Source: Candidatus Doudnabacteria bacterium (GTDB taxonomy: Bacteria > Patescibacteriota > Doudnabacteria > UBA920). From it: a DNA stretch of 38,480 nucleotides. Positions 1-38,480 of this stretch are shown piece after piece. Made by a program: the position numbers and the translations under genes. Position 1 is the stretch's first letter; each line of letters opens with the position of its first letter. The notes under the pieces are model-generated. The model was given only the letters and a program-made list of their open reading frames with translations, did not search any database and was not told the origin of the DNA. The stretch is from positions 1 through 38,480 of the forward strand of contig JADZEH010000017.1 of the NCBI GenBank assembly GCA_020850635.1, written 5' to 3'.

Positions 1-116
1 CAGCCTACCACAAACGCATGCGTTTGTGTCCGGGATACCATTCACCCCCAGACAGGCGGAAACAAAAAAAACGACCATTGCTCTTGCAACGGCCGCCAGT
101 CTGGGGTTCCCTGGTA
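1..116. other. Non-coding edge with two palindromes
   Basis: I see no convincing gene here. There is a perfect 20-nt palindrome at 9-28, centred on GCATGC. A long-armed inverted repeat pairs 46-59 (CCCCAGACAGGCGG) with 93-106 (CCGCCAGTCTGGGG) around a single mismatch. Neither has a clear T-tract, so neither is a standard terminator. They may belong to a unit that continues left of the window. Confidence 0.5.
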
Positions 117-167
117 AAGAAAAAGAGCGCGAGCGGAACTGCAACGTATGCAGTTCTCGCTCGCGCT
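117..167 (-). terminator. Strong intrinsic terminator of the 234-476 gene
   Basis: An 18-bp stem pairs 126-143 with 149-167 (one bulged T) around a 5-nt loop. An A-rich tract at 117-124 reads as a T-tract on the minus strand. It lies 67 nt past the stop of the minus-strand gene ending at 234. Confidence 0.85.
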
Positions 168-233
168 GTGTGCGACTTGTAAACGTATGGTTTGATGACC
201 ATATGTCGATCGTGTCAGAGTTGAGTCGACGAG

Positions 234-476
234 CTAGTCGTCAATCCAAAACCTGACCTTGAAGTCCCCTCCCGCCGGAGTGTCCGGGTTGAGTGTGTCC
301 TCATGATCAGAGTCGTGATCCGGATCGAGATCGAGCCTCTCTGATGGCTCAACTTCGCAAGAGGAATCAACCTCTCCTCCGTTGGCGGTGTGCTCCATCT
401 GAACCCTCCTGGCAGAGAGACCGCTCCTGCTCGGACCTAATCCGTGTCTCTCAATTGTACCGTCAGGCATCGACAT
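234..476 (-). CDS. Orphan acidic hypothetical protein, 80 aa
   Basis: I do not recognise this protein. It is hydrophilic with an Asp/Glu-rich middle and has no signal peptide or membrane segment, so it is probably a soluble cytoplasmic protein. The ATG at 476 is preceded on the minus strand by GGAGGG with a 6-nt spacer, which fixes the start. A strong hairpin terminator follows. The 545-901 gene lies 68 nt upstream in the same direction and may be co-transcribed, since the gap holds only a GCTGAC/GTCAGC stem and no clear promoter. Codon use leans GC-rich compared with uvrA next door. It is one of the orphan units that recur through the window. Confidence 0.6.
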   Translation of the reverse strand: MSMPDGTIERHGLGPSRSGLSARRVQMEHTANGGEVDSSCEVEPSERLDLDPDHDSDHEDTLNPDTPAGGDFKVRFWIDD

Positions 477-544
477 GTTCGACCCTCCATCTCACTGCAT
501 TATTGCCATGCTGACAATCAACGATCGTCAGCCTAACCGACGAA

Positions 545-901
545 CTAGTCCATCCAGTACTCCATGCCGATATCTGCGATGCCCGAATCATTGTTCTTGG
601 ACTTCGGTTCGAGCGGCGTCGTCGCTCTGCTCGGAGAAACGGCCGGCGCTTGATTGACGAGAGCGTCGATCTCTTCCCGATGCTTCTGCCCGCAATCTGC
701 GACACTGTCGCAGTCATCGAACAGACCCCTCTTGAGCTCAGGCTTCTCCTCCAGGTCACCGGAAGTCGAACCGCCAGCTTTGACATTTCTCTCATCGTCA
801 GGGATCATCCCCTTCGCTTCCGCGAAGATCTTGGGGACGGCTTTGCCTCCGACCATGACCAGTTCTACCCTGTTTCCCTGTTTCTCACTTCCTGTGTGCA
901 T
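545..901 (-). CDS. Orphan hydrophilic hypothetical protein, 118 aa
   Basis: I do not recognise this protein. It is charged and low in hydrophobic stretches, with a Ser/Pro/Lys-rich tail that is probably disordered. The open frame extends to 985, but I choose the ATG at 901. That ATG has GGAGG 7 nt upstream, and the only good promoter (TTGACT at 999-1004, TAATGT at 976-981, spacer 17) would start transcription near 970, inside the longer frame. The apparent hydrophobic N-terminus of the longer version is therefore likely an artefact of reading through the leader. Codon use leans GC-rich. It probably heads a two-gene unit with the 234-476 gene. Confidence 0.55.
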   Translation of the reverse strand: MHTGSEKQGNRVELVMVGGKAVPKIFAEAKGMIPDDERNVKAGGSTSGDLEEKPELKRGLFDDCDSVADCGQKHREEIDALVNQAPAVSPSRATTPLEPKSKNNDSGIADIGMEYWMD

Positions 902-975
902 ATCCACTCCTCCACATTGAAACGCCTGTACGTGCCAAGCCTCTACAAGCACTTGGCCTATCAAAGCAATTACAA

Positions 976-1004
976 ACATTACCACAATTCATGACTCCAG
1001 TCAA
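976..1004 (-). promoter_or_regulatory. Sigma70-type promoter of the 545-901 gene
   Basis: On the minus strand TTGACT (999-1004) is separated by 17 nt from TAATGT (976-981). It lies immediately after the terminator of the preceding gene. Its position rules out the longer reading of the downstream gene. Confidence 0.6.
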
Positions 1005-1005
1005 T

Positions 1006-1041
1006 AAAAAAGGAGAGCTACACCAAGATGCAGCTCTCTCC
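1006..1041 (-). terminator. Terminator of the 1087-1377 gene
   Basis: GAGAGCT (1013-1019) pairs with AGCTCTC (1032-1038), and a G-T pair extends the stem. A run of six A at 1006-1011 gives the T-tract on the minus strand. Confidence 0.75.
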
Positions 1042-1086
1042 AACAATGCCATAAGCGAAGCCTCTTACTAGTTCAAAATCGCAAAT

Positions 1087-1377
1087 CTAATATAAATCTT
1101 CGCTGTAAAGTTTGTTACCCCTATATCCCCCTGGGGCAACCGATGCTATTCCAGCATTCAGCTGAAGCTGTAGTCCCTCAACTCGATCCACAAATCGCAT
1201 GTTTGTGGTTATAAATCCCTGCTCTTTCTTAAGCTTCATATACTCTTCCCAAGTATACTTAGTAAGCAGCTTTGCACTCATCCACAAAATGATTTCGTCA
1301 TGACGACGACCAATGAAAACTTCGTGGCCAACTCGAATTGCAGCACGCAAGCAAGTTTCCAACTTTTCTACTTGCAT
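1087..1377 (-). CDS. Hypothetical protein, 96 aa
   Basis: I do not recognise this protein. It is a mixed charged/hydrophobic soluble protein with a central segment rich in Trp, Tyr and Lys (WMSAKLL, YTWEEYMKLKKEQGF) and a Gly-rich end. The frame is open to 1425, but the ATG at 1377 has GGAGG with a 5-nt spacer on the minus strand, so the shorter form is preferred. A -10-like TATAGTATAA on the minus strand near 1435, with TTGGCA upstream, would start transcription close to 1425, which again disfavours the long form. Base composition is closer to the core genes than to the GC-leaning orphans. It stands alone between its own promoter and terminator. Confidence 0.55.
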   Translation of the reverse strand: MQVEKLETCLRAAIRVGHEVFIGRRHDEIILWMSAKLLTKYTWEEYMKLKKEQGFITTNMRFVDRVEGLQLQLNAGIASVAPGGYRGNKLYSEDLY

Positions 1378-1460
1378 TTTGACCTCCATGAATTTGCGGT
1401 CTTCCCAGTCAAACAAGTTGATCAAGATTTATACTATAGAAAAGCAGTGGTTTGCCAATG

Positions 1461-1486
1461 TAAAAGCCCTCTGTCGAGGGCTTTTA
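1461..1486 (-). terminator. uvrA terminator
   Basis: TAAAAGCCCTC and GAGGGCTTTTA form an 11-bp stem with a 4-nt loop 13 nt after the uvrA stop. The A and T ends make it potentially bidirectional. Confidence 0.85.
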
Positions 1487-1498
1487 ATGGTGCATTTC

Positions 1499-4381
1499 CT
1501 ACTTCAATATTTTCTTAAGATACTGACCGGTGTGACTGGCTTTAATTTTAGAAACCTCTTCTGGCGTACCAGCGGCAACAAGTTTACCACCTTTGTCTCC
1601 ACCTTCAGGCCCAAGATCAATAATCCAGTCCGCGGTTTTGATCATATCAAGGTTGTGTTCAATAACCACAACGGTGTTGCCTTTTTCAACCAACCGATTC
1701 AACACTGCAATCAATCTCTTTACATCTGCAAAATGCAAACCAGTAGTAGGTTCATCTAATATATAGAGCGTACGGCCGGTGGAAGCACGAGAAAGTTCTG
1801 TGGCCAGCTTAATGCGCTGAGCTTCACCACCCGATAAAGTTGTGGCGTTCTGTCCCAGATGCATGTAGCCAAGTCCGACCTCAGACAAAGTCGCTAACTT
1901 TTTGTGAACAGCTGGAATGTGTGTAAAGAAGGCGGCGGCTTCATCCACTGTCATCTCTAACACATCGGAAATAGTTTTGTCTTTGTAGTGAATTTGCAAC
2001 GCTTCACGGTTGTAGCGCTTACCATTACACTCTTCGCAAGTGATATAGACATCTGGCAAGAAGTTCATCTCAACTTTAATCACACCATCACCAGCACATT
2101 TTTCACAACGACCACCTTTAACGTTAAAGCTAAAACGACCAGACTTGTAACCCTTCATCCGAGCTTCTTTGGTATCAGCAAACAAGTCACGGATGAACGT
2201 AAACACACCAGTGTAAGTGGCAGGATTCGAACGAGGAGTCCGACCAATTGGCGACTGGTCAATGTTGATGACTTTGTCGATATGGTCCATGCCAATAATC
2301 TTTTTGTGCTTCCCTGGTTCGTCTTTACTGTTGTAGAAATAGTTAGAAAGAGACTTGGCAAGAATGTCATTAAGCAAAGTTGATTTACCACTACCAGACA
2401 CGCCAGTTAATGCAACCATTTTACCGAGAGGAATATCGACATTCACGTCTTGTAAATTAAATTCTGATGCGCCGAGAATAGAAATTTTCTTGCCATTGCC
2501 TGGGCGGCGCTTCTTTGGTACTTCAATGCTCTCACGACCAGACAAAAATTGCCCGGTAATCGAATTTTTGTCTTTCGCCACTTCAGCCGGCGTACCTTGC
2601 GCAATTAACTCACCACCGTGCTTCCCTGCACCAGGACCAATATCAACAACCCAATCCGATTCCATAATCGTTTCTTCGTCATGCTCAACCACAATAACTG
2701 TGTTCCCTAAATCGCGAAGCTCTTTAAGTGTGCGAAGTAAACGACCGTTGTCGCGTTGGTGTAAACCAATCGACGGTTCGTCTAAAATATACAAGACACC
2801 GGTTAAGCCAGAACCAATTTGCGTAGCCAAACGAATGCGTTGCGCTTCGCCACCACTCAGAGTATCCGCGCCACGGTCCAAAGACAAGTAAGACAGGCCA
2901 ACGTTCAACAAAAATGAGATGCGAGCGCAAATTTCTTTAAGAATCAAACGCGCAATTTGTAAATCTTTAGCGGAAAGGTCTTTAAGCAACCCTTGGAAAA
3001 AATTATCCGCATCTTCGATGCTCATTTGAGAAACATCAACAATACCTTTGTTGCCCACAGTGACCGCTAAAACTTCTGGCTTCAAACGTTTGCCGTGACA
3101 TTCCGGACACTGACGAATACGCATGTAATTTTCAATTTCAGAACGCATGTATTCTGAATCAGTTTCGCGATAGCGACGCTCCAAATTCGGCACAACTCCT
3201 TCGAACACAGTGTTGAATTCATAACTCCCATCACGAGTAGTGCTTTCACCTTTAACGTGAATCTTTTTGTCACCTGTCCCATACAAAATAACGTCTAAAT
3301 ATTTTTTAGGTAAATCTTTAACTGGCGTGTTAGCAGAAAAACCGTAGGCGTCGGCAACGGCTTGGACAATTCGTGAATACCAAGAGAGACGCGAAGTAGT
3401 TTTGCTCCACGGACGAATCGCTCCTTCGGCTAAAGTTAGTCTAGGGTTAGGAATTACCAAATCTGGTTCAATCGTAAGTTTCGTCCCAAGACCTTTACAT
3501 TCCGGACAAGCACCATGAGGGCTGTTAAACGAAAAATCGCGCGGATCGAATTCAGACAACTGCACGTGACCATCGGGACAAGCAAACTTCTGGGACAACA
3601 TCATCTCTTTACCCTTTTTGTCATCAATAACTTGAGCGATAGCTAACTGATCACCAATATCCAAAGCTTTTTCTAAGCTTTCGGAGATGCGTCCACGGTC
3701 TTCGGCACTAATTTGAACACGATCAACAATCACATCAATACTGTGTTTCTTCTGTTTATCTAAGTGTAAGTTTTGGGCTTCCGCCAAATCCATGACTGTA
3801 CCATCAACGCGCACACGAGCGAACCCAGCTTTTTTCACTTGTTCGAAGATCGCTTTGTGCTCCCCTTTTTGATCGCGAATAAACGGGGCCATCAACATAA
3901 CTTTTGTCCCTTCGGGTAAAGTTAATAGCTGGTCTGTCATTGATTGAATCGTCTGACCAGAAATCTTCTTACCACAAACCGGACAATGCGGCACACCAAT
4001 ACGCGCATACAGCAAACGAAGGTAATCGTAAATTTCCGTTACGGTACCGACTGTAGAGCGCGGGTTGTGTGAGGCACTTTTTTGATCGATCGAAATGGCT
4101 GGAGACAACCCTTCAATCTTGTCGACATCGGGTTTATCCATGAGACCAATAAACTGACGAGCATATGCAGACAAAGACTCAACGTAACGACGCTGACCTT
4201 CTGCATATATAGTGTCGAATGCTAAAGAAGACTTTCCACTACCGGAAAGCCCTGTCATAACAATCAGTTTATTACGTGGTAAGTCAACGTCAATGTTTTT
4301 TAAGTTGTGCTGTCGGGCACCACGAATCGTAATTTTGTCTGAATGGATATTTTGAGAGGTTTTTGGGGTTGGTTTCTTCAT
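1499..4381 (-). CDS. uvrA: Excinuclease ABC subunit A (UvrA)
   Basis: UvrA is the damage-sensing ATPase of nucleotide excision repair: UvrA2 locates distorted DNA and loads UvrB, after which UvrC cuts. The 960-aa product is close to the usual ~940. Both ABC modules are complete. Walker [11 protein letters not shown] lies near residue 45 and [10 protein letters not shown] near 665, and both signature motifs LSGGEAQRI are present. The second zinc module is the normal CEKC...CEEC. In the first zinc module the N-terminal CxxC pair of other bacteria is replaced by CPDGH, with CPEC retained, so a His may serve as ligand. The gene is divergent from uvrC. Its start at 4381 lacks an obvious SD. A large base-paired element lies just upstream, and a hairpin terminator follows the stop. 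Confidence 0.97.
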
Positions 4382-4411
4382 GAAAAGTTTAGCTGAATAG
4401 TGTATATAAAC

Positions 4412-4591
4412 TACAAACTATCTGCTTGTTTAAGTACGAGGCATATTTTGAGGATATTGCGAGCCGTAGTAAACCTACGGTAAGCAAAACCGGAAAAATA
4501 TAACGAAGTAATTAAACAAGCCCTTGTGGTTTGCATCAGAGAAAGTGCAGCTTTGCTGCACTGTACTATTGATGCAAACAGATAGTTTGTA
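4412..4591. repeat. Three-way-junction palindromic element upstream of uvrA
   Basis: A 13-bp perfect outer stem pairs 4412-4424 (TACAAACTATCTG) with 4579-4591. It encloses two arms. The first arm is closed by CTTGTTTAA/TTAAACAAG (4425-4433/4512-4520) and contains further nested pairs, including CCGTAG/CTACGG and ATATTTT/AAAATAT. The second arm is closed by TTTGCATCA/TGATGCAAA (4530-4538/4570-4578) and contains AGTGCAGC/GCTGCACT with a TTT loop. The element has no coding capacity. It could be a structured leader or RNA, or a miniature inverted-repeat element; I cannot tell which from one copy. Confidence 0.75.
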
Positions 4592-4654
4592 AAAAGGCGC
4601 GAGCTAGTTTTGAGCCTAGCATGAACGTCAAGACTAGTCAAGGCTCTAGGGCAA

Positions 4655-4697
4655 AGAAAAAAGCCCGCTCGCCGTCACAGGGTGACAGCGAGGGGGC
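4655..4697 (-). terminator. Terminator of the 4738-5028 gene
   Basis: GCCC-GCTCGC-GTCAC (4663-4678) pairs with GTGAC-GCGAG-GGGGC (4682-4697), with short bulges. The A-rich tract at 4655-4662 reads as T's on the minus strand. Confidence 0.8.
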
Positions 4698-4737
4698 AGA
4701 AGGAGAACGAAAGAACACAAAAGGAGCATGGGACAGC

Positions 4738-5028
4738 TCAGCGACCGCTAAACCCACCGTTGCGGTGGGGGGTGGTCATGTTGTCGGCGGCGCTCTCCAC
4801 TCGCCGGGAAGAGATCCCGACAAGATAAATCGTGTAGATGAACACGACGCTCACAACGAGGATGATGCCGATCATCACCGCAGTGCCGATGAAACTTCCG
4901 ATGCTTCTGAGCATCGGCTCATGGTCGTAGTAGAACACTGCGACCGGGTCGAACAAGACGACGGCGACGATCGGCAGAGCGATCGCCAATGCGATGGCGA
5001 AAAAGATCTTTTCCGACTTCTTGACCAT
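4738..5028 (-). CDS. Orphan two-helix membrane protein, 96 aa
   Basis: I do not recognise this protein. Two long hydrophobic segments (about residues 8-29 and 45-68) flank a short loop containing FYYDHEP. The C-terminal ~25 residues are polar. It should be a small inner-membrane protein with both ends on the same side. A GTG in frame at 5037 overlaps the SD, so I place the start at the ATG at 5028, where GGAGG has a 9-nt spacer. A near-consensus promoter lies upstream (TTGACT 5109-5114, 17-nt spacer, TACTGT 5086-5091), and a strong terminator follows. The leader repeats CGCACTGG twice. Codon use is GC-leaning, unlike uvrA and uvrC on either side. Confidence 0.65.
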   Translation of the reverse strand: MVKKSEKIFFAIALAIALPIVAVVLFDPVAVFYYDHEPMLRSIGSFIGTAVMIGIILVVSVVFIYTIYLVGISSRRVESAADNMTTPHRNGGFSGR

Positions 5029-5085
5029 GATTTGCACCCTCCAGTGCGCGGAGCCTTAAGCCCCAGTGCGATTTGAATTAATAAC

Positions 5086-5114
5086 ACAGTACCACAAAAA
5101 CGTAGAATAGTCAA
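5086..5114 (-). promoter_or_regulatory. Promoter of the 4738-5028 gene
   Basis: On the minus strand TTGACT (5109-5114) is followed after exactly 17 nt by TACTGT (5086-5091). The leader is about 55 nt long. Confidence 0.6.
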
Positions 5115-5138
5115 ATATGCTCTTAAATAAGCCTTTTG

Positions 5139-5168
5139 GAAAAGACGTCCGCACCCTATAATACCTAA
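5139..5168 (+). promoter_or_regulatory. uvrC promoter giving a leaderless mRNA
   Basis: TATAAT at 5157-5162 ends 6 nt before the GTG start at 5169, so transcription should begin at or within 1-2 nt of the start codon. TTTTGG lies 17 nt further upstream as a weak -35. No SD is possible. Confidence 0.65.
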
Positions 5169-6989
5169 GTGAAAGAACTTAAAGCCAAACTTACTACCCT
5201 TCCCCAAAAGCCTGGCGTCTACTTGTTTAAAAATAAAGACGGCAAGGTTATTTATGTTGGCAAAGCCAAAAACTTACGCACCAGAGTTGGACAATACTTT
5301 AGCGGTCACGACACCCGCCCCCAACTTCCCTTCCTCATGCAAGATGCAGTTGACCTAGATTTCACCGTAGTTAATTCCGAACTCGAAAGTTTGTTTCTCG
5401 AAAACACGCTGATCAAAGAATATCTACCGCAGTACAACATCATGCTGCGTGATGATAAAAACTACGCATTTATTACCATCGACTACAATTTCCAAATTCC
5501 CAAAATTAGCTACGCTCGTAAAATAGAGAGCGCGACTAAACACATAAAATACTTTGGCCCGTATTCCTCAGCAAAGAAAATAAAACAAACTCTCGACTTC
5601 ATCCGTCGTGTTTTTCCATATTGCAGTAACACCGAAACTGGCAAGCGTCCCTGCTTCTATTATTTTTTACACCGATGCCCGGGAATTTGCGTTGGACAAA
5701 TCACGCTCAAAGAATACGATGAACAATTAGACCGGATTATTTTGTTTCTAAACGGCAAGAGTGAAGAAGTCAAAAAACAACTGAAGGCTACCATGAAACA
5801 ATCGGCGACAAAAAAGCATTTTGAATTGGCCGCTAAACTTCGTGATCAACTTCGCGCTCTAGAAATGCTTGATGAAAAGCAGGTCACAATATTTCCCTCA
5901 AAAGTTAACTGGGATTTCGTCTCAGTTTTAGTTAAAGGACCAACCGCGTGCGCCAACATCTTTCGAATTCGAGAAGGTAAACTTATCGACAAAGAAAACT
6001 TCATCTATGATGCCACGAGTCTTCCCACCAACACCGAGGCAGAAAACTACATCCTCCAAAAATGTGTGGAAGATTACTACAGCGTAGCGAGTGATTATCC
6101 AAAAGAGCTTTACTTGCAAACCGAGATTGAAAACAAATCGATTATTCAAGAACTTTTGAAAACTCGCAGCAAGCATACTGTAAAAATTAGCGTCCCTACA
6201 CGTGGGAAAAAACTAAACCTCATTGAACTTGGTAAAACCAACGCCAGCGAATACTTACGCAAGTGGGAAAACACTCAGGCCACCAACTTAGACAACGTTC
6301 ATGAAGCTTTGCAAAACCTCCAAGATATTTTACAACTCCCTACTCTCCCTCGTCGGATTGAAGGTTATGATATTTCCAACATTCAAGGGACAAATCCAGT
6401 CGGCAGTATGGTGGTTGCTAAAGATGGCCTGGCCGCCAAATCTGAATATCGTAAATTCAAAATCAAAATTAAAGAAACTCCTGATGATTTCGCTATGATG
6501 CGCGAAATGTTAAGCCGCAGACTGTCTCGTCTCGCTGAAACCTTACCCAAAGACAAAGAAAAAGATGCTTGGCCAACCCCCGACCTTATCGTCATCGACG
6601 GCGGTAAGGGTCAATTAGCGGTAGCTGTAAAAGTTCTTGATGAAAAAGGTTTAAACATTCCCGTTGTCGGACTCGCCAAGCGTATTGAAGAAATTTTTAA
6701 ACCTCACGACTCAACCCCAATCATTTTGTCTCACGACAATCCCACGCTTCAGCTCTTACAACGCCTTCGCGACGAAGCTCATCGTTTTGGAATTACTTTT
6801 CATCGCGACCTGCGAAGTAAACAAGCCACCAAGTCTGCACTCGATACTATCTCAGGAATCGGTCCAAAAACAAAAAAACTTTTGAAACAAAAGTTTGGGA
6901 CAGTAGCACAAATTAAACAAGCTTCACTCGAAGAGCTCTCTAAAGTAGTTGGCAAAGCCAAAGCCCGAGACATCAAAAAGAACTTATAG
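5169..6989 (+). CDS. uvrC: Excinuclease ABC subunit C (UvrC)
   Basis: UvrC makes the dual 3' and 5' incisions in nucleotide excision repair after UvrAB loading. The 606-aa protein has the expected order of domains. A GIY-YIG nuclease domain is at about 14-90 (PGVYLFKNKDGKVIYVGKAK). A UVR domain contacting UvrB is near 205-235. The RNase H-like endonuclease domain begins near 395 (EGYDISNIQG, then DLIVIDGGKGQL). The C-terminal helix-hairpin-helix is at about 555-606 (ISGIGPKTKKLL). The start is a GTG placed 6 nt after a TATAAT box, so translation is probably leaderless. It is divergent from uvrA, with an unrelated small membrane gene and a palindromic element between the two. uvrB is not in the window. 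Confidence 0.97.
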   Translation: MKELKAKLTTLPQKPGVYLFKNKDGKVIYVGKAKNLRTRVGQYFSGHDTRPQLPFLMQDAVDLDFTVVNSELESLFLENTLIKEYLPQYNIMLRDDKNYAFITIDYNFQIPKISYARKIESATKHIKYFGPYSSAKKIKQTLDFIRRVFPYCSNTETGKRPCFYYFLHRCPGICVGQITLKEYDEQLDRIILFLNGKSEEVKKQLKATMKQSATKKHFELAAKLRDQLRALEMLDEKQVTIFPSKVNWDFVSVLVKGPTACANIFRIREGKLIDKENFIYDATSLPTNTEAENYILQKCVEDYYSVASDYPKELYLQTEIENKSIIQELLKTRSKHTVKISVPTRGKKLNLIELGKTNASEYLRKWENTQATNLDNVHEALQNLQDILQLPTLPRRIEGYDISNIQGTNPVGSMVVAKDGLAAKSEYRKFKIKIKETPDDFAMMREMLSRRLSRLAETLPKDKEKDAWPTPDLIVIDGGKGQLAVAVKVLDEKGLNIPVVGLAKRIEEIFKPHDSTPIILSHDNPTLQLLQRLRDEAHRFGITFHRDLRSKQATKSALDTISGIGPKTKKLLKQKFGTVAQIKQASLEELSKVVGKAKARDIKKNL

Positions 6990-7015
6990 CCAACCCAACA
7001 AGCCGTAAACCCTCA

Positions 7016-7045
7016 TTGACACGACACGAGTAAAGTTAGTATAAT
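7016..7045 (+). promoter_or_regulatory. secG promoter
   Basis: TTGACA (7016-7021) is followed after 18 nt by TATAAT (7040-7045). This matches the vegetative consensus. The leader is about 18 nt with no SD. Confidence 0.75.
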
Positions 7046-7069
7046 GAGCAAGTCAATTTACACCCAATT

Positions 7070-7300
7070 ATGAACAAACTCCAACTAGCAATTACTTTTG
7101 TAAACATGGCTGTAATGGTCGGCCTTATCATTACGGTTTCATTACAGCGCAAGGGCGCTGGCCTTTCCACGGTTTTCGGTGGTAGTGGCAATATCGCTCA
7201 GACTCGTCGCGGCTTTGAGAAATGGTTGTTCTTCACGACTATCGTTTTAGGCATCCTTTTTGTCGGACTTAGTGTAACTTCATTGCTTCTCAACAAGTAA
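7070..7300 (+). CDS. secG: Preprotein translocase subunit SecG
   Basis: SecG is the small accessory subunit of the SecYEG channel and assists protein export across the cytoplasmic membrane. The 76-aa length is normal. The family pattern is clear: an N-terminal membrane helix (about 5-25), the loop QRKGAGLSTVFGGSG followed by TRRGFEK, and a second helix (about 52-72). It has its own strong promoter but no SD before the ATG. The peptide-binding protein gene starts 18 nt downstream and is probably co-transcribed. Confidence 0.93.
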   Translation: MNKLQLAITFVNMAVMVGLIITVSLQRKGAGLSTVFGGSGNIAQTRRGFEKWLFFTTIVLGILFVGLSVTSLLLNK

Positions 7301-7318
7301 TAAATACAAACTATAACT

Positions 7319-9067
7319 TTGAGTCCTCTCGTCGAAAAAACTGCTGACGAGCTTGCCCGGTTTCGTATTGGGGTGAGCTTAATCCGAAACTTCCGCCTTT
7401 CCTACCTTAGGAAAGTTTTTTCTTTAATAAGCCAAGGAGAAAAAATTGCGTTAATCGCTCTATTACTTATCGTTTTTGTAAGTGGTGTTATTTCTCTACG
7501 CCATGGGTACAACGCCTTAACGGTTCCTGTTGCTGCTTCGGGTGGCACTTACACCGAGGGTATATTAGGACAGCCTCGATACATCAATCCCATATATGCA
7601 ACTTCTGACGCAGATCGTATACTGGCCCAGTTAATTTTTTCTAGTCTATATCACTATGATCAAAACGGTGAACTCGTCCCCGATTTAGCCGAAGGCCAAC
7701 CAACAGTTTCGGAAGACCAAAAAGAATATACTGTAAAACTAAAGCAAAACATTAAATGGCATAACGGAGACATGTTCACGGCTGACGATGTTGTCTTTAC
7801 GATTGCCAGTATCCAAAATACAGAGACTAAAAGCCCCCTTCAAAACCAGTGGCTTAACACTCTTGCCAAAAAAGTTGATGACTACACCTTAACTTTCACT
7901 AACACAGAAATTTCGGGACCATTCATCCATAACCTAACTTTGCCCATTTTGCATCAAGGGGCATGGGCAGGCGTGGCTCCCGTAGATTTCCCTACCAGCG
8001 ACAATAATCTTAAACCAATTGGTACCGGCCCTTACACCCTTACCGAAATCGCTCAACAAACCAACAAGAAAATCTTGAGCATCAGTCTCAGTTCGTTTAA
8101 AGACTATTACGCAGGCCAACCCCATATTGACACAGTCACATTGAGATTCTTAGACTCATATGAACAACTTGTGACCTCTTTCCACAGCGATGAAATTGAT
8201 GGTGCCGGAATCGTTCCTCTAGAAACTAATGCAACTATTAGTGGAAAGAAGAATTCAGCAACAGCTTACATAATCCCCCTTGCTCAGTATCAAGCGGTGT
8301 TCTTTAATCTCAATCATCCTATTCTTTCTGATAAAACTGTACGCAAAGCTTTACTCGCCGCAACGGATCGCGACAAACTTAACCAAGAAATTTTAGAAGG
8401 CCGCGCTCGTTCAATTTACGGCCCATTCATTAATGAACATCTTACATTAAATACCGACTCACAAACAGCAGACATCACTGCCGCGGAAAAACTTCTTGAT
8501 GATGCTGGTTGGAAAAGAGACCCAAGCACCGGCTTTCGCACAAAAAACGATGTGATACTACAATTCGTTATCTCCACAAACGATGCTAGTAGCAACGTTA
8601 AAGCAGCCCAATTTTTGGCCGAATCATGGAAAGCGCTTGGAGTAAACGTAAATGTTGGGAGCATGCAATCCAAAGACTTAACCAGCTCTTTAATCCGTCC
8701 TAGAACTTTTGATGTTTTAGTTTTTGCCCAACAACTCGGCGCCGACCCTGATCCATTCTTGTTTTGGCATTCCAGCCAGGCCAAAGACCCAGGCTTAAAC
8801 ATTACTGGCTTTAACAACACCGAAGCGGATCGCTTAATTTCTCAGGCTCGCACCTCAATTGACGATAAAACTCGTGCTGCACGCTACACCGAATTTACCA
8901 ACTTGCTTCGTGAAGAAGTCCCTGCCATCTTCTTAAACCAAAGTGTCTATTTATACACCGTGGACTCGGCAGTGAAGAATATCAACTTAAATGTGTTGTA
9001 CGATCCAATCTTTCGCTTCAACAATATTCACACGTGGTATATAAACGAAAGTCGAGACTGGAAATAA
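7319..9067 (+). CDS. Membrane-anchored extracellular solute-binding protein family 5 (peptide-binding)
   Basis: This resembles the substrate-binding component of peptide/nickel ABC transporters (family 5, OppA/DppA type). It would bind oligopeptides outside the cell. A basic N-terminal stretch is followed by one membrane helix (about 43-60) and no lipobox, so the protein is tethered by a helix rather than lipid. Family features include a GTYTEGILGQPRYINPIY-like N-terminus, LAEGQPTVSEDQKEYTVKL, WHNGDMFTADDVVFT, and a GTGPYTL segment near 240. No permease or ATPase genes are adjacent. The start is uncertain. TTG at 7319 is used here; a GTG at 7373 is an alternative, and neither has an SD. tRNA-Leu begins 9 nt after its stop. 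Confidence 0.88.
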   Translation: MSPLVEKTADELARFRIGVSLIRNFRLSYLRKVFSLISQGEKIALIALLLIVFVSGVISLRHGYNALTVPVAASGGTYTEGILGQPRYINPIYATSDADRILAQLIFSSLYHYDQNGELVPDLAEGQPTVSEDQKEYTVKLKQNIKWHNGDMFTADDVVFTIASIQNTETKSPLQNQWLNTLAKKVDDYTLTFTNTEISGPFIHNLTLPILHQGAWAGVAPVDFPTSDNNLKPIGTGPYTLTEIAQQTNKKILSISLSSFKDYYAGQPHIDTVTLRFLDSYEQLVTSFHSDEIDGAGIVPLETNATISGKKNSATAYIIPLAQYQAVFFNLNHPILSDKTVRKALLAATDRDKLNQEILEGRARSIYGPFINEHLTLNTDSQTADITAAEKLLDDAGWKRDPSTGFRTKNDVILQFVISTNDASSNVKAAQFLAESWKALGVNVNVGSMQSKDLTSSLIRPRTFDVLVFAQQLGADPDPFLFWHSSQAKDPGLNITGFNNTEADRLISQARTSIDDKTRAARYTEFTNLLREEVPAIFLNQSVYLYTVDSAVKNINLNVLYDPIFRFNNIHTWYINESRDWK

Positions 9068-9076
9068 CCCAAATAT

Positions 9077-9163
9077 GGCCGGGTGGTGAAATTGGCAGAC
9101 ACGTACGCTTCAGGTGCGTATGATCGCAAGATCGTGAGGGTTCGACCCCCTCCTCGGCCACCA
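9077..9163 (+). tRNA. tRNA-Leu (anticodon CAG)
   Basis: The acceptor GGCCGGG (9077-9083) pairs with CTCGGCC, then A73 and an encoded CCA ending at 9163. The anticodon stem is TACGC/GCGTA around the loop TTCAGGT, giving CAG. A long variable arm (GATCGCAAGATC) and a T-loop TTCGACC are present, so this is a class II leucine tRNA. It starts only 9 nt after the stop codon of the solute-binding protein gene, so it is probably cut out of that transcript. Confidence 0.95.
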
Positions 9164-9182
9164 ATTAGTCTAAGACAAGTCC

Positions 9183-9256
9183 CGACCTTCATAAATTTGA
9201 ATTGCTTTGCAATTCATAGAGGAAGTGCCGACGTAAGTCGGCCTCCTCGGCCACCA
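9183..9256 (+). repeat. tRNA-associated element with duplicated tRNA-Leu 3' end
   Basis: From CCGACCTTCA at 9183 to the CCA at 9256 lies an element shared with the one after tRNA-Glu. It has the conserved block CCGACCTTCA, hairpin A (GAATTGC ttt GCAATTC), the conserved block CATAGAGGAAGTGCCGA, and hairpin B (GCCGAC gtaa GTCGGC). It ends with a 15-nt exact copy (9242-9256, CCTCCTCGGCCACCA) of the tRNA-Leu 3' end at 9149-9163. Function is unknown. It could be an integration footprint or a tRNA-like/processing RNA. Confidence 0.8.
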
Positions 9257-9319
9257 TAAAATAGACATATCATAAGTCTTAAATAAGCCATAATTTGGCA
9301 ATTTAGGCTTAAATGCGCA

Positions 9320-9348
9320 TTGACAATTACCATCATATCAAGTATAAT
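9320..9348 (+). promoter_or_regulatory. RNase J promoter
   Basis: TTGACA (9320-9325), a spacer of 17 nt, then TATAAT (9343-9348): a perfect vegetative consensus. The start codon of RNase J is 276 nt downstream, so a long leader is transcribed. Confidence 0.85.
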
Positions 9349-9624
9349 GATTGAAATTGCTTAGTTCTCTCGAAACCAAAGCACCCCCTGCCAAATTTAG
9401 CCAGTTAGCAAATAATAGCCAAAAACTCTTTTTTTGTTTGATATTTGTTAATTGCTCTACCAATCATATTGGTACCGCTTACCTGTTAGGTCGACCGCAG
9501 ACGTCACCTATAGGCCCGTAACAAAATTTAAGATTTAATTACGGATACAGATTTTAGTATTGTTATTCGTGATGCGCTATTTCGCATCCTTACTACTCCC
9601 GTATCCCCTTAAGGACTTAGTTTA
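9349..9624 (+). other. Long structured 5' leader of RNase J
   Basis: No gene is seen in this ~270-nt stretch. It holds a run of seven T near 9432 without a clear preceding hairpin, and a TACCAAT/ATTGGTA hairpin near 9459-9475. It also holds a larger fold closed by GGATAC (about 9543) and GTATCC (about 9601), which contains GATGCG/CGCATC. A weak SD (AAGGA) precedes the ATG at 9625. RNase J leaders can be self-regulated by cleavage, which is a possible role (inference). Confidence 0.55.
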
Positions 9625-11457
9625 ATGCTTAAGAAAGCAACAAGCTCCCCTTCTGGCCCCCGCACTTCCCGCCCAGGTACTCGTCCTCCAGGACAATCGT
9701 TTACCCGCCCGCTTGGAAACCGCGGTACAGTCGCTACTCCTGTTCAGGACAAACCTGCAGTAGAAGTAAAGACTAGCCAGCACACTACGTCACGCACTAA
9801 TCTTCGCATCGTTCCACTTGGTGGACTCGAAGAAGTTGGTGCGAACATGATGCTCTATGAATATGGCGATGATATTATCGTTATCGACATGGGCTACGCG
9901 TTCCCTGACGAAACCACACCTGGTATTGATTACATCATTCCAGACACAAAGTATTTAGAAGAAAACAAGAGCCGCATCCGCGGTGTGATTATCACTCACG
10001 GACACATGGACCACATTGGTGCCATTCCCTATCTCTTACCAAAAATTGGTGACCCGCCAATCTACACCTTGCCTTTAACCGCAGGTATGATTCGCAAACG
10101 CCTTGAAGAATTCAACATGGCCGAGCGCACCAAGATTAATGCCATCGGTCGTGATGATGTTATCCGTTTAGGAAACTTCACTCTTCGCTTCTTTGGGGTT
10201 AATCACAACATTCCAGATTCCATGGGTATCTCAATTGGAACTCCGGTCGGCCAAGTCATCCACACAGGTGACTGGAAATTCGACCATACTCCAGTTAACG
10301 AACAACCAGCTGAGTTTGCTAAGTTAGCGAAATTCGGTTCAGAAGGAGTCCTCCTTCTTGCTGGTGACTCAACTAACTCATCTAAACCGGGATATTGTGC
10401 ATCTGAACGCGAACTTGGGTTTACCATCGATCGTTTGTTCCAAGATGCTAAAGGCCGCGTAATTTTCGCGAGCTTCTCCTCCTTACTTTCTCGTATGCAG
10501 CAGGTTTTTGATATCGCTGCTAAATACAACCGTAAAGTTTTAGTTACTGGTCGCTCAATGGTTAATAACATTGAAGTGGCTTTGTCCCTCGGCTACCTTC
10601 GCATTCAGCCAAAACAGATTATCAAATCTGAACAAGCGAAAAAGTACCCTGATAATCAAATTGTGGTTTTGACCACAGGTTCACAGGGTGAAGAAGGTGC
10701 TGGACTGGCCCGTATGGCGCGTGGTGATCATAAAACCATCCGCGTTAAAAAGGGTGATACTGCGATTATTTCTGCATCCCCTATTCCAGGAAACGAACGT
10801 TCTGTCGTGGCTGTGCTTGATAACTTAACCCGCGAAGGCGTTAATGTTATCTACAACAAGATTTTGGACATTCACACTTCTGGACATGGTCAGCAAGAAG
10901 AACTTAAGTTGATGATCAGCTTGGTTAAACCAAAGTATCTCATGCCAATTCACGGTGAACACCACATGTTGGTTGCTCACGGTAAGCTGGCTCAGAGCCT
11001 TGGCATGAAAGAAGAAAACGTCTTCATCCTTGGTAACGGTGATGGCTTAGAAATCAACGCCGCTGGTGAAGCCAAGCAGCACGTTGATGCTGTTCAAGCC
11101 GGATACGTCTTCGTAGACGGTTTGGGTATTGGTGATGTTGGCGAAGTCGTCCTGCGCGACCGTCAGCTCATGGCTCAAGACGGGATGTTCGTCATTATTG
11201 TGACGCTCGACCGTAAAGCCGGTAAACTCATCAATCAACCAGACATTATTTCTCGTGGATTTATTTTCATGAAGAACAATGATGATCTGGTCCGTGAAGT
11301 TAAACACGAAATTCGCAAGATGGTTGATACTCACGGCAAGAAAGCCGAACCAAACTGGGCGTACTTACGCCAGGCCATTCGCGATGATGTTGGTGAATAT
11401 CTTTTCCAAAAGACTCAACGTCGTCCAATGATCCTTCCTGTGATCATTGAGGTATAA
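9625..11457 (+). CDS. rnj: Ribonuclease J
   Basis: RNase J is a metallo-beta-lactamase/beta-CASP ribonuclease with 5'-3' exo- and endonuclease activity, central to mRNA decay and rRNA maturation in bacteria lacking RNase E. The 610-aa protein starts with a ~55-residue Pro/Arg/Ser/Thr-rich disordered extension. The catalytic domain follows, with HGHMDH at 125-130 and further metal ligands in FFGVNHNIPDS and HTGDWKFDHTP. The beta-CASP region (FASFSSLLSRMQQ, VTGRSMVNN) and the C-terminal PIHGEHHMLVAH motif are present. Transcription starts from a consensus promoter about 270 nt upstream. The extra N-terminal tail is longer than in Bacillus RNase J1 and may bind RNA or partners (inference). Confidence 0.96.
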   Translation: MLKKATSSPSGPRTSRPGTRPPGQSFTRPLGNRGTVATPVQDKPAVEVKTSQHTTSRTNLRIVPLGGLEEVGANMMLYEYGDDIIVIDMGYAFPDETTPGIDYIIPDTKYLEENKSRIRGVIITHGHMDHIGAIPYLLPKIGDPPIYTLPLTAGMIRKRLEEFNMAERTKINAIGRDDVIRLGNFTLRFFGVNHNIPDSMGISIGTPVGQVIHTGDWKFDHTPVNEQPAEFAKLAKFGSEGVLLLAGDSTNSSKPGYCASERELGFTIDRLFQDAKGRVIFASFSSLLSRMQQVFDIAAKYNRKVLVTGRSMVNNIEVALSLGYLRIQPKQIIKSEQAKKYPDNQIVVLTTGSQGEEGAGLARMARGDHKTIRVKKGDTAIISASPIPGNERSVVAVLDNLTREGVNVIYNKILDIHTSGHGQQEELKLMISLVKPKYLMPIHGEHHMLVAHGKLAQSLGMKEENVFILGNGDGLEINAAGEAKQHVDAVQAGYVFVDGLGIGDVGEVVLRDRQLMAQDGMFVIIVTLDRKAGKLINQPDIISRGFIFMKNNDDLVREVKHEIRKMVDTHGKKAEPNWAYLRQAIRDDVGEYLFQKTQRRPMILPVIIEV

Positions 11458-11696
11458 ATATAAATCTATTCTTCGAACGAAGTCGAGAGGTTCTATCTAG
11501 AACATCTCGACGGGCTCGCAGAATACAAAGCTAAGTGCTCTCAGAAATCAGAAAATCATATTTATTTGTTTCGTTCGATTTCCCACAGTCCACTTAATAC
11601 TTTGTTCCTCACGTGTGCACCTGAATCAAAATCAGAAAAACGGAAAGTCACTTTAATTTAGTTTCCCAGTTTCTCTCAATACGATTTAGTTATAGT
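11458..11696. other. Intergenic stretch with an imperfect palindrome
   Basis: No gene is seen. An imperfect hairpin pairs GTCGAGA (11482-11488) with TCTCGAC (11505-11511) around TTCT/AGAA, and a smaller CTTCG/CGAAG repeat lies just upstream. There is no T-tract, so its role in ending the RNase J transcript is doubtful. The rest (about 11520-11690) is AT-rich without recognisable signals. Confidence 0.4.
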
Positions 11697-11725
11697 AGCG
11701 CCAGCTTTAAAAAAGCTGGCGCTTT
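11697..11725 (+). terminator. Strong hairpin before the 11769 gene
   Basis: GCGCCAGCTTT pairs with AAGCTGGCGC and is followed by TTTT. It probably ends the RNase J transcript. The -10 box TATACT (11729-11734) of the next gene lies just after it. Confidence 0.75.
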
Positions 11726-11768
11726 TGGTATACTAAGGCCTGACGAAAGCTCACGACAGGAGGATCAT

Positions 11769-12047
11769 ATGCGTGACGACTGCAGGCCCAGAAACTTCGA
11801 AGCACCCGAGGAAGCGCAGGATTACCTCACTGATGAAGTTCTCCGAGCGTTCCATCGGCTCCGCGGCTCGGAGTACGGAATCACTCGTCCGCCGCACATG
11901 TCACCGGACAGAAAGCGCATCATCTTCACCACGAACAACGGCAACGTAGTGAAAAAGTCAGACGACGGAAAACTGGAAACGTTCGAATACGATGGCCGCA
12001 TCTACACAGTTCGGGCAACACGACCAATCAGACCGAGAAAGTTCTAG
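11769..12047 (+). CDS. Orphan basic hypothetical protein, 92 aa
   Basis: I do not recognise this protein. It is soluble and highly charged, with Arg-rich ends (MRDDCRPRNF and RPIRPRKF) and a central beta-rich part (RIIFTTNNGNVV, LETFEYDGRIYTV). The basic ends could suit nucleic-acid binding, but no motif shows it. The start is firm: AGGAGG at 11758-11763 lies 5 nt before the ATG. A TATACT box at 11729-11734 is a likely -10, though no good -35 is visible because that region is the preceding terminator hairpin. Two hairpins follow the stop. Codon use is clearly more GC-rich than in the flanking RNase J and trpS genes. Confidence 0.65.
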   Translation: MRDDCRPRNFEAPEEAQDYLTDEVLRAFHRLRGSEYGITRPPHMSPDRKRIIFTTNNGNVVKKSDDGKLETFEYDGRIYTVRATRPIRPRKF

Positions 12048-12054
12048 CGCCCCT

Positions 12055-12110
12055 AGCCTTTCTCGAAAGGCTCCATCATCCCCGCCTTCCCCCTGGAAGG
12101 CACTTTTTTT
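12055..12110 (+). terminator. Double hairpin terminator of the 11769 gene
   Basis: A first stem AGCCTTT/AAAGGCT (12055-12072) is followed by GCCTTCC/GGAAGGC (12084-12101) and then seven T's. The second is the effective terminator. Confidence 0.8.
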
Positions 12111-12122
12111 ATCTAAATTTGC

Positions 12123-12134
12123 TATACTATCTCT
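12123..12134 (+). promoter_or_regulatory. trpS -10 box giving a leaderless mRNA
   Basis: TATACT (12123-12128) ends 6 nt before the trpS ATG at 12135, so the transcript should start at or next to the start codon. The -35 region is poor. The spacing is the same as for uvrC and the 27547 gene. Confidence 0.6.
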
Positions 12135-13109
12135 ATGAAGAAAAACGTTATGCTCGCTGGCATCCGTGCCACCGGAAAATTACATATTGGAAACTACCTT
12201 GGAGCCCTTAAGCAATTTGTTGAATTAGGCAACGACCCTAAAAACGAATGCTATTTTTTTGTAGCCGACCTACACGCTCTCACCACACCTTTTGAACCAG
12301 ATCAACTCCGCCACGACACCCTCGAAGTCGTCGCTGAGTATATTGCTGCTGGACTAGACCCCAAAAAGTCCGCATTGTTTTTACAAAATCATGTGTCCGA
12401 ACATGCCGAACTCGCCTGGATCTTTAATTGCATCACTCCACTTGGTGAATTGGAGCGCATGACGCAGTACAAAGACAAATCAAAACAGCACAAAGATAAT
12501 ATCAACGCCGGTTTACTAACATACCCAACTTTGATGGCCGCCGATATTCTCATGTACAAACCAAATGGCGTCCCTGTTGGAGATGATCAAGTTCAACACA
12601 TTGAACTAGCGCGTATTGTCGCCCGAAAATTTAACAACAAATTTGGCCAAACCTTCCCCGAACCAAAGCCTTACGAACGCAAACCGCTTCGTATCATGAG
12701 CCTCAAAGATCCATCAAAGAAAATGAGCAAAACTGGTGATGACGCTTTATGGATTTCTGATTCTCCTGAAGAAATTTCTCGCAAACTTAAAAAAGCGGTG
12801 ACTGCTACCGATGGCTCTGGCTCAGATGGGGTTGAGAACTTGCTTTTACTACTTCGCCACTTTGGCACTAAACCACAAATCCAATACTTTGAAGATGGAC
12901 TTAAACAAGACACTATCAAATACAGTGAGCTCAAAGAGACTTTAGCCAAAGAGATCGCGGATTACTTCGCTGACTTCCGTGAACGAAAACGCGAGCTGAT
13001 GAGTGACAAAAACAAGCTCGCAAGCATTCTCGCCGACGGCGCGGGACGAGCCAAACAAACCGCTCAAGAAACTTTGCTCGAAGTCAAAAAGAAAATTGGA
13101 TTGCTATAG
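12135..13109 (+). CDS. trpS: Tryptophanyl-tRNA synthetase
   Basis: TrpRS charges tRNA-Trp with tryptophan. The 324-aa length is typical. Class I signatures are present: the HIGH-type motif HIGN at residues 17-20 within RATGKLHIGNYLGALKQF, and the KMSKS-type motif KKMSKTGDD near residue 197. Other family residues include FVADLHALT, GVPVGDDQVQHIELAR and RIMSLKDPSKKMSK. The ATG lies only 6 nt after a -10 box, so translation is likely leaderless. A hairpin terminator follows (13119-13145). Confidence 0.96.
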   Translation: MKKNVMLAGIRATGKLHIGNYLGALKQFVELGNDPKNECYFFVADLHALTTPFEPDQLRHDTLEVVAEYIAAGLDPKKSALFLQNHVSEHAELAWIFNCITPLGELERMTQYKDKSKQHKDNINAGLLTYPTLMAADILMYKPNGVPVGDDQVQHIELARIVARKFNNKFGQTFPEPKPYERKPLRIMSLKDPSKKMSKTGDDALWISDSPEEISRKLKKAVTATDGSGSDGVENLLLLLRHFGTKPQIQYFEDGLKQDTIKYSELKETLAKEIADYFADFRERKRELMSDKNKLASILADGAGRAKQTAQETLLEVKKKIGLL

Positions 13110-13118
13110 CATCACCAT

Positions 13119-13145
13119 AACCGCCCTTCATGGGCGGTTTTTTGT
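13119..13145 (+). terminator. trpS terminator
   Basis: AACCGCCC/GGGCGGTT stem with a 5-nt loop and a T-tract, 10 nt after the stop. Confidence 0.9.
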
Positions 13146-13158
13146 TACTGATGTGCCA

Positions 13159-13187
13159 TTGACGAAACCGCTCCTCTTCCTTAGACT
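13159..13187 (+). promoter_or_regulatory. Promoter of the 13213 gene
   Basis: TTGACG (13159-13164), a 17-nt spacer, then TAGACT (13182-13187). Confidence 0.7.
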
Positions 13188-13212
13188 ACTGCTACATTCG
13201 AGGAGGAACCCG

Positions 13213-13533
13213 ATGAAAATTCGCCTAGCAGTATCCGTTGCTCTCCTCGTTGCGCTGACTCTGGCCTTCCCTCTGCTCTCGAAGGCTCAGTCATCGCAGC
13301 AGCCCAATCACGATGGACAGCAGAAAGACTGCACCATCTACTCCAAGGTCGTGGAGCACGCGCCTGACCTGACGCTCGCGCACGTCAAGAGCACCGAAGT
13401 CGGAACCGAAATTCAGTTCAATCGGCGTGTCACCGTACGATTCGGGGTTCGCGAAGAAAAGCGCTTCGCTCCCGGCACTCTTGTTCAACCATTCACACAC
13501 AGATCAGTCGTGATGACGATCAACTGGCACTGA
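13213..13533 (+). CDS. Orphan secreted protein, 106 aa
   Basis: I do not recognise the mature protein. The first ~25 residues form a classical signal peptide: MKIRL, a long Ala/Val/Leu core, and a cut probably after SKA. The mature part of about 80 residues is polar, has one Cys, and ends in a beta-rich segment, so it should be secreted or surface-associated. The start at 13213 is fixed by GAGGAGG with a 6-7 nt spacer; the upstream extension of the frame overlaps trpS and is not used. It has its own promoter and a very strong terminator. Codon use is GC-leaning compared with trpS. Confidence 0.7.
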   Translation: MKIRLAVSVALLVALTLAFPLLSKAQSSQQPNHDGQQKDCTIYSKVVEHAPDLTLAHVKSTEVGTEIQFNRRVTVRFGVREEKRFAPGTLVQPFTHRSVVMTINWH

Positions 13534-13560
13534 CAAGATCAACCGCACTGACAACGACAA

Positions 13561-13600
13561 GGCCGCATCTCGAAAGTTCGAGATGCGGCCGTATTTTTTT
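13561..13600 (+). terminator. Terminator of the 13213 gene
   Basis: A 14-bp perfect stem (GGCCGCATCTCGAA with TTCGAGATGCGGCC) is followed by GTATTTTTTT. Confidence 0.92.
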
Positions 13601-13607
13601 ATACTAG

Positions 13608-14408
13608 TTATTTTTCTAAGATAGCTTTGATAACTTTAGCCGTATGCTTTGGATCAGAAACTTTAATGTAATCAATTTTAGTTTTCAAAACTGAGTAATC
13701 ATTTCCACGAGGATAAATGGCATCGCCAAGAAATAACATGTCCTTTACTTTAACCTTGAGATACTTTTCCATCTGCCGAACACCATAAGCTTTATCAATT
13801 CCTTTCATGGTGATATCGATGGTCGTAACACCACCCGTGCGTACTTCCAAATTCGGCAATTCTTTGGCTAAAAGCTGAGCCATCTTGTGACGAATATGAT
13901 CATACTTACTTCGCCACTGTTCTTTCATCTGCAGCCCCCGCTTTCCCAAAACTGTCACAATCTCCTGACCAAGCGGTGAAAAGCTCATTTGCGACTTCCG
14001 ATCTTCCAACAGCACGCCATAGACTTTTTTAGGATGCTTGTAACCTATTTTTTTAAACACTCGCTCAAACGCGGAGCGGATTTGGGTTTTCTCCTCTTTA
14101 GATAAATCGTGAGAGTACACATTTTCCCATCCTGATTTGTAACGATAAAACGCGTTGCCAGATGTCGGAAACAAAAAAAGGTTTTGAAGCAAGTTTTTTG
14201 GAACTTTTTTTAAGGCACCAATGAATTGCCATTTGAATAGGTCATACTTCCCACCACCAATAACAGCAACTTTTTTGGTTTGAAGCAGTCTCGTAATCAA
14301 TTCTGCCATTTCGTCGCCCATCACAGATTTAGAATCTGCTAAAGTGCCGTCTAAATCAAAGACGATTAATTTTTTTGGTTTCAATTTCTTAAGGTTGGTG
14401 ATTTTCAT
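13608..14408 (-). CDS. HAD-superfamily phosphatase, phosphomannomutase-like (HAD-IIB)
   Basis: This is a HAD-type phosphohydrolase or phosphomutase. Motif I is FDLDGTLADS near residues 18-27, with both Asp residues. Motif III/IV is GDAIYPRGNDYSV near 230, as in the cof/PMM group. The cap region contains MSFSPLGQ and TIDITMKGIDKAYGV, which resembles the sugar-phosphate-binding cap of eukaryotic-type phosphomannomutase. It may interconvert or dephosphorylate a sugar phosphate for surface glycan synthesis (inference). At 266 aa it is full length. It is monocistronic and convergent with the secreted-protein gene at 13213. The start has only a weak SD-like AAAGAG. Confidence 0.8.
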   Translation of the reverse strand: MKITNLKKLKPKKLIVFDLDGTLADSKSVMGDEMAELITRLLQTKKVAVIGGGKYDLFKWQFIGALKKVPKNLLQNLFLFPTSGNAFYRYKSGWENVYSHDLSKEEKTQIRSAFERVFKKIGYKHPKKVYGVLLEDRKSQMSFSPLGQEIVTVLGKRGLQMKEQWRSKYDHIRHKMAQLLAKELPNLEVRTGGVTTIDITMKGIDKAYGVRQMEKYLKVKVKDMLFLGDAIYPRGNDYSVLKTKIDYIKVSDPKHTAKVIKAILEK

Positions 14409-14471
14409 TACTCTTTGATGATTACTGCAAAATATTCCTGACTTTTCTTTAGTCTATCAGTTTTTGATAAA

Positions 14472-14505
14472 TAAAAAAGGGTGAGGTCCGCGAAAACCTA
14501 CACCC
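14472..14505 (-). terminator. Terminator of the 14530 gene
   Basis: GGGTGAGGT (14479-14487) pairs with ACCTACACCC (14496-14505), with one bulge. The A-run at 14473-14478 is a T-tract on the minus strand. Confidence 0.8.
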
Positions 14506-14529
14506 ACTATACGTACGATACGGGGCATG

Positions 14530-14976
14530 CTAATCCCCGCTTGATTGAGCCGCTTGCGTCAGCGGTTCAAACTGCTCACTCTCAGCGCTCTCATGCTGAT
14601 AGATGATGTCCTGACCGAGACGAATGAGTTCAATCTCAAAACAAGTAGTTGCGTACTCACGGTACACTTTGCTCCCCTCGAACAAGATATGAACCCCGAA
14701 AGCAACTCCCCTCACCTGTCCTTCAACGATCCTATAACCGGGGACCGATATCGTCTCCAACTTCAAATTGAGATCTAGAACCTTGAAAACTTCTTCTTCA
14801 TGCCGAAGATTGATGTTCTCCATCATGAGCTCGAAGCCATCAAGACCTCTGGCCCAATAATGCTTTGAAGACTCTACGTGGATGATTCGACGGACACTCT
14901 CCGTCACTGGATCGTCGTCCTTTCCACGAATTCCACCATGGTAAAGGCGAGTATAGCAGTGACTTCTCGAAGGCAT
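14530..14976 (-). CDS. Orphan hypothetical protein, 148 aa
   Basis: I do not recognise this protein. It is a soluble alpha/beta-looking protein with a basic start (MPSRSHCYTRLYHGGIRGK), a central segment rich in Leu/Glu, and a polar tail rich in Glu, Gln and Ser. It has no signal peptide or membrane helix. The start is set by GGGAGG 6 nt before the ATG. Its promoter is TTTACT (15060-15065) with a 17-nt spacer to TAGACT (15037-15042) on the minus strand. A hairpin terminator follows. Composition is intermediate but GC-richer than the neighbouring HAD gene. Confidence 0.65.
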   Translation of the reverse strand: MPSRSHCYTRLYHGGIRGKDDDPVTESVRRIIHVESSKHYWARGLDGFELMMENINLRHEEEVFKVLDLNLKLETISVPGYRIVEGQVRGVAFGVHILFEGSKVYREYATTCFEIELIRLGQDIIYQHESAESEQFEPLTQAAQSSGD

Positions 14977-15036
14977 TTCTTCCTCCCTTAGCCTGCTTGT
15001 TTGTTCTTCCTACAATTCCAACGTTCATCTACAACT

Positions 15037-15065
15037 AGTCTATACCCGCATGAAATAAAAGTAAA
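15037..15065 (-). promoter_or_regulatory. Promoter of the 14530 gene
   Basis: TTTACT-N17-TAGACT on the minus strand. Confidence 0.6.
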
Positions 15066-15075
15066 CTTTTTTTCA

Positions 15076-15117
15076 AAAATAAATAAAATGAGCCGGCTCC
15101 CTAGGGGGAACCAGCTC
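15076..15117 (-). terminator. Terminator of the 15145 gene
   Basis: GAGCCGGCTCCC (15090-15101) pairs with GGGGAACCAGCTC (15105-15117), with two mismatches. An A-rich tract lies on the T-tract side. Confidence 0.8.
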
Positions 15118-15144
15118 TAAAGAACTGCGTGGGTGCTGCGAGGT

Positions 15145-15522
15145 CTAGGCCTCGCTGGCGGCCGTGAGCCCGAAACGACCCATGGGAATACCTTCGATGA
15201 GATCGTTGAGATACTTCTGGCTGGTGCGAATCCAGTACTCCTGCCCGTACTGGCGACAGATGATGTCGACGCGCGGCTCCTTCGAGTCCGAGGCGACCTG
15301 AATTGACCGGACCGACGACTTCGGATGCTCGTCGCGCCACGCAATGAAACGCTTCTGCAAATCGCTCAACGTCGAAGCGTTGATGTCACGAACGCAGTCG
15401 CGAATCTCATCACGAACCGAGTCGGGCGTCTGTCGCAACTTGCGAGCAAAACCCGGCTTCTCGATGAACGAAACGGACACCGCCTGCTTGGGGCGGATCT
15501 TCTCAAAACTCATCTGAGACAT
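15145..15522 (-). CDS. Orphan hypothetical protein, 125 aa
   Basis: I do not recognise this protein. It is soluble, Arg/Lys-rich and mostly helical in appearance (DSVRDEIRDCVRDI, LQKRFIAWRDEHP), ending in GRFGLTAASEA. The frame is open to 15672, but the promoter (TTGCAG 15616-15621, 17-nt spacer, TATAAA 15593-15598, minus strand) lies inside that extension. GGAGG precedes the ATG at 15522 by 9 nt, so the shorter start is chosen; an ATG three codons further in is also possible. A strong terminator follows. The coding part is GC-rich with heavy use of codons ending in C and G, in contrast to ychF immediately upstream. Confidence 0.65.
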   Translation of the reverse strand: MSQMSFEKIRPKQAVSVSFIEKPGFARKLRQTPDSVRDEIRDCVRDINASTLSDLQKRFIAWRDEHPKSSVRSIQVASDSKEPRVDIICRQYGQEYWIRTSQKYLNDLIEGIPMGRFGLTAASEA

Positions 15523-15592
15523 GCGATGAAACCTCCAGTTGGTTTTCGATGTGTATCCAAAACCCAGTACATGGGTTGTAAAAACTAGATTA

Positions 15593-15621
15593 TTTATACC
15601 ACAAACCAAGACTTTCTGCAA
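15593..15621 (-). promoter_or_regulatory. Promoter of the 15145 gene
   Basis: TTGCAG-N17-TATAAA on the minus strand, back to back with ychF. Confidence 0.65.
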
Positions 15622-15689
15622 GCCCCTGCAGAAGCTCTCGACTAAATCCCCTATTTCCATTAGACTATCCAAGTAATTAAACTCATTTC

Positions 15690-16757
15690 ATGTCTTTTAA
15701 GATTGGCATAGTAGGTCTCCCCAACGTCGGAAAATCCACACTCTTTAACGCTATTACCAATAGCCAGGTTGAGGCTGCCAACTATCCTTTTGCCACCATC
15801 GATCCAAACGTGGGCGTTGTCCCCGTCCCAGACGAACGCCTCGCTAAACTTGCTGCTCAAGAAAAAAGCGAGAAGATAGTTCCAACCACAATTGAATTCG
15901 TCGATATCGCTGGTCTTGTCTCAGGTGCCCATAAAGGTGAAGGATTAGGAAATCAATTTTTAGCTCACATTCGCGAAGTCGACGCCATCATGGAAGTCAT
16001 TCGCTTTTTTGAAAATGATGACATTATCCATGTTAACGGTTCCGTTGATCCTAAACGTGATATGGAAACCATCGCCATTGAACTTCAACTCGCAGATTTA
16101 CAAAATGTTGAGAAACGTATGGAAACCAACGCGCGCATGGCTAAGTCTGGTGATCGCGATGCAGCAGTGAAGCAAGCTGTATTAGAAAAATACAAAACTG
16201 CATTAGAAGCTGGAAACATGGCCAGCACTATCACTTTAACCGAAGACGAGCAGCAAGCCACCAAAGACGTTCAACTTCTTACCACCAAACCATTTCTTTA
16301 CGTAGCTAACAGCGAATACGACATAAGCACCAAGCAATACAAAACTAAACACGAACAATTTGCCGATATAGTCATTGATGCCCAACTCGAAAGCGAACTT
16401 GCTCAACTTGATGAGACCGAACGTGCCGAATATTTAGCCGAACTTGGCTTAACCGAAAGTGGTCTTGAAAAAATCATTCGCGAAGCTTACAAAACTCTGG
16501 GTTTAATCACGTTCATCACTGCTGGGCCGAAAGAAAGCAAAGCCTGGACTTGTCCGGCTGGCACCAAAGCCCCACAAGCTGCCGGTGTAATTCATACTGA
16601 TTTTGAAAAAGGGTTCATTCGCGCCGAATGTATTCAATGGGACAAACTTTTAGAAGCCGGTGGATATGCTGCTTCTCGAGACAAAGGCTGGCTACGCGTT
16701 GAGGGTAAAGAATATGTGATTCAAGATGGCGACGTGGTTCACTTCCGCTTTACATAA
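15690..16757 (+). CDS. ychF: Redox-regulated ATPase/GTPase YchF (Obg family)
   Basis: YchF/OLA1 is a conserved ribosome-associated P-loop NTPase that prefers ATP. The 355-aa length is normal. G1 is GLPNVGKS at residues 9-16 and G3 is DIAGLVSGAHKGEGLGN. The usual NKxD is replaced by an N-x-x-E-like segment (YVANSEYD), which is typical of this family and explains ATP preference. The C-terminal TGS domain ends in EYVIQDGDVVHFRFT. A -10-like TAGACT lies about 25 nt upstream, and no SD precedes the ATG. A strong, probably bidirectional terminator follows. Confidence 0.96.
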   Translation: MSFKIGIVGLPNVGKSTLFNAITNSQVEAANYPFATIDPNVGVVPVPDERLAKLAAQEKSEKIVPTTIEFVDIAGLVSGAHKGEGLGNQFLAHIREVDAIMEVIRFFENDDIIHVNGSVDPKRDMETIAIELQLADLQNVEKRMETNARMAKSGDRDAAVKQAVLEKYKTALEAGNMASTITLTEDEQQATKDVQLLTTKPFLYVANSEYDISTKQYKTKHEQFADIVIDAQLESELAQLDETERAEYLAELGLTESGLEKIIREAYKTLGLITFITAGPKESKAWTCPAGTKAPQAAGVIHTDFEKGFIRAECIQWDKLLEAGGYAASRDKGWLRVEGKEYVIQDGDVVHFRFT

Positions 16758-16759
16758 AG

Positions 16760-16787
16760 AAAAACTCCCCAGCTGGGGAGTTTTTTT
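16760..16787. terminator. Bidirectional terminator between ychF and the 16793 gene
   Basis: AAAAACTCCCC AGCT GGGGAGTTTTT forms an 11-bp stem that serves both convergent genes. Confidence 0.9.
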
Positions 16788-16792
16788 GAACT

Positions 16793-17179
16793 TTAACTCT
16801 TACTATTTATCTCCGATTCATCTAATCCCGAAAGTTCATTAGTCTCGTTTTCTGAAGGCCTTGTGATGACATCACCCAACTTATCTGTTTTGAAATCCAG
16901 GATGTCTTCTTTAGGACTGTCTGTGCCAAAAGCTTTTTTCATAAACTCCCTGGTCCCCACATCTTCTCGGCTTACATAATCAGATGATTCGATTGAATCA
17001 TCAACCATAGCTTGTCTCTCAGGATCTAAATTAACTTCACTTAAATTTCGAGGGGAATCTTTTTTTGATTCTACCCCTGTAGCGCCTTGTCCATAAATAG
17101 CATTATGGATCTCCCCTGGCCCAACTTTTCTCAAAATTTCATGGGCTTCTTCTCTATGCTTTCTATCAGATTCTAACAT
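16793..17179 (-). CDS. Acidic hypothetical protein, 128 aa
   Basis: I do not recognise this protein. It is very hydrophilic and acidic, with many Asp, Glu, Ser and Asn residues and little predicted order beyond an N-terminal helix (DRKHREEAHEILRKV). No signal peptide or membrane segment is present. It shares style, orientation and an ML start with the 125-aa gene at 17222, and the two may be a diverged tandem pair, although I see no clear residue-by-residue similarity. No SD is obvious. Composition matches the core genome rather than the GC-leaning orphans. Confidence 0.6.
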   Translation of the reverse strand: MLESDRKHREEAHEILRKVGPGEIHNAIYGQGATGVESKKDSPRNLSEVNLDPERQAMVDDSIESSDYVSREDVGTREFMKKAFGTDSPKEDILDFKTDKLGDVITRPSENETNELSGLDESEINSKS

Positions 17180-17221
17180 AAAGTTTCATTAATAAATTAA
17201 ACCTTCCCGGCCAGGGAGTTT

Positions 17222-17599
17222 TTACTGATCAAGGCGTTTTGTACCCCTGTCCATATTATCGCTATCATTACTATCAGTATCAAGTCGCTGTGTCCCTAGA
17301 TTTTTTAGGTTTTTAGTTTTGCGACTTTCTTGAAACTCCTCAAATTGCTTTTTCAAAATTTCGCCAAATTTGTTGTCCTTAGGATTCGGGCTTTCTAACT
17401 TCTGGCGAATAATTTCATTTAACTTGGAATACTTATCTTCAGGCGCACTGACAGCTTTTGTTTCCGTAACGCCCAAAGTCTCTTCAAAGTCTCCAATAAC
17501 CTTAGCGACTTCTCTTTCTAATTCCTCATCAGAATAATTTTCAAAGGGATCGTGATCTGTTTCCCTGCTCCCTCTTTCCGCACCATATCCATTTAACAT
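17222..17599 (-). CDS. Acidic coiled hypothetical protein, 125 aa
   Basis: I do not recognise this protein. It is charged and helical, with heptad-like stretches (DEELEREVAKVIGDFEETLG and ILKKQFEEFQESRKTKNLKN) that may form a short coiled coil, and a Thr/Asp/Arg tail. It lies upstream of the 16793 gene in the same direction, 42 nt away. A weak hairpin (CTCCC...GGGAAG) in that gap resembles the stronger one after the 16793 gene. It is divergent from the rpsF operon. Composition is AT-leaning like the core genes. Confidence 0.55.
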   Translation of the reverse strand: MLNGYGAERGSRETDHDPFENYSDEELEREVAKVIGDFEETLGVTETKAVSAPEDKYSKLNEIIRQKLESPNPKDNKFGEILKKQFEEFQESRKTKNLKNLGTQRLDTDSNDSDNMDRGTKRLDQ

Positions 17600-17661
17600 A
17601 ATCGTATTTTTAAGTGAATCTTCCCTAAAATTATAGCACGATTTTGATCAAATAACCTCGG

Positions 17662-17690
17662 TTGACTGGAACCCTTAAAAGTGCTAGAAT
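17662..17690 (+). promoter_or_regulatory. rpsF-ssb-rpsR operon promoter
   Basis: TTGACT (17662-17667), a spacer of 17 nt, then TAGAAT (17685-17690). Confidence 0.75.
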
Positions 17691-17735
17691 CTAAAGACCT
17701 TTCAAGGTATTTTTTAATCAATCAGTAACATATCT

Positions 17736-17773
17736 TCTGCAAACTTATTGCAGAAATAGAGGAGACCTCCCCT
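17736..17773 (+). promoter_or_regulatory. rpsF leader hairpins around the SD
   Basis: TTCTGCA/TGCAGAA forms a hairpin followed by AGAGGAGACCTCC, in which the GGAG SD can pair with CTCC just before the ATG. This may allow feedback control by S6 or S6:S18, which bind an rpsF leader in many bacteria. That role is inferred from position; the known binding motif was not identified. Confidence 0.4.
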
Positions 17774-18322
17774 ATGCCACGATATGAACTTATGTACATC
17801 CTCGCTTCCAGCGTCTCGGACGATCAAGTCCCAGGTGTTGCTAGCCAGATCGTAAAGTTCGTCTCTGACTTCGGCGGCACTGACGTTGTCGAAACCCAGT
17901 TAGGCAAAAAGAAGCTGGCCTACCCAATCAAGAAAACCCGCAATGGTTTTTATGGGCTCATCGAGTTTTCGATGGACACAGCAAAGGTCGCAGATTTTGA
18001 TGCCAAAATCCGCACCCAGAACACTATCATCCGTTACATCTTGGTTAACCTTGATGAACACATCAAGCGCACTGCCAAAGACGCGGATGTTCAAGCCAAG
18101 ATGAATCGCAATCGTCCTCAGGAACGCATTGACGAAGATCGTAATGCCATCATCCAACCAGCTCCTGGTTCTGGCAAACCTGAAACCAAACCTCAATCCA
18201 AGCAAGCTGAAAAGCCGGTTGAGAAAGTCATCGAGAAAGAGAAAGCTCCTGTTGTCGAGATGAACGAAGAAGAGCTCGACAAAAAGATTGACGCTGCTCT
18301 TAGCGAAGACATCCTTAAATAA
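17774..18322 (+). CDS. rpsF: 30S ribosomal protein S6
   Basis: S6 binds the central domain of 16S rRNA with S18. The first ~100 residues carry the S6 fold: RYELMYILA at the start, ETQLGKKKLAYPIKKTRNGFYGLIEF in the middle, and RYILVNLDEH. The protein is 182 aa, longer than the usual ~100-135, because of a Lys/Glu/Pro-rich, probably disordered tail. It is first in the classical rpsF-ssb-rpsR operon, driven by a TTGACT/TAGAAT promoter. It is one of the few core genes here with a good SD (GAGGAG). Confidence 0.96.
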   Translation: MPRYELMYILASSVSDDQVPGVASQIVKFVSDFGGTDVVETQLGKKKLAYPIKKTRNGFYGLIEFSMDTAKVADFDAKIRTQNTIIRYILVNLDEHIKRTAKDADVQAKMNRNRPQERIDEDRNAIIQPAPGSGKPETKPQSKQAEKPVEKVIEKEKAPVVEMNEEELDKKIDAALSEDILK

Positions 18323-18340
18323 CAACATAAAACAACGCCT

Positions 18341-18829
18341 ATGGATCTGAACAAAGTCATGATCATCGGTCGCCTCACTCGCGACCCTGAACTTCGTACC
18401 ACTCCCAATGGTTCGAGCGTCTGCCAACTAGGCTTGGCTACCAACTACGTTTACACTAACCAGCAAACTGGTCAGAAAGTTGAACAAGTTGAGTACCACT
18501 CAGTCGTGCTCTGGCGCAAATTAGCAGAGATTGCTAATCAGTATCTTAAAAAAGGTCGCCGCGTCTACATCGAAGGTCGCTTGCAAACCCAAAGCTGGGA
18601 CGGTCAAGATGGCCAAAAGAAAAGCCGTACTGAAATTGTGGCCGACAACATGATTATGCTCGATGGTGGCCAAGGTGGCATGAGTGCTGGTGGAGCTAAC
18701 GCTGCACCACAAAGCACTATGCCCAATCGAACTGATCTCTCCGCCAATCAACCCGCTCCAAGCGAAGAGCTTCCAACTATTCAACAGAATCAAGGCGAAG
18801 ATATTAGCGTTGAAGACATTCCGTTCTAA
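18341..18829 (+). CDS. ssb: Single-stranded DNA-binding protein
   Basis: SSB coats single-stranded DNA in replication, repair and recombination. The OB fold covers about residues 1-105 (MDLNKVMIIGRLTRDPELR, VEYHSVVLWRKLAEIANQYL, GRRVYIEGRLQTQSW). A Gly/Ala/Gln-rich linker follows, then an acidic partner-binding tip ending VEDIPF. The 162-aa length is typical. It lies between rpsF and rpsR, with 18- and 30-nt gaps and no SD. Confidence 0.97.
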   Translation: MDLNKVMIIGRLTRDPELRTTPNGSSVCQLGLATNYVYTNQQTGQKVEQVEYHSVVLWRKLAEIANQYLKKGRRVYIEGRLQTQSWDGQDGQKKSRTEIVADNMIMLDGGQGGMSAGGANAAPQSTMPNRTDLSANQPAPSEELPTIQQNQGEDISVEDIPF

Positions 18830-18859
18830 ACGCCCTTCTATTAATCACTACTTAATTAC

Positions 18860-19099
18860 ATGAGACCATCTAACAATCGCGATAACGCGCAGCAAGTCAA
18901 GAAAGTCTGCTACTTCTGTTCTAACAAGATCAGCACTGTGGACTACAAAGACACCCAAACCTTGCGCCGCTTCATGTCTCCCCACGCAAAAATTCTGTCT
19001 CACAACAGAACCGGAACATGTCCCAAGCACCAGCGCATGGTAACCCTATCTCTCAAGCGCGCCCGACACATGGCATTATTGCCTTTCGTTGGCGCCTAA
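18860..19099 (+). CDS. rpsR: 30S ribosomal protein S18
   Basis: S18 pairs with S6 on the 30S platform. The 79-aa sequence shows the family core: CYFCSNKISTVDYKD, TLRRFMSPHAKIL, and RTGTCPKHQRMVTLSLKRARHMALLPF. A CxxC pair near the N-terminus is retained. It ends the operon; rplI (L9), usually next in other bacteria, is absent here. A hairpin terminator follows. Confidence 0.96.
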   Translation: MRPSNNRDNAQQVKKVCYFCSNKISTVDYKDTQTLRRFMSPHAKILSHNRTGTCPKHQRMVTLSLKRARHMALLPFVGA

Positions 19100-19106
19100 C
19101 CCTCCT

Positions 19107-19140
19107 CTGTCACCTAGCGCCCTGCTGGGTGACAGTTTTG
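19107..19140 (+). terminator. rpsR terminator
   Basis: CTGTCACC (19107-19114) pairs with GGTGACAG (19128-19135), followed by TTTTG. Confidence 0.8.
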
Positions 19141-19160
19141 TATATTAAAAGAAAAGCCAC

Positions 19161-19718
19161 ATGGATTTAAACGATATGAGACTTGGCACCATTATTCTAT
19201 ATAATGGCGAACCTTTCCAAGTCATCTGGTCAAACCGCATGCGTACTGCGCAAAGAAAACCAGTAATGCAAACCAAACTCCGCAACGTCATTAGCGGTAA
19301 GGTTATGGAGTACTCTTTTAAGTTTGGTGAGAAGATTGATGAAGCCGATGTCACTCGCGAAAAAGCTAGCTTCCTTTACGCCGACGAAGACGGCACTCAC
19401 TTCATGAACAGCCAAACTTTTGAAACAGTTGATATGGCCAAGGATGCCACTTTGGAACAAGAAAAGTTTTTGAAAGAAGGGATGGAAGTTCAGATTCTTC
19501 GCTTTAATGACAAGCCTGTGTCTGTCGACTTACCCATTAAAGTTGAACTTAAAGTTACCGAAGCTCCACCAAACGTTGTTGGCAACAGCGGTGGCAGTAT
19601 TACCAAGCCTGTAACTTTAGAAACTGGGCTAGTGGTCAATGCACCGATGTTCATCAAAGAAGGTGACCTCATTCGAGTTGATACTCGTGATGGCGCCTAT
19701 GTAGAACGTGTAAGTTAA
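19161..19718 (+). CDS. efp: Elongation factor P
   Basis: EF-P enters the ribosomal E site and relieves stalling at polyproline. The 185-aa length and three-domain pattern fit: an N-terminal KOW-like domain (LNDMRLGTIILYNGEPFQVI), a middle OB domain (EGMEVQILRFNDKPVSVDLP), and a C-terminal OB domain ending in LIRVDTRDGAYVERVS. The modification loop is unusual. Where E. coli has HVKPGKG with the beta-lysylated Lys34, this protein reads SNRMRTAQRKPVMQ, with no PGKG. It is monocistronic with a TATATT box shortly upstream and its own terminator. Confidence 0.96.
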   Translation: MDLNDMRLGTIILYNGEPFQVIWSNRMRTAQRKPVMQTKLRNVISGKVMEYSFKFGEKIDEADVTREKASFLYADEDGTHFMNSQTFETVDMAKDATLEQEKFLKEGMEVQILRFNDKPVSVDLPIKVELKVTEAPPNVVGNSGGSITKPVTLETGLVVNAPMFIKEGDLIRVDTRDGAYVERVS

Positions 19719-19733
19719 AGCTATATTAAAAGG

Positions 19734-19758
19734 GCCGCCTCTGTAGGCGGCTTTTTTT
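19734..19758 (+). terminator. efp terminator
   Basis: GCCGCCT/AGGCGGC stem with a 4-nt loop and seven T's. Confidence 0.9.
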
Positions 19759-19776
19759 GTTACAAACAAAAGCAGA

Positions 19777-19840
19777 CGGTTTGATGTTGTTAAGAAAACC
19801 ATCGGAGCGAAGCGACTGGTTTTCGTACAATATCAAACCG
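19777..19840. repeat. Long nested hairpin element
   Basis: An outer 14-bp stem (19777-19790 with 19827-19840, one G-T pair) encloses a second stem GAAAACCA/TGGTTTTC extended by TCG/CGA. There is no T-tract and no coding capacity. It lies between two convergent terminators, so it is probably a selfish or structural intergenic palindrome. Confidence 0.65.
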
Positions 19841-19867
19841 GATGCGCTATAGGAAATATTAAATGGA

Positions 19868-19900
19868 TAAAAAAGAGACGGAGTCCGGGTGGGCTCCGTC
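19868..19900 (-). terminator. Terminator of the 19933 gene
   Basis: GACGGAGTCC (19877-19886) pairs with GGGCTCCGTC (19891-19900). The A-run at 19868-19874 gives the T-tract on the minus strand. Confidence 0.85.
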
Positions 19901-19932
19901 AGAGGTGCGACGATGTCGCGGGAACGTTGAGC

Positions 19933-20775
19933 CTACTCGAGCCGAGGCTCGTCGAAGGCGACTAGGAATCTGGGTCGACCTGTGATGGCGTCAGTCCAAA
20001 TAACTCCGATGATCTGAAACCCGTCCCGAGAAGCCTGGAAGTAGACCGTCTTGTCGTCAGCGAGCTTGCCGACGATATCAGCCTGGAACCGCTCATCCAA
20101 GATTTGGATCGGTACGTCAACGGCGAGCTTGCTGTTGGTCTTGCTGTCAACAACTTGCCAGCCGGTACTTTTCAGCTCCTTTGTCAGTATCCGAAGCGAG
20201 CTTCCGATTGGATCGCGCTTCGCGCCCTGCGAGGACGGGAATACAACCTCGCCACTCTGGATCACTTGGACCCTTAAGTCGGTCGGGTCGAACTTGAAGT
20301 ATGGTGCGGTTCGGATTGATCTGCCACTACCGCCGAACTTGCCAGTTGCGGAGAGAAGCTCGGCTGGCATTCCGATGTGAATCGGGACGTCGACTCGAAT
20401 ACTCTCGAGCAGATACCCGTTCCCATCAATGAGATCGAGGACGAAGGGGGTGCTCTCGCCGAGAGCGTTGACCTTGGCATCGCTGTTGGTCGTAACCGTG
20501 ACGAGCACAGACCCGTCAATGTCCTGCCAGTCGCCCGCAAGATCGAGTCCCTGCGGTCCATTGACACTTGGCTCGATCTTGGTGACTCGGCTTGAGATCG
20601 ACGAATCGCTCGGCTTGAGCAAGTACTGGCGAACCTGGCCAACGGCCAGATCACGGTACCGCTTGTCGCCAGGTCGAACGCCCTGCTGGGCGGAAACCGG
20701 CGTCGATGACGCCAAAACGAAAGTGAACATCGCGGTAACGATCATCGCAACCAACGACCGAAAGAAGATAGACAT
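19933..20775 (-). CDS. Orphan secreted protein, 280 aa
   Basis: I do not recognise the mature protein. A signal peptide is clear: MSIFFRSL, a hydrophobic core to about residue 24, and a cut near PVSA-QQ. The mature ~250 residues are beta-rich with no Cys, and include VLVTVTTNSDAKVNALG, VRVDVPIHIGMP-like strands and TVYFQASRDGFQIIGVIW. This suggests Ig-like or propeller-like extracellular modules. The SD is GAGGTGA close to the ATG. It has a long leader with competing hairpins and the promoter TTGACA-N17-TATAGT. Codon use is strongly GC-leaning. The style is close to that of the secreted protein at 21029, so the two may serve a related surface role (inference). Confidence 0.7.
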   Translation of the reverse strand: MSIFFRSLVAMIVTAMFTFVLASSTPVSAQQGVRPGDKRYRDLAVGQVRQYLLKPSDSSISSRVTKIEPSVNGPQGLDLAGDWQDIDGSVLVTVTTNSDAKVNALGESTPFVLDLIDGNGYLLESIRVDVPIHIGMPAELLSATGKFGGSGRSIRTAPYFKFDPTDLRVQVIQSGEVVFPSSQGAKRDPIGSSLRILTKELKSTGWQVVDSKTNSKLAVDVPIQILDERFQADIVGKLADDKTVYFQASRDGFQIIGVIWTDAITGRPRFLVAFDEPRLE

Positions 20776-20801
20776 GGTCTCACCTCTGTTGACAAGTACT
20801 A

Positions 20802-20875
20802 GGCATTCAAACCATCGTTTGAAGGCCTGCTGACAGTGCTCAATAACTTAAGCAGTATCACAAAGCCTTCAAACC
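20802..20875 (-). promoter_or_regulatory. Leader with mutually exclusive hairpins
   Basis: Three related arms lie in the leader: 20865-20874 (GCCTTCAAAC on the plus strand), 20817-20826 (GTTTGAAGGC) and 20802-20812 (GGCATTCAAAC). The middle arm can pair perfectly with the first, or with the third with one mismatch. This is attenuator-like geometry upstream of the SD. Confidence 0.45.
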
Positions 20876-20905
20876 TTTAAATTTCCTCCGCAGAAATTAT
20901 CCCTA

Positions 20906-20934
20906 ACTATACCGTAAATATACCATTTTGTCAA
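20906..20934 (-). promoter_or_regulatory. Promoter of the 19933 gene
   Basis: TTGACA (20929-20934), 17-nt spacer, TATAGT (20906-20911) on the minus strand. The stretch shares TTGACAAAATG and GGTATAGTTAGG with the promoter at 37569-37597. Confidence 0.8.
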
Positions 20935-20961
20935 TGATAGAGACAAATATATAAATGAAGA

Positions 20962-21001
20962 AGCCTGACGTGATCCATATTGCTATGGACCTCGCCAGGC
21001 T
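20962..21001 (-). terminator. Terminator of the 21029 gene
   Basis: AGCCTG...ATCCAT pairs with ATGGA...CAGGCT, with small internal loops (20962-21001). The adjoining A/T-rich stretch is a weak T-tract on the minus strand. Confidence 0.6.
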
Positions 21002-21028
21002 CATCGCGCCACTGAGGCGCGGAAACTG

Positions 21029-21994
21029 TTATGGCATGTCGGCCGGAAATGCTCTGATCGCCGTGTATCTGACCCCACCGTCACCGGTGACCTTGCGGAT
21101 GCCGATGCCGGGCTGGAACAAACGGATGGCGACAGTGTCATCCGAGTTGTCCAAGAAGAACACTCCCAAGCTCCCGTCGGCCGCGTAGGTCGCCGACATG
21201 AAGTTCCCGCCACCGATCTGGGGAAAGAGCGGAATACCCAGACTAGAGACCGATTCAGGTTCGAGGAGACCGGCGCCGATCCGGCCGAACTTCTGGAGCG
21301 AACACATAGTATCGCCCGGGAAGAGAGTCAAAACGAATAGCTCATCGCCGACAATGGACATCGAAAGAACCTGGCCGAATGTCGAACCATCGAACTCGCC
21401 CGTCTTCGAGAGTTTGCCGTCCTCACCGATGGCGTTTACGACAATCCGTCGATCTAACTGACCGTAAGACGCGATGTAGTCGTTGCTCGTAACGCTCACA
21501 GACGAAACCGGGATCTCGGTCGTCTTGTTCAGCCTCGTTGTTCGTAACCCCTGCGGAGTACGAACAGCGCGTACGACGTAACCGTTGTACCTCGGCAGAA
21601 GGAGCGTCTTGCCCCGCGCCGCGATCGATGTCGCGTTCGGCACCGCATAGCTCTCAATCGGCGGTCCGAAGCGGTTGAACTTGTAGACGTGCACCTCAGC
21701 CACGTTGCTGAGAGCAACGTAACTGTTCGGCGTTCGAACAACGTCGATGACCCAGCCGGTTCCATACGCCACGTCGGCGCTGTCGACTCTGTTGGCATCG
21801 ATGTCGACGTCGATCGACTGGATCGTGCCGAAGCCCTCAAATGTCGACAACGACGTTCCGAAGACAACCTTGAAGGCAGGCTCGCCACTCGGCGTCTGGC
21901 CGAACGCGGTGATCCCCGTGGACAAGAAGACCGCGAGAATCAATCCACCCATGGCCATGAACGGCCAGTCCTGACTGAAAATGCTCTTCTTCAT
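21029..21994 (-). CDS. Orphan secreted protein, 321 aa, possibly a beta-propeller
   Basis: I do not recognise a named family. An N-terminal hydrophobic segment (about 10-31, ending TAFGQ) is a signal peptide or anchor. The rest is built of short repeated beta segments with Gly/Asp turns (GTGWVIDVVRTPNSYVALSN, EVHVYKFNRFGPPIESYAV, SIVGDELFVLTLFPGD, AADGSLGVFFLDNSDD). This is the look of a WD/NHL-type propeller. It is therefore probably an extracellular binding or scaffold protein. AGGAGA lies 6 nt before the ATG. It is the second gene of a unit with a 36-aa membrane ORF 39 nt upstream. Codon use is GC-leaning. Confidence 0.7.
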   Translation of the reverse strand: MKKSIFSQDWPFMAMGGLILAVFLSTGITAFGQTPSGEPAFKVVFGTSLSTFEGFGTIQSIDVDIDANRVDSADVAYGTGWVIDVVRTPNSYVALSNVAEVHVYKFNRFGPPIESYAVPNATSIAARGKTLLLPRYNGYVVRAVRTPQGLRTTRLNKTTEIPVSSVSVTSNDYIASYGQLDRRIVVNAIGEDGKLSKTGEFDGSTFGQVLSMSIVGDELFVLTLFPGDTMCSLQKFGRIGAGLLEPESVSSLGIPLFPQIGGGNFMSATYAADGSLGVFFLDNSDDTVAIRLFQPGIGIRKVTGDGGVRYTAIRAFPADMP

Positions 21995-22033
21995 GGTTCT
22001 TCTCCTGTGTGAACCCGAAGTTGATACTTAGCT

Positions 22034-22144
22034 CTACCAAAGAGCTTGTGCGACCTGCTCGGTCAGGCCGACGATCACAGCGACCGCCAAGGCCAGACCA
22101 AGCCAGATCCAAGGGATCCATCGATGACGTTGGTCTTCCGTCAT
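22034..22144 (-). CDS. Tiny single-helix membrane protein, 36 aa
   Basis: A short ORF starts MTEDQRHRWIPWIWLGLALA and continues through a hydrophobic helix to a Gln/Ala/Trp end. It has one membrane segment (about 10-27). AGGGGG stands 7 nt before its ATG, and a perfect promoter (TTGACA-N17-TATAAT) lies about 60 nt upstream. Those signals make it likely to be translated. It leads the transcript of the 321-aa secreted protein and may work with it or help translational entry (inference). Confidence 0.55.
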   Translation of the reverse strand: MTEDQRHRWIPWIWLGLALAVAVIVGLTEQVAQALW

Positions 22145-22202
22145 TTATTTGCCCCCTGATATCAGAGTTTACAAAAATCGCACCATTACAGCACGATCAG
22201 TG

Positions 22203-22231
22203 ATTATACAATATTTACTTAAAATTGTCAA
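22203..22231 (-). promoter_or_regulatory. Promoter of the 22034-21029 unit
   Basis: TTGACA (22226-22231), 17-nt spacer, TATAAT (22203-22208) on the minus strand: a perfect consensus. It lies within 32 nt of the 3' end of the upstream flavoprotein gene. Confidence 0.85.
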
Positions 22232-22233
22232 TA

Positions 22234-23148
22234 CTAGCTGGTTTTATTGAGGTAATCGCTCACTGCCATGGCTGCCTTTGCCCCTTCGCCGGCGGCAATA
22301 ATAATCTGCTCTCCCCAAGCATCATTAATATCCCCCGCCGCAAATATCCCTGGGACACTCGTCTGTAAATTACTATCAACTTTAATTTCGCCTGCTGGAT
22401 TCTTGTCTGTAATCATATCAAACGCAATACTTGGGACATAACCAATCTCGACAAAGATACCTGTCGCTGCAATCACAGAAGGCTCTTGTCCCATGGTTTG
22501 CACTTTTAACCCTGTCACCGAAGTATCACCAATCACCTCTAAAGCTTTTGTTTTATGATGAAACTGAACTTTGGGCGATGTTGATATTTTAGTTTTCAAA
22601 ATATTATCACCCACTAAGTCGTCATTAACATTGACGACATGAACAGTATTAGCAACTTTTGATAGTGATAAAATGGCATCCATAGCTGAATTCCCTCCAC
22701 CAACTACAATTACATCCTTGTTCTTGTAGAGAGGGGCGTCACAAGTAGCACAAGTCGACACACCTTTCCCAAAAAACTTGTCTTCACCGGGAATACCTAG
22801 ATGCTTTGATTGTTTACCTGATGCAATAATCACCGAGCGCGCATAATACGACTTTCCAGTTTTGTCTTCCACTTCAAAGCTCACCACGTTCTTCTGCAAG
22901 TTCACCACTTCGACACCTTCAAGTAATTCCAAGTCTTCTTTGATCGAAGTTAAGTGTTCCCGAAACTTTAAAGTTAAATCGGCGCCAGTGATCATCGAAA
23001 AACCAGTGTAGTTTTCAACATCACTACTCCAAATCATTTGACCACCCACATCTTTAGTAATGATGAGGGTCTTCAATTTTTTTCTGGCTGTGTAAATCGC
23101 TGCGGTCATACCTGCAGGACCCGCACCGATAATAATACAATCGTACAT
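22234..23148 (-). CDS. Thioredoxin reductase-like flavoprotein (second copy)
   Basis: This is an FAD-dependent pyridine nucleotide-disulfide oxidoreductase of the low-Mr thioredoxin reductase type, 304 aa. It has the FAD motif GAGPAGMTAAIY near residue 8, the redox pair CATC near 131-135, the NAD(P) Rossmann motif GGGNSAMD, and the final GDINDAWGEQIIIAAGEG. The HRRxxxR motif that holds the NADPH 2'-phosphate in typical TrxB is missing (VNVNDDLVGDN in its place). NADH preference, as in AhpF-type enzymes, is therefore plausible (inference). It is monocistronic with a TACACT -10 box upstream. A more typical TrxB lies at 24308. Confidence 0.85.
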   Translation of the reverse strand: MYDCIIIGAGPAGMTAAIYTARKKLKTLIITKDVGGQMIWSSDVENYTGFSMITGADLTLKFREHLTSIKEDLELLEGVEVVNLQKNVVSFEVEDKTGKSYYARSVIIASGKQSKHLGIPGEDKFFGKGVSTCATCDAPLYKNKDVIVVGGGNSAMDAILSLSKVANTVHVVNVNDDLVGDNILKTKISTSPKVQFHHKTKALEVIGDTSVTGLKVQTMGQEPSVIAATGIFVEIGYVPSIAFDMITDKNPAGEIKVDSNLQTSVPGIFAAGDINDAWGEQIIIAAGEGAKAAMAVSDYLNKTS

Positions 23149-23199
23149 TTTGTTTTGATTTCTAAGCGCTAACTTCTAACTATAGTGTAACACACTGGC

Positions 23200-23228
23200 T
23201 TGACTCTATTGAAACTTAAGAATATACT
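23200..23228 (+). promoter_or_regulatory. Promoter of the 23250 gene
   Basis: TTGACT (23200-23205), 17-nt spacer, TATACT (23223-23228). Confidence 0.8.
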
Positions 23229-23249
23229 TTTTGATTACAGGAGGATCAC

Positions 23250-23642
23250 ATGCAAGAGCAACTCCCAGAACACATCCGAGTTCGATTCGAGCATCTTTTG
23301 GGCGACAAGATTGCCAGAAAAGTAACCAAGCCTTGGGGATGGGAATACTTGGGATGGTTCGCTGAACTTCAGCCGGCCGATTTCCTCGATCTCTACCAGG
23401 AACAGCAACCGAAGGAAGTCCTGTCTCTTGAATACAGATTCGAGCCGGGACCCACGGCAGATGTTGCCTTCGAACTCGAACCCGGGCTACTCGTCAGCAC
23501 CAGCGATTACGATGTCAACCTCTGGAACGCTATCAAGTATCTCGAGGAATACCGGAAAAACGAAGATCCGCGAACCGACTGGATTGGTCCCAAGGTCACG
23601 AGACGAGTTGTCGACTGGACAACGAAAGACGTAGGCACGTGA
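23250..23642 (+). CDS. Orphan acidic hypothetical protein, 130 aa
   Basis: I do not recognise this protein. It is soluble, acidic and rich in Trp, Tyr and Glu (KPWGWEYLGWFAELQPADFLDLY in pieces; NLWNAIKYLEEYRK). It has no export signal. AGGAGG stands 6 nt before the ATG, and a near-consensus promoter lies upstream. The last codons and the TGA stop are part of the terminator hairpin, the stop sitting in a GTGA loop. Codon use is GC-leaning against the AT-leaning genes on both sides. Confidence 0.68.
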   Translation: MQEQLPEHIRVRFEHLLGDKIARKVTKPWGWEYLGWFAELQPADFLDLYQEQQPKEVLSLEYRFEPGPTADVAFELEPGLLVSTSDYDVNLWNAIKYLEEYRKNEDPRTDWIGPKVTRRVVDWTTKDVGT

Positions 23643-23660
23643 GTGCCTACGTCTATTTTT
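23628..23660 (+). terminator. Terminator overlapping the stop codon of the 23250 gene
   Basis: GACGTAGGCAC (23628-23638) and GTGCCTACGTC (23643-23653) form a perfect 11-bp stem. The loop GTGA (GNRA-type) contains the TGA stop. TATTTTTA follows. Confidence 0.92.
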
Positions 23661-24306
23661 ATTCTATAAGAAAATCTGTGATCGTGGTTAGCAGCTCTGG
23701 ATGTTCTTCCCACATATCTGTGCCATGACCACCTGTATCGTAAACAATAACCTGCTTATGTGATGTAGCAGCTTCACCAAGTTGTTCGGCCATATCGCCA
23801 CAAGTTTGGCCATTGGAACGGCCATCGTCGCGACTACCGACTAGTAAAATACTTTGTTCCGGATCAAGTTTAGCCACAAAATCTATGGCGCGAACACCAT
23901 AATAATCCAAGCCAGCAGACAACGCAAAGCCCTTTTTAATACTATGATCATCAGCCATTTGACCAAGTGACAAGTTGGCTCCGATACTCGCTCCGCCCAC
24001 ATAAATCTCAGTTTTAGGAAAACGCTCTGCAATAAAAACCAAGGCCGCATCTTTGTCTTTGAAGTACCCATAGTGTTGTTCTGGTGTAAACTTCTTGTAA
24101 CTTCCCCCGCCACTATCACCATGGCCACGCAAATCAATCGCCAAGACATTCATCCCACGATGAAACAATCGATTGGCCAGTTGAATCCAGCTGTCTTTAT
24201 TAGCAGGCATCATATGCAAAAGCAAAACCGTAGTTCGGCTTTGCGCATCCCATAACAGTCCTGAGATTAAAACATCGTCTTCAGTTGTAAACGTAATCTT
24301 TTCCAT
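23659..24306 (-). CDS. Alpha/beta hydrolase
   Basis: This is a serine hydrolase of the alpha/beta fold, substrate unknown. Visible elements are the beta-hairpin start EKITFTTEDDVLISGLLWD, the oxyanion region LLLHMMPANKDSW, LAIDLRGHGDSGG, the nucleophile elbow GASIGAN, a candidate acid in SRDDGR, and the catalytic His in DTGGHGTDMW. I use the ATG at 24306, giving 215 aa; the longer frame would overlap trxB by more than 100 nt. It follows trxB by 1 nt, so the two are co-transcribed and translationally coupled. A polysaccharide or ester deacylase role is possible but not shown. Confidence 0.85.
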   Translation of the reverse strand: MEKITFTTEDDVLISGLLWDAQSRTTVLLLHMMPANKDSWIQLANRLFHRGMNVLAIDLRGHGDSGGGSYKKFTPEQHYGYFKDKDAALVFIAERFPKTEIYVGGASIGANLSLGQMADDHSIKKGFALSAGLDYYGVRAIDFVAKLDPEQSILLVGSRDDGRSNGQTCGDMAEQLGEAATSHKQVIVYDTGGHGTDMWEEHPELLTTITDFLIE

Positions 24307-24307
24307 A

Positions 24308-25234
24308 CTACTCTTTGTCTGCCAAATATTTTTCAACGTCCAATGCCGCCTTACAACCTTCACCGGCAGCAGTAACAGCCTGACGATAACGATGATCGTG
24401 AACATCACCAGCGACGAACACACCCTCGATGTTGGTCATAGTAAATTCTTTGGGAATGATGTAGCCCTTGTCGTTAGTTTCAACTCCAGCGTCTTTGAAA
24501 ATCTTAGTTGCAGGCGTATGACCAATCGCTGCAAAGTATCCATTAGCTTTGATTTCAGTTTCTTCACCTGTGTCATTGTGTTTTACGCGAATACCTTCAA
24601 CATTGTTCTCCCCTAAGACATCGGTCACAGTAACATTTGTCACAAAAGAAATTTTTGGGTTGTCCTGAGCACGCTTCAACATTATTTTAGACGCTTTAAA
24701 TTCATCACGACGATGAACAACAGTCACGTGAGTGGCAAACTTAGTTAAAAAGTTAGCTTCTTCCATAGCGCTATCACCACCACCGATAACCACAACTTCT
24801 TTGTCTTTGAAGAAGAAACCATCGCAAGTCGCGCAAGCTGAAACACCCTTGCCACGCAAGCGTTGCTCATTGGGTAATTGTAACCAATTCGCTTCTGCAC
24901 CTGTTGTGATTATTACCGTCTTCGTTAAAAATTCCGCACTCGCTATTTTGACTACAAAAGGGCGAACCGAAAAATCAACACTCACGACGTCTTCGTTAAT
25001 AAGTTTAGTGCCAAAACGTTCAACTTGCTTGGTCATGTTAGCCATTAAGTCTGGGCCTTGAATGCCATCAGGAAACCCAGGGAAGTTTTCGACTTCGGTA
25101 GTAAGCATGAGCTGACCACCAGGGGTTAAGCCGGCAATAACCAAGGGCTGTAATTCAGCTCGAGCAGCGTACAAAGCGGCAGTTAAACCAGCTGGTCCGG
25201 ATCCGATAATAATTGTATTATGAGTGTTTTCCAT
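24308..25234 (-). CDS. trxB: Thioredoxin reductase
   Basis: TrxB uses NADPH and FAD to reduce thioredoxin. The 308-aa protein has FAD motif GSGPAGLTAALYAAR (about 11-25), the redox centre SACATCDGFF (about 132-141), the NADPH Rossmann motif GGGDSAMEEA and the 2'-phosphate motif VHRRDEFKAS. The C-terminal FAD motif is GVFVAGDVHDHRYRQAVTAAGEG. It is first in a two-gene operon with the alpha/beta hydrolase. Its upstream region is divergent with the 25365 gene, with a TATACT box on the minus strand near 25260. No thioredoxin gene is in the window. Confidence 0.95.
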   Translation of the reverse strand: MENTHNTIIIGSGPAGLTAALYAARAELQPLVIAGLTPGGQLMLTTEVENFPGFPDGIQGPDLMANMTKQVERFGTKLINEDVVSVDFSVRPFVVKIASAEFLTKTVIITTGAEANWLQLPNEQRLRGKGVSACATCDGFFFKDKEVVVIGGGDSAMEEANFLTKFATHVTVVHRRDEFKASKIMLKRAQDNPKISFVTNVTVTDVLGENNVEGIRVKHNDTGEETEIKANGYFAAIGHTPATKIFKDAGVETNDKGYIIPKEFTMTNIEGVFVAGDVHDHRYRQAVTAAGEGCKAALDVEKYLADKE

Positions 25235-25285
25235 ATATTAAAATCTTAATCTGTAAAATATAGTATACCATACCCGCCCAGACCC

Positions 25286-25314
25286 TTGACAAAACCCTCG
25301 TTTTGATGTATACT
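25286..25314 (+). promoter_or_regulatory. Promoter of the 25365 gene
   Basis: TTGACA (25286-25291), 17-nt spacer, TATACT (25309-25314). Confidence 0.85.
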
Positions 25315-25364
25315 CCGATGTCATCCAACGATGACACTCTTAACGGAGGGACGAAAGGACCTCT

Positions 25365-25637
25365 ATGATCGCAAGTATCATACTGGGAACCGCGGCAGGA
25401 CTGGCCATGCTCAGCGCATTCGTTTGCACCAAACGAACGAAAGCGCTTATGAGCACAGCGCAACATACAGCCCATGTCCTCTTCCCAAAAGTGATCGTCG
25501 TCCTGCTGATCGTGGCTCACTTCTCTGAGCTCCTTCACGCAGTTACCCATCTCTCATGGGTACACGTCACGATCGCTCTGTTCCTACTCGTAGCTTGGAG
25601 AGCTACAGTATCAGAACCAGAAGCAGAGTTATACTAG
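25365..25637 (+). CDS. Orphan three-helix membrane protein, 90 aa
   Basis: I do not recognise this protein. Three hydrophobic segments (about 2-20, 38-58 and 63-80) and a basic loop (CTKRTKAL) between the first two indicate a small inner-membrane protein. His residues cluster around the second and third helices (HFSELLHAVTHLSWVHV), which could bind a metal or heme, though nothing proves it. AAGGA lies 6 nt before the ATG. The promoter is near-consensus and a strong terminator follows. Codon use is GC-leaning. Confidence 0.65.
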   Translation: MIASIILGTAAGLAMLSAFVCTKRTKALMSTAQHTAHVLFPKVIVVLLIVAHFSELLHAVTHLSWVHVTIALFLLVAWRATVSEPEAELY

Positions 25638-25663
25638 CTAGATCGTAGAAGGGCCTGATACCC

Positions 25664-25697
25664 AGACTGATTCCACCCGGAATCAGTCTTCTCTTTT
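25664..25697 (+). terminator. Terminator of the 25365 gene
   Basis: AGACTGATTCC (25664-25674) pairs with GGAATCAGTCT (25679-25689), followed by TCTCTTTTAT. Confidence 0.88.
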
Positions 25698-26451
25698 ATA
25701 TACCACGTTCCTTCAGTTCACCCAAAACCTGATAGACACCAGCCTTCCAATTTTCACTTCCAGGTACAACGTAGTAACCTATAAACTCTTCGACCTTCAA
25801 ACCCTTGTATCGTCGTTCGAGCAAATTATCAAACGCTCTAACCCAATCAGCAAAACTTTCGTACTTGTGCATTTTGCTTCCCCCAATCCCACTACAATTA
25901 TGCTGTACGTGATGTTTACAAAAATTTCCTTCGACAAACGAAATTGCCAACATCATCTCCATGTTGTTACTTGAAAGAAAAGCATCTAAGGCTTCCTCAT
26001 CAGTGGCTAATACTGATTTCTTTTCAGCTAAGTAACTGCGCAGCTTGTCTTTACGTTCTTTGCTTTGGATTTCGGCGAGAGTTGGTTCGTGACGATTCTC
26101 CTTAATCAACACTGGCAACAAATCTGCGATAACATTTAAATCTTTATCATCTTGATCAAGCAAGGCAACCAGTCCACCAGAACGTTCTGCTTTTCTATCT
26201 TCGGCTTCAGCTGCAGAAAGTTGAGTTTGCCAAACCGTTACCATACCAGCTATAAAGGAAGTGGTCATTAATACACTCATGGCAATCCAGGCAGGGTGCA
26301 TTCTTTTGACGCTTCTAAAAGTTCTCGCCGATTTTCCTCGCGAAGACTGCCCTACCGAGCCAAGAGGACCTACAACATGGACACTAATAACTGGAGGATG
26401 AGCTCCAGTTATTCGCGGTCGTTCAATTTTAGACTTATTCAGTGATATCAC
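25696..26451 (-). CDS. Membrane-anchored protein with a possible lysozyme-like domain
   Basis: A 251-aa protein with a polar ~50-residue cytoplasmic start, one membrane helix (about 54-75) and an external C-terminal domain. The last ~90 residues (LAISFVEGNFCKHHVQHNCSG, KYESFADWVRAFDNLLERRY) recall small peptidoglycan-cleaving domains: a Glu follows a hydrophobic helix, then a Gly-rich loop and an ordered Trp/Tyr pattern. I therefore suggest a cell-wall hydrolase or glycan-binding protein, with limited confidence. The two Cys in the domain could form a disulfide. The start is a GTG at 26451 next to a TATAGT-type box, with no SD. Confidence 0.55.
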   Translation of the reverse strand: MISLNKSKIERPRITGAHPPVISVHVVGPLGSVGQSSRGKSARTFRSVKRMHPAWIAMSVLMTTSFIAGMVTVWQTQLSAAEAEDRKAERSGGLVALLDQDDKDLNVIADLLPVLIKENRHEPTLAEIQSKERKDKLRSYLAEKKSVLATDEEALDAFLSSNNMEMMLAISFVEGNFCKHHVQHNCSGIGGSKMHKYESFADWVRAFDNLLERRYKGLKVEEFIGYYVVPGSENWKAGVYQVLGELKERGI

Positions 26452-26500
26452 GTGTATTTTTTATATCTCTACTATACACTATATTAAATCTACTGATAAC

Positions 26501-26522
26501 AAAACCGCTCGAAAGCGGTTTT
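26501..26522 (-). terminator. Terminator of the 26539 gene
   Basis: AAAACCGCT cgaa AGCGGTTTT, a 9-bp symmetric stem; it could work in both directions. Confidence 0.85.
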
Positions 26523-26538
26523 GAATTGTGTAATCGCT

Positions 26539-26946
26539 TTATAACTGGCCGTCTTCCTCGGTTGCTGGAGCTATATCTGAGTCATCGGGTTTAACCTCAT
26601 CTAAGACCTGCATTGAGGTTACAAAAAACTGATTTCTATCTACAAATCCTTCCACTTGCACACCTTGGCCGTTTAGATAATCACTTGGGTTACAAGTTTT
26701 AACTTCTGCGCCTTGAATGCACAAACTAGACGAGTCAAAGAACAACGAGATGGTTTCGGCTTTACCTGAGGAATCGTACTCAAGCGCCCAAACTTCACCA
26801 ACTGCGGTTGAACTCTTAATCATATAACCTCTCTCGGTAGTGAGAGTATTACTATCTGCTCGGCGACTAGCTTGAATTGCATAGAGAACAAGAGCAACTA
26901 CGGCTAACGCCACTACTATGACGATTGCTTTGGTATTTATTTTCAT
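26539..26946 (-). CDS. Single-pass membrane protein with external beta domain, 135 aa
   Basis: I do not recognise a family. The protein starts MKINTKAIVIVVALAVVALV, one membrane helix (about 6-25), followed by a ~90-residue external domain with beta strands (GEVWALEYDSSGKAETISLFF, VQVEGFVDRNQFFVTSMQVL) and two Cys (CIQGAEVKTC). It ends in an acidic tail. The segment around GQGVQVEGFVDRN has an OB-like look. The frame extends to 27000, but the ATG at 26946 starts directly at the helix and is preferred. Confidence 0.65.
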   Translation of the reverse strand: MKINTKAIVIVVALAVVALVLYAIQASRRADSNTLTTERGYMIKSSTAVGEVWALEYDSSGKAETISLFFDSSSLCIQGAEVKTCNPSDYLNGQGVQVEGFVDRNQFFVTSMQVLDEVKPDDSDIAPATEEDGQL

Positions 26947-27039
26947 TTCAATACTTTTTAATTCTGCATAAATTATATCATGAATTAAGAAACGTAACAA
27001 AACTTGATAATTATGAAGGAGGCTAAGGGCTTAGAGGGC

Positions 27040-27068
27040 TTGAAAAATATAGTGAAATATAGTACAAT
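27040..27068 (+). promoter_or_regulatory. tRNA-Glu promoter
   Basis: TTGAAA (27040-27045), 17-nt spacer, TACAAT (27063-27068). It would give a leader of about 175 nt before the tRNA. Confidence 0.65.
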
Positions 27069-27074
27069 GACTGA

Positions 27075-27250
27075 GTTCTTCAGCCTATTTAAAAGGGCTC
27101 CCAAAACACTTGTTCACTTTAATGGTTTTAAAAAGATTTCTGAAGTCTTTTTAAAACAATAGAGATAAGCAATTTGGGAAAGAGGAGCAGTAGCGAGAGG
27201 CGCACGATTAAACGAAGTTTAAATCGGGAGTCTCGAGCAAACTGCGACGA
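27075..27250 (+). other. Structured leader before tRNA-Glu
   Basis: There is no ORF here. It holds a 12-bp perfect hairpin (GTTTTAAAAAGA 27125-27136 with TCTTTTTAAAAC 27146-27157) and a nested palindrome at about 27188-27246 (GCAG...CTGC, CGAGA...TCTCG, CGATT-AAAC...GTTTAAATCG). The second resembles the other nested intergenic palindromes in the window. Confidence 0.5.
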
Positions 27251-27325
27251 GGCGCTATCGTCTAATGGTTAGGACGCCAGGTTTTCATCCTGGTAATCGG
27301 GGTTCGATTCCCCGTAGCGCTACCA
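27251..27325 (+). tRNA. tRNA-Glu (anticodon TTC)
   Basis: Acceptor GGCGCTA pairs with TAGCGCT (G1-U72 wobble), then A73 and an encoded CCA ending at 27325. The D-arm is CGTCTAATGGTTAGGACG, the anticodon arm CCAGG-TTTTCAT-CCTGG gives TTC, and the T-arm is CGGGGTTCGATTCCCCG. The terminator hairpin begins in the ACCA end itself. Confidence 0.96.
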
Positions 27326-27364
27326 AAGAAAATGCATCAGCTTGTCTGGTGCTTTTTCTTTGGT
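27322..27364 (+). terminator. First terminator after tRNA-Glu
   Basis: ACCAAAGAAAA pairs with TTTTTCTTTGGT, with an inner GCATCA/TGGTGC stem (27322-27364). The stem starts with the tRNA's own ACCA. Confidence 0.75.
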
Positions 27365-27401
27365 AAATTAATAGAGAATCGAACTTTCTAAGCATTCGAT
27401 T

Positions 27402-27481
27402 CCGACCTTCAATAATTTGTTTTGCAATTGCAAAACATAGAGGAAGTGCCGAAATCTCATTTCGGCCCCGTAGCGCTACCA
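27402..27481 (+). repeat. tRNA-associated element with duplicated tRNA-Glu 3' end
   Basis: This is the counterpart of the element after tRNA-Leu. It has CCGACCTTCA, hairpin A (GTTTTGC AATT GCAAAAC), CATAGAGGAAGTGCCGA, and hairpin B (GCCGAAAT ctc ATTTCGGC). It ends with an exact 16-nt copy (27466-27481, CCCCGTAGCGCTACCA) of the tRNA-Glu 3' end at 27310-27325. Just upstream (27394-27402) is TTCGATTCC, identical to the tRNA's T-loop region. Confidence 0.8.
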
Positions 27482-27519
27482 ACAAAAGATTCTCACGAAA
27501 ATGGGAATTTTTTGTTGGT
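27478..27519 (+). terminator. Second terminator, after the duplicated tRNA-Glu 3' end
   Basis: ACCAACAAAA...ATTC pairs with GAAT...TTTTTTGTTGGT. As after the true tRNA, the stem begins with ACCA and ends with TGGT, but the sequence between differs. Confidence 0.7.
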
Positions 27520-27546
27520 AAAAACATTAAAGAGTATACTGATATT
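27512..27546 (+). promoter_or_regulatory. Promoter of the 27547 gene, leaderless
   Basis: TTGTTG (27512-27517), 17-nt spacer, TATACT (27535-27540), which ends 6 nt before the ATG at 27547. The -35 box lies in the descending arm of the preceding terminator. Confidence 0.6.
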
Positions 27547-28113
27547 ATGCAAAGGTTTAAGACTTTCAAATACAAAACTTGGAAATATCAAAATACAACA
27601 TTTCTTTTAATTAGCTTGGTTGTCTTTTTTTATTTTGCTGATTCAGAGTTTGTTCAAAACCTCATCAACCAATTAGGCTCGCTTGGTTATTTTGGTGCTT
27701 TCATCACAGGAATATTTTTTGTCTCTACTTTTACAGTTGCTCCGGCAGCCGTTGTCTTATTCCACTTAGCGGACCACTTAAATCCTTTCGAAGTTGCAAT
27801 CCTCGCAGGACTTGGTGCAGTCGTTGGTGATTATCTAATTTTTCGTTTTTTCAAGGATAAAGTACTTACTGAACTCAGACCTTTGTTTGAGAATCTAACT
27901 GGCCCAAGAATTTCGAGACTACTTCATACTCCATACTTTGCATGGCTCTTGCCTGTGATAGGGGCAACTATCATTGCTTCGCCCTTACCCGATGAATTAG
28001 GTGTAGGTATTTTAGGAATCGCCAAAATGAAACCATGGAAATTTTTAATCCTGTCTTTTTTCCTAAACGCTATGGGTATATTCATTATTGTCACTCTCGC
28101 ACAGTCTATATAA
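27547..28113 (+). CDS. VTT/DedA-like membrane protein
   Basis: A 188-aa integral membrane protein. After a basic N-terminus and a first helix, the segment LGYFGAFITGIFFVSTFT, APAAVVLFHLAD, then GLGAVVGDYLIFRFFKD and SPLPDELGVGILGIAKM, follows the pattern of the VTT (SNARE-associated/DedA) domain. That domain has an amphipathic re-entrant loop with conserved Gly, Asp and Pro residues. Such proteins are linked to lipid-carrier or phospholipid flipping. The sequence is shorter and more diverged than DedA itself, so the assignment is moderate. The mRNA is probably leaderless. Confidence 0.65.
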   Translation: MQRFKTFKYKTWKYQNTTFLLISLVVFFYFADSEFVQNLINQLGSLGYFGAFITGIFFVSTFTVAPAAVVLFHLADHLNPFEVAILAGLGAVVGDYLIFRFFKDKVLTELRPLFENLTGPRISRLLHTPYFAWLLPVIGATIIASPLPDELGVGILGIAKMKPWKFLILSFFLNAMGIFIIVTLAQSI

Positions 28114-28170
28114 TAATCACTTCGAAAGTAGTATAATTAAAAGTAGTAACTATTATTAAGAAACAAAAAT

Positions 28171-28554
28171 ATGGACACAACAACATTTTTAGCCCAACTA
28201 TGGGGTCCTGCAATTCTCGCAGTAGGACTAGGGGTTTTCGTAAGTCGTAAAAATTACATCAAGATATATCGCGACCTTCAGAAAGAAACTCTAGCTATTC
28301 TTCTTTTTGGGATGGTTGGGATTATCGCTGGTCTTGCTCAAATACATTTTCATAACGTTTGGGGCTCATTGTCACAAATAATAATTAGCTTTCTTGGCTG
28401 GGCGTTGCTACTCAAAGGTCTGATGTTAGCTATAGCACCTGGAATAGTAGACAAAATCGGTGACTGGCAAGCCGATTCAAAGCTTATTCCAATCGCAGGT
28501 GTTTTGATGCTTATTGTTGGTGCTTATCTATCGTGGGTTGGTTACTTTATATAG
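28171..28554 (+). CDS. Four-helix membrane protein, 127 aa
   Basis: I do not recognise a characterised family. Four hydrophobic segments (about 8-24, 41-60, 67-88 and 104-124) make up nearly the whole protein. Short polar loops include SRKNYIKIYRDLQKET after the first helix and VDKIGDWQADSKL before the last. A TATAAT box precedes it by about 35 nt, with no SD. It follows the VTT-like gene in the same direction and might share a membrane-related role. Confidence 0.65.
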   Translation: MDTTTFLAQLWGPAILAVGLGVFVSRKNYIKIYRDLQKETLAILLFGMVGIIAGLAQIHFHNVWGSLSQIIISFLGWALLLKGLMLAIAPGIVDKIGDWQADSKLIPIAGVLMLIVGAYLSWVGYFI

Positions 28555-28576
28555 CCCACCCCACCGTCAGACATGA

Positions 28577-28697
28577 TATACTATAGAGGCCTTGGATGTT
28601 TAGAGTAGGGCGAAGCGATAAGTCTCTTATTCAGAGCGCTTCAACCATTTGATTCTAACATCAATTATAACCGGCCATGCCGGTTATTTTTTATCAA
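28577..28697 (+). ncRNA. Candidate structured RNA or attenuator leader
   Basis: A TATACT box (28577-28582) is followed by a ~105-nt stretch with a clear fold. A closing stem pairs GATGTTTAGA (28595-28604) with TCTAACATC (28654-28662), with one bulge. It encloses GAAGCG/CGCTTC (28612-28617/28637-28642) and ATAAG/CTTAT. An intrinsic terminator follows (AACCGGC/GCCGGTT, 28669-28685, then a T-run). The oxidoreductase ATG comes 17 nt after the T-run. It could be an independent small RNA or a terminating riboswitch-like leader. No known family is recognised. Confidence 0.5.
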
Positions 28698-28709
28698 AAC
28701 AAACATCAA

Positions 28710-30149
28710 ATGATAGTTAATCACTCTCCCTGGCTTTACCAGCTAAACAGAACTCGGCCCATTGCCGTGCTAGATGGCGATCACCACACAGACGTGGCGA
28801 TTATTGGCGGTGGCATTGCTGGCGTGTCTACAGCATTTTACACATTAAAAAACACCGACAAAAAAGTTACGCTAATTGAAGCGGATAAGATTGCGCATGG
28901 CGCAACTGGTCATAATGGCGGATTTCTAGCCAGTTACTTCGAGCGTAGCTTCTCCAGCCTCATTCAAGAATTTGGGATCAAAATGGCGGCTGATGGCCAA
29001 CAGGCTATGGAATCCGCTTGGTCATTACTAGATGAAATCCGCGAAGAAGCACAACTGCAGACGCCGATGTGGCAATTCACGGGCTATGCCGCCTGCGCCA
29101 CTATTGAAGAAGTCTTAGTGCACTTGAGAAATAATGCACTTAGAATAAAAGCTGGGCTTTCTACTTCTTTGTTAATGGTATCTGAAGAAGCCAAGCAGTT
29201 GAACGACATCCCCGAGATGTACAAAGAACTTTACACAGTGCTACCGAAAGCCGATATCTCAGCTTTACTGGAAACAGATGACGAAGACTATATTGCCATA
29301 CTCCCTGAACGCAAAGGTTGCATGAACAGCGCCCTGTTCTGCGAAGAGTTGGTTGGATACTTGATAACAAAATACCCAGACAGGTTTACATTAGCCGAAC
29401 ACACGCCGGTGCGGCGTTTAGTTCTCAAAGATAATCACGCCGTATTAGATATTTCCAAAACCAAAAAAATAACGGCCAAAGAAGTAGTGTTATGCACTAA
29501 TGGTTTTGAAAATATCAACATCGTCAACACTTCAGGAAAGTCAATTAACAATAAATTTCATCAACTGGTTCGTGGTATTGTCGGATATATGGCTGGCTAC
29601 ACTGAAGAACTTAATAAGCCGCCCGTAGAAATTAGCTATCTCCCCAAAAAATTCAAACACGGCAGTGATATCTATGAAGAAGATCCATATTTTTATCTTA
29701 CGCGTAGACCGTACGAAACTGAAACGAAAGAAACTCATAACCTTATTTGTATTGGTGGGCCAGAAGCTTTAATGGATGATACAAATAACTATAATCAGGA
29801 GCACCCCTTCCCAAGTGAAGCCAAAGATGAGATCGATAGCTTCCTTCGATACACTTACAAGCACGGTAGAAAAGATAAAATAGAATACAAGTTCCTGTGG
29901 CATGGTTTAATGGGCTTCACCCCAAATGGAGTCAGGCTCATTGGCCCAGAACCTCTCAATCCTATTCTCTACTATAACCTGGGATGCAATGGTGTCGGAC
30001 TACTACCTTCAATATATGGTGGCCAAAAAATCTCCTGGCACTTAGCCGGACAAAAAGTTACTCCATCTATTTTTGATCCCAAGGGTGACGGTCCGTTGGT
30101 AATCAAGAAGCACATTCGAAAGCGATTAAATATTAAAGACACCGAATAA
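28710..30149 (+). CDS. FAD-dependent oxidoreductase (DAO family)
   Basis: A 479-aa flavoenzyme of the D-amino-acid oxidase/glycine oxidase superfamily, which oxidises amines or amino acids with FAD. The FAD-binding Rossmann motif DVAIIGGGIAGVSTAFY lies near residue 30, followed by TLIEADKIAHGATGHNGG, in which the GHNGG stretch is typical of the family. The C-terminal FAD loop is NLGCNGVGLLPSIYGGQK. Substrate is unknown. The frame extends to 28677, but that part lies inside a terminator T-run, so the ATG at 28710 is preferred. Confidence 0.85.
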   Translation: MIVNHSPWLYQLNRTRPIAVLDGDHHTDVAIIGGGIAGVSTAFYTLKNTDKKVTLIEADKIAHGATGHNGGFLASYFERSFSSLIQEFGIKMAADGQQAMESAWSLLDEIREEAQLQTPMWQFTGYAACATIEEVLVHLRNNALRIKAGLSTSLLMVSEEAKQLNDIPEMYKELYTVLPKADISALLETDDEDYIAILPERKGCMNSALFCEELVGYLITKYPDRFTLAEHTPVRRLVLKDNHAVLDISKTKKITAKEVVLCTNGFENINIVNTSGKSINNKFHQLVRGIVGYMAGYTEELNKPPVEISYLPKKFKHGSDIYEEDPYFYLTRRPYETETKETHNLICIGGPEALMDDTNNYNQEHPFPSEAKDEIDSFLRYTYKHGRKDKIEYKFLWHGLMGFTPNGVRLIGPEPLNPILYYNLGCNGVGLLPSIYGGQKISWHLAGQKVTPSIFDPKGDGPLVIKKHIRKRLNIKDTE

Positions 30150-30232
30150 ACTTTCGCAGTATTCAAGGGAGTTTTATTAAAAAACCAATAATTCAAGCAG
30201 CTTTTGCATAAAATGGCTTAAATAAGGCTAGG

Positions 30233-30262
30233 GTTGACAAAATCGGCTAATTAATGTATAAT
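30233..30262 (+). promoter_or_regulatory. Promoter of the LPITG gene
   Basis: TTGACA (30233-30238), 18-nt spacer, TATAAT (30257-30262). The leader is about 23 nt without SD. Confidence 0.8.
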
Positions 30263-30291
30263 CCCAGATTGTCAATTAATTAACTTTTGAT

Positions 30292-30507
30292 ATGTCACAT
30301 TCTAGCTCAGGATCTAGCAGTGCCGCTTCTACCGGACAAGTTTTGGGTGCAACCGCCCCAGCAGTCCTTGGTGCAGCCGGTGCAGCTATCCTCCCTATTA
30401 CTGGCAGCAACCCGTTGATCATGTTGTTTGTTATCCTTTCGATAACAATCGCGACTTTCGTTTTGATCAGCTTCGTGGTTAGCCGAGTAATTCGCAAATT
30501 TTTCTAA
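30292..30507 (+). CDS. LPXTG-like surface microprotein, 71 aa
   Basis: The C-terminal half is a textbook sortase-sorting signal: LPITG at about residues 35-39, a ~24-residue hydrophobic helix, and the basic tail RVIRKFF. The N-terminal 34 residues are Ser/Ala/Gly-rich (MSHSSSGSSSAASTGQVLGA...) with no classical signal peptide, although the Ala-rich stretch before LPITG is mildly hydrophobic. If sortase acts on it, only ~38 residues would be attached to the cell surface. It has a strong promoter of its own and a terminator, so it is probably well expressed. No sortase is in the window. The neighbouring glycosyltransferase suggests a surface-assembly context. Confidence 0.7.
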   Translation: MSHSSSGSSSAASTGQVLGATAPAVLGAAGAAILPITGSNPLIMLFVILSITIATFVLISFVVSRVIRKFF

Positions 30508-30511
30508 TTTT

Positions 30512-30551
30512 AAAAGTCGCTACTTCATAGTGTTTTGTGATAGCGATTTTT
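30512..30551 (+). terminator. Terminator of the LPITG gene
   Basis: TCGCTA (30517-30522) pairs with TAGCGA (30541-30546), extended by A/T pairs, followed by TTTTTAT. Confidence 0.7.
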
Positions 30552-30573
30552 ATATTTATCAAGACTTAAAACT

Positions 30574-31329
30574 ATGTACTTAGACTTGTACGCAGAAGTC
30601 ATGACAGTTCTCATAGTGTTCTTTGGCTCCATCAATATCATTCGTATTGGTGCTTTTATGATTGGCTCAGACATTTACGCAGTTATTGACGCCAAGAAAA
30701 AGAAACATTTTGCAAAGTCTCACAAGGCTTTACCTTTTATTTCGGTTATTGTTCCAGCTCACAACGAAGAAGGTACTATTGAAAATTGTGTTAAATCTGT
30801 AATTACTAACAAATATCCAAGAAACAAATTTGAGGTTATTGTAATCAATGATGGTTCTACCGATCGTACTGTTGAGATACTCAATAATTTCTGTAAGGCT
30901 AATCCAGATTCTGGTATTAAAGTTGTGAGCCAACCAAACGCGGGCAAAGCTCATGCTTTAAACAACGCGATTGCCAATTACTCTAGTGGTGAAATCATTA
31001 TGTGTCTTGATGCTGACTCATCTCTAGACAAGCAGGCCCTTCGAGAAACTGCTTTCTATTTTAACGACAAGCGTGTCATGGCTGTGGCTGCCAACGTTAA
31101 AATTCGCCCACAAAATACTCTACTTAATTTCATGCAGCAATACGAATACTTAATCGGGTACCAGCTTAAAAAAGCCTTAACTGTGTATAACATTGAATAC
31201 ATCGTTGGTGGGATCGGCTCAGCATTTCGTCGTAGTGCCATAGAATCAGTTAATTACTACGACACCGACACCATCACTGAAGATATCGACTTAACCATGA
31301 AGCTTTTGCAAAACGGTGGTAAAAACTAG
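30574..31329 (+). CDS. Glycosyltransferase family 2, N-terminal part (interrupted by TAG)
   Basis: This is the first part of a processive-type GT2 enzyme, similar to poly-N-acetylglucosamine or hyaluronan synthases. It has an N-terminal membrane helix (about 8-30) and the catalytic GT-A domain: PFISVIVPAHNEEGTIENCV, INDGSTDRT (first Asp), CLDADSS (DxD-like) and TEDIDLT (the TED motif). Translation stops at TAG 31327-31329. The same frame continues without a shift into 31333-31854, which holds the QRYRW motif and the membrane helices needed for activity. The interruption is a single in-frame codon, probably a former Tyr codon. It is either a recent nonsense mutation or a sequencing error. Alone, this 251-aa part should be inactive. 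Confidence 0.85.
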   Translation: MYLDLYAEVMTVLIVFFGSINIIRIGAFMIGSDIYAVIDAKKKKHFAKSHKALPFISVIVPAHNEEGTIENCVKSVITNKYPRNKFEVIVINDGSTDRTVEILNNFCKANPDSGIKVVSQPNAGKAHALNNAIANYSSGEIIMCLDADSSLDKQALRETAFYFNDKRVMAVAANVKIRPQNTLLNFMQQYEYLIGYQLKKALTVYNIEYIVGGIGSAFRRSAIESVNYYDTDTITEDIDLTMKLLQNGGKN

Positions 31330-31332
31330 CGC

Positions 31333-31854
31333 GTGATTTATGGCGCTTCCGTAATTGCTTACACCGAAAGTGTGATGGACTTTAAAGGTTTAATTACCCA
31401 ACGCTATCGCTGGAAGTTTGGTCGCATGCAAACTTTCTTCAAAAACCGCAACCTCTTCTTTAACACTGGCAAAGAACATAGCCGTGCCTTAACATGGCTC
31501 TACTTACCATTTGTTCTGTACGCTGATATCGCCTTCATCTTTGAACCCTTGCTCGTCACTTATCTGTTCTATTTAGTCGCCCGCTATGGTGACGTTGTGA
31601 CCCTAGCTTCCTCTATTCTAGTCGTTTGTAGTTACATCATGATGAATGTCTTGATGGAAACCACAATCCCTTGGAAAACCCGCATCAAGATGGCGCTGCT
31701 TTCACCAAGTATGTATGTGTTTTTCTACGTGTTAAACATTGTTGAATATATTGTTGTTATCAAAGGACTATTTAATGTTCACAAAGTTAAAGAGAGCATT
31801 AAACCAGGGAAATGTGGTTGGGAACACGTCGCCCGAGCTCAAATCACAAGTTAA
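31333..31854 (+). CDS. Glycosyltransferase family 2, C-terminal part (after in-frame TAG)
   Basis: This is the continuation of the 30574 gene in the same frame, one codon after the TAG. It carries the acceptor/product-binding motif QRYRWKFGRMQTF and three to four membrane helices that would form the polysaccharide channel. Read as its own gene it would begin at GTG 31333, with no clear SD. It is more sensibly the 3' half of one 426-codon gene. The frame after the stop is intact for 173 codons and well conserved in character, which argues for a very recent lesion, an error, or read-through. Confidence 0.8.
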   Translation: MIYGASVIAYTESVMDFKGLITQRYRWKFGRMQTFFKNRNLFFNTGKEHSRALTWLYLPFVLYADIAFIFEPLLVTYLFYLVARYGDVVTLASSILVVCSYIMMNVLMETTIPWKTRIKMALLSPSMYVFFYVLNIVEYIVVIKGLFNVHKVKESIKPGKCGWEHVARAQITS

Positions 31855-31870
31855 TATTATCTCATTGTAA

Positions 31871-31894
31871 AACACCGGCCATATGGCCGGTGTT
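31871..31894. terminator. Bidirectional terminator
   Basis: AACACCGGCC atat GGCCGGTGTT palindrome with T's on the plus side and A's on the other. It separates the convergent glycosyltransferase and electron-transfer operon. Confidence 0.88.
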
Positions 31895-31899
31895 TTTGT

Positions 31900-33417
31900 T
31901 TAGTATCCTGGAAAATAATCAGTATGAATCGCTGAGTGTGGTATACCCATCTCTCGAAGCAGTTTTTTGTAACTCTCAACCATAACGTTTGGGCCAGACA
32001 AATAGTACAAGCGATTTTTGTAATCAAGTACTTCGGCCTCTATTAACTCTTTGGTTAAGTACCCTGTTGGCCCACGCCATTCAGGAGGAACAACCTTGGC
32101 CCCAGACAATAAATAGATGGTTTTGATACCAACGCTTCGACCTTCATCTAAAATTTCTTTGTAAGCAAAGTCTTTAGGATCGGGACTAGCGTAAAAGAGA
32201 ACCATGTCTGTGGTGACATGACGATCTACCCGATCTTTAATCATACTTCGAAACGGTGTAATCCCAATACCACCAGCCACACCAACAATCTTCTTCTCAC
32301 TATCGGGTAAAGTAAAATCTCCAGTGAGCTGTCCACCAAGTAGTTCGTCCCCTGGCTTCATGGCTCGAAGTGCTTGCTTGAACGTGCTGGGGTTCTCTGG
32401 AATCTTCACACCTAAATGAATTTTAGACTCAGTTGGGCTTGAGGCAATTGTAAAATAACGACGATTTCCTCGAGTATCTGGCTTTGAGTGACCAAGCGTC
32501 CAATCCCAATATTGACCGGCTCTAAAAGAAATTGTTTGATTGGGAACGAAAACAAAATCATACAGGCTTGGTGACATTTGTCGCATTTCTTTGAGTTTTA
32601 GAATCACACGTCTTTTTGAACTGACCATGTACGAGTAAATGTTACCAATGAGCAACGCTAACTCTGGAGAACTGTGTAAAATTCCTAAATGAACAGTGGT
32701 CCCATAAAGCATCCCAACGAAAGCACCATAAACGAAACGTAAGATCCGAGTGGGAGGTAAGGTAAAAGGCTCTGTTAACATTATGGCTCCGAAGAAAACC
32801 AAAGGTCCAGACAAAATAGCAGTCTTGAGTACATCAACCATAGGTAACTTGGAGAAATAACTATCAACCATCAAGGCGATAACTGTGGCTATGACAAAAG
32901 ATAAAAAGACATCAAATCGCCGAACTTTTCGTGCAATTAGTAAACCCAAAATGACTACTGGAATAAACAAGACTTTACTGCCGATCCACCACGATGCCGA
33001 CCCAATACCACCAAGAGCTATCAAAAATACACCTAACGCCGCTGGGTTAAACACGTGTTTGCCATAAAAATTCAAAACGTACTTACTGGCCATGGCAATA
33101 ATGCCAACCAACACAACCACCACCCCATCAAAAACTGTAACAACTGGGGGCATAATCAAAAACAAAATGAATGCTGTAATGTATGATGACTCAATATTTG
33201 CTGGGATTTTGAACAATCTCGAAAAAAGTTCATTTGTCCCCCAGCATGACACTACCAACAAAACCAAAGAAATAATTAAACCCACTGGGGACATAGATAA
33301 CACACCAGCGAAAGCAAAGCCAATGCCAAGCAGAGCTAAAATAGTCAGGCCATATAGTAACAGCCGATACATTGTGATAGCGTTGAGGGATTTATCGAGA
33401 TATTTCATATTAGGCAA
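31900..33417 (-). CDS. RnfD/NqrB-like membrane domain fused to ferredoxin-NADP reductase-type domain
   Basis: A 505-aa two-part protein. Residues ~15-265 are an integral membrane domain of the RnfD/NqrB type, with about nine helices. NFYGKHVFNPAALGVF and FFGAIMLTEPFTLPPTR occur where the family carries its flavin-bearing Thr. Residues ~270-505 are a flavin reductase: RAGQYWDW, RRYFTIASSPTE (FAD site), VAGGIGITPFRSM (NAD(P)H site), YYLSGPNVMVES. Electrons from cytoplasmic NAD(P)H could thus pass to FMN in the membrane and onward outside. It overlaps the apbE stop by 8 nt as the last gene of a three-gene operon. A second in-frame ATG lies 9 nt downstream. Confidence 0.88.
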   Translation of the reverse strand: MPNMKYLDKSLNAITMYRLLLYGLTILALLGIGFAFAGVLSMSPVGLIISLVLLVVSCWGTNELFSRLFKIPANIESSYITAFILFLIMPPVVTVFDGVVVVLVGIIAMASKYVLNFYGKHVFNPAALGVFLIALGGIGSASWWIGSKVLFIPVVILGLLIARKVRRFDVFLSFVIATVIALMVDSYFSKLPMVDVLKTAILSGPLVFFGAIMLTEPFTLPPTRILRFVYGAFVGMLYGTTVHLGILHSSPELALLIGNIYSYMVSSKRRVILKLKEMRQMSPSLYDFVFVPNQTISFRAGQYWDWTLGHSKPDTRGNRRYFTIASSPTESKIHLGVKIPENPSTFKQALRAMKPGDELLGGQLTGDFTLPDSEKKIVGVAGGIGITPFRSMIKDRVDRHVTTDMVLFYASPDPKDFAYKEILDEGRSVGIKTIYLLSGAKVVPPEWRGPTGYLTKELIEAEVLDYKNRLYYLSGPNVMVESYKKLLREMGIPHSAIHTDYFPGY

Positions 33418-34300
33418 GGAATAATTCAGCGGGAAACTCAGTCGACTTCTTTATAGAGAAGTCTGAATATAGTATAAGGTAGTCGAATTTAAAATGCGAT
33501 GTTAAAGTTTCTGGTGTTGTAAGAAATAATGCAGTCGCAATCCCATCTGCAACTAACGTTGTTTCGGCAATGGCCCAAGTCGCCAGAATATCTTGAGGTG
33601 ATTTTAGCGTGTAAGGGTTAATAATATGATGAAACCCCTCCCACTTTCTCCGATTACCGGCTGAGGCACAGAGACTTTGGTTTTTTAAGTCAGCGATACC
33701 AATCGCCTGAGCTACATCATTTGGATTTTCCAAACCAACCTTCAAAACATCTTGTCCACGATAACGAATATCACTTCCGGCATCAACTGTATACGATTTA
33801 ATTCCGTGATTTTCGATAATATCACTAACGATATCTACAAGATAGCCTTTTCCTGCGGCACCAAAATCTAAAAGAGCTGGTTGTTTCAAAATTAGGGTAC
33901 AGCTCGATGGTTCGTAAGCTATAACTTCATCCCAAGCTAGGGGCGCAACTAACTTTTGGGACTTGAGAGAATAATTGGCATCATAACCAGCTTGCTCAAG
34001 CGTGCGACCAATGAGCGGTGTAAGCTTCCCTTCGGTTAATAGATATAACTTTTCATAAAGCTCTAAAAGTAAAGTGGCGTCTTCAGGTAAAACATAACTT
34101 CCTGCTTGCCGTGACATCTGAGTAACAAGAGAGTCACTGCGAAAACGAGAATAAGCTAGATCAAACTCAACAATGCGGGAATGAATTTTTTGGAAAAGCT
34201 CTGCTCGATTAAGACTATCAGGAACATCAAAGATATCAATCACCCATTGCGTACCAATGGCTTCAAACTTCTCTTGCCATTTAACTAAATTAGGCATCAA
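33410..34300 (-). CDS. apbE: FAD:protein FMN transferase (ApbE)
   Basis: ApbE attaches FMN covalently to a Thr/Ser of target flavoproteins, using FAD as donor and Mg2+. The 296-aa protein shows the family core: FDLAYSRFRSDSLVTQMS, LTPLIGRTLEQAGYD, the nucleotide site LDFGAAGKGYLVD, DAGSDIRYRG (usually DxGG), and HHIINPYT with the metal-binding ATWAIAETTLVADGIATALF. Its targets are presumably its operon partners. It begins in an ATGA overlap with the FMN-binding gene and has no signal peptide or lipobox. It therefore looks cytoplasmic, unlike the usual exported ApbE. Confidence 0.93.
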   Translation of the reverse strand: MMPNLVKWQEKFEAIGTQWVIDIFDVPDSLNRAELFQKIHSRIVEFDLAYSRFRSDSLVTQMSRQAGSYVLPEDATLLLELYEKLYLLTEGKLTPLIGRTLEQAGYDANYSLKSQKLVAPLAWDEVIAYEPSSCTLILKQPALLDFGAAGKGYLVDIVSDIIENHGIKSYTVDAGSDIRYRGQDVLKVGLENPNDVAQAIGIADLKNQSLCASAGNRRKWEGFHHIINPYTLKSPQDILATWAIAETTLVADGIATALFLTTPETLTSHFKFDYLILYSDFSIKKSTEFPAELFLA

Positions 34301-34890
34301 GACTTTGCCTGAACTTTAATCTGTTCCACCGCCGCATTAAATCCAATTATAGTTAACGACGAACCAGCAACTTTACCAAGAGATAGCGTGTTAATATCTT
34401 TCCCAATTACAAATTGCTTATATTTTGCTGCAAATTCTTTCTGAAATTCCTTTGATGTTGGATTTGAAGCTTTCGGAGTAAAGGTTGATGCTGTTACCAC
34501 ATCATTCGCTATGGTCAAACTGAGTACTAATTGTTCTCGACCACCTGGAGAGCTATAACTTCCCGTAGCAGTATACAGACCATCTTTATATGTAGAAGTA
34601 GGTTTAACTGGGGTTACCTCAACTGGTTTTTCCTTAACAGGTTGAGGACTTTGAGTTATTTGAGTTGCTGGTGCGGACTGATTATTCTCGGCAACAGGAG
34701 CTGGTGATTCTTCCACAGCCTGGGGTGTTTGAACTATTGGAAGGTCTTGTTTATCATCAAAAACCTCGGCTTTTTCGTCAATTTTTCGACTATATACAAC
34801 CACACCAAAAAATAACAAGATAATAAACGCTCCTGTCGCGGTTTGCAATACTGGTCTATTTCGATTTATCGATATTTTTGCTTTTTTCAT
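34297..34890 (-). CDS. Membrane-anchored FMN-binding domain protein
   Basis: A 197-aa protein with an N-terminal membrane helix (about 17-33), a long Pro/Val/Glu/Gln-rich linker (about 45-95) and a C-terminal FMN-binding domain (PF04205-like) from about 98. The domain begins YKDGLYTATGSYSSPGG and ends AGSSLTIIGFNAAVEQIKVQ. The Ser/Thr in the GSSLT segment matches the position where ApbE links FMN in this family. It would be a flexible extracellular electron carrier taking electrons from the RnfD-like protein. It is first in the operon and overlaps apbE by 4 nt. A TAGAAT-type -10 box lies upstream near 34920; no SD is seen. Confidence 0.88.
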   Translation of the reverse strand: MKKAKISINRNRPVLQTATGAFIILLFFGVVVYSRKIDEKAEVFDDKQDLPIVQTPQAVEESPAPVAENNQSAPATQITQSPQPVKEKPVEVTPVKPTSTYKDGLYTATGSYSSPGGREQLVLSLTIANDVVTASTFTPKASNPTSKEFQKEFAAKYKQFVIGKDINTLSLGKVAGSSLTIIGFNAAVEQIKVQAKS

Positions 34891-34999
34891 AAAATATGAT
34901 GATTCGTCACTACTATTCTAACATTTTTAAAGTAATTCGCCCATAAATAAGGTTAACTGGGCTATGATATAATAGAGCTGTTAAACCTAAATTTATACT

Positions 35000-35545
35000 A
35001 TGCTTCCAACTGGACATATTGTCGCAGGATTCTTAGTCGCCCAAGGCTTACTTATAGTCACTGAACCTTCTTTAACCACAACCCAAACTCAAGCCTTGCT
35101 TTGGGCAGGAGCATTTTTTGGATTTGTTCCAGATCTCGATATGTTCTACGCGTTTTTTAAATCAAAAAGCTTTACTGTACCAGGAACAAAAATAAATCAC
35201 CGCTATTACTTGCCACACCGGCCAATGGTTTGGCTAGCGCTAGGAATTCTTGTCTCGATATTTGCCCCAAATCAGTTTTGGCAGCTATTTGGAATAGTCA
35301 TTTGGCTCGGGAGTTGGAGCCATTTCCTTTTAGACTCTCTGCAAGTTGGTGTAATGTGGTTATGGCCACTTAATTCAAAATTTTACGCGCTCAAAGACCC
35401 GGGAGTTAAAGAAAATAACGACACCAAGGGATTCTTTAACTTTTGGATTCGCCATCTTACCTATTTTTATCCCAAAAAGTTCACCAGCACTTTCGTTTTA
35501 GAACTAGTAATCCTAATTGGCACATTTATCGTTCTGATTAGTTAA
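35000..35545 (+). CDS. YdjM-like membrane-bound metal-dependent hydrolase family protein
   Basis: A 181-aa membrane protein of the YdjM/LexA-regulated inner-membrane hydrolase group (PF04307-like). It has MLPTGHIVAGFLVAQGLL, WAGAFFGFVPDLDMFYAFF, the HRYYLPHRPMVWLALG pair of His, and GSWSHFLLDSLQVGVMWLWPL. The ordered His and Asp residues fit a membrane-embedded metal site. Natural substrate is unknown. TATAAT lies about 30 nt upstream, and the start has no SD. It is divergent from the electron-transfer operon. Confidence 0.82.
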   Translation: MLPTGHIVAGFLVAQGLLIVTEPSLTTTQTQALLWAGAFFGFVPDLDMFYAFFKSKSFTVPGTKINHRYYLPHRPMVWLALGILVSIFAPNQFWQLFGIVIWLGSWSHFLLDSLQVGVMWLWPLNSKFYALKDPGVKENNDTKGFFNFWIRHLTYFYPKKFTSTFVLELVILIGTFIVLIS

Positions 35546-35621
35546 ACCACTTTACTTTCAGAATCAATACCCTATACTTAAAGTAGAAATACAATCTTAC
35601 TCACGAAAGGGGGTGAAAGTA

Positions 35622-35828
35622 TTGAAAGCATTACACATGGTCGCCGTCATCTTGTTAATTGTCGGTGGTCTTAACTGGGGTTTAGTCGGTTTATTTGATT
35701 TTAACTTAGTCGACGCGGTTTTAGGCTCCTGGGCATGGCTAGAAAGACTAGTCTACATTTTAGTTGGTCTCTCCGCAGTTTATGAACTCGTAACCCACAG
35801 AGGTAACTGTAAAATGTGTGCAAAGTAG
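35622..35828 (+). CDS. DUF378 family small membrane protein
   Basis: A 68-aa protein with two membrane helices and the hallmark ILLIVGGLNWGLVGLFDFNLVD, then LERLVYILVGLSAVYEL. This identifies DUF378 (YuzA-like), function unknown. The tail contains NCKMCAK, a possible metal-binding CxxC. A GTG at 35613 is in frame but overlaps the SD AAAGGGGG. The TTG at 35622 has proper spacing and gives the usual family start (MKALHMVAVILL), so I use it. A hairpin terminator follows. Confidence 0.85.
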   Translation: MKALHMVAVILLIVGGLNWGLVGLFDFNLVDAVLGSWAWLERLVYILVGLSAVYELVTHRGNCKMCAK

Positions 35829-35854
35829 TCGTTGAAACCAAAATTTTGATACTC

Positions 35855-35882
35855 AACACCCTGCAAAAAGCAGGGTGTTTTG
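35855..35882 (+). terminator. Terminator of the DUF378 gene
   Basis: AACACCCTGC (35855-35864) pairs with GCAGGGTGTT (35870-35879), followed by a T-rich stretch. Confidence 0.9.
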
Positions 35883-35921
35883 CTTTATTTTTCTGGCCCA
35901 AAATGCTACAATAGCGGAGAT

Positions 35922-36956
35922 ATGAAGCCAAAACAGGTCACTTTATTAGCCATAGAAACAAGCTGCGACGAAACTGCCGCAGCTATTTTGCGTGGCAAAC
36001 TTGGTACTAAAAATCCCGAATTTAAAATACTCTCCTCAGTTGTAAACTCACAGATCAAAATTCATAAAAAAACTGGGGGTGTAATTCCAGAAGTCGCAGC
36101 GCGAGCTCATGTGAAAAACATTGTTCCTGTGATTACCGAAACTTTGTCTAAAGCCAAAATGAATTTAGACGATATTGATTACCTCGCTGTGACCAGTGGC
36201 CCCGGTTTAATTGTCTCCCTAGTCATTGGTGTGGAGTTTACCAAAGCGCTATCACTCGCAACTGGCAAACTAATTATTCCGACTAATCATATGGCTGGTC
36301 ATTTGTATTCAGCCTTTGCTGAAAAGCCTGCTAAGACTAAATTTCCCGTGACATCTTTAATTGTTAGTGGTGGCCATACAATGTTAATGACACTCAAAGA
36401 CTACAAACACTCCAAAGTTGTTGGTAGTACCCTTGATGATGCCGCTGGTGAAGCGTTTGATAAAGTGGCACGACTATTAGGACTTCCCTACCCAGGTGGA
36501 CCGGAAATTAGCAAGCTTGCGGAAAAAGGTAAACCAGATTTTGTGTTTCCAAGACCTATGCTCAATCAAAAAAATCTAGATTTTTCTTTTTCTGGTTTAA
36601 AAACTTCGGTACGTAATTTTCTTAACGATAACCCAAAAGCCAAAAAGGCCGATGTCGCCCGTGCGTTTGAAGACGCGGTGGTTAATACACTCGTAACCAA
36701 AACAATTCGCGCTACCAAGAAACATAAAACCAAGACTGTCAGCTTGGCTGGTGGTGTTGCTGCTAACAAAAAACTCCGTCAGGTATTAGCTGACGAAGCC
36801 GAGGCGCACAAGATCGCGTTCACCGTGCCGAGCTTTGATCTCTGTACCGACAACGCGCAGATGATCGCGATAGCGGCCTACATGCGTCTACTGCAAGGTT
36901 TCAAACCGGTGCATTACGACAAGGTTCAGGCCGACCCGAGCTGGGAGTTGGAGTAG
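35922..36956 (+). CDS. tsaD: tRNA N6-adenosine threonylcarbamoyltransferase TsaD
   Basis: TsaD transfers threonylcarbamoyl to A37 of ANN-decoding tRNAs, working with TsaB and TsaE. The 344-aa length is normal. The ASKHA fold and Kae1 motifs are clear: LLAIETSCDETAAAIL at the start, VIPEVAARAHVKNI (metal His), NHMAGHLYSAF (HxxxH metal pair), LIVSGGHTMLM, the DDAAGEAFDKVARLLG loop, and SLAGGVAANKKLR. TACAAT at 35907-35912 lies 9 nt before the ATG, so the leader is at most a few nt. Codon use changes sharply near 36795. The last ~160 nt use GAG, GCG, AAG, ATC and CCG, whereas the rest uses AT-ending codons. Confidence 0.96.
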   Translation: MKPKQVTLLAIETSCDETAAAILRGKLGTKNPEFKILSSVVNSQIKIHKKTGGVIPEVAARAHVKNIVPVITETLSKAKMNLDDIDYLAVTSGPGLIVSLVIGVEFTKALSLATGKLIIPTNHMAGHLYSAFAEKPAKTKFPVTSLIVSGGHTMLMTLKDYKHSKVVGSTLDDAAGEAFDKVARLLGLPYPGGPEISKLAEKGKPDFVFPRPMLNQKNLDFSFSGLKTSVRNFLNDNPKAKKADVARAFEDAVVNTLVTKTIRATKKHKTKTVSLAGGVAANKKLRQVLADEAEAHKIAFTVPSFDLCTDNAQMIAIAAYMRLLQGFKPVHYDKVQADPSWELE

Positions 36957-36962
36957 CCAAAA

Positions 36963-37289
36963 CTACTTCATCTGCCACATGTACTTCCAGCCAGCCTCCG
37001 CCACGAGCTGTGCACATCCTACCGGCTCTTCCGGGTGCACAAGCATCAACGCGTAGTCCCACTTCGGTGAGAACTGATAGCTGACTACATAGAACAGTCC
37101 CGAATAGGTGTCGGGGTTGTCGAGAGGGAGCCAGACGACAGCACCCTCAGGCGGAAGCGCTGGCAGATCGATGTCGATCTGAGGAGTGTCAAGTTTCTCC
37201 TCCGGATGAGCACGAGCGTACTGGCGGTCCAGCTCCGCTATCTCAGCGGCACATGCCCCTTTGTAGGTAAGCTTGCATCGAATTCTCAT
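36963..37289 (-). CDS. Orphan hypothetical protein, 108 aa
   Basis: I do not recognise this protein. It is soluble, mildly acidic, with two Cys near the N-terminus and one in the last third, and an aromatic-rich beta segment (GAVVWLPLDNPDTYSGLFYVV). It ends in WKYMWQMK. GGAGG stands 4 nt before the ATG at 37289; a GTG just before overlaps the SD. It is the second gene of a unit with the Trp-rich protein 35 nt upstream, and converges on tsaD with 6 nt between the stops. Those two stops form AGTAG/CTACT. No dedicated terminator is visible. Codon use is GC-leaning. Confidence 0.68.
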   Translation of the reverse strand: MRIRCKLTYKGACAAEIAELDRQYARAHPEEKLDTPQIDIDLPALPPEGAVVWLPLDNPDTYSGLFYVVSYQFSPKWDYALMLVHPEEPVGCAQLVAEAGWKYMWQMK

Positions 37290-37324
37290 CACACCTCCTT
37301 TTCACGAACCGACGATTGGTGTGG

Positions 37325-37513
37325 CTACTTGAACCATTCATGCAGAGCGCTGAGAATGAGCGCTCCAATGAAAGCTATGACCCAAAACCATGGAGATGAT
37401 GTTCCCCACTCAAGATCGTGCCACTCCGCATCCGACATCCATTGCTGAGTGGACCAGTCCCAGACCATCCACTCCTTCCTTTCGTCATCCCACCGCGGAC
37501 GCTTGAACTGCAT
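37325..37513 (-). CDS. Orphan Trp-rich tail-anchored protein, 62 aa
   Basis: I do not recognise this protein. The first ~38 residues are polar and contain about eight Trp in a loose W-x4-7 pattern (RPRWDDERKEWMVWDWSTQQ, then WMSDAEWHDLEW). A C-terminal membrane helix (about 42-58) follows, ending HEWFK. AGGGGGA with a 4-nt spacer sets the ATG at 37513; the longer frame to 37597 overlaps the promoter. The promoter (TTGACA-N17-TATAGT) closely matches that of the 19933 gene. The Trp face might bind glycans, membranes or a partner (inference). Confidence 0.65.
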   Translation of the reverse strand: MQFKRPRWDDERKEWMVWDWSTQQWMSDAEWHDLEWGTSSPWFWVIAFIGALILSALHEWFK

Positions 37514-37568
37514 GGTATCCCCCTTTGCACGACGAGCATGCACTTTCCCCAAAAAATCCGAATGCCTA

Positions 37569-37597
37569 ACTATACCTAATTTATCGCATTTTGTCAA
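37569..37597 (-). promoter_or_regulatory. Promoter of the 37513-36963 unit
   Basis: TTGACA (37592-37597), 17-nt spacer, TATAGT (37569-37574) on the minus strand. The boxes and their flanks (TTGACAAAATG, GGTATAGTTAGG) equal those at 20906-20934. Confidence 0.85.
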
Positions 37598-37610
37598 TCA
37601 TTGCATTTCC

Positions 37611-37638
37611 CTTTGAGATTGTTATAATACAAGCACAT
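37611..37638 (+). promoter_or_regulatory. valS promoter
   Basis: TTGCAT followed after 16 nt by TATAAT near 37623-37628; divergent from the orphan unit. Confidence 0.65.
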
Positions 37639-37639
37639 A

Positions 37640-37839
37640 AAGCCTTAACTCTGGCTGTCACCAGAGTGCCTGCCTGCCGGTAGGCAGGGTTCGAGAAGAA
37701 ATCGCACTACGAAAGCGAAAGTAGAACTCGACGGACGCTGGCCGTTACTCAGTACAGATCAAGCACCACGAGCGTTGGTACCTCCCCTATTCTATAGAGG
37801 ACCTCGTACAAGGTGTTTTTGTTTTTTAATTTCTCAAAT
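37640..37839 (+). promoter_or_regulatory. T-box-like leader of valS
   Basis: A ~200-nt structured leader. It contains a CTCTGG/CCAGAG hairpin, a CCTGCCTGCC/GGTAGGCAGG palindrome, and a small TCGAG/CTCGA stem. AGCGTTGGTACC (37771-37782) contains the T-box core TGGTACC, whose TGGT would pair with the ACCA end of tRNA-Val. A terminator pairs CACC-ACGAG (37764-37772) with CTCGT-GGTG (37803-37815), followed by TTTTTGTTTTTT. The order of T-box core, terminator and aminoacyl-tRNA synthetase fits tRNA-sensing antitermination. The specifier loop is not convincingly identified. Confidence 0.55.
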
Positions 37840-38480
37840 ATGATCGAACTCGAAAAATCTTACGATGCCTCACAAGTTGAAGACCGCATCTACAAACAGT
37901 GGATGGACTCTGGATACTTTAATCCGGATAATTTAAACGGTGAGCCTTATACTATAATAATGCCACCGCCAAACGTAACAGGTACGCTTCATATTGGACA
38001 CGGCCTCTTTCTAACTATTCAAGACATCCTGATCCGCTACAAGCGCATGAATGGTTTCAAAACGCTGTGGTTACCAGGTACTGATCACGCTGCCATCGCT
38101 ACACAATCGAAAGTTGAAAAACTTCTCGACAAAGAAGAAGGCAAACGTAAACACGATCTTGGCCGTGATGAATTTCTGACACGCGTTGATAAGTTCGCGC
38201 AGGAGAGCCATGACACCATTGTCGGGCAAGTCAAAGCTATGGGATCTTCGGTTGACTGGAGTCGGGAAAGCTACACCCTCGACGAAACTCGCAGCAAAGC
38301 TGTTCGCGCTGCATTCAAAATCATGTACGACGATGGTTTAATTTACCGTGGCTATCGTGTTATTAACTGGGATCCAAAAGGCCAGACAACTATTTCCGAT
38401 GATGAAATTGTCCACGAAGAACGTAAAGCCACGATGTACACGTTCAAGTACAGCAAAGACTTCCCTATCAGTATCTCCAC
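37840..38480 (+). CDS. valS: Valyl-tRNA synthetase, 5' part (runs off the window)
   Basis: ValRS charges tRNA-Val and edits misactivated threonine. Only the first 213 residues are in the window. They show the N-terminal signature DRIYKQWMDSGYFNPDN, the HIGH motif in NVTGTLHIGHGLF (about 46-58), LPGTDHAAIATQSKVEK, and the start of the editing region (DWSRESYTLDETRSKAVR, YRGYRVINWDPKGQTTISDDE). The ATG at 37840 follows the T-box-like leader. There is no strong SD. The frame is open to the window end. Confidence 0.96.
   Translation, partial: MIELEKSYDASQVEDRIYKQWMDSGYFNPDNLNGEPYTIIMPPPNVTGTLHIGHGLFLTIQDILIRYKRMNGFKTLWLPGTDHAAIATQSKVEKLLDKEEGKRKHDLGRDEFLTRVDKFAQESHDTIVGQVKAMGSSVDWSRESYTLDETRSKAVRAAFKIMYDDGLIYRGYRVINWDPKGQTTISDDEIVHEERKATMYTFKYSKDFPISIS

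Follow-up and report, generated by a model that had tools for sequence, protein, structure and literature searches.

Short structured units behind tRNA genes of a Candidatus Doudnabacteria bacterium look like insertions that duplicate the tRNA 3' end

The sequence behind the tRNA-Glu(UUC) gene of a Candidatus Doudnabacteria genome (G000, 868,613 bp) looks like a small tRNA-gene-associated insertion of a new kind, for which no known family was found. The window analyzed here, a stretch of 38,480 nucleotides, is contig 18 of this genome. We regard it as probable that such units, which are short (about 90–160 bp), non-coding and devoid of an ORF, are non-autonomous insertion elements that settle at tRNA 3' ends and duplicate the end of the tRNA gene; this estimate covers the insertion and the target duplication, not the enzyme. 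The core of the window copies, here termed core A, is, as far as sequence comparison tells, one of several unrelated structured cores within one frame, composed of a tRNA, a terminator, an antisense T-arm, the structured core, a copy of the local tRNA 3' end and a second terminator.

The copy behind tRNA-Glu(UUC), one of four in G000, occupies positions 27326-27481 and follows its host gene at 27251..27325 on the forward strand (ARAGORN; Rfam tRNA, 66.8 bits), which is also the strand of all the parts described below. From 5' to 3' it begins with a terminator-like hairpin 1 (27323..27363, CCAAAGAAAATGC...TTTTTCTTTGG), which opens with the CCA of the tRNA and includes a terminator-like site at 27334-27352. 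There follow alpha', an antisense T-loop GAATCGAAC (27376..27384) that is the reverse complement of GTTCGATTC, and alpha, a sense T-loop copy TTCGATTC (27395..27402) placed immediately 5' of the core. Core A (27402..27467) has the order CCGACCTTCAATAATTT-hp1-ATAGAGGAAGT-hp2; its hairpins hp1 (GTTTTGCAATTGCAAAAC, 27419..27436) and hp2 (GCCGAAATCTCATTTCGGC, 27448..27466) are supported by covariation across 13 copies and also fold on their own. The tail CCCCGTAGCGCTACCA (27466..27481) is an exact copy of nt 61-76 of tRNA-Glu, and its CCA opens a terminator-like hairpin 2 (27479..27518). Alpha', both terminator-like hairpins and two further genomic copies had escaped an earlier note on this DNA. 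That note had pointed out that TTCGATTC equals the T-loop of tRNA-Glu; the identity holds, but the string is common to many tRNAs and is not locally specific here. Alpha' is generic in G000 as well, with other tRNAs matching it equally well or better. A protein search for synteny around tRNA-Glu returned one relative only.

The other window copy lies behind tRNA-Leu(CAG) (9077..9163, forward strand; ARAGORN), with core A adjoining at 9182..9243 and a tail CCTCCTCGGCCACCA at 9242..9256, both on the forward strand, the tail repeating nt 62-76 of the tRNA exactly; terminator 1 is absent from this copy and the antisense part is reduced. The cores at Glu and Leu reach 90.6 and 86.4 bits with covariance model R1, in the building of which both sequences were used. 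As had been noted from the letters alone, the two copies share the blocks CCGACCTTCA (at 27402 and 9182) and CATAGAGGAAGTGCCGA (at 27436 and 9215), the latter occurring twice without mismatch in the window, where shuffled sequence would give 0.03 matches even with 3 mismatches allowed. A search of the genome with the 17-nt core block, allowing up to 3 mismatches, gave four true copies, behind Leu(CAG), Glu(UUC), Gly(UCC) and His(GUG); a fifth match was discounted as lying in coding-like sequence.

In every one of these four copies the tail is local, matching its own tRNA over 15–16 nt when compared with the 43 tRNAs of the genome. The 16-nt end at tRNA-Glu, described earlier as identical to that tRNA, finds its next best match in Glu(CTC) with 12 nt and at most 7 nt in the rest, and the 15-nt tail at tRNA-Leu matches no other tRNA beyond 7 nt. 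Ties and near-ties across the four tails are confined to isoacceptors (Gly(GCC), 16 nt; Glu(CTC), 12 nt), other tRNAs reaching at most 8 nt. Whether tails always match the adjacent tRNA had been posed as a test on all copies in the genome, and the answer is four of four. No tail copy was found downstream of the other G000 tRNAs checked.

The earlier note further took the differing hairpins of the two copies, both fully paired (GTTTTGC/GCAAAAC at 27419-27436 and GCCGAAAT/ATTTCGGC at 27448-27466), as a sign of compensatory change. Since hp2 has only two exact forms in G000, a wider set of copies was required, and 13 core-A copies from four genomes uphold the claim. In an alignment fitted to the covariance model, so that the figures lean towards structure, 98.6% of pair cells hold standard pairs against 73.1% in shuffles, none of 500 shuffles reaches the observed score, and 8 of the 12 hairpin pairs vary on both sides. 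Shifting the partner by one column destroys the signal. A CUUC/GAAG pairing across hp1 was rejected, being broken in the AAC copies, and low G-U content was dropped as a mark of DNA over RNA folding because tRNA acceptor stems are similar in this respect. Derivation of core A from a tRNA body was likewise set aside, with alignment scores equal to those of shuffles.

Nine of the 13 copies come from three other genomes, where covariance models R1 and R2 located them, and all stand behind tRNAs: Trp, Ser and His in G023; Lys(UUU), Lys(CUU) and two positions in a tRNA-His array in G007; and Glu(CTC) and Cys in G145. Within the order the distribution is patchy (3 of 49 genomes). Among 380 genomes of the phylum, searched with strict filters that lose weak matches, core A was found nowhere else, bar one match apparently in coding sequence. 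A match in G070 (L039) and two viral matches (L093 and L112) were judged to be chance: L039 and L112 are apparently coding, and L093 gained no score from the model.

The frame extends beyond core A. The tRNA genes of G007, G145 and G008, the last of which lacks core A, were scanned for downstream copies of their own 3' ends. With G000 included, 31 of 171 tRNA genes have an exact copy of 12 nt or more no further than 350 bp downstream (4/43 in G000, 11/37 in G007, 8/48 in G145 and 8/43 in G008), where a simple estimate of chance gives about 0.02 in all. Many of the 31 share the frame, and some lack the full set of parts. A second core, B, is found in G007 at Gly(GCC), Gly(UCC), Trp, Glu(CTC), Lys and His, and a third, C, in G145 at Ala, Trp, Ile, Asp, Arg, Pro, Gly and Lys; members of B and of C have shared folded shapes, closed by a T-arm-like stem. 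At tRNA-His of G007, one unit reads alpha'-B-tail and the next alpha'-B-alpha-A-tail, from which A and B emerge as modules of one frame. The frame was also seen at a tRNA-Gly of G038, a member of a different family within the order. In G070, which belongs to another class of the phylum, it surrounds a further core at the Glu, Gln and His tRNAs.

Two observations were made in passing on these loci. The further core of G070 (L248, L251, L275) ends in ATAGCGGTGAGAGCACTTGTGCT before the tail and resembles a tRNA D-arm, with an alignment score that only equals the best of 30 shuffles. A dispersed palindromic repeat, CTTCGCTAAAGCTACG..., occurs behind tRNAs of G007 and G008 (L126, L173, L181), at times inside tail-bearing units.

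Several observations on the placement of the units speak for insertion with target duplication. The same core type stands at different tRNAs, and different core types stand at the same tRNA in different genomes: the Gly(GCC) orthologues are empty in G000, hold core B in G007, another core in G008 and core C in G145. Empty sites, which the earlier note had proposed to look for, exist for the window copy too, the orthologous Glu(UUC) genes of G007 and G008 being without the element in a genus-level comparison. In G007, Lys(UUU) and Lys(CUU) have closely similar cores with different flanks and tails, each after its own tRNA. Tandem accretion is apparent at tRNA-His of the same genome, where three units follow one another and some second and third copies have decayed tails, and at its Glu(CTC), where a stretch of about 69 nt comprising the terminator, antisense arm and core start returns behind the tail with a single mismatch. 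The earlier note had left two readings of the tail, target duplication or a required match; the data agree with this pair, and duplication at insertion is favoured over an absolute need to match because two copies of the tRNA-His array have partly decayed tails.

The source of the tail can be narrowed further. Units of G145 that stand behind tRNA genes without an encoded CCA have tails without CCA, which argues that the tail is a copy of the gene and not of the mature tRNA. Reverse transcription of the tail from mature tRNA was rejected on these CCA-less tails together with the lack of a reverse transcriptase (PF00078) in the five genomes searched. As a general observation on G145, many of its tRNA loci, for example L092 and L065, lack an encoded CCA and others have it.

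Taken as insertions, each copy would have entered at the T-arm or 3' end of a tRNA gene and duplicated the tRNA end, and the tRNA would stay intact because two copies of its 3' end bound the element. The conserved hairpins could serve as the recognition site of a mobilising activity, acting as RNA or as single-stranded DNA, and the elements themselves would be non-autonomous. A bolder version, which we consider doubtful, would see an RNA-based mobile superfamily across Patescibacteria, in which a structured and perhaps catalytic RNA recognises tRNA genes through its 5' antisense T-arm, has its 3' end copied from the target on insertion, and in this way can colonise any tRNA gene while carrying no integrase itself. 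Several findings sit uneasily with insertion. The antisense T-arm is locally specific in some genomes only, which plain target duplication does not explain; the RNA-like folds conserved in cores B and C would also suit a cellular RNA function; and some tail copies of G007 and G008 without an antisense T-arm resemble simple partial duplications of the tRNA.

The strongest competitor, still unlikely in our judgment, is a resident tRNA-linked regulatory or processing RNA: a transcribed unit whose tail would pair with the 5' acceptor strand and whose alpha' would pair with the T-arm, controlling folding, maturation or turnover of the tRNA, with selection keeping the match. Structures that are conserved and fold well, a terminator-like hairpin on either side of the unit and tails that are local everywhere would all suit such a role, as would the locally matched alpha' of several G145 and G007 units (Ala, Arg, Pro and His; 13–15 nt against 11–12 nt for the best other tRNA). 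Against it, a unit is missing from the majority of tRNAs in these genomes and often from orthologous tRNAs as well, the same place is filled by different, unrelated cores, and tails have decayed in some copies; between terminator 1 and the core, no promoter-like site was found above chance. Should the units nevertheless regulate their tRNAs, they would represent a new kind of tRNA-gene-linked control.

Quite improbable is the notion of phage or plasmid scars, with the tail as the attR of a lost tyrosine-integrase element and the cores as its ends. Phages, ICEs and plasmids that use tyrosine integrases do resemble the units in targeting the tRNA 3' end, leaving the tRNA intact, bearing a direct repeat at the far border and accreting in tandem; the direct repeat of the tRNA 3' end, 15–16 nt in all four G000 copies, is the classic mark of such elements, and the arrays at tRNA-His of G007 fit as well. 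The units differ in having no integrase gene or other ORF, a length of about 100–200 bp and an antisense T-arm, and in being uniformly short, of similar size, with intact and covarying cores, unlike random remnants. An attP site is expected to match one tRNA, whereas core A is found at Leu, Glu, Gly, His, Trp, Ser, Lys and Cys, with tails that are local. No phage, plasmid or viral-contig match for the units was obtained. G000, G023 and G145 each encode a single tyrosine recombinase, strongly closest to Xer models yet under the strict XerC/XerD cut-offs (NCBIfam); G007 has two, and the one that was typed shows a weak Xer likeness (NCBIfam).

Least probable of all, and by our estimate very much so, is neutral slippage or template switching, by which replication errors at palindromes would duplicate tRNA 3' ends and quasi-palindrome correction would keep inverted and direct copies alike: terminators and T-arms are indeed palindromic and simple tail duplications without an antisense T-arm exist (G007 Ile and Thr, G008 Met and Leu), which may be plain partial tRNA duplications, but such errors cannot place a conserved core of 60–130 nt behind many different tRNAs.

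The units were also compared with other known systems. Casposons, driven by a Cas1-type casposase, insert preferentially at tRNA gene 3' ends and generate target duplications of 14–15 bp; the 14-bp duplication of the published M. mazei casposon takes in no more than the final 4 bp of the tRNA (PMC6977970). Here, by contrast, the repeat falls entirely within the tRNA gene and stops at its 3' end, and the bases beyond differ in the four G000 copies. MITE-type non-autonomous transposons are similarly short, non-coding, hairpin-rich and multi-copy; the units differ in standing strictly behind tRNA genes and in having several unrelated cores per frame, and no autonomous parent was found. Group I introns and GIY-YIG homing elements are known to target tRNAs, as with the tRNA-His intron of G000 and G007, and GIY-YIG ORFs are concentrated near tRNA genes in the genomes studied here; the units stand outside the tRNA, have no ORF and gave no Rfam match to a group I catalytic core, RF00028 matching only the separate tRNA-His intron. 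HDV-like theta ribozymes, reported next to phage tRNAs (PMC10879173), are likewise small structured RNA elements associated with tRNA genes; the units differ by ending in a tRNA 3' copy and show no HDV-family Rfam match at E<=2. Searched against Rfam 15 at permissive thresholds, the G000 copies, 26 other loci and three 20-kb stretches yielded tRNAs, the group I intron and chance matches only.

Because none of the families compared fits and no description of the units was found in the literature searched, which left subscription papers and preprints aside, the architecture looks new. Target and duplication are those of tRNA-3'-end integrative elements or casposons; the novelty would lie in the absence of a carried enzyme, in one core accepting any tRNA and in a tail rebuilt locally. 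If this is true, uncultured bacteria with genomes near 1 Mb carry abundant non-coding elements that use tRNA genes as universal, non-lethal landing sites, and rebuilding the tRNA end at each site would offer a new means by which essential RNA genes survive an insertion. It would also place several structured RNA families that have no Rfam name in one shared setting.

As for the engine, neither a classical integrase nor a resident reverse transcriptase is a likely driver, and no mobilising gene was found within the units or linked to them. The only lead is an association: of the 20 small GIY-YIG ORFs in G000, G007, G145 and G008, 10 have a tRNA gene on the same strand within 300 bp, with a rough binomial P of ~4e-9 for which only the tRNAs near ORFs were entered for G000 and G145. 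In G007, one such ORF (L126, reverse strand, C2:155740-155952) stands directly behind tRNA-Pro, with a 13-nt copy of that gene's 3' end on its far side; its sole NCBIfam relative is a group I intron endonuclease model, below the cut-off. On this proximity, tRNA-adjacent GIY-YIG endonucleases are a candidate mobiliser.

Two further loci deserve mention. In G000, a small GIY-YIG ORF (C25:85697-85921, L202) is found 52 bp behind tRNA-Glu(CUC), without a tail copy. The tRNA-His(GUG) genes of G000 (L004 1089-1397, C1) and G007 (L046) are interrupted in the anticodon loop region by a group I intron (RF00028; 91.8 and 59.2 bits, respectively), and ARAGORN misses the gene. At the G000 locus, a T appears to precede position 1 and position 73 appears to be G, where a G-1:C73 pair is usual.
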